Assembly: GCF_003594885.1 (NCBI RefSeq)
Contig: NZ_QZEZ01000007.1
Span: forward strand, 186,001 to 250,000
Direction: 5' to 3'
Source of the DNA: Vallicoccus soli
GTDB taxonomy: Bacteria; Actinomycetota; Actinomycetes; Motilibacterales; Motilibacteraceae
DNA length: 64,000 nt
A program made the translations under genes and the position numbers. Positions 1 through 64,000 of this stretch are shown here, one piece after another; the stretch's first letter is position 1, and every line of letters starts with the position of its first letter. The notes under the pieces were generated by a model, which saw only the letters and a program-made list of their open reading frames with translations, was not told the origin of the DNA and ran no database searches.

Positions 1-1579
1 GGCGCAGCTGGGCGCGCAGGGCCGTGGTCCGGGCCGGCGCCGAGCGGTCCAGCACGAGGTGGGCGACGAGCCGTACGGGGCGCCCCTCGTCCTGCTGGCC
101 GACGACGACCGCCTCGACGACACCCGGGCAGGCGAGCAGGGCGCGCTCGACCTCGGCGGGCTCGACGCGGTAGCCGCGGACCTTGACGGCGAGGTCGCCG
201 CGGCCGAGCAGCTCGAGCGCGCCGTCGGGGAGCGTCCGGGCCAGGTCGCCGGTGCGGACGGTCACCGTGCCGTCCTCGTCCAGCGCGAAGCGCTCCGCCG
301 TGAGCGCGGGGTCGCGCCAGTAGGCGACGGGCAGCCACCGCGACACGACGTGCACCCAGCCCGTGGCGCCCGGGGCGACCGGGACGCCGTCCTCGTCGAG
401 CAGCCGGACCTCGCGCCCGGCCACCGGGCGCCCGGCCGGCACCGGCGCCGTGCCCCGCGCGTCCTCGGGGCGCACGGCGTGCGCGGCGTAGAGGCAGGTC
501 TCGGAGGAGCCGACGAGGTTGAGCAGCCGGGCGCCCCGCGGGAGCCGGTCGAGGACCGCGCCGGCGAGCCGGCCCGGCAGCGCCTCGCCGGTGCTCATGA
601 CCAGGCGCAGCGGCGCGGGGAGCACCTCCCCGGCGGGCAGGTCCTCGTCGACCGCCCGCAGCAGCGACGGGGTCGCGACGAGGGCCGTCGCGGCGCGGGT
701 GCGCAGCCAGGCGGCGAGCCCGCCCACCCCGACGGCGCGGGGGTCGTGGAAGTGCGCGGTGGCGCCGCTGAGCAGGGTGGTGAGCATGACGGCGAAGCCG
801 CCGGCGAACGCGACGGGCAGCAGCAGCGCCACCTGGTCGCCGGGGGAGGACCACCCGGCGTCGGCGCGCAGGGCGCAGTCCTGCAGGACCGCGCGCTGGG
901 TCTGCACGACGCCCTTGGGCGCACCGGTCGAGCCGGACGTGAAGGCGAGCAGCGCGGGGGCGCCCGCGGGCGGCGCGGCGCGCTCGGCGGCGGGCAGCGA
1001 CGGCGCGTCCGGCGCGGCGAGGGCGTCCACGTCGAGCACCGGCAGCCCGAGCGCGTCGGCGTGGGCGCGGGTGCCCTCGTCGGCCAGCACCGCGCGGGCG
1101 CCGGCGGCGTCGAGCACGGCGGCGCTGCGCCCGGGCGGCGCCGCCGCGTCGAGCACGACGAGCGGGCGCCCGGTCGCGAGCACGCCGAGCACGGCGGCCG
1201 CCGCGCGCTCGTCGTGGGAGGCGAGCACGGCCAGCGGCGCGTCGCCGCCGGGCAGCCCGCGGGCGGCCGCGGCGACGGCCCCGGCCCAGCGGTCCAGCGC
1301 GGCCCGGTCCAGGGCCCGGCCGTCGGCGCGCACCAGCGCCGCGGCCGACGGGTCGGCGGCCACGACGCCCGCCCAGCGCGCCGCGACCGGCGCCTCGAGG
1401 TCCCAGCCGGGCAGGTCGCGGCCCGGCAGGTCACGGCCCGGCAGGCCCCGCGTGGGGGAGTCCGGCAGGTCCCGGCCCGCGCGGGCCTGCGCCGGGGCGC
1501 CCGCGCGCGCGGCGGGCACCGCGCCGGACGCGGTCCGCGGGTCGGGGGGCGTGCGCGGGCCGGGGGCCGGGAGCGTCAC
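1..1579 (-). CDS. NRPS-type adenylation (AMP-binding) protein, 3' end cut by window edge
   Basis: Member of the ANL superfamily (acyl/aminoacyl adenylation); 526 codons are visible and the protein continues past base 1. The read frame shows the A3 core TSGSTGAPKG near residues 214-223, GSSETCLYA near 355, the A7 motif RTGDL near 440 and the A8 motif GRGDLAVKVRGYRVEP near 460, so it looks like a stand-alone or NRPS-like activating enzyme rather than a short acyl-CoA ligase. About 60 residues precede the domain, including a repeated RDLPG stretch. The GTG start overlaps the upstream VOC gene stop (GTGA), so the two are translationally coupled. Substrate cannot be read from the sequence; a carrier-protein or thioesterase domain could follow outside the window. 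The longer plus-strand open frame over this region is a GC-driven shadow. Confidence 0.8.
   Translation of the reverse strand, partial: MTLPAPGPRTPPDPRTASGAVPAARAGAPAQARAGRDLPDSPTRGLPGRDLPGRDLPGWDLEAPVAARWAGVVAADPSAAALVRADGRALDRAALDRWAGAVAAAARGLPGGDAPLAVLASHDERAAAAVLGVLATGRPLVVLDAAAPPGRSAAVLDAAGARAVLADEGTRAHADALGLPVLDVDALAAPDAPSLPAAERAAPPAGAPALLAFTSGSTGAPKGVVQTQRAVLQDCALRADAGWSSPGDQVALLLPVAFAGGFAVMLTTLLSGATAHFHDPRAVGVGGLAAWLRTRAATALVATPSLLRAVDEDLPAGEVLPAPLRLVMSTGEALPGRLAGAVLDRLPRGARLLNLVGSSETCLYAAHAVRPEDARGTAPVPAGRPVAGREVRLLDEDGVPVAPGATGWVHVVSRWLPVAYWRDPALTAERFALDEDGTVTVRTGDLARTLPDGALELLGRGDLAVKVRGYRVEPAEVERALLACPGVVEAVVVGQQDEGRPVRLVAHLVLDRSAPARTTALRAQLR
1407..1476. repeat. 15-bp coding minisatellite in the adenylation gene
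   Basis: Three adjacent 15-bp units (1407-1421, 1422-1436, 1437-1451; consensus CCCGGCAGGTCRCGG on the plus strand) and a degenerate fourth at 1462-1476. Read on the minus strand in frame they encode RDLPG-type pentapeptides in the N-terminal extension of the adenylation protein, ahead of the conserved fold. Length is a multiple of three, so copy-number change would keep the frame. Confidence 0.75.
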
Positions 1580-2154
1580 GCCCCGGCCTCGCCGTCGCCC
1601 GCGGCCACCGCCTCGTCCTGGGGTGCCCCCAGGGGCCGCGGCACCCAGCGGCGCAGCGGCGTCATGAGCTCGTACGGCGCCGGGGACGGCCAGGTGATGA
1701 GCTCGATGAGGCTGCCCCAGGGGGCCCGGCAGTAGACGAACCGGTTCCCCTCGCCGGACTCCCAGCCCGGCAGCGGGTGGGGCTCGCTGAGCGGCTCGCC
1801 CCCCGCGAGCACGAGGTCGAGCAGCGCCGCGTCGAGGTCGTCCACGTAGAGCGCGAGGTGCTGCAGGCCCACGTCGCAGGCCCGCGCGGGCGGGCGCTGG
1901 CCGTCCACGACGTACTCGAACAGCTCGATGCCCGGCCCGTCGGGCAGCCGGACCATCCGGATGGCCACCTGCACGGTGCCGGGCGGCACCCCCAGGCGCG
2001 CCTCGACGCCCGGGCCGGAGACGGGGCCGCGCCCGCGCATCTCCGTGTCGTAGATGACCTCCGCGCCGAACGCCTCCACGAAGAAGCGCGTCGCCGCGTC
2101 CAGGTCCGGGACGGTGAGCCCCACGTGGTCGATCCCCCGCGCACCAGCCGGCAC
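1576..2154 (-). CDS. VOC-family (glyoxalase/dioxygenase fold) protein
   Basis: A 192-residue vicinal-oxygen-chelate protein. GIDHVGLTVPDL at the N-terminus carries the first expected metal ligand (His10), GLQHLALYVDDL carries a second His near residue 98, and SLIELITWP a Glu near 154, the His-His-Glu set typical of VOC metal centres. A GTG start at 2154 was chosen because GGAGGAGG lies about 6 nt upstream; the open frame extends 34 codons further without support. Its stop overlaps the start of the adenylation gene by 4 nt, so both probably serve one pathway. Family members include methylmalonyl-CoA epimerase, 4-hydroxyphenylpyruvate dioxygenase-like and glyoxalase enzymes; the reaction here is unknown. 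Confidence 0.8.
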   Translation of the reverse strand: MPAGARGIDHVGLTVPDLDAATRFFVEAFGAEVIYDTEMRGRGPVSGPGVEARLGVPPGTVQVAIRMVRLPDGPGIELFEYVVDGQRPPARACDVGLQHLALYVDDLDAALLDLVLAGGEPLSEPHPLPGWESGEGNRFVYCRAPWGSLIELITWPSPAPYELMTPLRRWVPRPLGAPQDEAVAAGDGEAGA

Positions 2155-2280
2155 GTGCCCCCTCCTCCGCGTCGTGCGAGGGGCACAGTCCAGCAGCGCG
2201 CGCGGGGGTCGCGCAGCCGGTTCGGGGGGACTCCGCGCCGTGGAGGCGCAGATCACCCCCCGGGACCACGTCGCGATGAC

Positions 2281-2298
2281 CCGGGGTGACTACCCCGG
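2281..2298. terminator. Stem-loop downstream of the small minus-strand ORF
   Basis: CCGGGGT, loop GACT, ACCCCGG: a perfect 7-bp stem with a 4-nt loop. It lies 45 nt past the stop of the small ORF at 2343 and ahead of the VOC gene, consistent with a GC-rich terminator without a U tract. The rest of 2155-2342 shows only the VOC ribosome-binding site. Confidence 0.4.
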
Positions 2299-2342
2299 CG
2301 TGCACCGTGCCTGCGGGCGGTCGGCGACGCGTCAGCGGGCGG

Positions 2343-2483
2343 TCACAGCGAGGTGAGCAGGTCCAGCACGGGGGTCAGGACGCGCGGCGCGGTGAGGACG
2401 ACGAGGCCGAGCACCACGAGCGCGGCGAGCAGCCGCACCCCCAGCGAGGGGCTGCCGTCGGGACGGCGCAGGGTCCGCAGCAC
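2343..2483 (-). CDS. Small single-span membrane protein (hypothetical, 46 aa)
   Basis: An open frame from GTG at 2483 encodes 46 residues: a basic N-terminus (VLRTLRRPDGS), one hydrophobic segment rich in Leu/Val (about residues 16-34), and a short tail. It lies 40 nt downstream of the DUF4235 gene in the same direction and is followed by a hairpin. No family recognised and no clear ribosome-binding site, so it could be a chance frame; the positive-inside charge pattern and codon-position GC bias favour a real gene. Confidence 0.35.
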   Translation of the reverse strand: MLRTLRRPDGSPSLGVRLLAALVVLGLVVLTAPRVLTPVLDLLTSL

Positions 2484-2523
2484 CGGCTCAGCGTACGGGC
2501 CGCGGCCCCGCGCCGGTGCCCGC

Positions 2524-2817
2524 TCAGGGGGTGACCTTCTCCATCCCGGGCGGCAGCGCCCCGGTGCTGCGCTGCCAGTAGTCGGCGACCTTGCGGGTGG
2601 CCAGCAGGCGGGCGACGCCGACGATCGCGCCGGAGGCGACCGCCCAGCCGACGGCCTCGCCGACCGAGACGTCGGGGGCCTCGGGGTTGACCGGGGGCTG
2701 GCTGCCCGTCGCGAGCTTCCACCCGGTCACCGCGACCTTGCGCGCGGCGACGCCGGCGGCGATCGCCGACCCGAGCCCCACGACCCGCCACGCCAGTGCC
2801 GCTCCCTTGCCCGCCAT
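2524..2817 (-). CDS. DUF4235 small membrane protein
   Basis: 97 residues starting [16 protein letters not shown], with a glycine/alanine-rich hydrophobic N-terminal segment (about 8-27), a polar middle ([19 protein letters not shown]) and a second hydrophobic segment (about 55-70), ending in a conserved-looking WQRSTG(A)LPPGMEKV tail. This layout matches the actinobacterial DUF4235 family of two-span membrane proteins of unknown function. ATG at 2817 is chosen as the first start giving the family N-terminus. Divergent from dnaK, with 283 bp between starts. Confidence 0.7.
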
Positions 2818-3036
2818 GCCCGCGCCTCCGCTGCGCTCGTGCCCCGGCGGCCGCGCGCGGCCGCTCCGTCGGAGCCCCCGTGCCCCCTGCGCGCGGGGTC
2901 GAACCCCCGCCGCCGGTCGGCCCCGGCGTCCCGGCGCCGGCCGTGCGGGCGGGAACAGCCGCGGCCGCCCGGTAGTTGAGCCCGTCAGACGCACGTTCGG
3001 TGACACCGTGTCGCGCAGCAGCGCGGCTGGTGCACA

Positions 3037-3057
3037 CTTGAGCGCGCGGGACTCAAC
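3037..3057. promoter_or_regulatory. HAIR operator (HspR site) upstream of dnaK
   Basis: CTTGAGC-N7-ACTCAAC closely matches the HspR-associated inverted repeat CTTGAGT-N7-ACTCAAG. It lies 44 bp before the dnaK ATG. HspR is encoded as the last gene of the same operon, so this is the expected autoregulatory, heat-inducible control site. The remainder of 2818-3036 contains no gene I can support. Confidence 0.88.
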
Positions 3058-3100
3058 CGCAGTGCAGCCGCAGTGCAGCCGTCGTACCGGGAGGACCTCC

Positions 3101-4957
3101 ATGTCTCGAGCCGTGGGCATCGACCTCGGCACCACCAACTCCGTCGTCGCCGTGCTCGAGGGCGGCGAGCCGACGGTCATCGCCAACGCCGAGGGCGCGC
3201 GCACCACCCCGTCCGTCGTGGCCTTCGCCAAGAACGGCGAGGTGCTCGTCGGCGAGGTCGCCAAGCGCCAGGCGGTGACGAACGTCGACCGCACCATCCG
3301 GTCCGTCAAGCGCCACATGGGCACGGACTGGAAGCAGACGATCGACGGCAAGCCGTTCACGCCGCAGCAGATCTCCGCCTTCGTCCTGCAGAAGCTCAAG
3401 CGCGACGCGGAGTCCTACCTCGGCGAGAGCGTCACCGACGCGGTCATCACCGTGCCGGCGTACTTCTCCGACGCCCAGCGCCAGGCCACCAAGGAGGCCG
3501 GCGAGATCGCGGGCCTCAACGTCCTGCGCATCGTCAACGAGCCCACCGCCGCCGCGCTGGCGTACGGGCTCGACAAGGGCGAGAAGGAGCAGACGATCCT
3601 CGTCTTCGACCTCGGCGGCGGCACGTTCGACGTGTCCCTGCTCGAGATCGGCGACGGCGTCGTCGAGGTCAAGGCCACGAGCGGCGACAACCACCTCGGC
3701 GGCGACGACTGGGACCAGCGCGTCGTCGACCACATCGTCGATAAGTTCCGCGCGCAGAACGGCATCGACCTCGCCAAGGACAAGATGGCGATGCAGCGCG
3801 TGCGCGAGGCCGCCGAGAAGGCGAAGATCGAGCTGTCGAGCTCGCAGCAGACCTCGATCAACCTGCCGTACATCACGGTCGACGCCGACCGGAACCCGCT
3901 GTTCCTCGACGAGACGCTGACCCGCGCGGAGTTCCAGCGCATCACGCAGGACCTGCTCGAGCGCACCAAGACGCCGTTCCGCAACGTCATCAAGGACGCC
4001 GGCATCAGCGTCTCGCAGATCGACCACGTGGTGCTCGTCGGCGGCTCCACCCGCATGCCGGCCGTGGCCGACGTCGTGCGCGAGCTCACCGGCGGCAAGG
4101 AGCCCAACAAGGGCGTCAACCCGGACGAGGTCGTCGCCGTCGGCGCCAGCCTGCAGGGCGGCGTGCTCAAGGGCGAGGTCAAGGACGTCCTGCTGCTCGA
4201 CGTCACCCCGCTGTCCCTCGGCATCGAGACCAAGGGCGGCATCATGACCAAGCTCATCGAGCGCAACACGACGATCCCGACCAAGCGCTCGGAGATCTTC
4301 ACGACCGCCGACGACAACCAGCCCTCGGTCCAGATCCAGGTCTACCAGGGCGAGCGCGAGATGGCGGCGTACAACAAGAAGCTCGGCATGTTCGAGCTGA
4401 CCGGCCTGCCGCCGGCGCCGCGCGGCGTCCCGCAGATCGAGGTCTCCTTCGACATCGACGCGAACGGCATCGTCAACGTCCACGCCAAGGACCTCGGCAC
4501 CGGCCGCGAGCAGAAGATGACGATCTCCGGCGGCTCGGCGCTGCCGAAGGACGACATCGAGCGCATGATGCGCGAGGCCGAGCAGTACGCCGAGGAGGAC
4601 CGCCGCCGCCGCGAGGAGGTGGAGACCCGCAACCAGGGCGAGCAGCTCGTCTACCAGACGGAGAAGTTCCTCGCCGACAACGCGGACAAGGTCCCGGCCG
4701 ACGCCAAGGCCGAGGTCGACGAGGCGCTCACCGAGCTGAAGAAGCAGCTCGAGGGCGCGGACTTCGCCGGCATCCGCGCGGCGACCGACCGGGTGGCGCA
4801 GTCCAGCCAGAAGCTCGGCGCGGCGATGTACGCCAACGCGCAGGGCGCGGAGGGCGCGCAGGGCGCCCCCGGCGCCGGCGCGGCCGGTGCCACGGGCGCG
4901 ACCGCGGACGACGACGTGGTCGACGCCGAGATCGTCGACGAGGACAAGGACAAGTGA
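3101..4957 (+). CDS. dnaK: Molecular chaperone DnaK (Hsp70)
   Basis: 618 residues. Nucleotide-binding domain begins with [11 protein letters not shown] (residues 7-17) and has the second phosphate motif [10 protein letters not shown] near residue 170 and GGSTRMP further on; the substrate-binding domain follows, with an Ala/Gly/Gln-rich tail and acidic end EIVDEDKDK typical of actinobacterial DnaK. ATG at 3101 follows GGGAGGA with good spacing and gives the conserved N-terminus; a much longer open frame upstream has no start support. First gene of dnaK-grpE-dnaJ-hspR; the stop overlaps grpE by 4 nt. Folds nascent and stress-damaged proteins with DnaJ and GrpE in the cytoplasm; also the HspR co-repressor in Streptomyces (established there, inferred here). 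Confidence 0.98.
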
Positions 4958-5613
4958 GCACGTCCCCGCACGGCGACCCGCTGGTCCCGGACGCCGCCAC
5001 GGCGGCGCCGGGCCGGCCCGGTCGCGACGAGGAGCCCCCGGAGCAGGGCCCGGTGGTCCGCGACAAGCGGCGCATCGACCCGCGGACCGGCGCCCTGCGC
5101 GAGCCCGCCGACGGCCCCGCCGCCGGCCCGGGCGCCGACGCCGAGGGGGCCGCCGCGGGCCCGTCGGCGACCGGCGACGACGCGCAGCTGCAGCAGCAGC
5201 TCGCCGAGCGCACGGCCGACCTGCAGCGGGTGTCGGCGGAGTACGCCAACTACCGCCGCCGGGTCGACCGCGACCGCGAGGCGGTGCGCGAGCAGGCCCT
5301 CGGCGGCGTGCTCGCCGGCCTGCTGCCGGTGCTCGACGACCTCGACCGCGCCGCCGCGCACGGCGAGCTGCAGGGCGGGTTCAAGGCGGTCGCCGACTCC
5401 CTGCAGGGGGTCGTCGGCAAGCTCGGGCTCGAGCGCTTCGGCGCCGAGGGCGAGGCCTTCGACCCGACCCGGCACGAGGCGCTGATGCAGGAGGAGGCCG
5501 GCCCCGACGGCGTCGCCGTCGACGGCCCGACCGTCGTGCGGGTGCTGCAGCCGGGCTACCGGCTCGGCGAGCGCGTCCTGCGCCCCGCGCGGGTGGCCGT
5601 CGCCGGCGCCTGA
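4954..5613 (+). CDS. grpE: Nucleotide exchange factor GrpE
   Basis: 219 residues. The first 75 or so are acidic, Pro/Gly/Ala-rich and probably disordered; then a coiled-coil starting [20 protein letters not shown] leads into the family motif [13 protein letters not shown] and the C-terminal beta domain ending [24 protein letters not shown] start overlaps the dnaK stop (GTGA), giving translational coupling. Exchanges ADP for ATP on DnaK and acts as a dimer. The N-terminal extension is longer than in E. coli GrpE, which is usual in actinobacteria. Confidence 0.96.
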
Positions 5614-5641
5614 CCGCCGGGGCCACCAGCACCAGCACCAG

Positions 5642-5668
5642 CAGCACGACCAGCACGACCAGCACGAG
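5642..5668. repeat. 9-bp tandem repeat (CAGCACGAS) in the dnaJ leader
   Basis: Three head-to-tail copies, CAGCACGAC, CAGCACGAC, CAGCACGAG, preceded by ACCAGC triplet-like repeats from 5625. The array fills the 70-bp grpE-dnaJ gap and runs directly into the GAGGGGAG ribosome-binding site of dnaJ. A closely similar doublet lies before clpB. Confidence 0.7.
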
Positions 5669-5683
5669 GAGGGGAGCCAGCCG

Positions 5684-6877
5684 GTGAGCACCCGGGACTA
5701 CCTCGAGAAGGACTACTACAAGGTCCTCGGGGTGCCCAAGGACGCGAAGCCCGACGAGATCAAGAAGGCGTACCGCAAGCTCGCCCGGGAGTCGCACCCC
5801 GACGCCAACAAGGGCGACGCCGACGCGGAGGCGCGCTTCAAGGAGGTCTCGGAGGCGTACGACGTCCTCTCCGACGCCAGCCGCCGCAAGGAGTACGACG
5901 ACGCCCGCAGCCTCTTCGGCAGCGGGGGCGGGGGCTTCCGGGTCCCCGGCGGCGCAGGGCCCGGGGCCGGCGGCTTCCCCTTCGACCTCGGCGACCTCTT
6001 CGGGGGCGCCGGCGGCGCGGGGGGCGCGCCGAACGGGGCCGGCGGCCTCGGCGACGTGCTGGGCGGCATCTTCGGCCGCGCCGGCGCCGCCGGGCGCGCG
6101 CAGCAGCCGCGCCGGGGCGCGGACATCGAGTCCGAGGTCACCCTCTCCTTCACCGACGCGGTGGACGGGGCCACGGTCCCGCTGCGCATGAGCAGCGACA
6201 AGCCGTGCCCCGCCTGCCGCGGCACGGGCGGGCGCGACGGCCAGATGCCGACGACCTGCCCGACGTGCCACGGCACGGGGCAGACGAGCCGCAGCCAGGG
6301 CAGCTTCGCGCTCTCCGAGCCGTGCCGGGACTGCAAGGGCCGCGGCCTCAAGGCCGAGGACCCCTGCCCGGTCTGCCACGGCAGCGGGCGCGCCGTCGGC
6401 ACGAGCGTGCTCAACGTCCGGATCCCCGCGGGCGTGCAGGACGGGCAGCGCATCCGGCTCAAGGGCAAGGGCGGCAAGGGCGAGCGCGGCGGGCCCGCGG
6501 GCGACCTCATCGTCCTCGTGCACGTGACGCCGCACGCGGTCTTCGGCCGCAGCGGCGACAACCTCACCCTCACCGTGCCGGTGACCGTGGCCGAGGCCGC
6601 GCTCGGCGCGCAGGTCGCCGTGCCGACGCTCGGCGGGGCGCCGGTGACGCTCAAGCTCGCCGCGGGCACCGCCAACGGGCGCACGCTGCGCGTGCGCGGC
6701 AAGGGAGCCACCCGCAAGGACGGCTCCCGCGGCGACCTGCTCGTCACGGTGGAGGTCGTCGTCCCGCAGAAGCTCGACGGCAAGGCGCGCGAGGCCCTGG
6801 AGGCCTTCCGCGACGCCACGGCCGGCGAGGACCCGCGGGCGGGCCTGCTCGCCGCGGCGAGGGCGGGTGAGCGGTGA
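5684..6877 (+). CDS. dnaJ: Chaperone DnaJ (type I Hsp40)
   Basis: 397 residues. J domain at about 9-76 ([12 protein letters not shown]... with the HPD tripeptide in ESHPDANKG), Gly/Phe-rich linker about 80-145, then all four zinc-binding repeats [24 protein letters not shown] and CPVCHGSG (about 175-238), and the C-terminal substrate-binding domains. This complete type I architecture distinguishes it from CbpA-like proteins. GTG at 5684 sits behind GGAGGGGAG. Stimulates DnaK ATPase and delivers substrates. Overlaps hspR by 4 nt, which couples chaperone and regulator synthesis. Confidence 0.97.
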
Positions 6878-7302
6878 TGGCCGCCGGCTCGGCGGGGCAC
6901 CCCGCGGGGCCCGCCGCGGTGGGGCTCGGCCCCGACGCGCCCGTGTACGTCATCTCGGTCGCGGCGGAGCTGTCGGGCCTGCACCCGCAGACGCTGCGCC
7001 AGTACGACCGCCTCGGCCTGGTGACCCCGGGGCGCACCCCCGGCGGCGGGCGGCGCTACTCCGCGCGCGACATCGAGCACCTGCGCGAGGTGCAGCGGCT
7101 CACCGCCATGGGCGTCGGCCTCGAGGCCGTCAAGCGGGTCCTCGAGCTGGAGGACCAGGTGGCGGCGCTGCGCGCCCGGGTCGCCGAGCTCGAGGACGAG
7201 CTGGCCCGCACCGCGGACCGGGTGCACGCGAGCTACCGCCGCGACCTCGTCCCGGTGCGCGGGCAGTCCTCGCTCGTCGTGTGGCGGCCCGCGCGCCGCT
7301 GA
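6874..7302 (+). CDS. hspR: Heat-shock repressor HspR (MerR family)
   Basis: 142 residues. A MerR-type winged-helix DNA-binding domain (about 25-95) contains [23 protein letters not shown] and the [17 protein letters not shown] segment, followed by a short coiled coil ([16 protein letters not shown]) and a basic tail. Translation starts at GTG 6874, overlapping the dnaJ stop, or at the adjacent in-frame ATG 6877. Represses dnaK and clpB through HAIR sites, using DnaK as co-repressor in Streptomyces; HAIR matches are present here before both dnaK and clpB. Confidence 0.95.
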
Positions 7303-7355
7303 GCGTACGGTCGACGCAGGGCGGGCGCCGGAGCCCGCCGGGGCGGTCGAGGCGG

Positions 7356-8609
7356 GTGGTGCCCGTGCGGCAGGGGCACAGGTCCCCGCGCGCCGTCCTG
7401 CCCGCGGCCACGGTCGTCGCCGCCGTCGCGGTCGTCGCCGCAGCGGCCGCCGCGCTGGGCGGTGGCGGGCCGGGCCCGACCCCCGTCCCCCCGGACCCGG
7501 TGGTCCCCGGGGCGGTGCTCAACGTCGTCCGCACGGGCGCCGGGACGCTCTCCATCACCCCGGGCAGCGCCGGGCGGGTCGTCGCGGGCTCGGGCGGCTA
7601 CCACTCGGTCACCTGGACCGCCCCGCCGGGCGGCTTCACCGGCCTGCTCACGCTGCGCGTGCCCTCCGGGTTCGGCCCCGGGCAGGCGCAGGACCCCACC
7701 GCCCCGGGCTACTGGTACTCCGCCGGCAGCACGTGCGCCACCGGGCGCCCCGAGGCGCGCGCGCCGCGGGCGGGCGCCGCGACGGTCTCGGTCCGCGCCC
7801 GCTGCGGCCCGGAGGAGACGGTGCGCCTCGACGTCAACGACCTGCGCGCGCCCACCACCGCCGGCACGCTGGCGCTGCTCGCGACGGTGCGGGCCGACGG
7901 CGAGGAGCGCGCGACCGGCGTGCCGGGGGGAGCGACCGTACGGGTCGTCGCCGCGTCGCCCGAGCGCCTCGTCGTCAGCGCGCCGCGCCGCACCCCCGCG
8001 GGGCGGGCCTCGGCGGAGCCGGTGCTCGTCGAGGTGCAGGACCGGTACGGCAACCGCGTGCCGAACCCGGACTACGTCGTGGGGGCGCGGGCCGTCGGGC
8101 GCCTCGGCCCGCTGCCGCTCGCCGGCGAGCGCGTCGTCACGACCGAGGACGGGCTCGGCGCGCTGCACGGGCTGCTGCTGCCGCGCGAGAGCACCGGCGC
8201 AGCGCTGCTGGTGCGGGGCCGGCCGCTGCAGGGGTACGCCCCCCGCCTGCGCGGCGAGAGCGCCCCGTTCCGCGTCGTCGGGCCACCGGCGCGCCTCGTC
8301 GTCGCCGCCGGTGACCGGCAGACCGCCCCGGCCGGGAGCCTGCTGCCCGCCCGCGCGGTGGTGCGCGTGCTCGACCGGGCCGGGAACCCGCTCCCCGGCG
8401 TCCCGGTCGCCTTCACGGCCACGAGCGGCGCGGTCCGGGCGAGCGTCCCCAGCGGTGCCGACGGCACCGCCGGCACGCCGTGGCGGCTCGGCCCGGGGGG
8501 CGGCCCGCAGCGGCTCACGGCCCGCGCCGCGGGCGGCCCGGGGACGGTGCTCGTCGCGACGGCGACCGGGGGGCTCGGCGCGCTGCTGGCGCCCGTACCC
8601 TCTCCCTGA
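7356..8609 (+). CDS. Exported protein with bacterial Ig-like (Big) domain
   Basis: About 417 residues from GTG 7356 (GTG 7359 or 7365 equally possible). A basic N-terminus (RQGHRSPR) and a long Ala/Val hydrophobic stretch form a signal peptide or N-terminal anchor. The mature part is beta-rich, with several VEVQDRYGNRVP and VRVLDRAGNPLPGVPVAFTA motifs characteristic of Big_1/invasin-type Ig-like modules; the last module spans roughly residues 310-410. Lies between hspR and the clpB HAIR element, 53 bp after hspR, so may be read through from the heat-shock operon. A surface or cell-wall role is inferred; no catalytic motif seen. Confidence 0.75.
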   Translation: MVPVRQGHRSPRAVLPAATVVAAVAVVAAAAAALGGGGPGPTPVPPDPVVPGAVLNVVRTGAGTLSITPGSAGRVVAGSGGYHSVTWTAPPGGFTGLLTLRVPSGFGPGQAQDPTAPGYWYSAGSTCATGRPEARAPRAGAATVSVRARCGPEETVRLDVNDLRAPTTAGTLALLATVRADGEERATGVPGGATVRVVAASPERLVVSAPRRTPAGRASAEPVLVEVQDRYGNRVPNPDYVVGARAVGRLGPLPLAGERVVTTEDGLGALHGLLLPRESTGAALLVRGRPLQGYAPRLRGESAPFRVVGPPARLVVAAGDRQTAPAGSLLPARAVVRVLDRAGNPLPGVPVAFTATSGAVRASVPSGADGTAGTPWRLGPGGGPQRLTARAAGGPGTVLVATATGGLGALLAPVPSP

Positions 8610-8616
8610 GGGCAGG

Positions 8617-8637
8617 GTTGAGCGGAACACGCTCAGG
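8617..8637. promoter_or_regulatory. HAIR operator upstream of clpB
   Basis: GTTGAGC-N7-GCTCAGG, an imperfect HspR-associated inverted repeat with the correct 7-bp spacer, 67 bp before the clpB ATG. Together with the dnaK site it places clpB in the HspR regulon. Confidence 0.75.
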
Positions 8638-8664
8638 TCTCCTGCCGTTAGGGACAGCAGGATC

Positions 8665-8688
8665 AGCACGACCCCCAGCACGACCCCA
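8665..8688. repeat. 12-bp tandem doublet in the clpB leader
   Basis: Two perfect adjacent copies of CAGCACGACCCC, followed immediately by the AGGAG ribosome-binding site. Shares CAGCACGAC with the triple repeat before dnaJ. Confidence 0.7.
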
Positions 8689-8703
8689 GGAGCGCACCGA
8701 CCC

Positions 8704-11313
<2,610 letters not shown>

Positions 11314-11340
11314 CGCCGGGCCGCAGGTCGTCCGCCCCGG

Positions 11341-11412
11341 TTGACCACGTGGAGCCCCCGTACGGGTGCCGGCCCAGGCCGACGAGCCTCGGTCGGCACC
11401 CGTACGCCTAGG
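11341..11412 (+). repeat. Family A palindromic intergenic repeat, copy 1
   Basis: Begins TTGACCACG and ends CCTAGG. Perfect 13-bp inverted arms CGTACGGGTGCCG (11359-11371) and CGGCACCCGTACG (11394-11406) enclose 22 nt. Homologous copies occur at 26227-26295 (same orientation) and 27328-27400 (opposite orientation). Lies just downstream of clpB, where it could form a terminator-like hairpin. Confidence 0.85.
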
Positions 11413-11421
11413 TCGGTCCCC

Positions 11422-11493
11422 TGAGGGTGCCCCTCATGGGGTCGCGCCTGAGGGTGCCCCTCAGCGGTGCTGTGCGCCTGGGGGTGCCCCTCA
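11422..11493. repeat. Family B palindrome cluster (three copies of TGAGGGTGCCCCTCA)
   Basis: Copies at 11422-11436 and 11449-11463 are perfect inverted repeats (arms TGAGGG/CCCTCA read on the other strand, 3-nt centre); 11479-11493 has one changed base (TGGGGGTGCCCCTCA). The last two follow GCGCC. The cluster fills the gap between the clpB-side family A element and the end of the convergent membrane-protein gene. Confidence 0.85.
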
Positions 11494-11510
11494 GCGGTAC
11501 GCCCGCTCCG

Positions 11511-11870
11511 TCAGGCCGGAGCGCGCCCGGCGCGCCGCCGCACGGCCGTGTCGGTGACGACGACGGCGGCGAGGGCGAGCAGGGTCCCGGCCCACGCCCA
11601 GCGCTGCAGGTCGAGCCGCGCCAGCGGCCACCAGACGAGCACGAGCACGACGGCCCCGGCCGCGAGGGCGCGCCAGGACGGCAGGCCGGGGTCGGGCACG
11701 CGCAGCACCCGGCCCGCGACGAGCGCGACGACCAGCCCGACGAGGGCGCCGACCAGCACGGCGGCGTACCAGGCGGGGCCCCGCCCCAGGTCGGCCGCGG
11801 CGCGGACCCCCTGGGTGGTGCCGATGACCGCGGCGAGCCCGAGGCCCCCGACCAGCGCACGACGGTCCAC
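11511..11870 (-). CDS. Four-span integral membrane protein (hypothetical)
   Basis: 119 residues from GTG 11870, preceded by GGGGAGGGGG at suitable distance. Four hydrophobic segments can be seen at about 7-22, 36-55, 65-82 and 88-105, separated by short charged loops, with a basic C-terminus (RRRAGRAP). No family recognised. Transcribed towards the repeat cluster, convergent with clpB and divergent from the next small gene. Function unknown. Confidence 0.6.
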   Translation of the reverse strand: MDRRALVGGLGLAAVIGTTQGVRAAADLGRGPAWYAAVLVGALVGLVVALVAGRVLRVPDPGLPSWRALAAGAVVLVLVWWPLARLDLQRWAWAGTLLALAAVVVTDTAVRRRAGRAPA

Positions 11871-12023
11871 GTCGCCCCCTCCCCGAGCCGGTCCCGGTAC
11901 CGGCCCACCCTGCCACCCGCCGCGACCGGCCGCGGCCGCGGCGCGCGCTGTCGAGGTGCGGGACCGTCCGGTCCCCACCACGCTGGGCCCACGCACCGCA
12001 CACCTGGCCACCGCGGAGGACGC

Positions 12024-12260
12024 ATGACCACCAGCACGACCGACGCCTCGACCACCTCGTTCGCCGACCTCGGCCGGGAGATGTGGTCGTACCTGACCGG
12101 CAAGCAGGCCGCGATCGACTACACGTTCGTCGACATGACCGTCGAGGTGCCGCGCGAGACCGGGCCGGACGCGCCGCGGGCGACGTGGAAGCTCAACGGC
12201 ACGCTGCGCATCACGACCACCGACCGCGACTCCGCGGGCGCGGCCGGCGGCGGTGCCTGA
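12024..12260 (+). CDS. Small hypothetical protein (78 aa)
   Basis: Starts ATG 12024 after GCGGAGGACGC, a good ribosome-binding site. The N-terminus is Thr/Ser-rich, followed by FADLGREMWSYLTGKQAAIDYTFVDMTVEVP and a polar beta-like segment (TWKLNGTLRITTTDRD). No signal peptide or membrane segment. The stop lies inside the next gene (8-nt overlap), so the two form a unit. Family not recognised. Confidence 0.65.
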   Translation: MTTSTTDASTTSFADLGREMWSYLTGKQAAIDYTFVDMTVEVPRETGPDAPRATWKLNGTLRITTTDRDSAGAAGGGA

Positions 12261-12702
12261 CCACCCGCTCGGCCCCGTCCGCCTGCACGTCGACGCGGAC
12301 CTCGTGCTCGAGGTCGACGCCGGTGCGGACGGGGCCACCGCGGGCACGGTGACCTCGCAGGACGGCCGGGTGGTCGTCGAGGTCGCCGACCCCGCGGTGC
12401 TCCTGCGGGCGCTGGGGCCCGGCGGCCGCCGCGGCTCGCCGCTGCCCGCCCTCGTGCCCCCGGGCGCCGCGGGGGAGCTGCGCCACCGCGGCCGCGTGCT
12501 CGCGGCGGTGCTGCCCGAGGCGCGCCGGGGCGCGCTCGGCCGGGGCGTCTCGGTGGTGGTCGGCGACCCGCGGCTCGTCGTGCGCCCCGCGCTGGTCGTC
12601 CCGCTGCTGCGGGCCGGCGGGGCGCTCCCCGCGGCGGCGGCGCTCGGCGTCGTCGGGCTCGCGGTCGCGCTCGTGGCGCGCGGGCGCTCCGCGCGCCGCT
12701 GA
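12253..12702 (+). CDS. Hypothetical protein with C-terminal membrane span
   Basis: 149 residues from GTG 12253, overlapping the preceding small gene by 8 nt. The first 110 residues are beta-rich and Asp/Val/Gly-rich (LHVDADLVLEVDAGADG, GRVVVEVADPAVLLRAL), and residues about 118-142 form one hydrophobic span (AAAALGVVGLAVALVA) ending in basic RGRSARR. A cytoplasmic or export-oriented domain tethered by a C-terminal anchor is plausible. Function unknown; likely partner of the upstream 78-residue protein. Confidence 0.6.
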   Translation: MPDHPLGPVRLHVDADLVLEVDAGADGATAGTVTSQDGRVVVEVADPAVLLRALGPGGRRGSPLPALVPPGAAGELRHRGRVLAAVLPEARRGALGRGVSVVVGDPRLVVRPALVVPLLRAGGALPAAAALGVVGLAVALVARGRSARR

Positions 12703-12727
12703 GCGGGCGCCCGCGTAGCGTCGGGCC

Positions 12728-13573
12728 ATGCCGCAGACCTACCGCACCGCCCTCGTCACCGGGGCCAGCGCCGGCCTCGGCGCCGAGCTCGCCCGCCAGC
12801 TCGCCGCGCAGGGGACGGGCCTGGTGCTCGTGGCCCGCGACCGCGGGCGCCTCGACGCGCTGGCCGCGGACCTGCGGTCCCGGCACGCCGTCGCGGTCGA
12901 GGTGCTCCCCGCCGACCTCGTCGACCCGGACGGGCTCGCGGCGGTCGAGTCCCGGCTGCGCGACGCCGGCGAGCCGGTGGACCTGCTCGTCAACAACGCC
13001 GGGCTCGGGGTGCGCGAGGGCTTCGTCGAGGGCGACCTGCGCGACCACGAGCGCCTGCTCGACCTCAACGTGCGCGCCGTGCTGCGGCTGTCCGGCGCCG
13101 CCGTGCCCGACATGCGGGCGCGCCGCCGCGGGACGGTCCTCAACGTGTCGAGCGTGGCGGGCTGGCTGCCCTTCGGCACGTACGGCGCCTCCAAGGCCTG
13201 GGTCACGACGTTCACCGAGGGCCTGGCCGCGGAGCTGCGCGGGTCGGGGGTGACGGCGACCGCGCTGTGCCCGGGCTACGTGGTGACCGAGTTCCACGAC
13301 CGGATGGGCGTACGGCGCTCGGGCCCGCCGTTCCTGTGGCTGCGCGCGGAGGACGTGGCCGCGGGCGGGCTGGCGGACGCGGCCCGCGGCAGGGTCGTGA
13401 GCGTGCCGACGCTGCGCTACAAGGTCGCGGCGACGCTGCTGCAGGCGACGCCGCGACCGCTGCTGCGCAGGGCCCTCACCGCCCGGGTCACCGGTCGGGT
13501 GCGCCGGCCGGCGGGCGGTGCCGGGCGCTCGGGGAGCGCCGCTCAGCCCAGCCCGAGCTCGTCGAGCTCGTAG
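12728..13573 (+). CDS. Short-chain dehydrogenase/reductase (SDR)
   Basis: 281 residues, classical SDR: cofactor motif TGASAGLG (about 11-18), NNAG near residue 88, catalytic Ser in LNVSSVAGW and YxxxK in YGASK. Probably NADP-dependent because basic residues follow the second strand (ARDRGRL). ATG at 12728 has no Shine-Dalgarno but a TAGCGT box (12716-12721) ends 6 nt upstream, suggesting a leaderless mRNA. The last 31 nt overlap the end of convergent pyrE, and its Ser-rich tail is a by-product of that overlap. Substrate unknown. Confidence 0.85.
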   Translation: MPQTYRTALVTGASAGLGAELARQLAAQGTGLVLVARDRGRLDALAADLRSRHAVAVEVLPADLVDPDGLAAVESRLRDAGEPVDLLVNNAGLGVREGFVEGDLRDHERLLDLNVRAVLRLSGAAVPDMRARRRGTVLNVSSVAGWLPFGTYGASKAWVTTFTEGLAAELRGSGVTATALCPGYVVTEFHDRMGVRRSGPPFLWLRAEDVAAGGLADAARGRVVSVPTLRYKVAATLLQATPRPLLRRALTARVTGRVRRPAGGAGRSGSAAQPSPSSSSS

Positions 13574-14097
13574 GCCGCGCGGTACTCCAGCCCCCGCGCC
13601 TCGACGGCCGGGCGCGCGCCCCGCTCGACGACGACGGCGACGCCGACGACGGTGGCCCCCGCCTCCTCGAGCGCCTCGACGGCGGTGAGGACGGAGCCGC
13701 CGGTGGTGGAGGTGTCCTCGACGGCGAGCACGCGGCGCCCGGCGACGTCGGGGCCCTCGATGCGCCGCTGCAGCCCGTGCGCCTTCTCGGCCTTGCGCAC
13801 CACGAAGGCGTCGAGCCGCTGCCCGCGCGCTGCGGCCGCGTGCAGCATCGCGGTGCCGACGGGGTCGGCGCCGAGGGTGAGGCCGCCGACGGCGTCGTAC
13901 CCGAGGTCGGCCGTGAGGTCGAGCAGCACCTCGCCGACGAGCGGCGCGGTCTCGCCGTCGAGCGTCACCCGGCGCAGGTCGACGTAGTAGTCGGCCTCCT
14001 TGCCGGAGGACAGGACGACCCGCCCGTGCACGACCGCCTTCGTCCGGATGCCCTCGAGCAGCCGCTCCCGGGCGGTGCCGTCCGTGGTGCTGCCCAT
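13543..14097 (-). CDS. pyrE: Orotate phosphoribosyltransferase
   Basis: 184 residues. N-terminal SSGKEADYYVDLR motif and the PRPP-binding loop RRVLAVEDTSTTGGS (about 118-132) are diagnostic. Converts orotate plus PRPP to OMP in pyrimidine synthesis. The ATG at 14097 overlaps the stop of the upstream DedA gene by one base (TGATG), so it is translationally coupled to it. The 3' end overlaps the convergent SDR gene. Other pyrimidine genes are not in this window. Confidence 0.95.
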   Translation of the reverse strand: MGSTTDGTARERLLEGIRTKAVVHGRVVLSSGKEADYYVDLRRVTLDGETAPLVGEVLLDLTADLGYDAVGGLTLGADPVGTAMLHAAAARGQRLDAFVVRKAEKAHGLQRRIEGPDVAGRRVLAVEDTSTTGGSVLTAVEALEEAGATVVGVAVVVERGARPAVEARGLEYRAAYELDELGLG

Positions 14098-14780
14098 CAG
14101 GCGATGTCCTCCTCGTGGACGCGGGCCCGCTCGTGCTCCTCGTCGTAGCGCTCGTCGCGGCTGCGCGAGCGCGCCCGCAGCAGCTCGACGGCGACGGGCA
14201 CGACCGAGACGAGCACGATCCCGATGAGGATCGCCTCGATGTGCTCGCGCACGAACGCGATCTGCCCGAGCCAGTAGCCCAGCGCCGTGACGCCGGCGCC
14301 CCACAGCACGCCGCCGAGCACGTTGTACGCGACGAAGGTCCGGTAGCGCATCCGCCCCACCCCGGCGACGACCGGCGCGAACGTGCGCACGATCGGCACG
14401 AACCGGGCGAGGACGATGGTGCGCCCGCCGTAGCGGTCGAAGAAGGAGTACGCCTTGTCGACGTGCTCCTGCTTGAAGAACCGCGAGTCGGGCCGGCGGA
14501 ACACCGCGGGGCCGGCCTTGCGCCCGATCGCGTAGCCGACCTGGTCGCCCACGATCGCCGCCACCGGGACGAGGACCAGCGCGAGCCACAGCGGCACGTC
14601 GACCGTCCCGCCGGCGATGAGCAGGCCCAGGGTGAAGAGCAGCGAGTCGCCGGGCAGGAAGAACCCCACGAGCAGGCCGGACTCGGCGAAGACGATGAGC
14701 AGGACGCCGAGCAGGCTGCCGGTGGTGATCAGCTGCTCGGGGTCGAGCCAGCTCGGGCCCAGGGCGAGGGTGGTCGGCAC
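14097..14780 (-). CDS. DedA-family membrane protein
   Basis: 227 residues with about five hydrophobic segments. The DedA signature region is visible: QVGYAIGRKAGPAVF, then FFDRYGGRTIVLARFVPIVRTFAPVVAG, with the conserved acidic, Gly and Arg residues of this lipid-scramblase-type family (undecaprenyl-phosphate/phospholipid flipping in recent work; membrane homeostasis). The C-terminus is charged (RARSRSRDERYDEEHERA). GTG 14780 start; divergent from the SpoU gene with only 36 bp between starts, so promoters must overlap. Couples to pyrE. Confidence 0.9.
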   Translation of the reverse strand: MPTTLALGPSWLDPEQLITTGSLLGVLLIVFAESGLLVGFFLPGDSLLFTLGLLIAGGTVDVPLWLALVLVPVAAIVGDQVGYAIGRKAGPAVFRRPDSRFFKQEHVDKAYSFFDRYGGRTIVLARFVPIVRTFAPVVAGVGRMRYRTFVAYNVLGGVLWGAGVTALGYWLGQIAFVREHIEAILIGIVLVSVVPVAVELLRARSRSRDERYDEEHERARVHEEDIA

Positions 14781-14816
14781 CCGCCGAGGCTACCGGCCCG
14801 CCCCTAGGGTGCGTCG

Positions 14817-15467
14817 GTGCGCGACGAGACGTCACCCGATGGTCACACCGGTCCCGGCGAGCCGGTGGGGGTCGGGCCGTGGCAGGGGCCGTGGCCCGAG
14901 GACCCGCGGTACGACCCCGAGCTCCTCGCGCACGGCGACCGGCGCAACGTCGTCGACCGCTACCGCTACTGGCGGGTCGAGGCCGTCGTCGCGGACCTCG
15001 ACCGGCGCCGGCACCCGTTCCACGTGGCGATCGAGAACTGGGCGCACGACCTCAACATCGGGACCGTGGTCCGCACCGCCAACGCCTTCCTCGCCGAGGA
15101 GGTGCACGTCGTCGGGCGGCGGCGCTGGAACCGCCGCGGGGCGATGGTCACCGACCGCTACCAGCACCTGCGCCACCACGCGACGGTGGACGACCTGCTG
15201 AGCTTCTGCCGCGGGCGCGACCTGCCGGTCGTCGGCGTGGACAACCTGCCCGGCAGCGTCCCGCTCGAGACCGTCGCGCTGCCGCGGCGCTGCCTCCTGC
15301 TCTTCGGGCAGGAGGGGCCCGGGCTGTCGCCGGCGGCCCGGGAGGCCGCCGCGCTCGTGGTCTCCATCGCCCAGTACGGCTCCACCCGCTCGCTCAACGC
15401 GGGCGTGGCGGCGGGCATCGCCATGCACGCGTGGGTCCGGGCGCACGCGGGACCGCCGCCGGGCTGA
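14817..15467 (+). CDS. SpoU/TrmH-family RNA 2'-O-methyltransferase
   Basis: 216 residues with the three SPOUT motifs: NIGTVVRTANAF (about 80-91), LLFGQEGPGLS (about 161-171) and SIAQYGSTRSLNAGVA (about 182-197), which form the knotted SAM site. An N-terminal 55-residue extension precedes the fold. GTG 14817 follows a TAGGGT box at 14805-14810 with 6 nt spacing, so the message is probably leaderless. Methylates a ribose in tRNA or rRNA; the specific target is not predictable. Confidence 0.9.
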   Translation: MRDETSPDGHTGPGEPVGVGPWQGPWPEDPRYDPELLAHGDRRNVVDRYRYWRVEAVVADLDRRRHPFHVAIENWAHDLNIGTVVRTANAFLAEEVHVVGRRRWNRRGAMVTDRYQHLRHHATVDDLLSFCRGRDLPVVGVDNLPGSVPLETVALPRRCLLLFGQEGPGLSPAAREAAALVVSIAQYGSTRSLNAGVAAGIAMHAWVRAHAGPPPG

Positions 15468-15470
15468 GCG

Positions 15471-15533
15471 CCGTCCACAGCACTGTCCCCAGCCTTGTGG
15501 ACGCAGGGGGTCGGACCTGTGGACGGGCTGGGG
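15471..15533. other. Crossing inverted repeats with three TGTGGACG-type boxes
   Basis: CCGTCCACAG (15471-15480) pairs perfectly with CTGTGGACGG (15517-15526), while CCCCAGCC (15487-15494) pairs with GGCTGGGG (15526-15533). The two stems interlock, so they are alternative hairpins or a pseudoknot. A third TGTGGACG (15496-15503) can compete for the first arm. The boxes are 7/9 matches to the actinobacterial DnaA box TTGTCCACA. Confidence 0.5.
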
Positions 15534-15569
15534 AGGGCCGGGGGAGCGCGGCGCGCCTAGGGTGGCCCC

Positions 15570-16949
15570 GTGGCGGAGCGGCTCGTGGTCATCGGCGGCG
15601 ACGCGGCGGGCATGAGCGCGGCCGCCCAGGCCAAGCGGCTGCGCGGCGACGACCTGGAGGTCGTGGTCCTCGACCGCGGCCGGCACACCTCCTACTCCGC
15701 GTGCGGGATCCCGTACTGGGTCGGCGGCGAGGTGGACGGGCCGGACGCGCTCGTCGCCCGCTCGCCGGAGGAGCACCGCCGCCGCGGGCTCGACCTGCGC
15801 CTGCGCACGGAGGCGGTCGGCCTCGACCTCGCCGCCGGCGTCGTGCACGCCCGCGACCTCGACGCGGGGACCGACCTGCGGTTCGGCTACGACCACCTCC
15901 TGCACGCGACCGGCGCGGTGCCGGTGCGCCCGCCGGTGCCGGGGATCGACGCGGCCGGCGTGTTCGGCGTGCAGGTGCTCGACGACGGGCAGGCGGTCAT
16001 CGACCACCTCGCCGGGCTGCCGGACGGGGCGCGCGGCGTCGTCGTCGGCGCCGGCTACATCGGGGTCGAGATGGCCGAGGCGCTGGTCCGGCACGGGCTG
16101 CGGGTGACGGTGGTCGACAAGGCGCCGGAGCCGATGACGACGCTCGACCCCGACATGGGCGCGATGGTCCACCGCGAGATGGAGTGCCTCGGCATCGACG
16201 TGCGCACCGGCACGGGGCTGCTCGGGGTGGAGACCGGGGCGGACGGGGCGGTGCGGGCCGTCGTCACCGAGGACGGCACGCTCCCGGCCGACGTCGTCGT
16301 CCTCGGCCTGGGCGTGCGCCCGGCCACCGGGCTCGCCCGCGAGGCCGGCCTGCCGCTGGGCGACGCGGGCGGCGTGCGCACCGACCTGCGGATGGCCGTC
16401 CCCGGCCACGAGGGCGTGTGGGCCGCCGGGGACTGCGTCGAGGTGTTCGACCGGGTGTCGCAGTCCTGGCTGCACGTGCCGCTCGGCACGCACGCCAACA
16501 AGCAGGGCCGCGTCGCCGGCACCAACCTGGGCGGCGGGTACGCCACCTTCCCCGGCGTCGTGCGCACCGCCATCAGCAAGGTCTGCGGGCTGGAGATCGG
16601 CCGCACCGGGCTCACCGAGCGCGACGCGCGCGCCGCCGGGTTCCGCTACGTCGTGGGCCGCATCGAGTCCACGACCACCGCCGGCTACATGCCCGCCGCG
16701 CGCTCGCTGCACGTCAAGGTGCTCGCCGAGGTCGGCAGCGGGCGCCTGCTCGGGGCGCAGGTCGTCGGCTTCGAGGGCTCGGCCAAGCGCATCGACGTCT
16801 TCGCCACCGCGCTGTGGAACCGGATGACGGTCGACGAGATGACGGGGATGGACCTCTCGTACGCCCCGCCGTTCTCCCCGGTCTGGGACGCCGTGCTCAT
16901 CGCCGCGCGCAAGACCGCGGACCTGCTGCAGCCGCCGGGCGGCGGCTGA
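15570..16949 (+). CDS. FAD-dependent pyridine nucleotide-disulfide oxidoreductase (CoA-disulfide reductase-like)
   Basis: 459 residues. FAD motif VIGGDAAGMSAA at the N-terminus, redox Cys45 in SYSACGIPYWVGG (the single-cysteine site of CoA-disulfide/NADH oxidase/persulfide reductases), an NAD(P) domain with GVVVGAGYIGVEMAEAL near 157, and an FAD-contact AAGDC near 290, followed by a dimerisation domain. It should reduce CoA disulfide, persulfide or oxygen with NAD(P)H. GTG 15570 follows TAGGGT (15558-15563) by 6 nt. Its stop codon is part of a 15-bp palindrome shared with the convergent LacI gene. Confidence 0.88.
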   Translation: MAERLVVIGGDAAGMSAAAQAKRLRGDDLEVVVLDRGRHTSYSACGIPYWVGGEVDGPDALVARSPEEHRRRGLDLRLRTEAVGLDLAAGVVHARDLDAGTDLRFGYDHLLHATGAVPVRPPVPGIDAAGVFGVQVLDDGQAVIDHLAGLPDGARGVVVGAGYIGVEMAEALVRHGLRVTVVDKAPEPMTTLDPDMGAMVHREMECLGIDVRTGTGLLGVETGADGAVRAVVTEDGTLPADVVVLGLGVRPATGLAREAGLPLGDAGGVRTDLRMAVPGHEGVWAAGDCVEVFDRVSQSWLHVPLGTHANKQGRVAGTNLGGGYATFPGVVRTAISKVCGLEIGRTGLTERDARAAGFRYVVGRIESTTTAGYMPAARSLHVKVLAEVGSGRLLGAQVVGFEGSAKRIDVFATALWNRMTVDEMTGMDLSYAPPFSPVWDAVLIAARKTADLLQPPGGG

Positions 16950-16961
16950 GGGGCACCCTCA
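16947..16961. repeat. Family B palindrome forming both stop codons of a convergent pair
   Basis: TGAGGGGCACCCTCA: arms TGAGGG and CCCTCA with a 3-nt centre. Bases 16947-16949 are the TGA of the flavoprotein gene; 16959-16961, read on the minus strand, are the TGA of the LacI gene. Nothing else lies between the two genes, so the palindrome is the whole intergenic region and the likely bidirectional terminator. Confidence 0.9.
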
Positions 16962-17978
16962 GGCGGGTGCCCGGGCGGCGCCGGTCGTCTCGCGGGGGAC
17001 GAGCCGGTGCCCGGCCAGGACCGTACGGGGCTCGCCCGCCGCGCCGTCCATCCGCTCGGCCAGGCACCGCGCGGCCTCCTCGGCCACGGCCTCCTTGTCC
17101 GGCGCGACGGTGCTGAGCGACGGCGTCGCGTAGCGCCCGTCCTCGATGTCGTCGACCCCCACGAGGGCCAGGTCGTCCGGCACCCGCAGCCCGCGGCGCA
17201 GGGCGACGCGCAGCGCGCCGAGGGCCAGCTCGTCGGTGGAGCAGAAGAGCGCGTCGACCTCGGTGCCGGCGTCGAGCAGCGCCTCGAGCGCGCGGGCCCC
17301 GTCGGCCCGGTGCAGCGCGCCGACCGGCACCTCGAGCGCGGGGTCGGGTGCGAGGCCGGCCGCCGCGAGCGCCTGCCGGTAGCCCTCGCGGCGCAGCCGG
17401 GCGGTGTCCTCCCCGACCCCCGAGGCGGCGCCGAGCATGGCGACCCGGCGCCGGCCCAGCGCGAGCAGGTGCGCCGTCGCGTCGCGCGCGGCGGCGACGT
17501 TGTCGATGACCACGTGGTCCGCCACCCCCTCGGGCCCGCGCTCGCCGAGCAGGACCATGGGCGCCGTGTCGCGCCGGGCGGCGATCTCGTCGGGGCCCAG
17601 GGACCAGGGGCTGAAGACGACGCCGTCGACGAGCTGGGCGCGCACCCCGTCGAGCAGCCGCCGCTCGCGGGCCGGGTCGCCGCCGGTCTGCTCGATGAGC
17701 AGGGTCCACTGCCGCCGCTCGGCCACGTCGGCCAGGCGCGCGGCGACCTCGCCGAAGTACGGCGACCCGACCTCCGGCACGACGAGGGCGACGAGGCCGG
17801 AGCGCCCGCGGCGCAGGCTGCGGGCCGCGGCGTTCGGGCGGTAGCGCAGCGTCCGCAGCGCCTCCTCGACGCGGGCCCGCGTGCCCGGCGCCACGTGCGC
17901 CGCGCCGTTGACGACGTTGGAGACGGTGCGCGGGGACACCCCGGCCAGGGCCGCGACGTCGCGCATGCTCGGTCCCAC
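16959..17978 (-). CDS. LacI-family transcriptional regulator
   Basis: 339 residues. N-terminal helix-turn-helix and hinge (about 5-60: MRDVAALAGVSPRTVSNVVN, then RYRPNAAARSL), followed by a periplasmic-binding-protein-like effector domain with VALVVPEVGSPYFGE and LALVGVDDIEDGRYATPSLSTV. GTG 17978 start; an in-frame ATG lies four codons on. Divergent from the phytanoyl-CoA dioxygenase-type gene, with twin CACGTG palindromes between them as candidate operators. Probably a sugar- or sugar-derivative-responsive repressor of that neighbour and itself; ligand unknown. Confidence 0.9.
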   Translation of the reverse strand: MGPSMRDVAALAGVSPRTVSNVVNGAAHVAPGTRARVEEALRTLRYRPNAAARSLRRGRSGLVALVVPEVGSPYFGEVAARLADVAERRQWTLLIEQTGGDPARERRLLDGVRAQLVDGVVFSPWSLGPDEIAARRDTAPMVLLGERGPEGVADHVVIDNVAAARDATAHLLALGRRRVAMLGAASGVGEDTARLRREGYRQALAAAGLAPDPALEVPVGALHRADGARALEALLDAGTEVDALFCSTDELALGALRVALRRGLRVPDDLALVGVDDIEDGRYATPSLSTVAPDKEAVAEEAARCLAERMDGAAGEPRTVLAGHRLVPRETTGAARAPA

Positions 17979-18090
17979 CGCCGGTCCCGCCTCCTCGTCC
18001 GTACGCCGTCCATACCGCTGCGTCTCCGACGCAGCGTCCCTGCCGCGGCCCGCCCCGCCGGTGCGCCCGCCGCCGCCCCCACCCCGCGGT

Positions 18091-18100
18091 GATCATGCGC
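18091..18100. repeat. Solitary family C-like motif
   Basis: GATCATGCGC, the core of the 22-bp array found after purM, occurs once here in the 313-bp LacI-dioxygenase gap. The gap (17979-18291) otherwise holds the palindromic operators at 18154-18180 and the AGGAGGA ribosome-binding site before 18292; no gene is supported. Confidence 0.45.
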
Positions 18101-18153
18101 AGGTGGCGGACGGCCGCGCCCCGCCATCGTGCCAGCCGATCCGGCGCTACCCC

Positions 18154-18180
18154 TTGCCACGTGGCATTGCCACGTGGCAA
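18154..18180. promoter_or_regulatory. Twin palindromic operators (TTGCCACGTGGCA)
   Basis: TTGCCACGTGGCA at 18154-18166 is followed directly by TTGCCACGTGGCAA at 18167-18180. Each is a perfect palindrome around CACGTG, with centres 13 bp apart. Sites of this size between a LacI regulator and a divergent target are the classical arrangement; LacI family operators usually have a central CG, as here. Confidence 0.7.
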
Positions 18181-18291
18181 CGTAGGTGTCGACGGCGGGA
18201 CGACGCCCGCCCGGCGCCCCTCGACCCGGCGCCGCACGCCGCACCCCCACCTCAGCGGCGGCCCCGCGACCACCCGCGACCAGGAGGACCG

Positions 18292-19155
18292 ATGACGCTC
18301 ACCGACGTCCGCCAGACCGACCGCATCCCCGTGCCCGAGGGTGCGGACGAGGAGGTGCGGGGCATCGTCGAGGCGCTCTACACCGACGGCATCACCGCCA
18401 AGAAGGGCGCGTTCACCCGCGAGTGGGCGGCCCGCATGGGCGAGGACATCGAGGCGGCGTTCCAGGAGGCCCGCTCCCGCGAGGGCGGCGCCGTGGGCCG
18501 CGGCCCCAACCGGTGGTACGTCGAGATCCACCCCGAGCAGCTGCGCGGCTTCGTCGACCTCGTCGACCACCCGTGGGTGCGCACCGTGTGCGAGTCGGTG
18601 CTCGGCCCGGACTACCAGATCGTCGAGGTCGGGTTCGACATCCCGTTCGCCGGGGCGATGAACCAGCCGTGGCACCGCGACTTCCCCATGCCCGAGGAGA
18701 CCCGCACGACCGGGCGGCTGACCTCGCTGGCCTTCAACCTCACGGCGGTGGACACCGAGGAGGACATGGGCCCGTTCGAGATCGCCCCGGGCACGCAGTG
18801 GGACTGGTCGGACGAGTTCAACCACGGGATGTTCCCGCCCAAGTCGCACTACGCCCGCTACGAGGAGCGCGCGGTGCGCAAGTACCCGCAGATGGGCGAC
18901 ATCTCGGCCCGCTCGGCCCTGACCATCCACCGCGGCACGAAGAACGAGTCGCAGAAGTCGCGCCCGGTGCTGGTCCTGGGCATCGACGCCCCCGGCGCCG
19001 GCAACGCCGAGCACCACGACATGGCCGTCACCCGCGGCTACTACGAGTCCCTGCCGCAGCGGGTGCGCGACCACCTCGTCTGCCCGGTCGTCGACGAGCT
19101 GACCCCGATCACGCAGAAGCACACGATCGAGGGCCTCGTCATGGGTGAGGCGTGA
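18292..19155 (+). CDS. Phytanoyl-CoA dioxygenase (PhyH)-family Fe(II)/2-oxoglutarate oxygenase
   Basis: 287 residues. The iron-binding H-x-D is in NQPWHRDFPMP (about residue 125) and the distal His with the 2-oxoglutarate Arg in LTIHRGTKNESQKSRP (about 203-218), as in PhyH-type oxygenases. ATG 18292 follows AGGAGGACCG. Hydroxylates an unidentified small molecule; family members act on phytanoyl-CoA, sugars and secondary metabolites. Divergence from a LacI regulator and position beside a sugar operon favour a carbohydrate- or polyol-related substrate (inference). A strong hairpin terminator follows at 19201. Confidence 0.85.
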   Translation: MTLTDVRQTDRIPVPEGADEEVRGIVEALYTDGITAKKGAFTREWAARMGEDIEAAFQEARSREGGAVGRGPNRWYVEIHPEQLRGFVDLVDHPWVRTVCESVLGPDYQIVEVGFDIPFAGAMNQPWHRDFPMPEETRTTGRLTSLAFNLTAVDTEEDMGPFEIAPGTQWDWSDEFNHGMFPPKSHYARYEERAVRKYPQMGDISARSALTIHRGTKNESQKSRPVLVLGIDAPGAGNAEHHDMAVTRGYYESLPQRVRDHLVCPVVDELTPITQKHTIEGLVMGEA

Positions 19156-19200
19156 CCCGCAGCGCCTGAGCGCAGGGCCCGCCCGCAGGCCCGCCCGCGA

Positions 19201-19235
19201 CCCCCGGGGCGCCGTCACCGACGGCGCCCCGGGGG
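19201..19235. terminator. Strong hairpin terminator after the dioxygenase gene
   Basis: A perfect 15-bp stem (CCCCCGGGGCGCCGT / ACGGCGCCCCGGGGG) with loop CACCG. It ends 46-80 bp after the dioxygenase stop and just before the DeoR gene, insulating the two. No U tract, as is common in actinobacteria. Confidence 0.85.
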
Positions 19236-19262
19236 CTTGCCATGCCGTCTACGCTTCCGGAC

Positions 19263-20090
19263 ATGTTCGCGGATGAACGCCGGCAGATCATCCTCGACCA
19301 CATCGCCGCCAACGGCGCGGTGTCGGTCAAGGAGCTCGCCCGGACGGTCGGCACGTCCGAGGTCACCGTGCGCCGCGACCTCTCCCTCCTCGAGGCCCAG
19401 GGGCTGCTCGGGCGCCGGCACGGCGGCGCCGTGGTGGTCGGCGGGCTGAGCCACGAGGCGACGTACGCCGACAAGGCCGGCCTCGCGTCCGCCGAGAAGG
19501 CCGCGATCGGGGCGGTCGCCGCCGAGCTCGTCAGCGACGGCGACGCGATCTCCGTCGGCGCGGGCACCACGACGCACGCCCTGGCCAAGCACCTCATCCG
19601 CCGCAGCGACCTCACGGTGATGACGAACTCCCTGCTCGTGGCGTACGCGCTCGCCTCGGCGCGCGGCGTGGACGTCGTCGTCTCCGGCGGCACCGTCCGC
19701 GGGTCGATCTACGCGCTGGTCGGGAGCGGGGCGGAGCAGACGCTGGCGAGCATGCGCACCCGGCGCCTCTTCCTCTCCGGCAACGGCCTCTCGCCCGAGC
19801 GCGGGCTCTCCACCCCGAACCTGCACGTCGCGGGCGTGGACCGGGCGATGGTCTCGGCCGCCGAGCAGGTCGTCGTCCTCGCGGACCACACCAAGGTCGG
19901 CGTCGAGACGATGGTGCAGACCGTGCCGGTCGAGGCGATCACGCACCTCGTCACCGACGCGCGCACCCCGGAGCACCTGCTCGAGGGCTTCCGGCGGCGC
20001 GGGGTCGCCGTGCACGTGGCGCACGTGCCCGCGGGCGACGGCGCGGGGGCACCGCCCGGCACGGTCGCCGCCGAGGCCCCCGGCGCCTGA
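19263..20090 (+). CDS. DeoR-family transcriptional regulator of sugar metabolism
   Basis: 275 residues from ATG 19263 (an in-frame ATG at 19242 lies against the terminator and is less likely). N-terminal winged helix FADERRQIILDHIAANGAVSVKELARTVGTSEVTVRRDL is typical of DeoR, followed by the effector domain with VGAGTTTHALAKHL and LADHTKVG, the sugar-phosphate-isomerase-like fold that senses phosphorylated sugars. A TACGCT box at 19250-19255 ends 7 nt before the ATG, suggesting a leaderless mRNA. Located just upstream of the ABC sugar transporter and aldolase, which it probably controls. Confidence 0.9.
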   Translation: MFADERRQIILDHIAANGAVSVKELARTVGTSEVTVRRDLSLLEAQGLLGRRHGGAVVVGGLSHEATYADKAGLASAEKAAIGAVAAELVSDGDAISVGAGTTTHALAKHLIRRSDLTVMTNSLLVAYALASARGVDVVVSGGTVRGSIYALVGSGAEQTLASMRTRRLFLSGNGLSPERGLSTPNLHVAGVDRAMVSAAEQVVVLADHTKVGVETMVQTVPVEAITHLVTDARTPEHLLEGFRRRGVAVHVAHVPAGDGAGAPPGTVAAEAPGA

Positions 20091-20138
20091 CCCGACCACC
20101 CCGGTCTGATCGAGCGGTACCGGTTCGGTTTCGAACGC

Positions 20139-20167
20139 TTGACAACTCTGATCGCTCACGCTCAGAT
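20139..20167 (+). promoter_or_regulatory. Candidate promoter of the sugar ABC operon
   Basis: TTGACA (20139-20144), 17 bp, then TCAGAT (20162-20167): a consensus -35 with a weak -10. The -35/-10 spacer holds CTGATCGCTCACG, and CTGATCGAGCG occurs upstream at 20106, giving directly repeated CTGATCG elements that could be the DeoR-family binding sites. Confidence 0.55.
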
Positions 20168-20251
20168 GGGCCTGTTGCCCCGGTCACACGTCCCGGCCGG
20201 CCACGCAGACCCCGCCGCGCCGCCGCGGCAGCACCTGGAGGTACGTCGACG

Positions 20252-21349
20252 ATGAGGTCCACCCACCCCCGCCGGGCCGGCTCGGCCGCGCTCGCGGCGG
20301 CCGCCGCCCTCGCGCTCACCCTGACCGCCTGCACCTCCTCCGAGGACGACGGCTCGGGCACGTCGAGCGCCGGCCCCGCGCCCACCGGCGCGGCGCAGGA
20401 GGTCGTCACCCCGACCGCCCCCGCGGGCGAGGGCTGCACGCTCGAGGACTACGGCGCCGAGCCGCTCGACCTCACGGACGCCGTCGTCGGCTTCTCGCAG
20501 TCCGAGCGCGAGGCCAACCCCTTCCGCATCGCCGAGACGCAGTCGATCCGCGACGAGGCCGAGCGGCTGGGCGTCAAGCAGCTGCTCGTCACCAACGCCA
20601 ACTCGCAGCTGTCGAAGCAGATCGCCGACATCCAGGACATGCTCGCCCAGGGCGCGCAGTTCCTCATCGTGGCGCCGCTGAACTCCGACGGCCTCGAGCC
20701 GGCGCTCGCGGCGGCCCGGGCGAAGAACGTCCCGGTCCTCACCATCGACCGCAAGATCAACGCGACGGCGTGCGAGGACTACCTCGCGTTCCTCGGCTCG
20801 GACTTCGTCGAGCAGGGCCGGCGCGCCGCCGACGCGATGATCGAGGCGACGGGCGGCGAGGCGCAGCTGGCGATCCTGCTCGGCTCGTCCGGCAACAACG
20901 TCACGACCGACCGCACCACCGGCTTCGTCGAGCAGATCGAGGCCGAGGCGCCGGGCATCGAGATCGTCGCGCAGCAGACCGGCGAGTTCGCCCGCGACAA
21001 GGGCCAGCAGGTCATGGAGCAGCTCATCCAGGCCAACCCCGACATCGACGCGGTCTACGCGCAGAACGACGAGATGGCGCTCGGGGCGATCGTCGCCCTC
21101 AAGGCGGCCGGCAAGACCCCGGGCGAGGACGTCAAGGTCGTGTCGATCGACGGCACGCGCAACGCCGTCGAGGCGGTCGTCGACGGCGAGATCAACGCCG
21201 TCATCGAGTCCAACCCGCGCTTCGGCCCGCTGGCCTTCCAGACCGCGCAGAGCTTCTACGACGGCCAGGCCATCCCCGAGGACGTCATCATCGCCGACGA
21301 CGAGTACACCCCGGAGAACGCCGAGCAGGACGTCGCGAACGCGTACTGA
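20252..21349 (+). CDS. Sugar ABC transporter substrate-binding lipoprotein (YtfQ-like)
   Basis: 365 residues. Lipoprotein signal: MRSTHPRR, hydrophobic Ala/Leu stretch, lipobox LTAC with Cys27. The mature part has a Ser/Gly/Pro linker, then a type I periplasmic-binding fold: VVGFSQSEREANPFRIAETQ, IVAPLNSDGLEP, TIDRKI, AQNDEMALGAI and VSIDGT. This sequence pattern is that of galactofuranose-binding YtfQ and its relatives. ATG 20252 follows GGAGG. First gene of a YtfQ-R-T-YjfF type set; the actual pentose/hexose ligand is not proved. Confidence 0.9.
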   Translation: MRSTHPRRAGSAALAAAAALALTLTACTSSEDDGSGTSSAGPAPTGAAQEVVTPTAPAGEGCTLEDYGAEPLDLTDAVVGFSQSEREANPFRIAETQSIRDEAERLGVKQLLVTNANSQLSKQIADIQDMLAQGAQFLIVAPLNSDGLEPALAAARAKNVPVLTIDRKINATACEDYLAFLGSDFVEQGRRAADAMIEATGGEAQLAILLGSSGNNVTTDRTTGFVEQIEAEAPGIEIVAQQTGEFARDKGQQVMEQLIQANPDIDAVYAQNDEMALGAIVALKAAGKTPGEDVKVVSIDGTRNAVEAVVDGEINAVIESNPRFGPLAFQTAQSFYDGQAIPEDVIIADDEYTPENAEQDVANAY

Positions 21350-21356
21350 CGCAGCC

Positions 21357-21394
21357 CGCGGGCGCCCCGGCCGTACGCGGCAGGGGCGCCCGCG
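21357..21394. terminator. Intra-operon hairpin between binding-protein and ATPase genes
   Basis: CGCGGGCGCCCC (21357-21368) pairs perfectly with GGGGCGCCCGCG (21383-21394) around a 14-nt loop. At this place in ABC operons such stems usually attenuate or protect the message so that the binding protein is made in excess over the membrane components. Confidence 0.7.
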
Positions 21395-21466
21395 CGGTCG
21401 CAGGACGGCCAGGCAGTCGCGCCCGCCAGGGAGGGCGGCGCGCGCCGACGCGAGGACGGAGCAGAC

Positions 21467-23035
21467 GTGCAGGACGGCGTGCAGGACGGCGCCCGGCCCG
21501 GGGCCGGGGCCGCCCCGGTGCTCGAGGTCGTGGACGCGGTGAAGCGCTTCGGCGGCACCACCGCGCTGGACCGGGTGGCGTTCGCGCTGCGCCCGGGCGA
21601 GGTGCACGCGCTGGTCGGCGAGAACGGCGCCGGCAAGTCGACCCTCATCAAGGTGCTGACGGGCGTCTACCAGCCCGACGGCGGCGAGCTCCGGTACGAG
21701 GGCCGCCCGGTCCGCTTCGCCCGCCCCGCGGCGGCGCAGGAGGCGGGGATCAGCACCATCTACCAGGAGGTCAACCTCATCGCGCTGCAGAGCGTGGCGC
21801 GCAACATCTTCTACGGGCGCGAGCCGCGCCGGTTCGGCCTCATCGACTTCGCGCGGATGAACCGCGAAGCGCGCACGCTGCTCGCCGAGTACGGCATCGA
21901 GCTGGACGTCACGCGCCCGCTGCGCTCGCTGGGCCTGGGGCTGCAGCAGATGGTCGCCCTCGCGCGCGCGGTGTCCGTCGACGCCAAGGTCGTCATCATG
22001 GACGAGCCCACGAGCTCGCTGGAGCCGCGCGAGGTCGAGGTGCTGTTCCGGGTCATCCGGATGCTGCACGAGCGCGGCGTGGCGATCCTCTACGTGAGCC
22101 ACAAGATGGACGAGCTCTACCGCATCTGCGACCGCGTGACGGTCATGCGCGACGGGCGGGTGGTCCACACCGGCGACCTCGCCCCGCTGCCGCGCCTCGA
22201 GCTCGTCTCGCTCATGCTGGGGCGCGACAGCTCCGACGTGCGCCGCGAGGGCGCGACGAGCTTCGGCGGGCACGCGGCGGCGCAGGGCGGGGAGCCGGTG
22301 CTGCGCGTCGACGGGCTGCGCAGCCGGCACGCGCTGCACGGGGTGTCCTTCGAGGTGCGACCCGGCGAGGTGGTCGGCCTCGGCGGGCTGCTGGGCGCGG
22401 GGCGCAGCGAGACGGCGAAAGCGGTTGCCGGTGCGTTCCCGCTCGACAGCGGCGAGGTCGTGGTCGACGGCGCCCCGCTGCGCCGGCGCAGCACCGGCGC
22501 GGCGCTGCGCGCCGGCGTCGCGCTGCTGTCGGAGGACCGCAAGGTCGAGGGCATCATCCCGAACCTCTCGGTGCGGGAGAACATCGTCCTGGCCGCGCTG
22601 CCGCAGCTGTCGCGGCGCGGGCTGGTCTCGCGAGCGAAGCAGGACGCGGTCGTGCGCACGTTCATGGAGCGCCTGCGGATCAAGGCGTCGAGCCCGGACC
22701 AGCGCGTGTCCGAGCTCAGCGGCGGCAACCAGCAGAAGGTGCTCATCGCCCGCTGGCTCGCCACCGGCCCCAAGGTCCTGCTGCTCGACGAGCCCACCCG
22801 CGGCATCGACGTCGGCGCCAAGGCCGAGGTGCAGGCCCTGGTGGAGGAGCTCGCGCGGGAGGGGATCGGCGTGGTGCTGATCTCCAGCGAGATGGAGGAG
22901 CTGCTCGAGGGCTCGGACCGGGTCGTCGTCCTCAAGGACGGCGGGGTCGTGGGCGCGCTCGAGGGCGACGAGGTCACGGAGGATCGACTCATGGGCATGC
23001 TCGCCGCCGCCGCGCCGGGGCGGGCGGATGACTGA
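21467..23035 (+). CDS. Sugar ABC transporter ATP-binding protein, two ATPase modules (YtfR-like)
   Basis: 522 residues with tandem ABC cassettes, as in the RbsA/MglA/XylG/YtfR class. Module 1: Walker A GENGAGKST (about 54-62), signature region LGLGLQQMVALARAV, Walker B VVIMDEPTSSL. Module 2: degenerate P-loop GLLGAGRSETAK, signature LSGGNQQKVLIARWL, Walker B LLLDEPTRGID. GTG 21467 sits behind GAGGACGGAG (GTG 21479 is an alternative). The first module signature (LGLGLQQ) deviates from LSGGQ, as is usual for this class. Overlaps the next gene by 8 nt. Confidence 0.93.
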   Translation: MQDGVQDGARPGAGAAPVLEVVDAVKRFGGTTALDRVAFALRPGEVHALVGENGAGKSTLIKVLTGVYQPDGGELRYEGRPVRFARPAAAQEAGISTIYQEVNLIALQSVARNIFYGREPRRFGLIDFARMNREARTLLAEYGIELDVTRPLRSLGLGLQQMVALARAVSVDAKVVIMDEPTSSLEPREVEVLFRVIRMLHERGVAILYVSHKMDELYRICDRVTVMRDGRVVHTGDLAPLPRLELVSLMLGRDSSDVRREGATSFGGHAAAQGGEPVLRVDGLRSRHALHGVSFEVRPGEVVGLGGLLGAGRSETAKAVAGAFPLDSGEVVVDGAPLRRRSTGAALRAGVALLSEDRKVEGIIPNLSVRENIVLAALPQLSRRGLVSRAKQDAVVRTFMERLRIKASSPDQRVSELSGGNQQKVLIARWLATGPKVLLLDEPTRGIDVGAKAEVQALVEELAREGIGVVLISSEMEELLEGSDRVVVLKDGGVVGALEGDEVTEDRLMGMLAAAAPGRADD

Positions 23036-23999
23036 CACGCTGGCGCCGCCGGCGCCCTCGCCGCAGCGGGCACGGACGCTCGCCTGGCTGCAGGAGAACG
23101 GCGTCTACGTCGCGCTCGCCGCGGTCGTCGTCGTAAACGCGGTCATCACGCCGAACTTCCTCACCGTCGCGAGCCTGCGCACGCAGGCGATCCAGGTCGT
23201 CCCGGTGCTCATCATCGCGCTGGGGCTCGCGCTGGTCATCGGCACCGAGGGCATCGACCTGTCGGTCGGCTCGGTCATGGCGCTGACCGCCGCGGTCGTG
23301 CCGCTCTACCTCGGGTACGGCGCCCTGCCGGCCGTCCTCGCGGCCCTCGCGGTCGCCGCCTGCGTGGGCGTGGTCAACGGCTGGCTGGTGGCCGTCATCG
23401 GGGTCCAACCCATCGTGGCGACCCTGGCCCTGCTCGTCGGCGGGCGCGGCCTCGCGCTGGTCTTCGCCGGCGGGCAGTCCAAGGACATCGAGAACGAGGC
23501 GCTGCTGGCGCTGGGCTCGGACGAGCTGCTGGGGGTGCCGTACGTCGTCCTGGTCGCCCTCGTGCTCACCCTGCTCGTCGCGTTCCTCGTGCGGCGCACG
23601 ACCTTCGGCCGCCAGCTCGTGGCGATCGGCGGCAACCGCACGGCCAGCGACCTCGCGGGCCTGCCGGTGCGCCGCGTGCTCATCGTCGTCTACGTCATCT
23701 CGGCGCTGCTCGCCTGCGTCGCCGGCCTCATCGCCACGGCGCGCCTGGAGGCCAGCGACCCGTCGACGATCGGCAACCTCATCGAGCTGAGCGCCATCAC
23801 GGCGGTCGTCGTCGGCGGGACCCCGCTCAGCGGCGGGAGGGTGCGCATCCTCGGCACGGTCGCGGGAGCCCTGCTCATGCACCTCATCCGGGTCACGCTC
23901 ATCACGCAGGACGTGCCGGACTCGGCGGCGCAGATGATCCAGGCGGCCATCATCGTGGCGGCCGTCTACGTGCAGCGCGGACGGGGGACGGGCCAGTGA
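23028..23999 (+). CDS. Sugar ABC transporter permease 1 (YtfT-like)
   Basis: 323 residues, eight to ten hydrophobic spans, with the BPD_transp_2 family hallmarks GTEGIDLSVGSVMALTA and ITAVVVGGTPLSGGRV. ATG 23028 overlaps the ATPase stop by 8 nt. Forms the membrane channel with the second permease. Stop overlaps permease 2 by 4 nt (GTGA). Confidence 0.93.
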   Translation: MTDTLAPPAPSPQRARTLAWLQENGVYVALAAVVVVNAVITPNFLTVASLRTQAIQVVPVLIIALGLALVIGTEGIDLSVGSVMALTAAVVPLYLGYGALPAVLAALAVAACVGVVNGWLVAVIGVQPIVATLALLVGGRGLALVFAGGQSKDIENEALLALGSDELLGVPYVVLVALVLTLLVAFLVRRTTFGRQLVAIGGNRTASDLAGLPVRRVLIVVYVISALLACVAGLIATARLEASDPSTIGNLIELSAITAVVVGGTPLSGGRVRILGTVAGALLMHLIRVTLITQDVPDSAAQMIQAAIIVAAVYVQRGRGTGQ

Positions 24000-25024
24000 G
24001 CAGCGCCACCGGCACCCCGGCGGGCAGCAGCCTCGCGCCGGGCGCGCCGATCACCGACGGCGGCGTGCAGGAGTCGCGCTGGGAGCGCGCGGCCCGCGCG
24101 GCGCAGGAGCGCGGTGCCCTCGCGGTGCTCGTGCTCGTCGTGCTCGTCGCGTCCTTCGCCTTCGACACCTTCGCCACCGGCGCGAACCTCAGCAACATCG
24201 CGATCCAGTCGGCGTTCCTGGCGGTCATCGCGCTCGGCATGACGTTCGTCATCATCACCGGCGGCATCGACCTGTCGGTGGGCTCGGTCTACGCGCTGGG
24301 CGGCGTGCTGGCCGCCTGGGGCTCGCAGCACGGCACGTGGGCCGCGCTGCTCGTGCCCCTCGTGGTCTGCGGCGGGATCGGGCTCGTCAACGGCCTGCTC
24401 ATCGCCCGCGGCGGCATGGCGCCGTTCATCGTGACCCTCGCGACGCTGCTGTTCGCCCGCGGGCTCACCCTGACCATCACCGACTCCGGGGCCGAGGTCT
24501 TCCTCGTGCCGCAGGGCTCGTCGTTCAGCCGGCTGGGGCAGGGCGAGCTCTTCGGCATCGCCTACCCCGTGTACGTCGCGCTGGGCCTGTTCGCCCTGGG
24601 CGCGCTGCTGCTGCAGCGCACGGCGTTCGGGCAGACGGTGCTCGCGGTCGGCAGCAACGAGGACGCCGCGACGCTCATGGGGATGCGCGTGCAGCGCGCC
24701 AAGCTCCTCGCGTACGTCCTGTCGGGCACCCTCGCGGGGTTCGCCGGCGCGATGCTCGCGGCGCGGTCCTCGTCCGGCGTGCCGACGGTCGGCGTGGGCC
24801 TCGAGCTCGACGCCATCGCCGCGGTCGTCATCGGCGGCACGCTGCTCACCGGCGGCGCGGGGACGACGGGCGGCACGCTGTGCGGCGTCCTGCTCCTCGG
24901 CGTGATCCAGAACGTCATCAACCAGATCGGCAGCCTGGGCTCGTCGTACCAGTCCGTGGTGAGCGGCGCGTTCCTCATCGTCGTGGTGGTCGTGCAGACC
25001 TTCCTCAGCAGACGACGGCGCTGA
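23996..25024 (+). CDS. Sugar ABC transporter permease 2 (YjfF-like)
   Basis: 342 residues, paralogous to the preceding permease: FVIITGGIDLSVGSVYALGG and AIAAVVIGGTLLTGGAG. Two different BPD_transp_2 permeases after a YtfQ-like and a YtfR-like protein reproduce the YtfQ-R-T-YjfF order, which distinguishes it from ribose-type systems that have one permease. GTG start at 23996. A short GC hairpin follows the stop. Confidence 0.93.
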   Translation: MSSATGTPAGSSLAPGAPITDGGVQESRWERAARAAQERGALAVLVLVVLVASFAFDTFATGANLSNIAIQSAFLAVIALGMTFVIITGGIDLSVGSVYALGGVLAAWGSQHGTWAALLVPLVVCGGIGLVNGLLIARGGMAPFIVTLATLLFARGLTLTITDSGAEVFLVPQGSSFSRLGQGELFGIAYPVYVALGLFALGALLLQRTAFGQTVLAVGSNEDAATLMGMRVQRAKLLAYVLSGTLAGFAGAMLAARSSSGVPTVGVGLELDAIAAVVIGGTLLTGGAGTTGGTLCGVLLLGVIQNVINQIGSLGSSYQSVVSGAFLIVVVVVQTFLSRRRR

Positions 25025-25044
25025 GCCCGCGCACCCCCGCGGGC
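25025..25044. terminator. Hairpin at end of the ABC operon
   Basis: GCCCGCG, loop CACCCC, CGCGGGC: a perfect 7-bp stem beginning one base after the permease 2 stop. The following gap to fba contains a GAGGAT -10-like box near 25093 and an AGGAG site, so fba probably has its own promoter. Confidence 0.55.
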
Positions 25045-25161
25045 CCGTCGGGGGCCGTGGCGGCGCGGTGCCGGCCCGGTCCCCGCCCGTGGGAGGATGT
25101 GGCGCACGTCGCGGCCGCCGTCGTCCGCGCTCCCCGTCGACCAGCAGCAGGAGCAGCCGAC

Positions 25162-26187
<1,026 letters not shown>

Positions 26188-26192
26188 CGCCC

Positions 26193-26213
26193 GCGTGGTC
26201 GCGCTGACCACGC
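26193..26213. terminator. Hairpin after fba
   Basis: GCGTGGTC, loop GCGCT, GACCACGC: a perfect 8-bp stem starting 6 nt past the fba stop. The GACCACG sequence recurs as the outer end of the neighbouring family A repeat. Confidence 0.6.
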
Positions 26214-26226
26214 CCGGCTGGTCCTG

Positions 26227-26295
26227 TTGACCACGTGAAGCACCCGTACGGGTGCCGACCGAGGCCCACGAGCCTTGGCCGGCACCCGTACGCCA
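26227..26295 (+). repeat. Family A palindromic repeat, copy 2 (left flank of DUF559 gene)
   Basis: Starts TTGACCACGTG; arms CGTACGGGTGCCG (26245-26257) and CGGCACCCGTACG (26280-26292). Clearly homologous along its length to copy 1 at 11341 and to the reverse complement of copy 3 at 27328. Directly precedes the AbiEi/DUF559 gene. Confidence 0.88.
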
Positions 26296-26360
26296 TGTCC
26301 GGCACCCGCCCCTGTGGACGGGAGCCGTCGCCCGCCGCCGCGCCCCGGCATGCTGCGCCG

Positions 26361-27305
26361 GTGCACCCCGGACTGCTCGCCCTCGCCGCCCGCCAGCACG
26401 GCCCCTTCACGACCGCGCAGGCGCGGCACCACGGCGTCGAGCTCGACGAGCTGCAGCGGCTGCTGCGGGCGGGGGTGCTCGTCCGCCTGCGGCGCGGCGT
26501 CTACGCCGAGGCGTGGCGCACCCGCGGGGACCCCCGCGCCACCCACCGGGTGCACGTCGACGGCGTGCTCCTCGTCCTCGGTGCCCGCGCGGCCGTGAGC
26601 CACGTGTCCGCGGCCGTGGTGCACGGCCTCGACCTGCTCGACCCCGACCTCGGCCACGTCGAGGTGACGCGCGCCGACCTGGGCTCCTCGCGGACGGAGG
26701 CGCGCGTGCGCCACCACGCCGCGGCCCTGCGGCCGGACGAGGTCGTCGAGGTCGACGGGCGGCCCGTGACGTCATTGGCACGGACGGCGATCGACATCGC
26801 GCGCCGCAGCACCCTCGCGCAGGCGCTCGTCGTCCTCGACGCGGTGCTGCACCGCGGGGTCGACCGCGAGGAGCTCCGGCGCGTGCACCTCGCGTGCGCG
26901 AGCTGGTCCGGTTCCCGTACGGCCGGTCGTGCCCTCGCGCTCGCCGACGGTGGCGCCGAGTCGCCCGGGGAGTCCCTCGTACGGCTCCTCCTCGCCCGGG
27001 CCGGCCTGCCGCCGGTCCGCACCCAGGTGGAGCTGCGCGACCACGACGGCCTGGTCGGCCGGGTCGACCTGCTCTTCGAGCAGCAGCGGACGGTCGTCGA
27101 GTTCGACGGCCGCGCGAAGTACGGCCTCGAGGGGGACCCCGCCGACGCGCTCTGGCGCGAGAAGCGGCGCGAGGACCGCCTGCGCGGGCTCGGCTACGAG
27201 GTGGTCCGGGTCGTCTGGGCGGACCTCGACCGCCCGGACGACGTGCGCCGGCGCGTCCTGGGCGCGTTCGCGCGGTCCGCGCGGTGGCCGCGCGCGGCCT
27301 CCTGA
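26361..27305 (+). CDS. AbiEi-type/DUF559 protein (winged helix plus VSR-like nuclease fold)
   Basis: 314 residues. N-terminal part (HPGLLALAARQHGPFTTAQARHHGV..., GVLVRLRRGVYAEA) resembles the AbiEi antitoxin winged helix. The C-terminal 90 residues have the DUF559/very-short-patch-repair-like nuclease pattern: RVDLLFEQQRTVVEFDGRAKY, a conserved W with K and RED, and LGYEVVRVVWADL. Such fusions are abundant and multi-copy in actinobacteria but uncharacterised. GTG 26361 has a CATGCT box 6 nt upstream and no ribosome-binding site. The gene stands alone between inverted family A repeats; no partner toxin (AbiEii) is adjacent, so a classical toxin-antitoxin pair is not supported. Confidence 0.75.
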   Translation: MHPGLLALAARQHGPFTTAQARHHGVELDELQRLLRAGVLVRLRRGVYAEAWRTRGDPRATHRVHVDGVLLVLGARAAVSHVSAAVVHGLDLLDPDLGHVEVTRADLGSSRTEARVRHHAAALRPDEVVEVDGRPVTSLARTAIDIARRSTLAQALVVLDAVLHRGVDREELRRVHLACASWSGSRTAGRALALADGGAESPGESLVRLLLARAGLPPVRTQVELRDHDGLVGRVDLLFEQQRTVVEFDGRAKYGLEGDPADALWREKRREDRLRGLGYEVVRVVWADLDRPDDVRRRVLGAFARSARWPRAAS

Positions 27306-27327
27306 GGCCCCGCGCGGGGCTCGCCGA

Positions 27328-27400
27328 CCTAGGCGTACGGGTGCCTGCCCAGGCTCGTGAGCCTCGGTCGGCACCCGTACGGGTGCCTCGCGTGGTCGAC
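27328..27400 (-). repeat. Family A palindromic repeat, copy 3 (right flank, inverted)
   Basis: Reads CCTAGGCGTACGGGTGCC ... GGCACCCGTACGGGTGCC ... CGTGGTCGAC. Its reverse complement aligns with copy 2 from the GACCACG end through both CGTACG arms, so copies 2 and 3 face each other across the DUF559 gene like long terminal inverted repeats. Confidence 0.88.
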
Positions 27401-27427
27401 ACGGGCAGGCCCGGCAGGATGGGGGGC

Positions 27428-27841
27428 ATGCACAAGGACCTCCTCGCCGGCCCCCCGCCCACCCACCTCCCCGACGACCCGGCGCCGCGGGAGGCGCTGG
27501 AGGGCGGGGCCGACCCGACGGAGGTGGCGGCGGCGCACCCGGCGTCGAGCCTGGCGTGGGCGGAGCTGGCGGACCGGGCGTACGGGGCGGGGCGCGTCGT
27601 GGAGTCGTACGCGTACGCCCGCACCGGCTACCACCGCGGGCTGGACGCGCTGCGCCGGGCGGGGTGGCGCGGGCACGGGCCGGTGCCGTGGGCGCACGCG
27701 CCGAACCGGGGGTTCCTGCGGGCCCTGCACGCGCTGGGGCGGGCCGCGGGCGCGATCGGCGAGCAGGAGGAGGCCGAGCGCTGCGCGCAGTTCCTGCGCG
27801 ACTCCAGCGAGGAGGCCGCGCAGGCCCTCGGCGACCAGTGA
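27428..27841 (+). CDS. DUF3151 family protein
   Basis: 137 residues, starting MHKDLLAGPPPTHLP, with LAWAELADRAY, VESYAYARTGYHRGLDALRR and GHGPVPWAHAPNRGFLRALHALGRAAGAIGE, which match the actinobacterial DUF3151 family. No signal or membrane segment; a cytoplasmic alpha-helical protein. Found beside fba/purA in many actinobacteria, as here. ATG 27428 lies 7 nt after CAGGAT (27415-27420), a -10-like box, rather than behind a ribosome-binding site. Function unknown. Confidence 0.85.
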   Translation: MHKDLLAGPPPTHLPDDPAPREALEGGADPTEVAAAHPASSLAWAELADRAYGAGRVVESYAYARTGYHRGLDALRRAGWRGHGPVPWAHAPNRGFLRALHALGRAAGAIGEQEEAERCAQFLRDSSEEAAQALGDQ

Positions 27842-27877
27842 CCCCTGGGAAGTGACCCCCTGGGCGCCGGGCGCTGG

Positions 27878-27924
27878 GGGCACGACCGGAGGACCGCCCC
27901 TGCCGCGGCCCCCCGGTCGTGCCC
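27878..27924. terminator. Long-armed inverted repeat after the DUF3151 gene
   Basis: GGGCACGACCGG (27878-27889) and CCGGTCGTGCCC (27913-27924), perfect 12-bp arms around 23 nt. Position suits a terminator for the DUF3151 gene, or an operator for the next gene. A second, shorter pair ACGGCC/GGCCGT (27957-27981) abuts the TAACCT box of the next gene. Confidence 0.5.
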
Positions 27925-27994
27925 GGTCAGGATGCCCCGTTCTCACGCTGCGTACAACGGCCGACACGCGCCAATGGCCGTAACCTGCCACCCG

Positions 27995-28963
27995 ATGGAC
28001 GGCCTGCTGACCCCGTGGGGCATCGACGAGCGCGCGGAGCGGCTCTACCGGGCGCTGCTGCGCCGCCCCGGCAGCTCGCGGCACGACCTCGCCGACCTGC
28101 TCGGCTGGGCCGGGGAGGCCGAGGTGGACCGGGCGGCGCACCCGCTGCTCGCGGCCCGCCTCGTGCGGGAGGCGGCGGGGTCGTACGTCGCGCTGGCCCC
28201 GGAGACCGCGGTCGGCCGCCTGCTGGACCGCGAGGAGTCGCGGCTGCAGCGGCGGCTGCGCGAGGTCGTCGACGCCCGCTCCACGGTGGGCGACTTCCTC
28301 CTCGACCACGCGGCGGGGCAGGGGCGCCCCCGCGCGGAGGAGGCCCTGGCCGCGCTCGACCCGGACCGCGCGCTCGGGGCGCTCGCCGAGCTGGCGGCGA
28401 CGACGACGGGGCCCGTACGGGTCCACTGCGCCCCCGACTGGCTCGCCGCGGCGGACGAGCGGGTGGGCCAGCTGCTCGGCCGGCTGCTGGCGGGGCGGAC
28501 GGTGCGGGTCGTGTACCCGGTGGCGGTGCTCGACGACGACGCCCAGCTGGACCGGCTGCGCCGCCAGGCCCGCCGGGGCGGCGCGGCGCGGGTCGCGGCG
28601 GCGGTGGACCGCTCGTTCCTCGTCTTCGGCGACGCGGGGGCGGTGATGCCGGCGGCGCCGGGCACGGACGGGCACCTGCTCGTGCGCACGCCCGCGCTCG
28701 TGGCGACCCTGCGCGACCTGTTCGACGTGGCGTGGCACCACGCCTCGCCGCTGCCGACGCCGGTGCAGGGCCGGCCCGCCGACGCCCGCGACAGCGCCCT
28801 GCTCGAGCTGCTCGCGCTCGGCGCCAAGGACGAGACGGTGGCCCGCCGGCTGGGGGTGTCGCTGCGCACCGTGCGCCGCCGCACCGCGCAGCTCATGCAC
28901 GAGCTGGGGGCCACGACGCGCTTCCAGGCCGGGCGGGAGGCGTCGCGGCGGGGGCTCGTGTGA
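27995..28963 (+). CDS. Helix-turn-helix regulator (TrmB-like N-terminus, LuxR-type C-terminus)
   Basis: 322 residues. N-terminus WGIDERAERLYRALLRRPGSSRHDLADLLGW resembles the TrmB-like winged helix; the middle is a PLD-like/effector region; the C-terminus LLELLALGAKDETVARRLGVSLRTVRRRTAQLM is a LuxR-type HTH. This split architecture is common in actinobacterial regulators of unknown ligand. ATG 27995 was chosen because TAACCT (27981-27986) ends 8 nt upstream and the protein N-terminus fits the family; the open frame extends 21 codons further. Followed 4 bp later by a phospholipase D-type gene. Confidence 0.8.
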   Translation: MDGLLTPWGIDERAERLYRALLRRPGSSRHDLADLLGWAGEAEVDRAAHPLLAARLVREAAGSYVALAPETAVGRLLDREESRLQRRLREVVDARSTVGDFLLDHAAGQGRPRAEEALAALDPDRALGALAELAATTTGPVRVHCAPDWLAAADERVGQLLGRLLAGRTVRVVYPVAVLDDDAQLDRLRRQARRGGAARVAAAVDRSFLVFGDAGAVMPAAPGTDGHLLVRTPALVATLRDLFDVAWHHASPLPTPVQGRPADARDSALLELLALGAKDETVARRLGVSLRTVRRRTAQLMHELGATTRFQAGREASRRGLV

Positions 28964-28967
28964 GGCT

Positions 28968-30155
28968 GTGCCCGTGACGGACGTGCGCGATCGGACGGAG
29001 CCCGACCCCTGCGACGTGCTCCGCCGCCGGATGGAGACGACGGTCGGCACCCCCTTCACGGAGGGCAACGACCTGACGATCCTGCGCAACGGCGACCGGA
29101 TCTTCCCGGCGATGCTCGAGGCGATCCGCGGGGCCCGCTCCACGGTCGACCTCATGACCTTCGTCTACTGGAAGGGCGACATCGCCCGCGAGTTCGCCGC
29201 GGCCATGGCCGAGCGGGCCCGCGCGGGCGTACGGGTCCGCCTGCTCATCGACGCCCTGGGCGGCCGGCTCATCGACAACGGTCTGGTCGACGCGATGGAC
29301 CGCGCCGGCGTGCACGTCGAGTGGTTCCGCAAGCCGCTGGTGAAGTCGCCGTTCAAGCAGAACCACCGGCTGCACCGCAAGGTCCTCGTCGTCGACGAGG
29401 AGGTCGCGTTCACCGGCGGCGTCGGCATCGCCCAGGAGTGGTGCGGCGACGCGCGCGACGAGACCGAGTGGCGCGACACCCACGTACGGGTCGTCGGGCC
29501 GGCCGTCACCGGCCTCGCCTCGGCGTTCCTGCAGGACTGGGCCGAGGCCGGGCGCGGGCTGTGGGACGAGCGCGACCGCTTCCCGGTGCAGGAGCAGCGC
29601 GGCTCGAGCACGGTGCAGGTCGTGCGGGGCTCGGCCTCCCTGGGCTGGGACGACATGCAGTCGGCGTTCCACGTGGCGCTCGAGTCGGCCCAGCACCGGC
29701 TGCGCATCGCGACGGCGTACTTCGCCCCCGACCGCTCGTTCCTCGACACGCTCTGCAAGGCTCCCGCCCGTGGCGTCCAGGTGGAGCTCCTGCTGCCGGG
29801 GCCGCACGCGGACAAGCGGGCGTGCCAGCTGGCCAGCGAGGCGGTGTACGCGACCCTCGTCGACGCGGGGGTCGACGTCTGGCTGTTCCAGCCGTCGATG
29901 ATGCACGCCAAGGTCATGACCATCGACGGCTACGCGGGCATCATCGGGTCGTCGAACTTCAACCGCCGCTCGCTCGACCACGACGAGGAGGTCGTGATGG
30001 TGGTGCTCGACGACGCGTTCACCGCGCAGCTCGACCGGGACCTCGACGACGACCTGCGGCGCAGCCGGCGCATCGACCTCGAGCGCTGGCGCCGCCGCTC
30101 GCCGGTGCAGAAGACCCTCGAGGCGGTCACGGCCCCCGCCCGGCGGTGGATGTGA
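28968..30155 (+). CDS. Phospholipase D-family protein (cardiolipin synthase-like)
   Basis: 395 residues with two HKD catalytic motifs: HRKVLVVDEE with His near 136 and HAKVMTIDG with His near 313, each followed by GG/GSSN. No N-terminal membrane spans, so it resembles the soluble ClsB-like branch rather than ClsA. Expected to join phosphatidyl groups into cardiolipin or hydrolyse phosphodiesters at the membrane. GTG 28968 or 28974 may be the start. Follows the regulator by 4 bp and overlaps the FAD gene by 4 nt, so all three are one operon. Confidence 0.85.
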   Translation: MPVTDVRDRTEPDPCDVLRRRMETTVGTPFTEGNDLTILRNGDRIFPAMLEAIRGARSTVDLMTFVYWKGDIAREFAAAMAERARAGVRVRLLIDALGGRLIDNGLVDAMDRAGVHVEWFRKPLVKSPFKQNHRLHRKVLVVDEEVAFTGGVGIAQEWCGDARDETEWRDTHVRVVGPAVTGLASAFLQDWAEAGRGLWDERDRFPVQEQRGSSTVQVVRGSASLGWDDMQSAFHVALESAQHRLRIATAYFAPDRSFLDTLCKAPARGVQVELLLPGPHADKRACQLASEAVYATLVDAGVDVWLFQPSMMHAKVMTIDGYAGIIGSSNFNRRSLDHDEEVVMVVLDDAFTAQLDRDLDDDLRRSRRIDLERWRRRSPVQKTLEAVTAPARRWM

Positions 30156-31119
30156 GCGACCCCCGGGACCGCGACCGGCCGTTCGCCGTCGTCGGCGGCG
30201 GCATCGCCGGCGTGGCGTGCGCGCAGGCGCTGCAGGCCGCGGGCCTGCCCGTGGTGGTGTACGACCGCGGGCGGCGGATCGGCGGGCGCATGGCGGTCCG
30301 GGAGGTGGACGGGCACGTCGTCGACATCGGGGCGTCGTACTTCACCGTGCCCGAGGGCGACGACGCGTTCGCCGCGGTCGTGGCCGGCTGGGAGGAGCGC
30401 GGGCTCGCCCGGCGCTGGACCGACACCTTCCACGTCGCCGAGGGCGGCACCCTCACCGGCACCAAGGCCGGGCCGCTGCGCTGGGCCGGCACCGCCGGGC
30501 TGCGCCCGCTCGTCGACGACCTCGCGCGCGGGCTCGTCGTGGAGCAGGGCGTCGAGGTCGAGGACGTCGGCCCCGGCCCGAGCGTCGACGGCACGCCGGT
30601 GCGCGCCGCCGTCCTCGCCATGCCCGGCCCGCAGGCCGCCGACCTCATGAGCGACGAGCTCGACGGCGCGGTCGAGGCGGCCGCCTCCACCGACTGGGAG
30701 CCGTGCCTCGCGCTCTACGCCGGCTGGTCCGAGCGCTCCTGGACCGAGGTCGACGGGGTCTTCGTCAACGGCTCGCCGGTGCTCGACTGGGTCGCCGACG
30801 ACGGCCGGCGCCGGGGCGACGGCGCGCCCGTGCTCGTCGCGCACTCCACCGCCGCGCTCGCCGCGGACCACCTCGACGACCCCGACGCGGCGGTGCCCGC
30901 CCTGCTCGGCGCGCTGTGCGACCTGCTCGAGGTGGGCCGCGAGCCGTCGTGGGTCAAGGTGCGCCGCTGGTCGCTCGCCCGCCCCGCGCGGGCCCGCGAG
31001 GAGCCGTGGTTCCTCTCCGACGTCGGGGTCGGCCTCTGCGGCGACGGCTGGAACGCGCCCTCGCGGGTGGCGGGGGCGTACGGGTCGGGGCGCCTGCTCG
31101 GCGAGGAGCTGGCCCGCCG

Positions 31120-31129
<10 letters not shown>
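30152..31129 (+). CDS. FAD-dependent amine-oxidase/renalase-like oxidoreductase
   Basis: 325 residues. N-terminal Rossmann motif FAVVGGGIAGVACAQAL, then YDRGRRIGGRMAV with the second FAD-binding signature and DIGASYFTV; C-terminal FAD contact LCGDGWNAPSRVAGAYGSG. This layout matches the renalase-like family (NAD(P)H or amine oxidation of uncertain physiological substrate). GTG 30152 overlaps the preceding stop. Convergent with the lipid kinase gene, overlapping it by 10 bp. Confidence 0.82.
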
Positions 31130-33407
<2,278 letters not shown>

Positions 33408-33448
33408 GCGGGCCCCGCGGGCTGCGCGCCCGCGTCGCCGGGCAGCCG

Positions 33449-34126
33449 GTGCCCGGGGTGCCCGGCGTGGTGCTGGTGCCCGGGCTCGGCCTGCCCGGCT
33501 ACCTGCGCCGGCTGGTGCCCCTGCTGGCGGCGTGGACGCGGGTGACCGTGCTCGACGTGCCGGGCTTCGGGCGCCCCGGGCCGCTGGTGTGCGCCCCGAC
33601 CGTGCCGGCGATGGCCGCGACCGTGGCGGAGTGGCTGCGGTCCCGCCCCGGGCCCGTGCTGCTGGCCGGGCACTCGACGGGGGCGCAGGCGGCGCTCCGC
33701 GCGGCGGTCGAGGTGCCGGCGCCGCTGGCGGGGCTGGTCCTCGTCGGGCCGACCTTCGCGCCGGGCTGCCGCACCGTGCCGGGGCTGCTGCGCGCCGTGC
33801 CGGGCTCCTACGCGCGCGACGCGCCCTCGCAGGTGCCGTACGCCCTGCCGGACCTCGCCCGCGCCCGGGCGCGGCTCGTCCCCATGGTGCTCAGCGCGAT
33901 GGCGGACCGGCCCGAGGAGCTCGTGCCGCGGGTGGGGGTGCCGCTCGTGGCGGCCGCCGGGGCGGGCGACCGGTTCTGCCCGCGCCCGTGGCTGGAGCAG
34001 CTCGCCGCGCTGGCCCCGCGGGGGCGCGCGGCGACGCTGCCGGGGTCGCACAACGTGCCGTACACCCACGCCGGCTCGGTGGCGGCCCTGCTGCGCGAGG
34101 TCACAGCGCCGTCAGCACCGCGATGA
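33449..34126 (+). CDS. Alpha/beta-hydrolase fold protein
   Basis: About 225 residues from GTG 33449. Nucleophile elbow GHSTG (in LLAGHSTGAQAAL), acidic residue in AGAGDRFCP and catalytic His in LPGSHNVPYTH; oxyanion region VLVPGLGLPGYLRRL. The frame is open upstream, and a CTG at 33404 overlapping the purA stop (CTGA) would add a plausible first beta strand (GLRARVAGQPV); the true start is therefore uncertain. An esterase/hydrolase of unknown substrate, possibly co-transcribed with purA. Its last 26 bp overlap an opposing 32-residue gene. Confidence 0.75.
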   Translation: MPGVPGVVLVPGLGLPGYLRRLVPLLAAWTRVTVLDVPGFGRPGPLVCAPTVPAMAATVAEWLRSRPGPVLLAGHSTGAQAALRAAVEVPAPLAGLVLVGPTFAPGCRTVPGLLRAVPGSYARDAPSQVPYALPDLARARARLVPMVLSAMADRPEELVPRVGVPLVAAAGAGDRFCPRPWLEQLAALAPRGRAATLPGSHNVPYTHAGSVAALLREVTAPSAPR

Positions 34127-34199
34127 GCACGAGGGTGAGCACGAGGGACAGGAGCAGGGAGCCGGCGCAGCCGAGCCGGTTGCTGAAGAAGAGGAACAT
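34101..34199 (-). CDS. Tiny single-span membrane protein (32 aa)
   Basis: Reads MFLFFSNRLGCAGSLLLS then a Leu/Val/Ile-rich span to VLTAL and a stop. The start is ATG 34199. The aromatic MFLFFSNRLGC opening followed by one membrane helix resembles small proteins annotated as hypothetical in many actinobacteria, as I recall; that memory was not checked. It opposes and overlaps the hydrolase gene by 26 bp. Function unknown. Confidence 0.6.
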   Translation of the reverse strand: MFLFFSNRLGCAGSLLLSLVLTLVLIAVLTAL

Positions 34200-34242
34200 C
34201 GCACCCCGGTACCCGTCCCGCCTCGGGCCTACGCTGTCGCGC

Positions 34243-35583
34243 ATGACGGACGTCGACCCCGAGGCCAGCCGGCGCGCGTACGAGCTGGACCGCGCCCACG
34301 TCTTCCACTCCTGGGTCGCGCAGGGCCCCCACCGGCCGATGGTGGTGGCGCGCGCCGAGGGGTCGTACCTCTGGGACGGCGAGGGCCGGCGCCTGCTCGA
34401 CTTCTCCTCCCAGCTCGTCAACACCAACATCGGGCACCAGCACCCGCGGGTCGTCGCGGCGATCCAGGAGCAGGCGGCGCTGCTGTGCACCGTCGCCCCG
34501 CAGCACGCGAACGCCGCGCGCAGCGAGGCCGCCCGGCTCGTCGTGGAGCGGGCGCCCGAGGGCCTGGGCAAGGTGTTCTTCACCAACGGCGGGGCGGACG
34601 CCAACGAGCACGCGGTGCGCATGGCGCGCCTGCACACCGGCCGCCCGAAGGTGCTGACGACGTACCGCAGCTACCACGGCGGCACGCAGACCGCGATCAA
34701 CCTCACCGGCGACCCCCGGCGCTGGGCGAACGACACCGCGAGCGCCGGCGTCGTGCACGTGCAGGGGCCGTTCCTCTACCGCTCCCCGTTCTGGGCGACG
34801 ACCGAGGAGGAGGAGTCGGCCCGCGCGCTGGAGCACCTGGAGCAGGTCGTCGCCCTCGAGGGCCCCTCGACGATCGCCGCGGTGCTGCTCGAGACGGTGC
34901 CGGGGACCGCGGGCATCATGCTGCCGCCGCCGGGCTACCTCGCGGGGGTGCGCGAGCTGTGCCACCGCCACGGCATCCTGCTCGTCCTCGACGAGGTCAT
35001 GGCCGGGTTCGGCCGCACCGGTGCCTGGTTCGCCCGCGACCACTGGGGCGTCGTCCCGGACCTCATGACCTTCGCCAAGGGCGTCAACAGCGGGTACGTC
35101 CCGCTCGGCGGCGTCCTCATCGGCGACCACGTCGCCGCTACGTTCGACGAGCGGCCCTACCCGGGCGGGCTCACGTACTCCGGCCACCCCCTCGCCTGCG
35201 CCGCCGCGGTCGCGACGATCACCGCGATGGCCGACGAGGGCGTCGTCGAGAACGCCGCGCGGGTCGGCGCGGAGGTCCTCGGCCCCGGGCTCGCCGAGCT
35301 CGCCGAGCGCCACCCGGTCGTCGGCGAGGTCCGCGGCCTCGGCGTCTTCTGGGCGCTCGAGCTGGTCCGCGACCGCGGCACCCGCGAGGCCCTCGCGCCC
35401 TACGGCGGGTCGAGCGCGGAGATGGGCGCGCTCGTCGCGGTCTGCAAGGAGCGCGGGCTGCTGCCCTTCACCAACGGCGGGCGGCTGCACGTGGTCCCGC
35501 CGTGCACGGTGAGCGACGCGGAGGCCAAGGAGGGGCTCGGCATCCTCGACGAGGCGCTCGCCGTCGTCGACGCGATGCTCTGA
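34243..35583 (+). CDS. Class III (omega-type) PLP-dependent aminotransferase
   Basis: 446 residues. Fold-type I class III features: TNGGADANEHAVRMAR, SYHGGT, LVLDEVMAGFGRTG, and the PLP lysine K279 in TFAKGVNSGYVPLGG. Closest in layout to taurine/beta-alanine-pyruvate-type aminotransferases (HSW near the N-terminus and an LxDFSSQ motif). ATG 34243 follows TACGCT (34230-34235) by 7 nt, with no ribosome-binding site, so a leaderless transcript is likely. Amino donor unknown; neighbours are purine genes, which gives no direct hint. Confidence 0.85.
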   Translation: MTDVDPEASRRAYELDRAHVFHSWVAQGPHRPMVVARAEGSYLWDGEGRRLLDFSSQLVNTNIGHQHPRVVAAIQEQAALLCTVAPQHANAARSEAARLVVERAPEGLGKVFFTNGGADANEHAVRMARLHTGRPKVLTTYRSYHGGTQTAINLTGDPRRWANDTASAGVVHVQGPFLYRSPFWATTEEEESARALEHLEQVVALEGPSTIAAVLLETVPGTAGIMLPPPGYLAGVRELCHRHGILLVLDEVMAGFGRTGAWFARDHWGVVPDLMTFAKGVNSGYVPLGGVLIGDHVAATFDERPYPGGLTYSGHPLACAAAVATITAMADEGVVENAARVGAEVLGPGLAELAERHPVVGEVRGLGVFWALELVRDRGTREALAPYGGSSAEMGALVAVCKERGLLPFTNGGRLHVVPPCTVSDAEAKEGLGILDEALAVVDAML

Positions 35584-35615
35584 GCGGTGCCGCCCGCCCC
35601 CTAGGCTGGCCGCCC

Positions 35616-36872
35616 GTGAAGGCCCTCGTCATCGGTACGGGCGCGCGCGAGCACGCCCTCGTCCTCGCCCTGTCCGCCGACCCCGAGGTCGACGCCGTCG
35701 TGTGCGCGCCCGGCAACGCGGGCACCGCCGTCGTCGCCGACACCCGCGACGTCGACCCGCTCGACGGCGAGGCGGTCGCCCAGCTCGCGGTCGACCTCGG
35801 CGCCGACCTCGTCGTCGTCGGCCCGGAGGCGCCGCTCGTCGCCGGCGTGGCGGACGCGGTGCGCGCCCGCGGTGTCGCCTGCTTCGGGCCCTCCCGCGAG
35901 GCCGCGCGGCTCGAGGGCTCCAAGGCGTTCGCCAAGGAGGTCATGGCCGCGGCCGGCGTGCCCACCGCGATGTCGCGGCTGTGCGACACCGCCGAGGAGG
36001 TCGCCGAGGCGCTCGACGCGTTCGGGGCGCCGTACGTCGTCAAGGACGACGGCCTCGCCGCCGGCAAGGGCGTCGTCGTCACCGACGACCGGGACGAGGC
36101 GCTCGCCCACGCGGCCGCCTGCGGCGGGCGGGTCGTCGTCGAGGAGTTCCTCGACGGGCCGGAGGTGTCGCTCTTCGCCGTCACCGACGGGTCGTACGTC
36201 CTGCCGCTGCAGCCCGCGCAGGACTCCAAGCGCGCCCTCGACGGCGACCGCGGGCCCAACACCGGCGGCATGGGCGCCTACTCGCCGCTGCCGTGGGCGC
36301 CGCGCGGCCTCGTCGAGGAGGTGCTCGAGCGGGTCCTGCAGCCGACGGTCGACGAGATGGCGCGCCGCGGCACGCCGTTCCAGGGGCTGCTGTACGCCGG
36401 CCTCGCGCTGACCTCGCGCGGCGTGCGGGTCGTCGAGTTCAACGCCCGCTTCGGCGACCCGGAGACCCAGGTCGTCCTCGCCCGGCTGCGCAGCCCCCTC
36501 GGGCAGCTGCTGCGGGCGGCGGCCATCGGGCGGCTCGCCGACCAGGAGCCGCTGCGCTGGCGCGACGAGGCCGCGGTGACCGTCGTCGTCGCCGCCGAGG
36601 GCTACCCCGCCGCGCCGCGCACCGGCGACGTGGTCGAGGGGCTCGGCGACGTGGAGCCCCCCGCCTACGTCGTGCACGCCGGCACCGGGCTCGTCGACGG
36701 CGAGGTCGTCAGCGCTGGCGGACGGGTGCTCAGCGTGACCGCCACCGGCCCCACGCTCGCCGCGGCCCGCGAGGCTGCGTACGCCGGCGTCGCCCGCGTC
36801 CACCTGCCGGGCAGCCACCACCGCACCGACATCGCGGCCGCCGCCGCGGCGGCGGGGGCGGGCTCCGCCTGA
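35616..36872 (+). CDS. purD: Phosphoribosylamine-glycine ligase
   Basis: 418 residues. N-terminal KALVIGTGAREHAL, ATP-grasp region YVVKDDGLAAGKGVVV, and QDSKRALDGDRGPNTGGMGAYSP are diagnostic of GAR synthetase. Second step of de novo purine synthesis (phosphoribosylamine + glycine + ATP). GTG 35616 lies 8 nt after TAGGCT (35602-35607). Followed by a cluster of family B palindromes and a long hairpin instead of another gene. Confidence 0.97.
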   Translation: MKALVIGTGAREHALVLALSADPEVDAVVCAPGNAGTAVVADTRDVDPLDGEAVAQLAVDLGADLVVVGPEAPLVAGVADAVRARGVACFGPSREAARLEGSKAFAKEVMAAAGVPTAMSRLCDTAEEVAEALDAFGAPYVVKDDGLAAGKGVVVTDDRDEALAHAAACGGRVVVEEFLDGPEVSLFAVTDGSYVLPLQPAQDSKRALDGDRGPNTGGMGAYSPLPWAPRGLVEEVLERVLQPTVDEMARRGTPFQGLLYAGLALTSRGVRVVEFNARFGDPETQVVLARLRSPLGQLLRAAAIGRLADQEPLRWRDEAAVTVVVAAEGYPAAPRTGDVVEGLGDVEPPAYVVHAGTGLVDGEVVSAGGRVLSVTATGPTLAAAREAAYAGVARVHLPGSHHRTDIAAAAAAAGAGSA

Positions 36873-36904
36873 CGCCGCCGGCGCTGCGGGCTCGTCCCTG
36901 CCCC

Positions 36905-37075
36905 ATGAGGGGCACCCCCAGGCCGCGTCGGCTCCATGAGGGGCACCCTCAGGGCCACGTCGGCTCCATGAGGGGCACCCTCAGGCGTAGGACCCGCCTC
37001 AGGGGCACCCTCAGCAGACTCGACTCTGCTGAGGGTGCCCCTCATGGGTGATGGGCGCCTGGGGGTGCCCCTGAT
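36905..37075. repeat. Family B palindrome cluster between purD and purB
   Basis: About seven copies of the TGAGGGGCACCCTCA type or its complement: perfect ones at 36937-36951 and 36969-36983, variants near 36906, 37000 and 37058, and one (37030-37044) inside the long hairpin. Spaced by 15-30 nt with conserved flank CGTCGGCTCCA before two copies. The 326-bp purD-purB gap holds this cluster and no gene I can support. Confidence 0.88.
37001..37042. terminator. 18-bp perfect hairpin built from two family B units
   Basis: AGGGGCACCCTCAGCAGA (37001-37018) and TCTGCTGAGGGTGCCCCT (37025-37042) around CTCGAC. Strongest stem in the purD-purB gap; probably ends purD transcription. Symmetric, so would act in either direction. 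Confidence 0.75.
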
Positions 37076-37198
37076 GCATCACGCCCAGCGGGCTCCCCGC
37101 GACGCAGCGCGCCCGCGCCGGGCGCCGCGGAGCCACCTGGTCCGGCCGACGGACGCGCCCGCGCACGGCCGGTGCGCCGGCTGCGGGAGGATGGGCCC

Positions 37199-38641
37199 GT
37201 GCCGACCCCCGCCGCCCAGAGCGCCATCCCCGACGTCCTCGCCTCGCGGTACGCCTCCGCGGAGCTGGCCCGCCTGTGGTCGCCCGAGCAGAAGGTCGTG
37301 CTCGAGCGCCGGCTGTGGATCGCCGTCCTGCGCGCCCAGCGCGACCTCGGCGTCGAGGTGCCCGACGGCGTGGTGGAGGCGTACGAGCGGGTGGTCGAGC
37401 AGGTCGACCTCGGCAGCATCCGCGAGCGCGAGCGGGTGACGCGGCACGACGTCAAGGCGCGGATCGAGGAGTTCACGGCGCTGGCCGGGCACGAGCACGT
37501 CCACAAGGGCATGACGAGCCGCGACCTCACCGAGAACGTCGAGCAGATGCAGGTGCGCGAGTCCCTCGTGCTCGTCCGGGACCGCGTTGTCGCCACGCTC
37601 GCCCGGCTCGCGCGCCTCGCCGTGGAGCACGAGGCCCTCGTCATGGCCGGGCGCAGCCACAACGTCGCGGCGCAGGCGACCACGCTGGGCAAGCGCTTCG
37701 CCAGCGCGGCGGAGGAGCTGCTGCCCGCGTACGAGCGCCTCGAGGACCTGCTGGGGCGCTACCCGCTGCGCGGGATCAAGGGCCCGATGGGCACCGCGCA
37801 GGACATGCTCGACCTGCTCGGCGGCGATGCCGACCGGCTGGCCGAGCTGGAGCAGCGGGTCGCCGCGCACCTGGGCTTCGAGCGCGTGCTGGACAGCGTC
37901 GGGCAGGTCTACCCGCGCTCGCTCGACTTCGACGCGGTGAGCGCGCTGGTGCACGCCGCCGCCGGCCCGTCGAGCCTGGCCACCACGGTCCGCCTCATGG
38001 CCGGCAACGAGCTCGTCACCGAGGGGTTCCAGCCCGGCCAGGTCGGCAGCAGCGCGATGCCGCACAAGATGAACACGCGCTCCTGCGAGCGGGTCAACGG
38101 CCTCGCCGTCGTGCTGCGCGGCATGCTCTCCATGGTCGGCGAGCTCGCCGGCGACCAGTGGAACGAGGGCGACGTCAGCGACTCCGTGGTGCGCCGGGTC
38201 GCGCTGCCGGGGGCGTTCTTCGCCGCCGACGGGCTGTTCCAGACGTTCCTCACCGTGCTCGACGAGTTCGGCGCGTACCCAGCGGTGGTGCAGCGCGAGC
38301 TCGACCGCTACCTGCCGTTCCTCGCCACGACGAAGGTGCTCATGGCGGCGGTCAAGGCGGGGGTCGGGCGCGAGGCGGCGCACGAGGCGGTCAAGGAGCA
38401 CGCGGTCGCCGTCGCGCTCGGCATGCGCGAGGGCGGGGCCGCGGGCAACGACCTCTTCGAGCGCCTCGCCGCCGACGAGCGCCTGCGCCTGGCGCCCGCC
38501 GACCTCGAGGCCCTCGTCGCCGAGCCGCTGTCCTTCACCGGCGCCGCGCAGGCGCAGGTCCGGGCCGTCGCGGCGCGGGTCGAGGAGGTCGTGCGCCGGC
38601 ACCCGCAGGCCGCCGCGTACGTCCCCGGCGCGATCCTCTAG
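37199..38641 (+). CDS. purB: Adenylosuccinate lyase
   Basis: 480 residues. Family signature [17 protein letters not shown] (about 295), [15 protein letters not shown] (about 103) and [13 protein letters not shown] (about 148) with the catalytic His/Ser positions. Acts twice in purine synthesis: SAICAR to AICAR and adenylosuccinate to AMP. GTG 37199 is preceded at 6 nt by GAGGAT (37187-37192), a -10-like box. Ends 4 bp into the convergent hypothetical gene. Confidence 0.97.
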
Positions 38642-39006
38642 CGGGGCTGCTGCCCGAGCAGGCGCAGGGCCAGCTCGCGCGCGGTGACGGCGTCGGGCGT
38701 ACCGACGACGAGCCGGCCCCAGCGTTCGCCGGAGAGCTCCACGACGAGCCCCGGCTCCCCGCGCCGCGCCACGACGAAGTCCGGCGGCGCACCGCGCCGG
38801 CGCCAGGTGCCGACCCGCACGACGCGCGGGACCTCCAGGCCGGGCGCGCGCAGGCCGCGCACCTCGGCGAGGACGTCCTCGACGACCCGTACGGAGCCCA
38901 CCGCCGTCCGCGGCACGACGACGTCCCCGCGGCGGAGCGCGGAGAAGCGCTCCCACCCGGACAGGCGCAGCACGACGCGCTGCCCGTCCACCACCAGCTC
39001 GGCCAC
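38638..39006 (-). CDS. Hypothetical protein (122 aa, PH-like beta protein)
   Basis: Beta-rich, no membrane span: [32 protein letters not shown] ... [27 protein letters not shown] ... [22 protein letters not shown]. Alternating strands and a final amphipathic helix suggest a pleckstrin-like fold. GTG 39006 is divergent from purC (48 bp between starts). Not recognised beyond this; wedged between purB and purC. Confidence 0.6.
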
Positions 39007-39054
39007 CCGGCCCCACCCCCGCGCGCATCATGCCCGACGCGGGAGGATGCGCGG

Positions 39055-39900
39055 GTGCAGCACCTCTACTCGGGCAAGGTCCGCGACCTCTACGCCCTCG
39101 ACGACGGCCACCTGCTCGTCGTGGCCTCGGACCGGGTCTCGGCGTACGACCACGTGCTCCCGACCCCGATCCCGGACAAGGGCCGCGTGCTCACGGCGCT
39201 CTCGCTGTGGTGGTTCGAGCAGCTCGAGGACCTCGTGCCGAACCACCTCGTCTCGACCGACGTGCCGGAGGGCTTCGCCGGCCGCGCCATGGTCTGCGAG
39301 CGGCTGGACATGGTGCCGGTGGAGTGCGTGGCCCGCGGCTACCTCACCGGCTCCGGCCTCGCGGACTACCGCGCGACGGGCGCGGTCTGCGGGGTCGCGC
39401 TGCCGCCGGGCCTCGTGGACGGCAGCCGCCTGGAGCGCCCCGTCTTCACCCCGGCGACGAAGGCGGCGCTGGGCGAGCACGACGAGAACGTCAGCTACGC
39501 CGAGGTGGCGGCGCAGGTCGGCGAGCCGCTGGCGGCCCGGCTGCGCGCGCTGACCCTCGCCGTTTACGAGCGCGCCGAGCGCGTCGCCAGGGGGCGGGGG
39601 CTCGTCGTCGCGGACACCAAGCTCGAGTTCGGCCGCCGCGGCGACGGCACGCTCGTGCTCGGCGACGAGGTGCTGACGCCCGACTCCTCGCGCTTCTGGC
39701 CCGCCGACCAGTGGCAGCCGGGGCGGTCCCAGCCCTCGTTCGACAAGCAGTACGTCCGCGACTGGCTCACCTCGCCCGCGTCGGGCTGGGACCGCTCCTC
39801 GGACGAACCGCCGCCGCCCCTGCCGGACGAGGTCGTCGAGCGGACCCGGGCGCGCTACGTCGAGGCGTACGAGCGCCTCACCGGCCGCCGTTTCACGTGA
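39055..39900 (+). CDS. purC: SAICAR synthetase
   Basis: 281 residues. Starts [15 protein letters not shown], then [36 protein letters not shown] and ADTKLEFG, all family motifs; length fits the longer eukaryote/actinobacterial form. Condenses CAIR with aspartate using ATP. GTG 39055 follows GAGGAT (39043-39048) with 6 nt spacing and no ribosome-binding site. Confidence 0.96.
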
Positions 39901-39923
39901 ACCCGGATCGGTAGGGTCCCGGC

Positions 39924-40883
39924 ATGACCTGGCTGCTCACCGGCGGTGCCGGCTACATCGGCGCGCACGTCGCGCACGCCCTGCGCGCTGCGGGCGAGGA
40001 CGTCGTCGCCCTCGACGACCTGTCCTCCGGCGTCCCGGAGCGCCTGCCGGAGGGCGTGCCGCTGGTGCGGGCCAGCGTGCTCGACACCGACGCGGTCCGC
40101 GCGGCGTTCCGCGAGCACGGTGTCACCGGGGTCGTGCACCTCGCGGCGAAGAAGGCCGTGGGGGAGTCGGTCGCCGAGCCGCTGCTCTACTGGCGGGAGA
40201 ACGTCGGCGGCCTGGAGAGCCTGCTGCGCGTGGTCGACGAGGAGGGCGTGCGCGACGTCCTGTTCTCCTCCAGCGCCGCGGTCTACGGCACGCCCGACAG
40301 CGACGTCATCGTCGAGGACGGTCCGACCGCCCCGATCAACCCCTACGGCGAGACCAAGCTCGTCGGCGAGTGGATGCTCCGCGACCTCGCCACCGCCCGC
40401 GGGACCCGCTGGACCAGCCTGCGCTACTTCAACGTCGCCGGGGCCGGCTCGCCGCAGCTGGGGGACACCGCGGTCGCGAACCTCATCCCCATGGTGTTCC
40501 GCGCGCTGGACCGCGGGGAGGCGCCGAAGGTGTTCGGGGACGACTACCCGACGCCCGACGGCTCCTGCGTCCGCGACTACATCCACGTGGCGGACCTCGC
40601 CGACGCCCACGTCGTCGCCGCCCAGCGCCTGCGCGACGGCGGCCCGTCCGCGGTCTACAACGTGGCCCGCGGCGAGGGCGCCTCGGTCAAGGAGGTGCTC
40701 GCGGTGGTCCGCGAGGTCACCGGCCTGGACGTCGAGCCCGAGATCGCCCCCCGCCGCCCCGGCGACCCGGCGCGGCTCGTGGCCAGCCCGGCGGCCATCG
40801 AGCGCGACCTCGGCTGGCGGGCGCAGCACGACCTGCGCGCCATGGTCGCCAGCGCCTGGGAGGCCTGGACCGCCGCGCGCTGA
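39924..40883 (+). CDS. galE: UDP-glucose 4-epimerase
   Basis: 319 residues of the extended SDR fold. NAD motif [14 protein letters not shown] at the N-terminus, catalytic Y141-x3-K145 in [18 protein letters not shown] before it, and [17 protein letters not shown], the GalE hallmark. Interconverts UDP-glucose and UDP-galactose for cell-wall or exopolysaccharide precursors. ATG 39924 follows TAGGGT (39912-39917) by 6 nt. No other Leloir genes nearby. Confidence 0.92.
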
Positions 40884-40922
40884 GGCGCCGCTGGCCCGGC
40901 GCCCCCGCGGTGCGGCCCGCTC

Positions 40923-40980
40923 GGCGCCCGGCTCAGCCGGCGCCCGGCTCAGCCGGCGCCCAGCTCAGCCGGCGCCCAGC
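40923..40980. repeat. 16-bp tandem repeat overlapping a gene 3' end
   Basis: 3.6 copies of GGCGCCCGGCTCAGCC (40923-40938, 40939-40954, 40955-40970 with one change, partial 40971-40980). The TCA in the third unit is the reverse-complement stop codon of the lipoprotein gene; the other units carry the same TGA on that strand. It fills most of the galE-lipoprotein convergent gap. Confidence 0.85.
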
Positions 40981-41966
40981 GGCGCCGCGCGCACCCCGTC
41001 ACCGGACGCCCAGGCGACGCCGTCGTGCACGAGCACCTCGGCCTCCGGGCCGGCGGTGCGCGCGGGGAGGAGCCGGGGCAGGCCGTCGTCCGCCCCCGGG
41101 GTGGCGCCGGGCTCGGGCGGCTCCGGCGGGTCCGCGGGGTCCACGACGACGAGCGCGCCGTGCTCGGCCAGCACCACCACGAGCCGCCCGGCGCCGGCGT
41201 GCGCGACGTCGACCGGGCGGCCGGCGAGCGGCACCCGGCGCAGCACCCGGGCGCTGCGCTCGTCGACCTCGACGATCCCGTCCGGGCAGGCGACCCAGAG
41301 CACCCGCCCGTCGGAGGACGCCCCCCGGGGGCCGCCGCGGGCCCCCGACCCCGGCCCGCACGGCGTCGTGGGCCGCGCCGCGCGCCGCCCCTGCGGGTCC
41401 AGGGCGGTCAGGGTGCCCGCTGCCGGGTCGCTGACCCACAGCCGGTCCGCGCCCGCCGTCAGCAGCGTCGGGCGGGGCGTGAGGGGCACGACGTCGAGGA
41501 CGAGCCGCGTCGACGGGTCGATGCGCACGACCTCGCCCTGCTCCGGCAGCGTCACCCAGAGCCCGCCGTGGGCGGCGACGACGTCCTCGGGCTGCCCGTC
41601 GAGCTCGAGCTCCTCCGTCTCGTCGCCGGTGGTGGTGTCGACGCGCAGCAGGGCCCGCCGCCCGGCCGCGGTGACCCAGACCGTCCCGTCCAGCCAGGCC
41701 AGCCGCCGGGGGGTCCCGCCGACGACCCAGGTGCTCTCCACCCGCCCGGTCGCGGGGTCGACCCGGCGCAGCGTCCCCGAGGCGGGGTCCACCGCCCAGA
41801 CCCGCCCGTCGCCCACGGCCAGGCCGAGCGTGCGCGCGCCCTCGTCGAGGGCCACGACGGGGTCGGGCGTCGCGCCGCGGGCGCCACCGCCGAGGGAGGC
41901 TCCGGTGCACGCCACGGCGCCGGCGGCCACCAGGCCGGCCAGCACGGCGAGCGCACGGCGGGTCAC
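40965..41966 (-). CDS. Beta-propeller (YVTN/PQQ-type) lipoprotein
   Basis: 333 residues. Lipoprotein signal [21 protein letters not shown] with the lipobox Cys at 20. The remainder is repeated propeller blades of about 40 residues ([82 protein letters not shown] and so on), probably seven. Exported and lipid-anchored; sensor or binding role inferred. GTG 41966. Ends inside the 16-bp tandem repeat. Confidence 0.8.
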
Positions 41967-42050
41967 GGGACGGACGCTAGGTCGCCGGGCCCCGCGCCCG
42001 GGACCCCCTTTCGCGCGACTGCAAGCGGACCGTTACCCGATCGTCGCTGG

Positions 42051-42071
42051 GCGTCCCAGCAGGTGGGACGC
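42051..42071. promoter_or_regulatory. Inverted repeat upstream of purSQL
   Basis: GCGTCCCA, 5 nt, TGGGACGC: perfect 8-bp arms. It lies 66 bp upstream of a TAGGCT -10-like box (42137-42142) that would start the purSQL message. Could be an operator or a terminator stem; no purine riboswitch is apparent. Confidence 0.45.
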
Positions 42072-42221
42072 GCCCGGGCGCGGTGCATGGCGCGGCCGGC
42101 GCGGGGCAGCCGGGCGGGCTGCCGCCGGGCGCTCGGTAGGCTGCACGGCGGGCACCGCCGCCCCCGCAGGACCCCAGCCCCGCCGGAGCTCGCCTCCCAC
42201 CCCGACCCAGGAGCGCCACCC

Positions 42222-42467
42222 ATGGGCCGTGTCGTCGTCGACGTCATGCCGAAGCCGGAGATCCTCGACCCGCAGGGCAAGGCGGTCGCCAGCGCCCTGC
42301 CCAAGCTCGGCTTCGAGGGGATCGCCTCGGTGCGCCAGGGCAAGCGCTTCGAGCTCGAGGTGGAGGGCGAGGTCACCGAGGAGCGCCTCGCCGAGGTGCG
42401 CCGGGCCGCCGAGACGCTGCTGTCCAACCCGGTCATCGAGGACTTCACCGTGCGGGTCGAGGCATGA
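42222..42467 (+). CDS. purS: FGAM synthetase subunit PurS
   Basis: 81 residues, [21 protein letters not shown] then [11 protein letters not shown] and [12 protein letters not shown], matching PurS, the small subunit bridging PurQ and PurL and channelling ammonia. ATG 42222 behind CCAGGAGCG. Stop overlaps purQ (ATGA). Confidence 0.96.
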
Positions 42468-43131
42468 GGGTCGGGGTCGTCACCTTCCCCGGCTCCCTCG
42501 ACGACCGCGACGCGGCCCGGGCCGTGCGCGTCGCCGGCGGCGAGCCGGTCGTGCTGTGGCACGGCGACGACGACCTGCGCGGGGTCGACGCGGTCGTGCT
42601 GCCCGGCGGGTTCTCGTACGGCGACTACCTCCGCTGCGGCGCCATCGCCCGCTTCGCCCCGGTCATGCGCAGCGTGGTCGAGGCGGCGCACGGCGGGCTG
42701 CCGGTGCTGGGCATCTGCAACGGCTTCCAGGTGCTCTGCGAGTCGCACCTGCTGCCCGGCGCGCTCATCCGCAACGACGTGCGCCGCTTCGTCTGCGTCG
42801 ACCAGCGCCTGCGCGTGGAGTCCACCGCGACGGCCTGGACGGCCGACTACGCCGAGGGGCAGGAGGTCGTCGTCCCGCTGAAGAACGGCGAGGGCGGCTA
42901 CGTCGCCGACGAGGCGACGCTCGACCGGCTCGAGGGGGAGGGCCGGGTCGTGGTCCGCTACGTCGGGCCGAACCCGAACGGCAGCATGCGCCAGATCGCC
43001 GGCATCGCCAACGAGCGCGGCAACGTCGTCGGCCTCATGCCGCACCCCGAGCACGCGGTCGAGGCGCTCACCGGCCCGACGACCGACGGCCTCGGCTTCT
43101 TCACCTCCGTCCTGCACCAGGTGGTGTCCGC

Positions 43132-43135
<4 letters not shown>
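42464..43135 (+). CDS. purQ: FGAM synthetase glutaminase subunit PurQ
   Basis: 223 residues. Class I glutamine amidotransferase: nucleophile Cys85 in [12 protein letters not shown] and the His/Glu in [12 protein letters not shown]-terminal [19 protein letters not shown]. Supplies ammonia to PurL. Overlaps purS and purL by 4 nt each, so the three subunits are coupled. Confidence 0.97.
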
Positions 43136-45414
<2,279 letters not shown>

Positions 45415-45519
45415 CCGGCAGGTCCCCCGCCCGTCGTGGTGGGCGCCCAGCACGTCGGCACGGCCTAGTCAGGCCGAGCCATTGCCCATGATCGTCGCAA
45501 GGAGTTGCCTCTCCGTGAC

Positions 45520-45541
45520 GGGTCCGCGACGGGGCGGACCC
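45520..45541. promoter_or_regulatory. Stem-loop in the leader of the secreted protein gene
   Basis: GGGTCCGC, loop GACGGG, GCGGACCC, ending 20 bp before the ATG at 45562 and just before its GGGGGAGG ribosome-binding site. May occlude or expose translation, or terminate purL read-through. Confidence 0.4.
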
Positions 45542-45561
45542 CGACCGGGGGAGGTGGCTCC

Positions 45562-46464
45562 ATGGCACGTCGAGGACTCCTGCGCCGCGGGATGGTGGCG
45601 GTCGTGGCCGTCGTCGGGCTGGTCCCGCTCGCGGCACCGGCCCAGGCGGCGCCGCCGGGCAACGACGCCGTCGAGCGAGCCCGCGTCGTCCGGGAGGTGC
45701 CGAGCCGCTTCGTGCAGAGCACTGGGGAGGCGACCAGCAGCGCCGACGACGGGGACTGCGTCCTCGGGAGCAGCGTCTGGTACCGGTACACCCCGACCGA
45801 GGCGGGCCGGGTGCGCATCAGCACGGTCGGCAGCTCCTACGACACGGTGCTCGCGGTCTTCAGCGGACCGCGGGCCGAGCGGAGCCTCGTCGCGTGCGTC
45901 GACGATTCGGTGGACCTGTGGTCGGTGGCCGAGGTGGACGCCCAGGCGGGGACGACGTACTGGATCGCGGTCAGCGCCTGCTGCGGCCCCGACGCTGCCG
46001 GGGGGCGAGCGGTCCTGTCCTTCTACCGCCCCGGCCTCCCGCCGGCACCGGTCGTGCGGGTGACCTCGGCAGCCACCGGGGAGGTGTCCGGGCGCCTCTT
46101 CGTGCGCGGGACGGTCGCCTGCTCGCCGCCGTTCGCCGTCGCCGTGCAGCTCTCCGTCAGCCAGCGGGTGGGCCGCGCCGTCGCCCGGGGGGACGCGTTC
46201 GTCCTCACCACGTGCCCCGGCTCGGGGCGCGCGCGCTGGGCCGCGGAGCTCGACAGCACGACGGGGTGGGCCTTGCGCGCCGGGCGCGCGTCGGCGACGG
46301 TCCTCGGCCAGACCAGTGACGGGTACGACTACCGCGAGGCCGGGCCGCGCTCGAGGGTCGTCGAGGTGACCGAGCGCGAGGACGCCCGCACGGTGGCCGG
46401 CGCAGGCGCGGGCCTCGCGCAGGCGGGGGCGACCCTCGCGCCGCGCAAGGAGCTGCGCCGCTGA
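45562..46464 (+). CDS. Secreted beta-rich protein (DUF6299-like C-terminus)
   Basis: 300 residues. Signal peptide MARRGLLRRGMVAVVAVVGLVPLAAPAQA with a likely AQA cleavage site. The mature N-terminal half (SSVWYRYTPTEAGRVRISTVGSSYDTVLAVFSG ... ACVDDS ... TTYWIAVSACC) resembles pre-peptidase C-terminal (PPC-like) beta sandwiches. The C-terminal half (GEVSGRLFVRGTVACSPPFAVAVQLSVSQRVGR) resembles the actinobacterial DUF6299 domain. Paired cysteines suggest disulfides. ATG 45562 follows GGGGGAGG. No enzyme motif; probably a cell-surface or extracellular protein. Confidence 0.75.
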   Translation: MARRGLLRRGMVAVVAVVGLVPLAAPAQAAPPGNDAVERARVVREVPSRFVQSTGEATSSADDGDCVLGSSVWYRYTPTEAGRVRISTVGSSYDTVLAVFSGPRAERSLVACVDDSVDLWSVAEVDAQAGTTYWIAVSACCGPDAAGGRAVLSFYRPGLPPAPVVRVTSAATGEVSGRLFVRGTVACSPPFAVAVQLSVSQRVGRAVARGDAFVLTTCPGSGRARWAAELDSTTGWALRAGRASATVLGQTSDGYDYREAGPRSRVVEVTEREDARTVAGAGAGLAQAGATLAPRKELRR

Positions 46465-46540
46465 GCCGCACGGAGCCGCGCTGAGCCGCGCCGGGACGGC
46501 CACCGCGGGGTCCGCCCGCGGTGGTCGTCGGCGGATGGCC

Positions 46541-46771
46541 TCAGCGGTGCAGCGCGCCCGTGCGGTGCCGGCCGAGCAGGACCCGGCGGCCGTGCCCGAG
46601 CTGCGCTGCGCGGCTGCGCGACCGGCCGCAGGCGCAGGCCTCCTCGCGGGTGGCGTGGTGGTGGACGCAGCTGCTCGTCGCGCCCGGCCGCTCGACGACG
46701 TCGACCCAGCGGGAGGTGCCGTCGGGGCCGTCGTGCACCTCGACGAGACGGACGTGCTCGCGCGGGCTCAC
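46541..46771 (-). CDS. Small Cys/His protein (76 aa), paralogue of the gene at 48493
   Basis: VSPREHVRLVEVHDG, then DVVERPGATSSC followed by a C-x2-HH-x8-CGR pattern (CVHHHATREEACACGR) and a basic RVLLGRHRTG end. The same pattern, DVVERP.GA.S.C and C-x2-HH-x8-CGR, then RVLLGR, occurs in the product at 48493-48957. The Cys/His spacing suggests a metal site. GTG 46771 overlaps the SDR stop by 4 nt, so it is the second gene of an SDR operon. No known family recognised. Confidence 0.65.
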   Translation of the reverse strand: MSPREHVRLVEVHDGPDGTSRWVDVVERPGATSSCVHHHATREEACACGRSRSRAAQLGHGRRVLLGRHRTGALHR

Positions 46772-47712
46772 GCGACGCTCCGCAGCGACCAGTCCCACAC
46801 CCGCCGGGCGGTCCCGGGGTCGCTGGCGTGGGCGGCGACGCCCGTACGGGTGCCCGGGCGGTGGGGGCCGGCCGGCTGGCAGTCCTCGAAGTAGCGGCCC
46901 GTGACGCCCTCGACGAGGGGCGACGCGGCGAGGAGCACCGATGTGGCGGCGCCCTGCTCGACGGTCTTCCACTGCGCGGCCGCCCCGCCGGAGGCGGCGC
47001 GCAGCCGCGCGATCTCCTCCTCGTCGACGTGCCGCTGCAGCCCGGTGCGGATGGCCCCCGGCATGAGGGCGTTGGCGACGACGCCGTCGTCCGCCCAGCG
47101 CCGGGCGGCCTCGACGGCGAACAGGACGTTGGCCGACTTGGACTGCCCGTAGGCGACCCAGGGGTCGTACGGGCGGCGCTCGAAGTGCGGGTCGTCGAGG
47201 TCGACGCCGGCACGCAGGTGCGCGGCGGAGCTGACGGCGACGACGCGCGCCCCGCCGGCGGCGGCGAGAGCGGGGTGCAGCCCCGTCGCGAGCGCGAAGT
47301 GCCCCAGGTGGTTGGTGGCGAGCTGGCCCTCCCAGCCCTGCGGCGTGCGCCGCAGCGGGGAGGCCATGACGCCGGCGTTCGCCACGAGGACGTGGAGCGG
47401 TCCCTCCCAGGCGGCGACGAACGCCGCGACCGAGGCGCGGTCGGCCAGGTCGAGCGGGCGGACCTCGACGGGCGGGCCGCCGGTCGAGGCGGCGATGCCG
47501 GCGGCGGTGCGCGCGCCGGCGGCGGTGTCGCGGACGGCGAGGACGACCTGCGCGCCGGCCGACGCGAGGGCCCGCGCGGTCTCGACGCCGATGCCGGACG
47601 CGCCGCCGGTGACGACGGCGCGGCGGCCGGCGAGGTCGACGCCGTCGACGACCTCGGCGGCCGTCGTCGTGGCGCCGAAGGGCAGGTGCGGGGCGGGGGT
47701 GGTGGTGGTCAT
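46768..47712 (-). CDS. SDR-family oxidoreductase (retinol dehydrogenase-like)
   Basis: 314 residues. TGGASGIGVETARAL (about 35-49), NAGVMASPLRRTPQGWE, VSSAAHLRAG and the catalytic YGQSKSANVLF; the NHLGHFALATGLHP segment is typical of the retinol-dehydrogenase/WW-oxidoreductase-like SDR subgroup. ATG 47712 has AGGAGG upstream. Divergent from a TetR gene across two palindromic operators, so probably repressed by it until an inducer is present. Substrate unknown; cofactor likely NADP from the basic VRD after strand 2. Confidence 0.85.
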   Translation of the reverse strand: MTTTTPAPHLPFGATTTAAEVVDGVDLAGRRAVVTGGASGIGVETARALASAGAQVVLAVRDTAAGARTAAGIAASTGGPPVEVRPLDLADRASVAAFVAAWEGPLHVLVANAGVMASPLRRTPQGWEGQLATNHLGHFALATGLHPALAAAGGARVVAVSSAAHLRAGVDLDDPHFERRPYDPWVAYGQSKSANVLFAVEAARRWADDGVVANALMPGAIRTGLQRHVDEEEIARLRAASGGAAAQWKTVEQGAATSVLLAASPLVEGVTGRYFEDCQPAGPHRPGTRTGVAAHASDPGTARRVWDWSLRSVA

Positions 47713-47768
47713 GCGGGCCTCCTGCTCGCGGCCCCGCGTCGTGCTGCGCGGGGCGGGCTAGGCTGGGT

Positions 47769-47786
47769 ACCGGAGGAACCTCCGGT
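47769..47786. promoter_or_regulatory. TetR operator 1
   Basis: ACCGGAGGAACCTCCGGT: perfect 8-bp arms around AA. Lies between the SDR and TetR starts. On the minus strand a TAGTGT box (47801-47796) would place the SDR start point next to this site. Confidence 0.78.
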
Positions 47787-47801
47787 ACGACCACGACACT
47801 A

Positions 47802-47819
47802 ACCGGAGGACCCTCCGGA
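47802..47819. promoter_or_regulatory. TetR operator 2
   Basis: ACCGGAGGACCCTCCGGA: same consensus CCGGAGG-N2-CCTCCGG as operator 1, centre 33 bp away (about three helical turns), so two dimers could bind on one face and shut both divergent promoters. Confidence 0.78.
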
Positions 47820-47856
47820 TCGCAAGCCACGTCCCCGCCGCACCGAGGAGCGACCC

Positions 47857-48465
47857 GTGACCCCCGAGGCCGCCCGGCCGCTGCGCGCCGACGCGCGGCG
47901 CAACCGCGAGCGCCTGCTCCGCGTCGCCGTGCGGGCGCTGTCCCAGCCGGGGCGCGACGTCCCCCTCGAGGACATCGCCCGGGAGGCCGGCGTCGGCATC
48001 GGCACCCTCTACCGGCACTTCCCGACGCGCGAGGCGCTCGTCGAGGCGGCGTACCGCGACGAGGTGGAGCGCCTCGCCGCCGCCGCCGGCGAGCTCCTCG
48101 CCGAGCACCCCCCGGACGTGGCCCTGCGGCACTGGATGGACCGCTTCGTCGACTACATGACGACCAAGCGCGGCATGGCCGACGCCCTGCGCGCCGTCGT
48201 CGCCGGCGGCGGCGACCCGTACGCGGTGAGCCGGGAGCGCCTGCACGCGGCCGTGGAGCAGATCCTCGGCGCGGCCGCCGCCGCCGGTGCGCTGCGCGCC
48301 GACGTGGGCCCCGAGGACGTCCTCAAGGCGGTGAGCGGCGTCTCGCTGGTCACCGGCGACCCGGCGAGCCCCGGCGCCCCGGGCAGCCCGGCGCAGCGCG
48401 AGCAGGCCGGGCGCCTGCTCGACCTGCTCCTCGACGGGCTGCGCGCGGGGCGCACCGGGGACTGA
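47857..48465 (+). CDS. TetR/AcrR-family transcriptional regulator
   Basis: 202 residues. N-terminal HTH: ADARRNRERLLRVAVRAL ... PLEDIAREAGVGIGTLYRHFPTREALVEAAY, the classical TetR pattern, followed by an all-helical ligand domain (MDRFVDYMTTKRGMADALRAV). GTG 47857. Divergent from the SDR gene with paired palindromes between them; autorepression and SDR control are inferred from this layout. Confidence 0.92.
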   Translation: MTPEAARPLRADARRNRERLLRVAVRALSQPGRDVPLEDIAREAGVGIGTLYRHFPTREALVEAAYRDEVERLAAAAGELLAEHPPDVALRHWMDRFVDYMTTKRGMADALRAVVAGGGDPYAVSRERLHAAVEQILGAAAAAGALRADVGPEDVLKAVSGVSLVTGDPASPGAPGSPAQREQAGRLLDLLLDGLRAGRTGD

Positions 48466-48492
48466 CGCCGCGGGCGGTCGCAGCGCGCCCGG

Positions 48493-48957
48493 TCAGCGGC
48501 TGACGAGGAAGCGCCCGTCCTGCGCCGCGCGCAGCGGGCGCACCGCGCCGTCCTCGACGAGCTGCTCGGCCACGACGGCGGCGACGACCTCGCGCGGGTG
48601 CCGGCCGAGCGAGCCCGGGCGGCACTCGGCGACGATGTCCTCGACGGTCACGGCCGAGGAGCCGCTCTCGACGAGGCGCTCGACCGCCTCGCGGACGGTC
48701 GCCGCGGCGGGCTCGCGGCGGCGGCCCAGCAGCACGCGCGAGCGGCCGGCCGCGGGGGCGGCCTGGGCCTGCGAGCGCAGGCGGCCGCAGGTGCGCGCCT
48801 CCGCACGGCTGAGGTGGTGGTAGCGGCAGGCGCTGCGCGCCCCGCTCGGGCGCTCGACGACGTCCCGGTAGAACTCCTCGCCCGCGACGTGGAAGACGTC
48901 CACCCGGACGGTGGCCCCGGCGCCGTGCTCGCCGGTCGTGCTCGTGGTGCTGCTCAT
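48493..48957 (-). CDS. Cys/His protein (154 aa), longer paralogue of the gene at 46541
   Basis: MSSTTSTTGEHG, then VRVDVFHVAGEEFYRDVVERPSG, the C-x2-HH-x8-CGR motif (CRYHHLSRAEARTCGR) and SRVLLGRRRE, followed by about 70 extra residues (TVREAVERLVESGSSAVTVEDIV ... VVAAVVAEQLVEDGAVRPL) that look like a small winged-helix domain. ATG 48957 behind GGAGGCACCC. Two paralogues within 2.5 kb, with the TetR/SDR pair between, suggest a local duplication. Function unknown; nucleic-acid or metal binding plausible. Confidence 0.68.
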   Translation of the reverse strand: MSSTTSTTGEHGAGATVRVDVFHVAGEEFYRDVVERPSGARSACRYHHLSRAEARTCGRLRSQAQAAPAAGRSRVLLGRRREPAAATVREAVERLVESGSSAVTVEDIVAECRPGSLGRHPREVVAAVVAEQLVEDGAVRPLRAAQDGRFLVSR

Positions 48958-49074
48958 GGGTGCCTCCGTGCTGCCTCGCGGCGCGTACCGCACGTCGACC
49001 TCCTGCCGGCGTGCCTCTGCAGGAGTGATCGGCCGGGCGCACCCGGGCCTGCTGCGCTGTCCGGGGTGGCCCGT

Positions 49075-49096
49075 CCGGGCCGGCGGACCGGCCCGG
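49075..49096. terminator. Hairpin downstream of NAD kinase gene
   Basis: CCGGGCCGG, loop CGGA, CCGGCCCGG: perfect 9-bp stem 15 nt beyond the minus-strand stop at 49111. Immediately next to a half copy of the family A repeat (GGCACCCGTACG at 49097-49108). Confidence 0.65.
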
Positions 49097-49110
49097 GGCA
49101 CCCGTACGGG

Positions 49111-50004
49111 CTAGCCCAGCTCCGCGGAGTCGGTCACGCGCAGCTTGCGCCGGGCCCGGGCGTAGAACGAGCGTCGGCCCACGCGCACGACGGAGCCGCC
49201 GTGCAGGTCCACCTCGACGGGCAGCCGGTCCCCCGGCCCGAGCCGGCCCGCCACGTTGCCGTCGACCTCGACCGCGAGCGGTCCGCTGCGGTCCAGCACC
49301 TCGAGGCACAGCCGCTCCGAGCAGCTGAGGAACAGCGCCCGGTTGAAGGACGAGTGCGCGGCCGCCGGGACGACGACGAGCCCCTGCGCCCGGGGGGACA
49401 CGACGGGGCCGCCGGCGGAGAAGCCGTACGCGGTGGAGCCGGTCGGCGTCGCGACGACGAGCGCGTCGGCCGCGTAGCGCACGAACGGCTCGTCGTCGAC
49501 GACGACGGAGACCGCGGCGCTGCCCTCGCCGGGGTGCCGCACGAGCGCCACGTCGTTGAAGGCGGTGCGCACCGTCCCGCCGACGCGGACGCGCACGGCG
49601 ACCCGCGTCTCCACCTCGTGCTCCCCGCGCTCCACGACCGCCAGCGCGTCCGCGAGCTCGGGCACGTCGACCTCGGCGAGGAACCCCAGCTTGCCGAGGT
49701 TCACCCCCAGCACCGGCGTCCCGTGCCCGTACGCCCCCCGCAGCGCGCGCAGCATCGTCCCGTCGCCACCCAGGCTCACGAGCAGCCCGGAGCGGGCGGC
49801 GAGCTCCTCGGCGCCCACGACCTCCACGCCCTCGGGCAGGCGCTGCGCCTCGTCCGGCGTCGCGAGCACGCACCGGCCGCTGCCGCGGGCCCAGGCCAGG
49901 ACCGCGCCCACGGCCTCGGCGCTGTCCCGCCGGGGGTGCAGCACGAGCCCCACGTCCCGCCGCGCGCCGGCCGCCCCGCTCGCCCCGTCCGACCCGTCCG
50001 CCAC
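49111..50004 (-). CDS. nadK: NAD kinase (ATP/polyphosphate-dependent)
   Basis: 297 residues. Signature SLGGDGTMLRALRGAYG (about 77-93), NLGKLGFLAEV, DALVVATPTGSTAYGFSAGGP and ALFLSCSERL are NAD-kinase motifs. Produces NADP. GTG 50004. In many actinobacteria nadK sits with recN and tlyA; here it is isolated beside accessory genes, divergent from a secreted peptidase across a perfect inverted repeat. Could be one of two NAD kinases in the genome. Confidence 0.92.
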   Translation of the reverse strand: MADGSDGASGAAGARRDVGLVLHPRRDSAEAVGAVLAWARGSGRCVLATPDEAQRLPEGVEVVGAEELAARSGLLVSLGGDGTMLRALRGAYGHGTPVLGVNLGKLGFLAEVDVPELADALAVVERGEHEVETRVAVRVRVGGTVRTAFNDVALVRHPGEGSAAVSVVVDDEPFVRYAADALVVATPTGSTAYGFSAGGPVVSPRAQGLVVVPAAAHSSFNRALFLSCSERLCLEVLDRSGPLAVEVDGNVAGRLGPGDRLPVEVDLHGGSVVRVGRRSFYARARRKLRVTDSAELG

Positions 50005-50037
50005 GCCGGCCAGTCAAGCACCCCGAGGCGGAGGGGT

Positions 50038-50064
50038 GACAACCACTCACAGCGCGTGGTTGTC
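50038..50064. promoter_or_regulatory. Perfect inverted repeat between divergent nadK and peptidase genes
   Basis: GACAACCAC (50038-50046) and GTGGTTGTC (50056-50064) around a 9-nt spacer. It is relatively AT-rich for this genome and equidistant (about 35-40 bp) from both starts, as expected for a regulator-binding site controlling divergent promoters. Confidence 0.6.
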
Positions 50065-50104
50065 TGCTCACCCTGGCGTCCCTCCCACCCCCGAGGAGAC
50101 CTGA

Positions 50105-52021
50105 GTGCGACCCGCCCTCCCCGCGCGCGCCCGCCGCCGCGCGCCCCTCGTCGCGGCCGTCGCCGCCGCGGCCCTGCTCCCGTCCGGGCTCACGGGCCTG
50201 GCCGGGCCGGCCACCGCAGCCCCCGCGCCCGGCGCCGCTGCCGCCCCCGCCGACCCTCCCGTGCCGGCGGTCCCGCAGCGCTACCTCGACCAGGAGATCG
50301 CCTGGAGCACGTGCTCGTTCGACGCGGCGGTCAAGCAGCTGGCGCCCGGCGCCCCCACGACGCGCTGCGCGAAGGTCCGGGCCCCGATGGACTGGGCGGC
50401 GCCCGACGCCCACCCCGACATCGAGGTCGCGATCGCGTACTCCGAGGCCACCGGCACCTCGCAGGGCCTCATGATGACCAACCCCGGCGGCCCGGGCGGG
50501 GCGGGGCTCACGCTCAGCGCCTCGCTCGCCATCGACAAGCCCCAGCTGTTCACCGACTACGACCTCGTCGGCCTCGACCCGCGCGGCTTCGGCCAGAGCA
50601 CCCCGCTGCGCTGCCTGACGACGACCGGGGAGCTCGCAGCGCTGCCGACGACCCCGGACTACCGCGAGCGCACCCGCCAGACGCACCGGGCCGAGCTCGC
50701 CGAGGCCCGCCTGCTCGCCAAGGCGTGCGCGGCCACGGAGTTCGGGCAGTTCGTCAGCAGCCAGCAGACCGTCTACGACATGGAGCTCGTGCGCGCGCTG
50801 CTCGGTGCCCGCCAGCTCGACTTCATCGGCTACAGCTACGGCACCTGGCTCGCCAGCTGGTACGCCGACACGTACCCCCAGCGCACCGGCCGGTTCGTCC
50901 TCGACTCCAACATGGACTGGACCCGCACCCAGTGGGAGAACGTCAACTTCGACCCGTTCTCGTTCCAGCGGCGCCGCGACACCCAGCTGCTGCCGTGGAT
51001 CGCCCGGCACGCCGACCAGGTCGAGGGGCTCGGCAGCACCCCGTCGCGGGTCCTCGCGCGGTACGAGGCGATCCGCGCGGCCCTCGTCCAGCTCACCCGC
51101 TCCGAGGGCAGCGCGGTGCGCGGCGACGGCCTCGACGGGAACGTCGCCAGCGCGATCTACGGCAACGCGCGCTTCGTCCGGGCCACGCTCGACATCCTCG
51201 TCCACGACGAGTACGTGCAGGACCCGTCGGGGAGCGGCGAGGTCGAGCTGCGGCACGTCGACGCGGCGTACGCCCGCATCGCCCCGGAGCTGCAGCGCTA
51301 CGAGACGCTCGCGGTCCTGCGCTCGCGGTACGGGGTGACCCCGGCGCCCGCGCTCGCGGCGGAGGCCCCGGCGGGCGGGGCCGAGGCGCTGGCGGACGCG
51401 CGGGCGGCGGCGCTGGCGGCGCCGGGCGACGCGCCGTTCGACCTCGGCGCGGTGGGCACCACCGTCCGCTGCAACGACACGGCCTGGGACCGCAGCGCGC
51501 GGTGGTACCAGCGCGAGGCCGACCGGATGGCCGAGCGCTACCGGTTCTACGGCTACCTCAACGGCGTGCCGATGTGCGCCTTCTGGCCGTACGCCCCGCA
51601 GGACCGCGACGTCGACCTCGCCGGCGCCCCGCGGATGCTCATGGTCCAGGGCGAGCTCGACCCGGCGACGGCGTACGAGGGCGCGCTGCGCAGCCACGAG
51701 GCGACGCGGCGGGCGACCCGCTTCGTCGCGATCGACGACGAGGGCCAGCACGGCCAGTACGTCGGCTCGGCCTCGGCCTGCGCGGAGGCGATCGGCGACC
51801 GCTTCGTCTTCGGCGGGGAGCTGCCGGGGCGGGACACCGTCTGCGGCACCTCGCCGCTGCCGGAGGACCGGGCGGTCTACCCGGTCGACGGGCCGGTCGA
51901 CGGCGACGCGGTGCCCCTGCCGCGGGCGGGCACCCGGGCGGCGGCCGTGCCGGCCGACCTGCCGAACCCGCTGCTGCAGCGGGTCCTCGACCGGGTGGCG
52001 GAGGCGTCGCTGGTCCGCTGA
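50105..52021 (+). CDS. Secreted alpha/beta-hydrolase peptidase (tripeptidyl aminopeptidase, TAP family)
   Basis: 638 residues. Signal peptide with Arg-rich start (PARARRRAP) and ATA-A type cleavage near 40. Hydrolase core: NPGGPGGAG oxyanion loop, DLVGLDPRGFGQS, nucleophile S244 in GYSYGTW, D519 in VQGELDPAT and H549 in DEGQHGQY, then a C-terminal TAP-like domain. This is the Streptomyces TAP/SlpD arrangement, removing tripeptides from extracellular proteins; here longer than the usual ~530 residues because of an insertion around 410-450 and an extended tail. GTG 50105 behind CCGAGGAGA. Confidence 0.88.
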   Translation: MRPALPARARRRAPLVAAVAAAALLPSGLTGLAGPATAAPAPGAAAAPADPPVPAVPQRYLDQEIAWSTCSFDAAVKQLAPGAPTTRCAKVRAPMDWAAPDAHPDIEVAIAYSEATGTSQGLMMTNPGGPGGAGLTLSASLAIDKPQLFTDYDLVGLDPRGFGQSTPLRCLTTTGELAALPTTPDYRERTRQTHRAELAEARLLAKACAATEFGQFVSSQQTVYDMELVRALLGARQLDFIGYSYGTWLASWYADTYPQRTGRFVLDSNMDWTRTQWENVNFDPFSFQRRRDTQLLPWIARHADQVEGLGSTPSRVLARYEAIRAALVQLTRSEGSAVRGDGLDGNVASAIYGNARFVRATLDILVHDEYVQDPSGSGEVELRHVDAAYARIAPELQRYETLAVLRSRYGVTPAPALAAEAPAGGAEALADARAAALAAPGDAPFDLGAVGTTVRCNDTAWDRSARWYQREADRMAERYRFYGYLNGVPMCAFWPYAPQDRDVDLAGAPRMLMVQGELDPATAYEGALRSHEATRRATRFVAIDDEGQHGQYVGSASACAEAIGDRFVFGGELPGRDTVCGTSPLPEDRAVYPVDGPVDGDAVPLPRAGTRAAAVPADLPNPLLQRVLDRVAEASLVR

Positions 52022-52041
52022 CCGACGACCGCGCGCACGCC

Positions 52042-52077
52042 GAGGGGGCGCCCCCGAGCCTCCGGGGGCGCCCCCTC
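52042..52077. terminator. Strong hairpin terminator between convergent genes
   Basis: A perfect 15-bp stem GAGGGGGCGCCCCCG / CGGGGGCGCCCCCTC with loop AGCCTC, 20 bp after the peptidase stop and 26 bp before the convergent esterase stop. Probably bidirectional. Confidence 0.85.
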
Positions 52078-52102
52078 CTGCGTCCCGCAGGGGGACGGCG
52101 GC

Positions 52103-53236
52103 TCAGCCCTCGTCGACGGCGAAGGCGAGGAACTGGGTGAACTGGGTGCCCGAGAAGTTGTCGTCGCTGACGAGCACGAGCGAGCGGCGCCCGTCGGGGA
52201 GCACCGGGCCCCAGGCGATGCCCTCCACGTTGTCGAGCAGGATGCCCAGGGTCGACAGGTCGAGCAGCAGCTCCTTGCGCACCGCGCGCACCGGGCCGTC
52301 GTGGCCGGCGAGCGAGGGGACCCGCGTCACGTCGGTGGCGCCGCGCAGGCTCGCCCGGAAGACCTTGATGGTGTTGCCCGCGCCGGTGGAGAAGGACCGC
52401 TCCACCGCGAGCACCTCGTCCCGGCCGAGCGGCAGGACGTCGACGAGGCCGTTGGTGGAGAAGGCGCCCGCCGGGGAGGCGGGCGCCGCGACCGGCTCGG
52501 TCTCGTACACGACGGTCCGGTCCAGCCGCCCGGTGCGGGCGTCGTAGCGCAGGAGGCGGCTCGGGCTGCCCGCCTGCTCGCTCGCCGCGGGGCCGTCCTG
52601 GGCGAGCGCGTTCTCCGTCGCGGTGAACAGCCAGCGCCCGTCGGGCGAGGTGCCAGCGCTCTCCAGCGCGAGGTTGTTCCGGATGCCGCTGCTGGCGTCG
52701 GCGGTCGGGCGGAACGAGCGGGGGACCGGGAACGACGCGACGCGCCGGCCGTCGCGCCGGAAGACGCCGACGAACGGGTCCACGAGGGCCGTCGCGTCGC
52801 CCTCGGACGTGACGACGACGCGCCCGTCGCGCAGCAGCGCGATGCCCTCAGTGTCGAGGCCGTTCTCCGGGTACGGCCGCCCGCCCGGCTGCCGCAGCGT
52901 GGTCACGCCGCGGAAGCGGACGTCGCCCTCGTCGAGGCGGCCGTCGGCGAGGTCGATGGAGAGCGTGTACCAGCGGGCGGGGTCGATGCTGCTGCGGTCG
53001 TCGGAGACGGCGAGGTAGCGGCCGGTGCGCGGGTCGCGGACGAGCCCGGACAGGCCGCCGACGCGGGTGCCGCGGTACTCGGTGCCGCTGGCGAAGATCT
53101 CCTGCCCGATGAGCTCGAGGCCCGTCGGGTCGGGGCGCCCGGCGGGGGCGGTGGCGGTCGCGGAGGCCGGCAGGGCCGCGGGGGTGAAGACGGCGGCGAG
53201 GGCGAGCGCGGTGGCTGCGGTGCGGAGGCGGGTCAC
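52103..53236 (-). CDS. Secreted phytase-like esterase (esterase-like activity of phytase domain)
   Basis: 377 residues. Signal peptide VTRLRTAATALALAAVFTPAALPASATA. The mature part has GGLSGLVRDPRTGRYLAVSDDRS near the start, LDTEGIALLRDGRVVVTSEG, RNNLALESAGTSPDGRWLFTATENAL and DNVEGIAWGPVLPDGRRSLVLVSDDNF: the repeated propeller strands and Asp/Glu patches of the PF13449-type domain. Exported phosphatase/esterase role inferred. GTG 53236; 65 bp downstream of kynA in the same direction. Confidence 0.8.
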   Translation of the reverse strand: MTRLRTAATALALAAVFTPAALPASATATAPAGRPDPTGLELIGQEIFASGTEYRGTRVGGLSGLVRDPRTGRYLAVSDDRSSIDPARWYTLSIDLADGRLDEGDVRFRGVTTLRQPGGRPYPENGLDTEGIALLRDGRVVVTSEGDATALVDPFVGVFRRDGRRVASFPVPRSFRPTADASSGIRNNLALESAGTSPDGRWLFTATENALAQDGPAASEQAGSPSRLLRYDARTGRLDRTVVYETEPVAAPASPAGAFSTNGLVDVLPLGRDEVLAVERSFSTGAGNTIKVFRASLRGATDVTRVPSLAGHDGPVRAVRKELLLDLSTLGILLDNVEGIAWGPVLPDGRRSLVLVSDDNFSGTQFTQFLAFAVDEG

Positions 53237-53301
53237 GGGCCGGGACCCTCGCACCCGTGCCGGACGCCCGGGCGTCGCGCGGGTGGCCGCGCGGCGAACC
53301 C

Positions 53302-54150
53302 CTAGCGGATGACCTCCGCCCGGACGGCGTACAGCTCCGGGAAGAAGGTCAGGTCGAGCGCGGCCCGCAGGAAGCGGACCCCCGACGAGCCGCCGGTGCC
53401 GGGCCCGCTCCCGATGACCCGCTCGACGGTCTTGAGGTGGCGGAACCGCCACAGCTGGAAGCCCTCCTCGAGGTCGACGAGCTCCTCGCACGCCTCGTAG
53501 AGGTCCCAGTGCCGCCCGGGGTCCCGGTAGACCTCGCGCAGCACGGGGAGCAGGCCCGGCGCCATGACGTGCGCGCGGGTGACGTCGCGGCGCAGCAGGT
53601 CGTCCGGGACGGGCAGCCCGCGCCGGGCGACGAGGCGCAGGAACTCGTCGTAGAGGCTGGGCCGCTCGAGGGCGTCGCGCAGCAGGTCGCGGGCCCCGGG
53701 GTCGTGCGCGAAGTGCTCGAGCATCGCGGCGTCCTTGTTGCCGAGCACGAACTCCACCGCGCGGTACTGGTACGACTGGAAGCCGGAGGAGCGCCCCAGC
53801 GCCCCGCGGAAGCCGGCGTACTCCGACGGGGTCAGGGTGGCCAGCACCGCCCACTGGTCGGTGAGCACCCGCAGGACGTGCTTGACCCGGGCCAGGCCCT
53901 TGAGCGCCGGGCGCAGGCCGTCCCGCGCGAGGTGGTCCTGGGCGGCGCGCAGCTCGTGCAGCACGAGCTTGAGCCACAGCTCCGAGGTCTGGTGCTGGAC
54001 GATGAACAGCAGCTCGTCGTGGTGCGGCGGGTCGCTCAGCGGGGCCTGCGCGCCGAGCACGGCGTCGAGGTGCAGGTACGACCCGTAGGACAGCTCGCCG
54101 CGCAGGTCGCGGACCACGCCCGGCTCCACCGGCCTGGTGCCCTCGCCCAC
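53302..54150 (-). CDS. kynA: Tryptophan 2,3-dioxygenase
   Basis: 282 residues, the usual bacterial size. [36 protein letters not shown] (with substrate-binding residues), [20 protein letters not shown], and [31 protein letters not shown] (haem-ligand His in [10 protein letters not shown]) are diagnostic. Opens the indole ring of tryptophan to N-formylkynurenine. GTG 54150 lies 9 bp after the glucosidase stop, so it is probably co-transcribed with it. No kynureninase or formamidase in the window. Confidence 0.93.
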
Positions 54151-54159
54151 GCGACCCCC

Positions 54160-55860
54160 TCACCCGAGGGTGCGCCGGTGCACCCTGGCCTCCCACGGCG
54201 CCAGGGCCAGCCCCTGCCCGCCGCCGGCAGGGTAGTTCCCGAGCACGACGTCCGCACCGGCCCACGACGCGTCGACGCCGGCGACCGCGGGCTCGCCGGA
54301 GAGGTTGCCGAGCACGAGCAGCTCGACGTCGCCGAGCCGGCGGGTGAAGGCGTACACCTGCTCGTCGTGCGGCAGCAGCATGGTGAAGTCGCCGTGCGCC
54401 ACGACCGGGTCCTCGTGCCGCAGGGCGACGAGCCGCCGGTAGTGCGCGAGGACGGAGTGCGGGTCGTCCCGCTGGGCCGCGACGTTCCACTCCGCGTGGT
54501 CGGGGTTGACGGCGATCCACGGCTCGCCGGCCGTGAAGCCGGCCTGCGGCGAGGCGTCCCACTGCATCGGCGTACGGGCGTTGTCGCGCCCCATGGCCCG
54601 CAGCGACGCCATGACCCGCTCGGGGTCGTCGCCGTGCTCCACCGCCTCGCGCCAGTGGTTGAGCGACTCGATGTCGCGCAGGTCGTCGACGGAGGCGAAC
54701 GGCGCGTTCGCCATGGCGATCTCCTCGCCCTGGTAGACGTACGGCGTCCCGCGGTGCAGGTGCAGCACGGTCGCGATCGCGGTCGCCGACTCGCGGCGCC
54801 ACCGCCCGTCGTCGCCCCACCGGCTCACGACCCGCGGCTGGTCGTGGTTGCTCGTGTAGAGGCTGTTCCAGCCCGTCGCGGCGAGCCCGGCCTGCCACCG
54901 GCCGAACGAGGCCTTGAGGTCGGTGAGGCGCAGCGGTCGCACGTCCCACTTCGACGCGCCCTGGTCGAGCCCGACGTGCTCGAACTGGAACACCATGTCG
55001 ACCTCGCGCCGCGCCGGGTCGGTGAACAGGCGGGCCTCCTCCACCGTCACCCCCGGCATCTCGCCCACGGTGAGGAACGCGCCCTCCCGGCCGGCGAAGA
55101 CCTCGCGGTGCATCTCCTGGAGGAACTCGTGGATGCGCGGGCCGCAGACGTACGCCGCCGACCCGTCGGACCAGCGGCCCCGCCCGTCGGGCACGCCGTC
55201 GGGGAGCGCGGGGTCCTTGCTGATGAGGTTGATGACGTCCATGCGGAAGCCGTCGACCCCGCGGTCGAGCCACCAGCGCATCATCGCGTGCACCGCGGCG
55301 CGGACCTCCGGGTTCTCCCAGTTCAGGTCCGGCTGCTTGCGGCTGAAGAGGTGCAGGTAGTACTCACCGCTGGCCTCGTCCAGCTGCCAGGCCGAGCCGG
55401 AGAAGAACGAGCGCCAGTCCGTGGGCTCGGCGCCGGGGTCGCCGGGCGCCATCCCCTCGCGCGGCGGGCGCCACCAGTACCAGTCGCGCTTCGGGCTGAC
55501 TGGCGAGGACCGGGACTCCACGAACCACGGGTGCTCGTCGGACGTGTGGTTGACGACGAGGTCCATGAGGAGCCTCATGCCGCGCGCGTGCAGCCCCTCG
55601 ACGAGGGCGTCGAGGTCCGCGAGCGTGCCGAAGGCCGGGTCGACGTCCTGGTAGTCGCTGATGTCGTAGCCGTTGTCGTCCTGCGGCGTCCGGTAGACCG
55701 GCGAGAGCCAGAGGACGTCGACCCCGAGGTCGGCGAGGTGGTCGAGCCGCTGCAGCACCCCCCGCAGGTCGCCGACCCCGTCGCCGTCGGCGTCGGCGAA
55801 GCTGCGCGGGTAGACCTGGTAGACGACGGCGCTGCGCCACCAGGGCGCGTCCCCGCTCAC
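54160..55860 (-). CDS. GH13 alpha-glucosidase / oligo-1,6-glucosidase
   Basis: 566 residues. (beta/alpha)8 barrel with VVYQVYPRSFAD at the N-terminus, DLVVNHTSDEHPWF, nucleophile D208 in DGFRMDVINL, acid/base E267 in TVGEMPG and D340 in TSNHDQPR; C-terminal beta domain ending in WEARVHRRTLG. The QPDLNWENPEVR segment is typical of the oligo-1,6-glucosidase/alpha-glucosidase subgroup; cytoplasmic, as no signal peptide is present. GTG 55860 overlaps the metallo-hydrolase stop by 4 nt. Confidence 0.93.
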   Translation of the reverse strand: MSGDAPWWRSAVVYQVYPRSFADADGDGVGDLRGVLQRLDHLADLGVDVLWLSPVYRTPQDDNGYDISDYQDVDPAFGTLADLDALVEGLHARGMRLLMDLVVNHTSDEHPWFVESRSSPVSPKRDWYWWRPPREGMAPGDPGAEPTDWRSFFSGSAWQLDEASGEYYLHLFSRKQPDLNWENPEVRAAVHAMMRWWLDRGVDGFRMDVINLISKDPALPDGVPDGRGRWSDGSAAYVCGPRIHEFLQEMHREVFAGREGAFLTVGEMPGVTVEEARLFTDPARREVDMVFQFEHVGLDQGASKWDVRPLRLTDLKASFGRWQAGLAATGWNSLYTSNHDQPRVVSRWGDDGRWRRESATAIATVLHLHRGTPYVYQGEEIAMANAPFASVDDLRDIESLNHWREAVEHGDDPERVMASLRAMGRDNARTPMQWDASPQAGFTAGEPWIAVNPDHAEWNVAAQRDDPHSVLAHYRRLVALRHEDPVVAHGDFTMLLPHDEQVYAFTRRLGDVELLVLGNLSGEPAVAGVDASWAGADVVLGNYPAGGGQGLALAPWEARVHRRTLG

Positions 55861-56651
55861 GGCAGGACGATCGTCTCGCCGCGCGCCACGGGCCGCACCT
55901 GCGTGGCGGTGCCGAAGCTGCGCGCCCGGGCCAGGAAGTCCGACACCGGCGAGCGGAAGACCCCGTAGTCGTCGTGGTGCACCGGCACCGCCTGGCGGGG
56001 CCGCACCCGGCGCAGGAAGTCCACGCCCTGGCCGTCGTCCATGGTCACGGTGTGCAGGAGGACCCGGGTCCCCCCGAGGTGGACCACGGCGACGTCGATG
56101 TCGGGGTGCCGCTCGTGCACCGCGTCGAGGTGCGGCCCGGTCAGCGTGTCGCCGCTGAGGTAGACCCGCCGGCGGACCTCCCCGCCCACCGCGTGCGTGA
56201 GCAGGCTCCCCATGACCGGCGGCAGCAGCCGCCCCATGAGCCCGCGGGCGTGCACCCCCGGCAGCGCCTCCACGGTCAGCTCCTCGTCCCCCTGCCGCAT
56301 CGACCAGCGCCCCCACGTCGGCAGGCCGTGCGCGGTGAAGCCCCAGCTGCCGAGCCGGTCCGCCGCCCTGCCGGTCGTCACGACGGGCACCGCGCGGTCG
56401 AGCCCGCGGCGGGCCACCCGGTCGAAGTGGTCGCCGTGCAGGTGCGAGAGCACGACCGCGTCCAGGCGCGGCAGCTCCTCGACGCCCAGCGCCGGGTCGG
56501 TCAGGCGCTTGGACCACAGCCCCTTGCCGAGGTACGCCCGCTGCCCCCGGTGCAGGAAGTTGGGGTCCGTCAGCAGGGTGAAGCGCCCGAGGCGCAGCAG
56601 CGTCGTCGCCGTGCCGATGAACGTGAGCGAGGCGTCGCCGGTCGGCTCCAT
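55857..56651 (-). CDS. Metallo-beta-lactamase-fold hydrolase (UlaG-like)
   Basis: 264 residues from ATG 56651 (the open frame runs 24 codons further without a better start). Starts LTFIGTATTLLRLGRFTLLTDPNFLHRG, zinc motif SHLHGDHFD (about 67-75), VYLSGDTLTGP, and VPVHHDDYGVFRSP near the C-terminus. This is the lactonase/UlaG-like branch; substrate unknown. First gene of a minus-strand operon with the GH13 enzyme, overlapping it by GTGA; kynA and the phytase-like gene follow. Confidence 0.85.
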   Translation of the reverse strand: MEPTGDASLTFIGTATTLLRLGRFTLLTDPNFLHRGQRAYLGKGLWSKRLTDPALGVEELPRLDAVVLSHLHGDHFDRVARRGLDRAVPVVTTGRAADRLGSWGFTAHGLPTWGRWSMRQGDEELTVEALPGVHARGLMGRLLPPVMGSLLTHAVGGEVRRRVYLSGDTLTGPHLDAVHERHPDIDVAVVHLGGTRVLLHTVTMDDGQGVDFLRRVRPRQAVPVHHDDYGVFRSPVSDFLARARSFGTATQVRPVARGETIVLP

Positions 56652-56716
56652 GGCACCGCCGTGCCCGGGCGGCCCCCCGCGAAACACCCGCCGCGCGCGT
56701 CGGGTACACCGGAGGG

Positions 56717-57121
56717 GTGCCACCCCGCCGCCGCACCGACCCCGAGGAGGGCCGCGCCGCCCTCGTCCGCGCCCTCGCCGCGCTCGACGCGGGCGCCGAG
56801 CCCGAGCGCGCCGACGCCCGCACGGCCGTGCGCCACCTCCTCGAGGAGCTCTCCGCCCGCCACCCGGGGCGCAGCGTGGAGGTGCGCGTCCCGCCGTACG
56901 GCGTCGCCCAGTGCGTCGAGGGGCCGCGGCACACCCGCGGCACCCCGCCCAACGTCGTCGAGGCGGACCCCGTGACCTGGATCCTGGTCGCGACCGGGCG
57001 CGAGGAGTGGGCGGCCGCGCGGGCCTCCGGCCGGCTCACGGCGTCGGGGGAGCGCAGCGACCTCTCCGCGCGGGTGCCCGTCGTGCCGCCCGCCCCCGCC
57101 CCTCGTACCGTGGTCGGGTGA
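56717..57121 (+). CDS. Sterol carrier family protein (SCP2-like, purF-linked)
   Basis: 134 residues: PPRRRTDPEEGRAALVRALAAL, ADARTAVRHLLEELSARHPGRSVEVRVPPYGVAQCVEGPRHTRGTPPNVVEADPVTWILVATGREEW, which matches the small actinobacterial 'sterol carrier family protein' found just upstream of purF. The C-terminal MDMPI/SCP-like strand and WxxxxTG motif are visible. GTG 56717. Divergent from the metallo-hydrolase; stop overlaps the next gene by 4 nt. Confidence 0.8.
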   Translation: MPPRRRTDPEEGRAALVRALAALDAGAEPERADARTAVRHLLEELSARHPGRSVEVRVPPYGVAQCVEGPRHTRGTPPNVVEADPVTWILVATGREEWAAARASGRLTASGERSDLSARVPVVPPAPAPRTVVG

Positions 57122-57372
57122 CCCCGGCGAGCAGGCGGCGACCCCGCTACGAGGCGTTCATCGGCACCGGCGCCGTCGCGGGGGTCGTCCTCGCGCTGGT
57201 GCTGGCCGCCGTACGGCCCCAGGTGCAGGGCTTCTCCCCGAGCAGCGTCGTCCTCTACCTGGGGCTGCTCCTCGCGGTCGTCGGCGGCCTGCTCGGCGGC
57301 CTCGTCGCCGTCGGGCTCGAGCGGCGCGCCGAGCGCGCGGGGCGGGCGGGGCGGTCGCGGCGCGGCCGGTGA
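57118..57372 (+). CDS. Two-span membrane protein (hypothetical, 84 aa)
   Basis: MTPASRRRPRYEAFIGTGAVAGVVLALVLAAVRP, then SSVVLYLGLLLAVVGGLLGGLVAVGLERR and a basic tail. Two hydrophobic helices with positively charged ends. GTG 57118 overlaps the sterol-carrier stop. A gene of this kind commonly lies between the SCP-like gene and purF in actinobacteria. Function unknown. Confidence 0.72.
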   Translation: MTPASRRRPRYEAFIGTGAVAGVVLALVLAAVRPQVQGFSPSSVVLYLGLLLAVVGGLLGGLVAVGLERRAERAGRAGRSRRGR

Positions 57373-57400
57373 GGCGCCCCCGGGCCCGTAGACTCCCCGC

Positions 57401-58939
57401 GTGACACGTGGCGACGGCCGGCTGACGCACGACCTCGACCCCGCCGAGCGCGGCCCGCAGGACGCCTGCGGCGTCTTCGGGGTCTGGGCGCCCGGCGAGG
57501 AGGTCGCCAAGCTCGCCTACTTCGGGCTCTACGCGCTGCAGCACCGCGGGCAGGAGTCCGCCGGGATCGCCGTGAGCAACGGCTCGCAGATCCTCGTCTA
57601 CAAGGACATGGGCCTGGTCTCGCAGGTCTTCGACGAGTCCCACCTCGAGGCGCTGCGCGGGCACGTGGCCGTCGGCCACTGCCGCTACTCCACGACCGGG
57701 TCGAGCGTGTGGGAGAACGCGCAGCCGACGTTCCGCTCGACCGCGACGGGCGCGCTCGCCCTCGGCCACAACGGCAACCTCACCAACACCCGCGAGCTCG
57801 CGCGGCTCCTCGCCGCCCGCCGCGAGGCCGACCTCACCGGCGAGGTCCCGCTCGGCGAGGCGATGGGCTCGACGAACGACACCGACGTGCTCACCGGTCT
57901 GCTCGCGGCCTACCCCGACCTGCCGGTCGAGGAGGCCGCGCGCCAGGTGCTGCCGCAGGTGCGCGGGGCGTACTCGCTGGTCTTCATGGACGAGTCGACG
58001 CTCTACGCCGCGCGCGACCCCCAGGGCATCCGCCCGCTGGTCCTCGGCCGGCTCGAGCGGGGCTGGGTCGTGGCCAGCGAGACCGCGGCGCTCGACATCG
58101 TCGGCGCGTCGTTCGTGCGCGAGGTCGAGCCGGGCGAGCTCGTCGCCGTCGACGAGCACGGGCTGCGCAGCTCGCGCTTCGCCGATGCCCGGCCCAAGGG
58201 CTGCCTCTTCGAGTACGTCTACCTCGCGCGCCCCGACACCCGCATCGCCGGCCGCTCGGTCCACGCGTCCCGCGTCGAGGTCGGGCGCCGGCTCGCGCTC
58301 GAGGCGCCGGTCGAGGCCGACCTCGTCATCCCCGTGCCGGAGTCCGGCACCCCCGCCGCGATCGGCTACGCCCAGGGCTCGGGCATCCCCTACGGCACCG
58401 GCCTGGTGAAGAACGCGTACGTGGGGCGCACCTTCATCCAGCCGTCGCAGACCATCCGCCAGCTCGGCATCCGGCTCAAGCTCAACCCGCTGCGCGAGGT
58501 CATCGCCGGCAAGCGGCTCGTCGTCGTCGACGACTCGATCGTGCGCGGCAACACCCAGCGGGCGCTCATCCGCATGCTCCGCGAGGCCGGGGCCCGCGAG
58601 GTGCACGTGCGGATCTCGAGCCCGCCCGTCGCCTGGCCCTGCTACTACGGCATCGACTTCGCCTCGCGCGCCGAGCTCATCGCCTCCGGGCTCTCGGTCG
58701 ACGAGGTGCGCACCTCGATCGGCGCCGACTCGCTCGCGCACATCTCGCTCGACGCGCTCGTCGAGGCGTCGGAGCAGCCCAAGGAGCAGCTCTGCCGGGC
58801 GTGCTTCGACGGGACGTACCCGGTCGGCGTGCCCGACGACACCGCCGCCGAGGACCTCGTGGACGGGTGCGGCGGGGGCTTCGGCCTCGTCCCGCTCGTG
58901 CCCGCCGGCGGCGCGGCCGAGGCGGTGCGGCGCCCGTGA
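57401..58939 (+). CDS. purF: Amidophosphoribosyltransferase
   Basis: 512 residues. A 22-residue propeptide precedes the catalytic Cys23 in DACGVFGVWAPG; glutaminase motif HCRYSTTGSS; PRPP loop LVVVDDSIVRGNT. Cysteines in KGCLFEYVYLARPD, WPCYYGIDF and CRACFDGTYPV correspond to the [4Fe-4S] ligands of the B. subtilis type, so an iron-sulfur, oxygen-sensitive form is expected. Commits PRPP to purine synthesis. GTG 57401 follows TAGACT (57389-57394) by 6 nt. Overlaps purM by 4 nt. Confidence 0.97.
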   Translation: MTRGDGRLTHDLDPAERGPQDACGVFGVWAPGEEVAKLAYFGLYALQHRGQESAGIAVSNGSQILVYKDMGLVSQVFDESHLEALRGHVAVGHCRYSTTGSSVWENAQPTFRSTATGALALGHNGNLTNTRELARLLAARREADLTGEVPLGEAMGSTNDTDVLTGLLAAYPDLPVEEAARQVLPQVRGAYSLVFMDESTLYAARDPQGIRPLVLGRLERGWVVASETAALDIVGASFVREVEPGELVAVDEHGLRSSRFADARPKGCLFEYVYLARPDTRIAGRSVHASRVEVGRRLALEAPVEADLVIPVPESGTPAAIGYAQGSGIPYGTGLVKNAYVGRTFIQPSQTIRQLGIRLKLNPLREVIAGKRLVVVDDSIVRGNTQRALIRMLREAGAREVHVRISSPPVAWPCYYGIDFASRAELIASGLSVDEVRTSIGADSLAHISLDALVEASEQPKEQLCRACFDGTYPVGVPDDTAAEDLVDGCGGGFGLVPLVPAGGAAEAVRRP

Positions 58940-60042
58940 CGCAGCCGGTGACGTACGCGGCCGCCGGGGTCGACATCGAGGCCGGCGACCGCGCCGTCGA
59001 GCTCATGAAGGCGTCGGTCGCCCGCGCCACCCGCCCCGAGGTCGTCGGCGGGCTCGGCGGCTTCGCCGGGCTCTTCGACGCCTCGGCCCTGGCCCGCTAC
59101 CGCCGCCCGCTGCTCGCCACGTCCACCGACGGCGTGGGCACCAAGGTCGAGGTCGCCCGGCGGATGGACGTGCACGACACCATCGGCATCGACCTCGTCG
59201 GCATGGTCGTCGACGACCTCGTCGTCTGCGGCGCCGAGCCGCTCTTCATGACCGACTACGTCGCCTGCGGGCGGGTCGTCCCCGAGCGGATCGCGGCCGT
59301 CGTGCGCGGCATCGCCGAGGGCTGCGTCCGGGCCGGCTGCGCGCTCGTCGGCGGCGAGACCGCGGAGCACCCCGGCCTGCTCGAGCCCGACGCGTACGAC
59401 GTCGCCGGCGCCGGCACCGGCGTCGTCGAGGCCGACCGGCTGCTCGGCGCCGAGCGGGTGCGCGCGGGTGACGTCCTCGTCGCCATGGCCTCCAGCGGCC
59501 TGCACTCCAACGGCTACTCGCTGGTGCGCCACGTCCTGCTGGAGCGCGCGGGCTGGGCCCTCGACCGCGACGTCCCCGAGCTCGGGCGCACCCTCGGCGA
59601 GGAGCTGCTCGAGCCCACCCGCATCTACGCGCAGGACGTCCTGGCCCTCGCGGACGCCGTCGAGGTGCACGCGGTGAGCCACGTGACCGGCGGTGGCCTC
59701 GCCGCCAACCTCGCCCGCGTCGTCCCCGCCGGCCTGCACGCCGTCGTCGACCGGTCCACCTGGACCCCCGCCCCCGTCTTCGGCCTCGTCGCCGAGGTCG
59801 GCGGCGTCGCGCAGGCCGAGGTCGAGCGCACCCTCAACACCGGCGTCGGCATGGTCGCCGTCGTCGCCCCCGCCGCCGCCGACGCCGCCCTCGCCCTCCT
59901 GCGCGCCCGCGGCGTCGACGCCTGGGTCGCCGGCACCGTCACCACGACCGACGGGACTGCCGGGGCTGCGGGCACCCCGGGTGCTGCGGGTACGCCGGGG
60001 GCTGCGGGCACGGCCGAGCTCGTCGGCACCCACCCCGCCTGA
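58936..60042 (+). CDS. purM: AIR synthetase
   Basis: 368 residues. TYAAAGVDIEAGDRAVELMK, LLATSTDGVGTKVEVAR, ALVGGETAEHPGL and SSGLHSNGYSLVRHV are the PurM motifs; ATP-dependent closure of FGAM to AIR. GTG 58936 couples it to purF. The C-terminus carries an unusual run of GTPGAA repeats (about 340-360), encoded by an 18-bp tandem repeat, before ending AELVGTHPA; the enzyme core is complete before this tail. Confidence 0.96.
   Translation: MTQPVTYAAAGVDIEAGDRAVELMKASVARATRPEVVGGLGGFAGLFDASALARYRRPLLATSTDGVGTKVEVARRMDVHDTIGIDLVGMVVDDLVVCGAEPLFMTDYVACGRVVPERIAAVVRGIAEGCVRAGCALVGGETAEHPGLLEPDAYDVAGAGTGVVEADRLLGAERVRAGDVLVAMASSGLHSNGYSLVRHVLLERAGWALDRDVPELGRTLGEELLEPTRIYAQDVLALADAVEVHAVSHVTGGGLAANLARVVPAGLHAVVDRSTWTPAPVFGLVAEVGGVAQAEVERTLNTGVGMVAVVAPAAADAALALLRARGVDAWVAGTVTTTDGTAGAAGTPGAAGTPGAAGTAELVGTHPA
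59953..60015 (+). repeat. 18-bp tandem repeat in the purM 3' end
   Basis: 3.5 in-frame units (59953-59970, 59971-59988, 59989-60006, partial 60007-60015) encoding GTAGAA, GTPGAA, GTPGAA, GTA. Copy-number change would not shift the frame. Confidence 0.85.
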
Positions 60043-60053
60043 CCCGCCCCGCC

Positions 60054-60228
60054 GCGATCACGCGCCCCTGGCGCCGATCACGCGCCCCTCGGCGCCGATC
60101 ATGCGCTCCCCCGGCGGCGATCATGCAACCCCTCGGCGCCGATCACGCGCTTCCCCGGCGGCGATCATGCAGCCGCCCGACCGTGATCATGCAGCCGCCC
60201 GGCCGTGACCACGCAGTGCTCCGGCGCT
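60054..60228. repeat. Family C: eight-copy ~22-bp intergenic array
   Basis: GATCA(C/T)GC cores start at 60056, 60076, 60097, 60119, 60141, 60163 and 60185, with a degenerate GACCACGC at 60207; spacing settles at exactly 22 bp. Consensus CGATCAYGCR-C-rich-CGGCGS. Begins 12 bp after the purM stop. The 432-bp purM-DUF3073 gap (60043-60474) holds this array, about 200 bp of GC-rich sequence in which I see no gene, and a hairpin at 60433. Confidence 0.9.
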
Positions 60229-60432
60229 GGTCCGTGCAGCCGGCGTCGCGGTCCTGCGGCGCGCCGCAGAGCCCCTGCCGCCGCGCCTGCGGCGCCCGGA
60301 GCCGCACGGGACGGGGCACGCCTGAGCGGTGCGGGCACGGCTCGGCCGACACCCGTGCGCCCGCCCCACGGGGTCCAGGGAGACCGAGCAGGACCGCTCA
60401 GCCGGACGCGCGCCACGGCGCAGGGCACGACG

Positions 60433-60461
60433 AGGCCCGCCCGGCGGGGCCGGACGGGCCT
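60433..60461. terminator. Hairpin downstream of the DUF3073 gene
   Basis: AGGCCCGCCCGGC and GCCGGACGGGCCT, 13-bp arms with one mismatch and a 3-nt loop, 14 nt beyond the minus-strand stop at 60475. Confidence 0.65.
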
Positions 60462-60474
60462 GGTGCGCTGCGCG

Positions 60475-60669
60475 TCAGCTCGAGGACGCCCAGCGGTCGT
60501 CGTAGTCCCCGTAGCCGTCGTCGTCATCGACGGCGGGGGAGGTGGTGCGGGGCTCGTCCTTCGTCCCGGACAGCTCGCGCTGGAGCGCGGTGAGGTCCGT
60601 GGACGGGGAGCTGTACTTGAGCTCCCGAGCCACCTTCGTCTGCTTGGCCTTGGCCCGGCCGCGCCCCAT
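60475..60669 (-). CDS. DUF3073 family protein
   Basis: 64 residues: MGRGRAKAKQTKVARELKYSSP, STDLTALQREL, then an acidic Asp/Gly/Tyr-rich tail (DDDDGYGDYDDRW). This is the conserved actinobacterial DUF3073, found next to purM and leucine/valine dehydrogenase in Streptomyces. Basic head and acidic tail suggest nucleic-acid association, but function is unknown. ATG 60669 behind GAGGGGG. Confidence 0.92.
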   Translation of the reverse strand: MGRGRAKAKQTKVARELKYSSPSTDLTALQRELSGTKDEPRTTSPAVDDDDGYGDYDDRWASSS

Positions 60670-60807
60670 GGCTCGACCCCCTCATGCGTCAACGGGGTGG
60701 CCGGCACAGGGCGACCCCGGGATGTCCGGCGTTCGTCGTGGGCCCCACGGTACAGGTCCGGCCCGCCTCACGGCACATCCGGCGCGAGGCCGGGTCCGTG
60801 GGGGCGC

Positions 60808-61902
60808 TCACCCCCGCGGCAGCCAGACGTCGCGCAGGCGCGCGACGCCGGCCATGCGCTCCTCGGCGAGGTGCTCGGCGGCCGCCACCGGGGTCGTCGC
60901 GTGCTCCTGCGCGACCGCGAAGACGCGCTGCGTGGTCGCGAAGATGCGCCCGGCCCGCTCCCGGGCGCGCTCGGGCACCGGGCCGTCCACCTCGTCCGCG
61001 ACCTGGATCACGCCGCCGGCGTTGACGACGAAGTCCGGCGCGTAGAGCACGCCCCGCTCGGCGAGGGCGTCGGCGACCCCCGGGTGCGCCAGCTGGTTGT
61101 TGGCCCCGCCGCACACGACGCGCGCCCGCAGCACCTCCACGACCTCGTCCGTGAGGGCGCCGCCGAGCGCGCAGGGGGCGTACGCGTCGAGGTCCGCGCG
61201 CACCAGCGCCGCCGCGTCCGGCACCACCTCGACGCCGGGGTGCGCGGCGAGCACCCGCTGCACCGCGCCCGCGTCGACGTCGGTGACGACGGCCCGGGCG
61301 CCCTCGGCGACGAGGTGCCCGACGAGGTGCCGGCCCACCTTGCCCACCCCCGCCACGCCGACGGTCCGCCCCGCGAGCGACGCCGAGCCCCAGGCGCGCT
61401 CGGCGCTGGCCCGCAGGCCCTGCAGGACGCCGTACGCCGTCAGCACCGACGAGTCGCCCGCCCCGCCGCTGTGCTCGGAGCGGCCGGTGACGAAGCGCGT
61501 CTCGCGCGCGACCACGTCCATGTCCTCGACGTACGTCCCCACGTCGCACGCGGTGACGTACCGCCCGCCGAGCGACTGCACGAACCGCCCGTACGCCCGC
61601 AGCAGCGCCTCGGTCTTGTCCCGGCGCGGGTCGCCGATGATCACCGCCTTGCCGCCGCCGTGGTCCAGCCCCGCGAGCGCGTTCTTGTACGACATCCCGC
61701 GGCTCAGGTCGAGCACGTCGGCGAGGGCGGCGTCCTCGCTCGGGTAGGGGTGGAAGCGCGTGCCGCCGAGGCCGGGCCCGAGGGCCGTGCTGTGCAGCGC
61801 CACGATCGCCCGCAGCCCGCTCGACCGGTCCTGGCAGAGCACGACCTGCTCGTGGCCCGGGCCGCCGGGCCCGAGCACCGTGGTGGCGGGGGAGGACGCC
61901 AC
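60808..61902 (-). CDS. Leu/Val/Phe-type amino-acid dehydrogenase
   Basis: 364 residues. Substrate domain: [35 protein letters not shown] with catalytic Lys (about 84), then [19 protein letters not shown] domain: [13 protein letters not shown], and C-terminal [33 protein letters not shown]. Reversible NAD-dependent oxidative deamination of branched-chain amino acids. GTG 61902 was chosen because GGAGGTGATC, an almost full anti-16S match, ends right before it; the frame is open far upstream. Divergent from bldC, as with vdh in Streptomyces. Confidence 0.93.
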
Positions 61903-62042
61903 GATCACCTCCGTACGGGTGCCGGGCGCGACGCTGCGCCCGGCCGCGGACACCCTAGGCAGCGCCGTAGCCCGGGCGGCCGCGGGGGGATGGTCCGTGC
62001 GGGCCATTCCCGGCAAGGCCGCGTACGGGCACCATGGGGCAA

Positions 62043-62062
62043 GGGTCCGAACAGTCGGACCC
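62043..62062. promoter_or_regulatory. Palindrome in the bldC leader
   Basis: GGGTCCGA, ACAG, TCGGACCC: perfect 8-bp arms, ending 2 bp before the GGAGGAGGG ribosome-binding site of bldC. Either an RNA stem affecting translation or a DNA operator in the bldC/dehydrogenase divergent region (61903-62079). Confidence 0.6.
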
Positions 62063-62079
62063 GTGGAGGAGGGCCCACG

Positions 62080-62304
62080 ATGTCCACGCGCACCCCCGAG
62101 AGCGAGCCGCTGCTCACCCCGGCCGAGGTGGCCTCGATGTTCCGCGTCGACCCCAAGACGGTCACGCGCTGGGCGAAGGCCGGCAAGCTCACGTCCATCC
62201 GCACCCTCGGCGGGCACCGCCGCTACCGCGAGGCCGAGGTCCGCGCCCTGCTCGAGGGCGTGCCCCAGCAGCGCACCCCCGAGGGCGGCGCCCCCGGCGC
62301 CTGA
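62080..62304 (+). CDS. bldC: Developmental regulator BldC (MerR-like DNA-binding domain)
   Basis: 74 residues: [48 protein letters not shown] is the BldC/MerR winged-helix, with no effector domain, followed by a short Pro/Gly tail. ATG 62080 behind GGAGGAGGG. In Streptomyces BldC binds cooperatively to direct repeats and times development; in a motile, non-filamentous relative the targets may differ. Position next to the Leu/Val dehydrogenase, DUF3073 and purM/purF matches Streptomyces. Confidence 0.95.
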
Positions 62305-62313
62305 CGCCCGGGC

Positions 62314-62346
62314 GGGGCGTCCCCGGGAGGTCCCGGGGGGCGCCCC
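62314..62346. terminator. GC hairpin after bldC
   Basis: GGGGCGTCCCCGGGA (62314-62328) can pair with TCCCGGGGGGCGCCCC (62331-62346), one or two mismatches, tight loop. Starts 10 bp after the bldC stop. Confidence 0.65.
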
Positions 62347-62380
62347 GCGGGGCGGTCCGGGCAGCGTCCCCGGATCCGCC

Positions 62381-62408
62381 TCAAGATCCGCGCGGTCCCC
62401 GCCGATGG
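62381..62408 (+). promoter_or_regulatory. Sigma-28 (FliA/WhiG)-type promoter of cheA
   Basis: TCAA (62381-62384), 16 bp, GCCGATGG (62401-62408). The sigma-28 class consensus is TAAA-N15/16-GCCGATAA; here 3/4 and 6/8 positions match with correct spacing. The cheA start at 62449 would then have a leader of about 32 nt containing GGAGGT. Confidence 0.6.
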
Positions 62409-62448
62409 TCCCTCTGCCAAGGGCACGGGCCGACAGCGGAGGTACGCA

Positions 62449-64000
62449 GTGGACGACATGGACGAGATCGTCCAGGAGTTCCTCGTGGAGAGCCACGAGA
62501 ACCTGGACCAGCTCGACCGTGACCTGGTGGCGCTCGAGCAGGAGCCGGACTCGCGGGAGCTGCTCTCGAGCATCTTCCGCACGATCCACACCATCAAGGG
62601 CACGAGCGGCTTCCTGGCCTTCGGCCGGCTCGAGCAGGTCGCCCACGTCGGCGAGAACCTGCTCAGCCGGCTGCGCGACGGCGTGCTGCGCATGACGCCG
62701 GAGTCGACCGACGCGCTGCTGCGCATGGTCGACACGGTCCGCGCGCTCCTCGACGCGATCGAGCAGGACGGCACCGAGGGCGACGTCGACGTCACCGCGG
62801 CCGTGGCCGCCGTGCAGGCGTGCCTCGACGCCCCGGCCGGCGGCGCTCCCGCCGCGGCGCCCGCCCCGGCGGCGGCCCCCGCCCCGGTGCAGGACACCGT
62901 GCAGCAGGACGCGGTGCAGGACGTCGTGCAGGACGTCGTGCAGGACGCGGTGCCGCACGAGGAGGTCCCGCAGCAGCCGGCGCAGGAGCCGGCCGCCCCG
63001 GTCCCCGCCGTGGCCGCCGCGAAGGCCCCCGCGAAGGCCGCTGCGAAGGCCCCCGGGAAGGCCCCCGGGAAGGCCGCCGCGGCCCCGGCCCCGGCCGAGC
63101 ACGACGACCACGAGCACGTGGCCAAGCGCAGCGTCGCCGACAGCACCATCCGCGTCGACGTCGACCTGCTCGACCAGCTCATGCTGCTCGTCGGCGAGCT
63201 CGTGCTCACCCGCAACCAGGTCGTCCAGCACGCCGCCGGGCAGCGCGACGTCGCGATGACCCGGATGCTGCAGCGCCTCAACCTCGTGACGGCGGAGCTG
63301 CAGGAGGGGGTCATGAAGACCCGCATGCAGCCCATCGACCACGTCTGGTCGAAGCTGCCGCGCGTCGTGCGGGACCTCAGCGCGAGCCTCGGCAAGCGCG
63401 TGGACCTCGAGATGGTCGGCAAGGACACCGAGCTCGACCGGACCCTGCTCGAGGCGGTGAAGGACCCGCTGACGCACATCGTGCGCAACGCGGTCGACCA
63501 CGGCATCGAGGCGGCGGACGCCCGGGTGGCCGCGGGCAAGCCGGCGAACGGCACCCTGCAGCTGCGCGCCTTCCACGAGGGTGGGCGCGTCATCGTCGAG
63601 ATCGCCGACGACGGCGCCGGCATCGACCCGGCGAGGGTCGGCGCCAAGGCGCTGCAGCGCGGCCTGGTGACCGAGGCGCAGCTCGCGGCGATGAGCGACC
63701 GCGAGGTCGTCCACCTCGTCTTCCGCCCCGGCTTCTCCACCGCGGAGAAGGTCACGAACGTCTCCGGCCGCGGCGTCGGCATGGACGTGGTGAAGACGAA
63801 CATCGAGAAGATCGGCGGCACCGTCGACATCGACTCGGTGCCGGGCCGCGGCTCGACGTTCCGCCTCACCATCCCGCTGACCCTCGCGATCGTGCCGGCC
63901 CTCACCGTCGAGTGCGGCGGCGAGCGGTACGCGATCCCGCAGATCAGCCTCGTCGAGCTCGTGTCGGTCGACGCCGAGCGGGCGAGGACCGCCATCGAGC
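62449..64000 (+). CDS. cheA: Chemotaxis histidine kinase CheA (3' end cut by window edge)
   Basis: 517 codons visible. HPt domain at 1-105 with phospho-accepting His47 in [14 protein letters not shown]; then about 100 residues of Ala/Pro/Val-Gln-Asp linker (repeated VQD and APGKAP); dimerisation domain from about 231 ([20 protein letters not shown]), ATPase N box [16 protein letters not shown] and G box [17 protein letters not shown]; the CheW-like domain begins near 475 and is cut. No CheY-binding P2 domain is evident. GTG 62449 behind GGAGGT at 5 nt; ATG 62458 is an alternative. Signals from chemoreceptors to CheY. Confidence 0.95.

Follow-up and report, generated by a model that had tools for sequence, protein, structure and literature searches.

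The 64-kb window analysed here, i.e., the whole stretch of 64,000 nucleotides from Vallicoccus soli, contains the gene of an AbiEi-Vsr nuclease enclosed between two long palindromic units that face each other and whose copies are scattered over the genome (Table 1). We propose that gene and palindromes form one linked mobile system with the nuclease as the active enzyme, arranged like a REPtron around an unrelated enzyme, and we put the probability of this reading at roughly 0.7. Sequence comparison gives good support to the linkage of palindromes and gene and to the palindromes having moved in the past; that the AbiEi-Vsr nuclease moves them is what we infer from it. On balance, we favour the broader proposal of a new class of bacterial mobile elements, with an origin separate from that of REP-RAYT, in which an AbiEi-Vsr nuclease would recognise and spread its own hairpin-ended palindrome, with many lineage-specific families in Actinomycetota. 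Bacterial genomes commonly contain dispersed palindromes, and to our knowledge RAYT, a HUH transposase, is the only enzyme family tied to them. If an unrelated enzyme proved to share this layout, such a way of shaping genomes would have evolved more than once, the large family now annotated as AbiEi/DUF559 antitoxins or as hypothetical proteins would acquire a function open to testing, and ready enzyme-substrate pairs would be at hand for biochemistry and possibly DNA tools. Some of the AbiEi hits that PADLOC and other defence catalogues return may likewise be mobile-element nucleases. A search of the open-access literature found the pairing of AbiEi/DUF559 with dispersed palindromes described in none of the partial texts that it covered.

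Table 1. Features of the element, its protein and its surroundings in the 64-kb window of V. soli
Feature	Positions	Strand	Remarks	Basis
Upstream palindromic end unit	26224..26303	+	head TTGACCACGTG (26227-26237), then hairpin, then tail	repeat search, alignment, folding
Downstream palindromic end unit, inverted	27323..27402	-	head GACCACG outward	repeat search, alignment, folding
Gene-less dispersed copy of the palindromic unit	11338..11417	+	11337-11421 in the inverted-repeat search	
AbiEi-Vsr nuclease gene	26361..27305	+	314 aa, 945 bp	ORF and domain searches, structure model
N-terminal winged helix, AbiEi_4	26361..26522	+	residues 1-54	Pfam, structure model
AbiEi C-terminal-like domain	26523..26948	+	residues ~55-196, nucleotidyltransferase-like fold	structure comparison
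Vsr-type endonuclease domain	26955..27284	+	residues ~199-308	alignment, structure comparison
fba, class II fructose-bisphosphate aldolase	25162..26187	+	host gene left of the element	domain search
DUF3151 gene	27428..27841	+	host gene right of the element	domain search

The flanking units extend into inverted arms of 86 nt (26218-26303 and 27323-27408), 85% complementary over a spacer of 1019 nt, and this pair is the longest among the 1171 inverted-repeat pairs detected in the window. When the two units are aligned, GACCACG stands at the outer end of both, and the single accepted gene between them is that of the nuclease, for which a GTG start is assumed (the reading frame is open from 26235, within the upstream repeat). 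An initial annotation, made from the bare sequence, had described inverted copies of about 70 bp facing each other with GACCACG outward, a lone winged-helix plus VSR-like gene of 314 residues between them, a solitary copy at 11341, a dispersed character of the palindrome and an interrupted fba-DUF3151 neighbourhood. Every one of these points stands, with the units at 80 bp, the protein recognised by domain and fold matches, the solitary copy found again, and dispersal and host locus as described below. Just outside the upstream unit, next to the stop codon of fba, the head motif forms a short inverted repeat (CGTGGTC-GCGCT-GACCACG, 26193-26213).

In the 314-aa protein, Pfam recognises AbiEi_4 (E 3.8e-12) and, below threshold, AbiEi_1, DUF559 and MTES_1575, the last a Vsr-type domain that PMC3710099 names in another fusion; PADLOC labels the protein AbiEi. 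The AlphaFold2 model built from 43 sequences has a mean pLDDT of 95.3. Its residues 1-196 match the AbiEi antitoxin 6y8q (Z 12.3), residues 60-195 resemble nucleotidyltransferases such as MenT1 (Z 10.9), and residues 199-308 match the homing endonuclease I-Bth0305I (VIA Z 11.5), NGO0050 (Z 11.3) and Vsr (VIA Z 9.9). Since E204, D236, E247, D249 and K253 are invariant in 43/43 homologues, the nuclease is probably enzymatically active. No transposase or recombinase family was matched in the protein by Pfam or NCBIfam, and the adjoining genes are fba and DUF3151 rather than one for an AbiEii nucleotidyltransferase, which sets the locus apart from standard AbiE pairs. A profile search of the V. 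soli genome (98.6% complete) for Y1_Tnp/RAYT gave no match at E<=0.001, and for this reason we set aside REPs moved by a RAYT.

Both flanking units are predicted to fold into strong hairpins, with a minimum free energy of -41.1 kcal/mol (z -7.3) upstream and -42.1 kcal/mol (z -4.4) downstream, in each case equalled by 0/200 shuffles. The unit of ~80 bp occupies at least 25 distinct places in the genome, as judged from the 30 best of 76 rows at E<=10. In this and the other genome-wide repeat searches (cognate and Jiangellaceae genomes), at most 40 candidates were scored per genome, and row counts exceed the number of places because both strands of a palindrome count as rows. The head of the unit, read from the alignment, is GACCACGTG and not GT[AG]G: GACCAC is invariant in the 24 aligned copies (alignment A4, from which L017 was left out), GTGAGGCACCCGTACGGGTGCC follows with few changes, and the tip of the hairpin is variable. 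The hairpin is kept across the copies, in which 91.7% of cells pair vs 89.3% in shuffles. Covariation is weak, three pairs changing on both sides vs 3.1 expected, and strong RNA-style covariation was consequently rejected as a proof of selection on the hairpin. By our own gene caller, 21/25 copies are intergenic, and 17 of these have a gene 3' end no more than 150 bp away; at least four (L004, L009, L013 and L021) carry heads at both ends. The idea of a palindrome common to V. soli and its relatives was abandoned, as 16 genomes, including four of the same family (G001-G004), gave short weak matches only (best E 6.6e-4 over 26 bases). It is worth mentioning that the window also holds another palindrome family, TGAGGGTGCCCCTCA / TGAGGGGCACCCTCA with near variants, at 11423-11493 and 36939-37076, members of which are seen by eye close beside 7/25 copies of the main unit (L006, L010, L011, L016, L019, L020 and L025).

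The association of gene and repeats is by no means confined to V. soli. We surveyed the flanks of 172 homologous loci (L037-L066, L032, L036 and L099-L238) from many actinobacterial families, sampled from the homologue matches listed (30 and 60 more) and from relatives that were the best 80 of 542 by protein similarity. After 11 loci with no usable ORF or flank were put aside, 161 were scored, and 157 were left once duplicates had been removed. Similar repeats on both sides (score >=25) were found at 92/157 non-redundant nuclease loci vs 6/290 neighbouring ORFs (Fisher 1.6e-44), the corresponding figures before de-duplication being 96/161 and 6/304, and just one of 40 control genes with intergenic gaps on both sides reached this score. 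A qualifying pair is absent from the other 65/157 loci. The median length of the flanking repeats is 83 bp, and among the 96 qualifying pairs, four of them duplicates, 55 align better inverted, 29 better direct and 12 equally well. The suggestion that DUF559 genes are flanked by repeats more often than other genes is therefore borne out in relatives when any palindrome is counted. A universal TGAYCA end motif was considered and rejected for want of an overall enrichment: TGAYCA/TGRTCA occurs at 1.42 per kb of nuclease flank vs 1.14, and at least two sites are present at 26/157 loci vs 30/290 (p 0.07).

At the host locus, fba lies directly beside DUF3151, with no nuclease gene, in four (G023, G020, G015 and G006) of 21 genomes compared, G008 has a homologous gene on the opposite strand between the two, G010 has another ORF there, and in the remaining 15 DUF3151 loci fba falls outside the stretch examined. 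G036, G053 and L101 (a third MAG) share the fba-nuclease-DUF3151 order with V. soli, and the interruption is therefore not a recent local event; the order is rearranged in G031 and G008. In G036 and G053 the hairpins differ and the heads, TTGACCACG or TTCGACCACG, point outward. The initial annotation had held that relatives carrying the gene at this locus without flanking repeats would speak against its reading, and L101 and L091 are such cases, no repeat pair being detected there although the gene is present; L101 has a lone palindrome upstream of the gene. A plain reading is that several families have long kept the nuclease gene between fba and DUF3151 and that its palindromes were exchanged in the meantime; independent arrivals at this site are a conceivable alternative. 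The search for a base-exact excision footprint was dropped as the relatives are too distant. In G020, the gap between fba and DUF3151, which has no nuclease gene, carries an unrelated strong hairpin, GGTGGGAACGGAAGATC..GATCTTCCGTTCCCACC (L087 1395-1470).

Jiangellaceae offer a finer view of one locus, which is bounded by convergent genes that we take to be mshC and PAC2. Among 22 genomes the gap between these genes contains a nuclease unit in eight and a different short gene in four, the two genes abut in one, and in the other nine the locus is split over contigs or rearranged. The units begin with a AATGATCACGTTC-like head, the inverse of which is found at the other end in 7/8; the stop codon of the left gene falls within the head motif in 5/8 (G044, G071, G067, G070 and G061), and in 2/8 the nuclease gene lies in the reverse orientation between the flanks. 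The hairpins at this same locus differ between species. Left and right units of one genome have a mean identity of 0.88 (seven genomes, 0.78-0.96, G060 being left out as its right end was not found), and units of different genomes, aligned with free end gaps, have a mean identity of 0.71 (49 comparisons) and a maximum of 0.89, reached by the close pair G044-G071, so that the values overlap the within-genome range. The same species-specific types prevail elsewhere in these genomes: in five of them, 128 of the 150 dispersed rows listed (of 227 found; tallied twice by hand) match the type that flanks the genome's own nuclease, namely 42/42 in G061, 35/37 in G070, 11/11 in G069, 25/31 in G073 and 15/29 in G044. 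The last genome is an exception in that 14/29 of its listed rows are of the G073 type, nearly as many as of its own.

Four complete dispersed elements of G044 were examined, all of them gene-less inverted pairs of units of 155-292 bp. At the first of these sites, 4/11 sister genomes align with the joined flanks as one continuous stretch, a gap of 96-194 bp separates the flanks in G069, G072 and G064 and one of ~1.6 kb in G068 and G073, and G067 and G070 match on the left side only; the last four genomes were left out of the boundary alignment. In G069 the sequence at this site is a palindrome that resembles G069's own type. For another of the sites, G068 and G066 show an unbroken alignment across the flanks, but G066, like G071, has a different palindrome there. 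In the cleanest genomes, G071 and G065, homology ends 23-25 bp before the copy and restarts 4-13 bp after it, and in G074 and G066 it ends 49-62 bp before it. CCGG stands on either side of one G044 copy and once at the G071 site, but with boundaries that fall short of base-exact this does not amount to proof of a target duplication. Other palindrome families, which have TGATCA close to their ends (ATGATCATCAACC.., GTTGATCACGG..), occupy sister Jiangella sites (L340, and the L343 site in G066 and G071); a single intergenic site can thus receive different families. As far as comparison of genomes goes, it establishes a gene-less copy absent at matching sister sites and, within a species, the matching of left with right repeats and of the locus with the rest of the genome.

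These observations bear on the strongest rival explanation, in which an AbiEi-type autoregulator has its operators and terminators in the flanks, the scattered copies represent its regulon or plain terminators, and the nuclease domain has a separate task, e.g., defence. Such a regulatory role has a precedent: according to PMC7319586, autorepression by AbiEi and by Rv2827c works through the binding of 23-bp inverted repeats in the promoter, four of them in the case of Rv2827c. The PADLOC label points the same way, and the 17/25 copies close to a gene 3' end are placed where terminators typically lie. However, autoregulation does not call for a downstream copy that equals the upstream one in length, and neighbouring genes with gaps on both sides seldom show such pairs (1/40). 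Furthermore, the palindromes show the behaviour of mobile repeats: the hairpins at a given locus differ from one species to another, most of the dispersed family differs with them, and one copy occupies some of the matching sites and is missing from others. We regard the regulatory explanation as unlikely and retain the linked mobile system.

If the palindromes are mobile, the question arises as to whether the nuclease or another enzyme moves them. The repeat sequence flanking the nuclease differs from genome to genome. With a joined query of 11 flanking palindromes (E<=1e-6), the flanking palindrome proved multi-copy in 9/9 cognate genomes, with at least 14-80 rows each, and the rows listed fell wholly or mainly on each genome's own palindrome; the V. 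soli genome (G000) gave 0 rows. Among pairs of non-syntenic loci, i.e., with no neighbouring protein in common (the exceptions, L037 with L039, L050, L101 and L107, are syntenic at fba), similar flanks were found in 28/99 pairs at a nuclease tree distance below 1, in 11/294 at 1-1.5 and in 44/11,498 at 1.5 or more. Over these sequences, the relatedness of the nucleases predicts the similarity of the flanking repeats. V. soli itself provides a further example: its second nuclease (L032, C2:137767-138627) has a different repeat family on both sides, a 22-bp unit with GATCATGC, which returns at least 31 rows genome-wide, some of them overlapping. Tandem 22-bp units with GATCATGC, of this same family, are also seen in the window at 60085-60202. 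The proposal, confined to V. soli, that its paralogues use the main palindrome fails and was rejected, since the nearest copies found are ~35 kb and >150 kb away. The third homologue (L036, C1:1035793) has weak, short flank repeats only, GCGATCATGCGCAGGTGGCGC-like upstream (1319-1425) and GCATGGTCGCC-like downstream (2453-2525); its match to the query is spread over two reading frames, and the gene may therefore be broken. The large, near-closed genomes G007 and G051 have 11 and 14 AbiEi-Vsr homologues, respectively, among the matches listed, several of them with shorter and weaker flank repeats. Comparison establishes the pairing of gene and repeat, the distinct families per nuclease and their dispersal.

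It could be argued that the nuclease gene is a passenger, which rides along with palindromes mobilised by another enzyme or gains from its place between the copies, as some nuclease genes have no repeats and cleavage by the nuclease is predicted only. Distinct repeat families per nuclease, two of them in one genome, are nevertheless hard to explain in this way, flank similarity follows nuclease relatedness at non-syntenic loci, and the search of the V. soli genome for the Y1_Tnp family gave no transposase of that type; we hold the passenger explanation for a little less probable than the regulatory one. Hitchhiking, in which homologous recombination flips or exchanges long inverted repeats and gene conversion makes left and right identical with no dedicated enzyme, would suit the flipped gene in 2/8 Jiangellaceae loci and the good conversion partners that copies ~1 kb apart would make, but it is very improbable as it leaves unexplained both the excess flanking of the nuclease family over its neighbours and a species-specific type common to most dispersed copies elsewhere in the genome.

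Under the linked mobile system, the V. soli block would be one member of a system widespread in actinobacteria. The element has two end units, each with a conserved outer head followed by a hairpin (inverted in V. soli), around the AbiEi-Vsr gene, and gene-less units, single or in inverted pairs, are dispersed in the same genome, mostly at intergenic places in V. soli. The AbiEi-type part would bind the cognate unit, the Vsr-type domain would nick or cleave the DNA at the unit, next to it or at new sites, and repair copying or strand transfer may then spread the units to new intergenic sites and homogenise them. This detailed route, from the nuclease to repair copying or strand transfer, is put forward tentatively, and a break-and-copy, homing-like course looks somewhat likelier than a RAYT-like single-strand one. 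The initial annotation had already envisaged a self-mobilising or homing-like unit with the nuclease acting on the palindromes, and this reading, in which cutting and moving by the nuclease are predicted, is partly supported by the pairing and by the I-Bth0305I-like fold.

Several known systems resemble the element in part. With AbiE type IV toxin-antitoxins it shares the winged helix and the AbiEi C-terminal domain, of a family that binds inverted repeats, but the V. soli gene has no adjacent AbiEii, its product carries an extra C-terminal Vsr-type endonuclease, and the repeats of the element are long, stand on both sides and are dispersed. The catalytic fold is that of I-Bth0305I and Vsr, with which it aligns over ~100 residues at the scores given above, whereas the V. 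soli protein has an AbiEi-type DNA-binding module in front and is accompanied by dispersed palindromes, and no host intron or intein is apparent. Insertion sequences with MITEs likewise comprise units that have inverted ends around a gene, together with short derivatives that have lost it, as seen in Jiangellaceae, yet they differ in that the nuclease matches no transposase or recombinase family (Pfam, NCBIfam), no target duplication is demonstrated, and each end of the element is an entire hairpin, with a sequence that is replaced from species to species. The closest likeness is to REP-RAYT systems, REPtrons and REPINs. According to PMC6006769 and PMC3733652, the marks of a REPtron are a palindrome-flanked gene, a gene-specific palindrome family and intergenic dispersal. 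Here too we find a single-gene locus with palindromes on both sides (V. soli and 92/157 homologous loci), a gene-specific and genome-dispersed palindrome family (weak for the V. soli homologue L036), mostly intergenic units (21/25), a conserved head by the hairpin and inverted dimers. On the other hand, the V. soli enzyme is AbiEi-Vsr and not a HUH Y1 tyrosine transposase, and the units, of ~80 bp, have no GT[AG]G (GTAG) head. Since the enzyme is not HUH and the genome has no Y1_Tnp match, we do not file the system as a REPtron, REPtron-like as it is.
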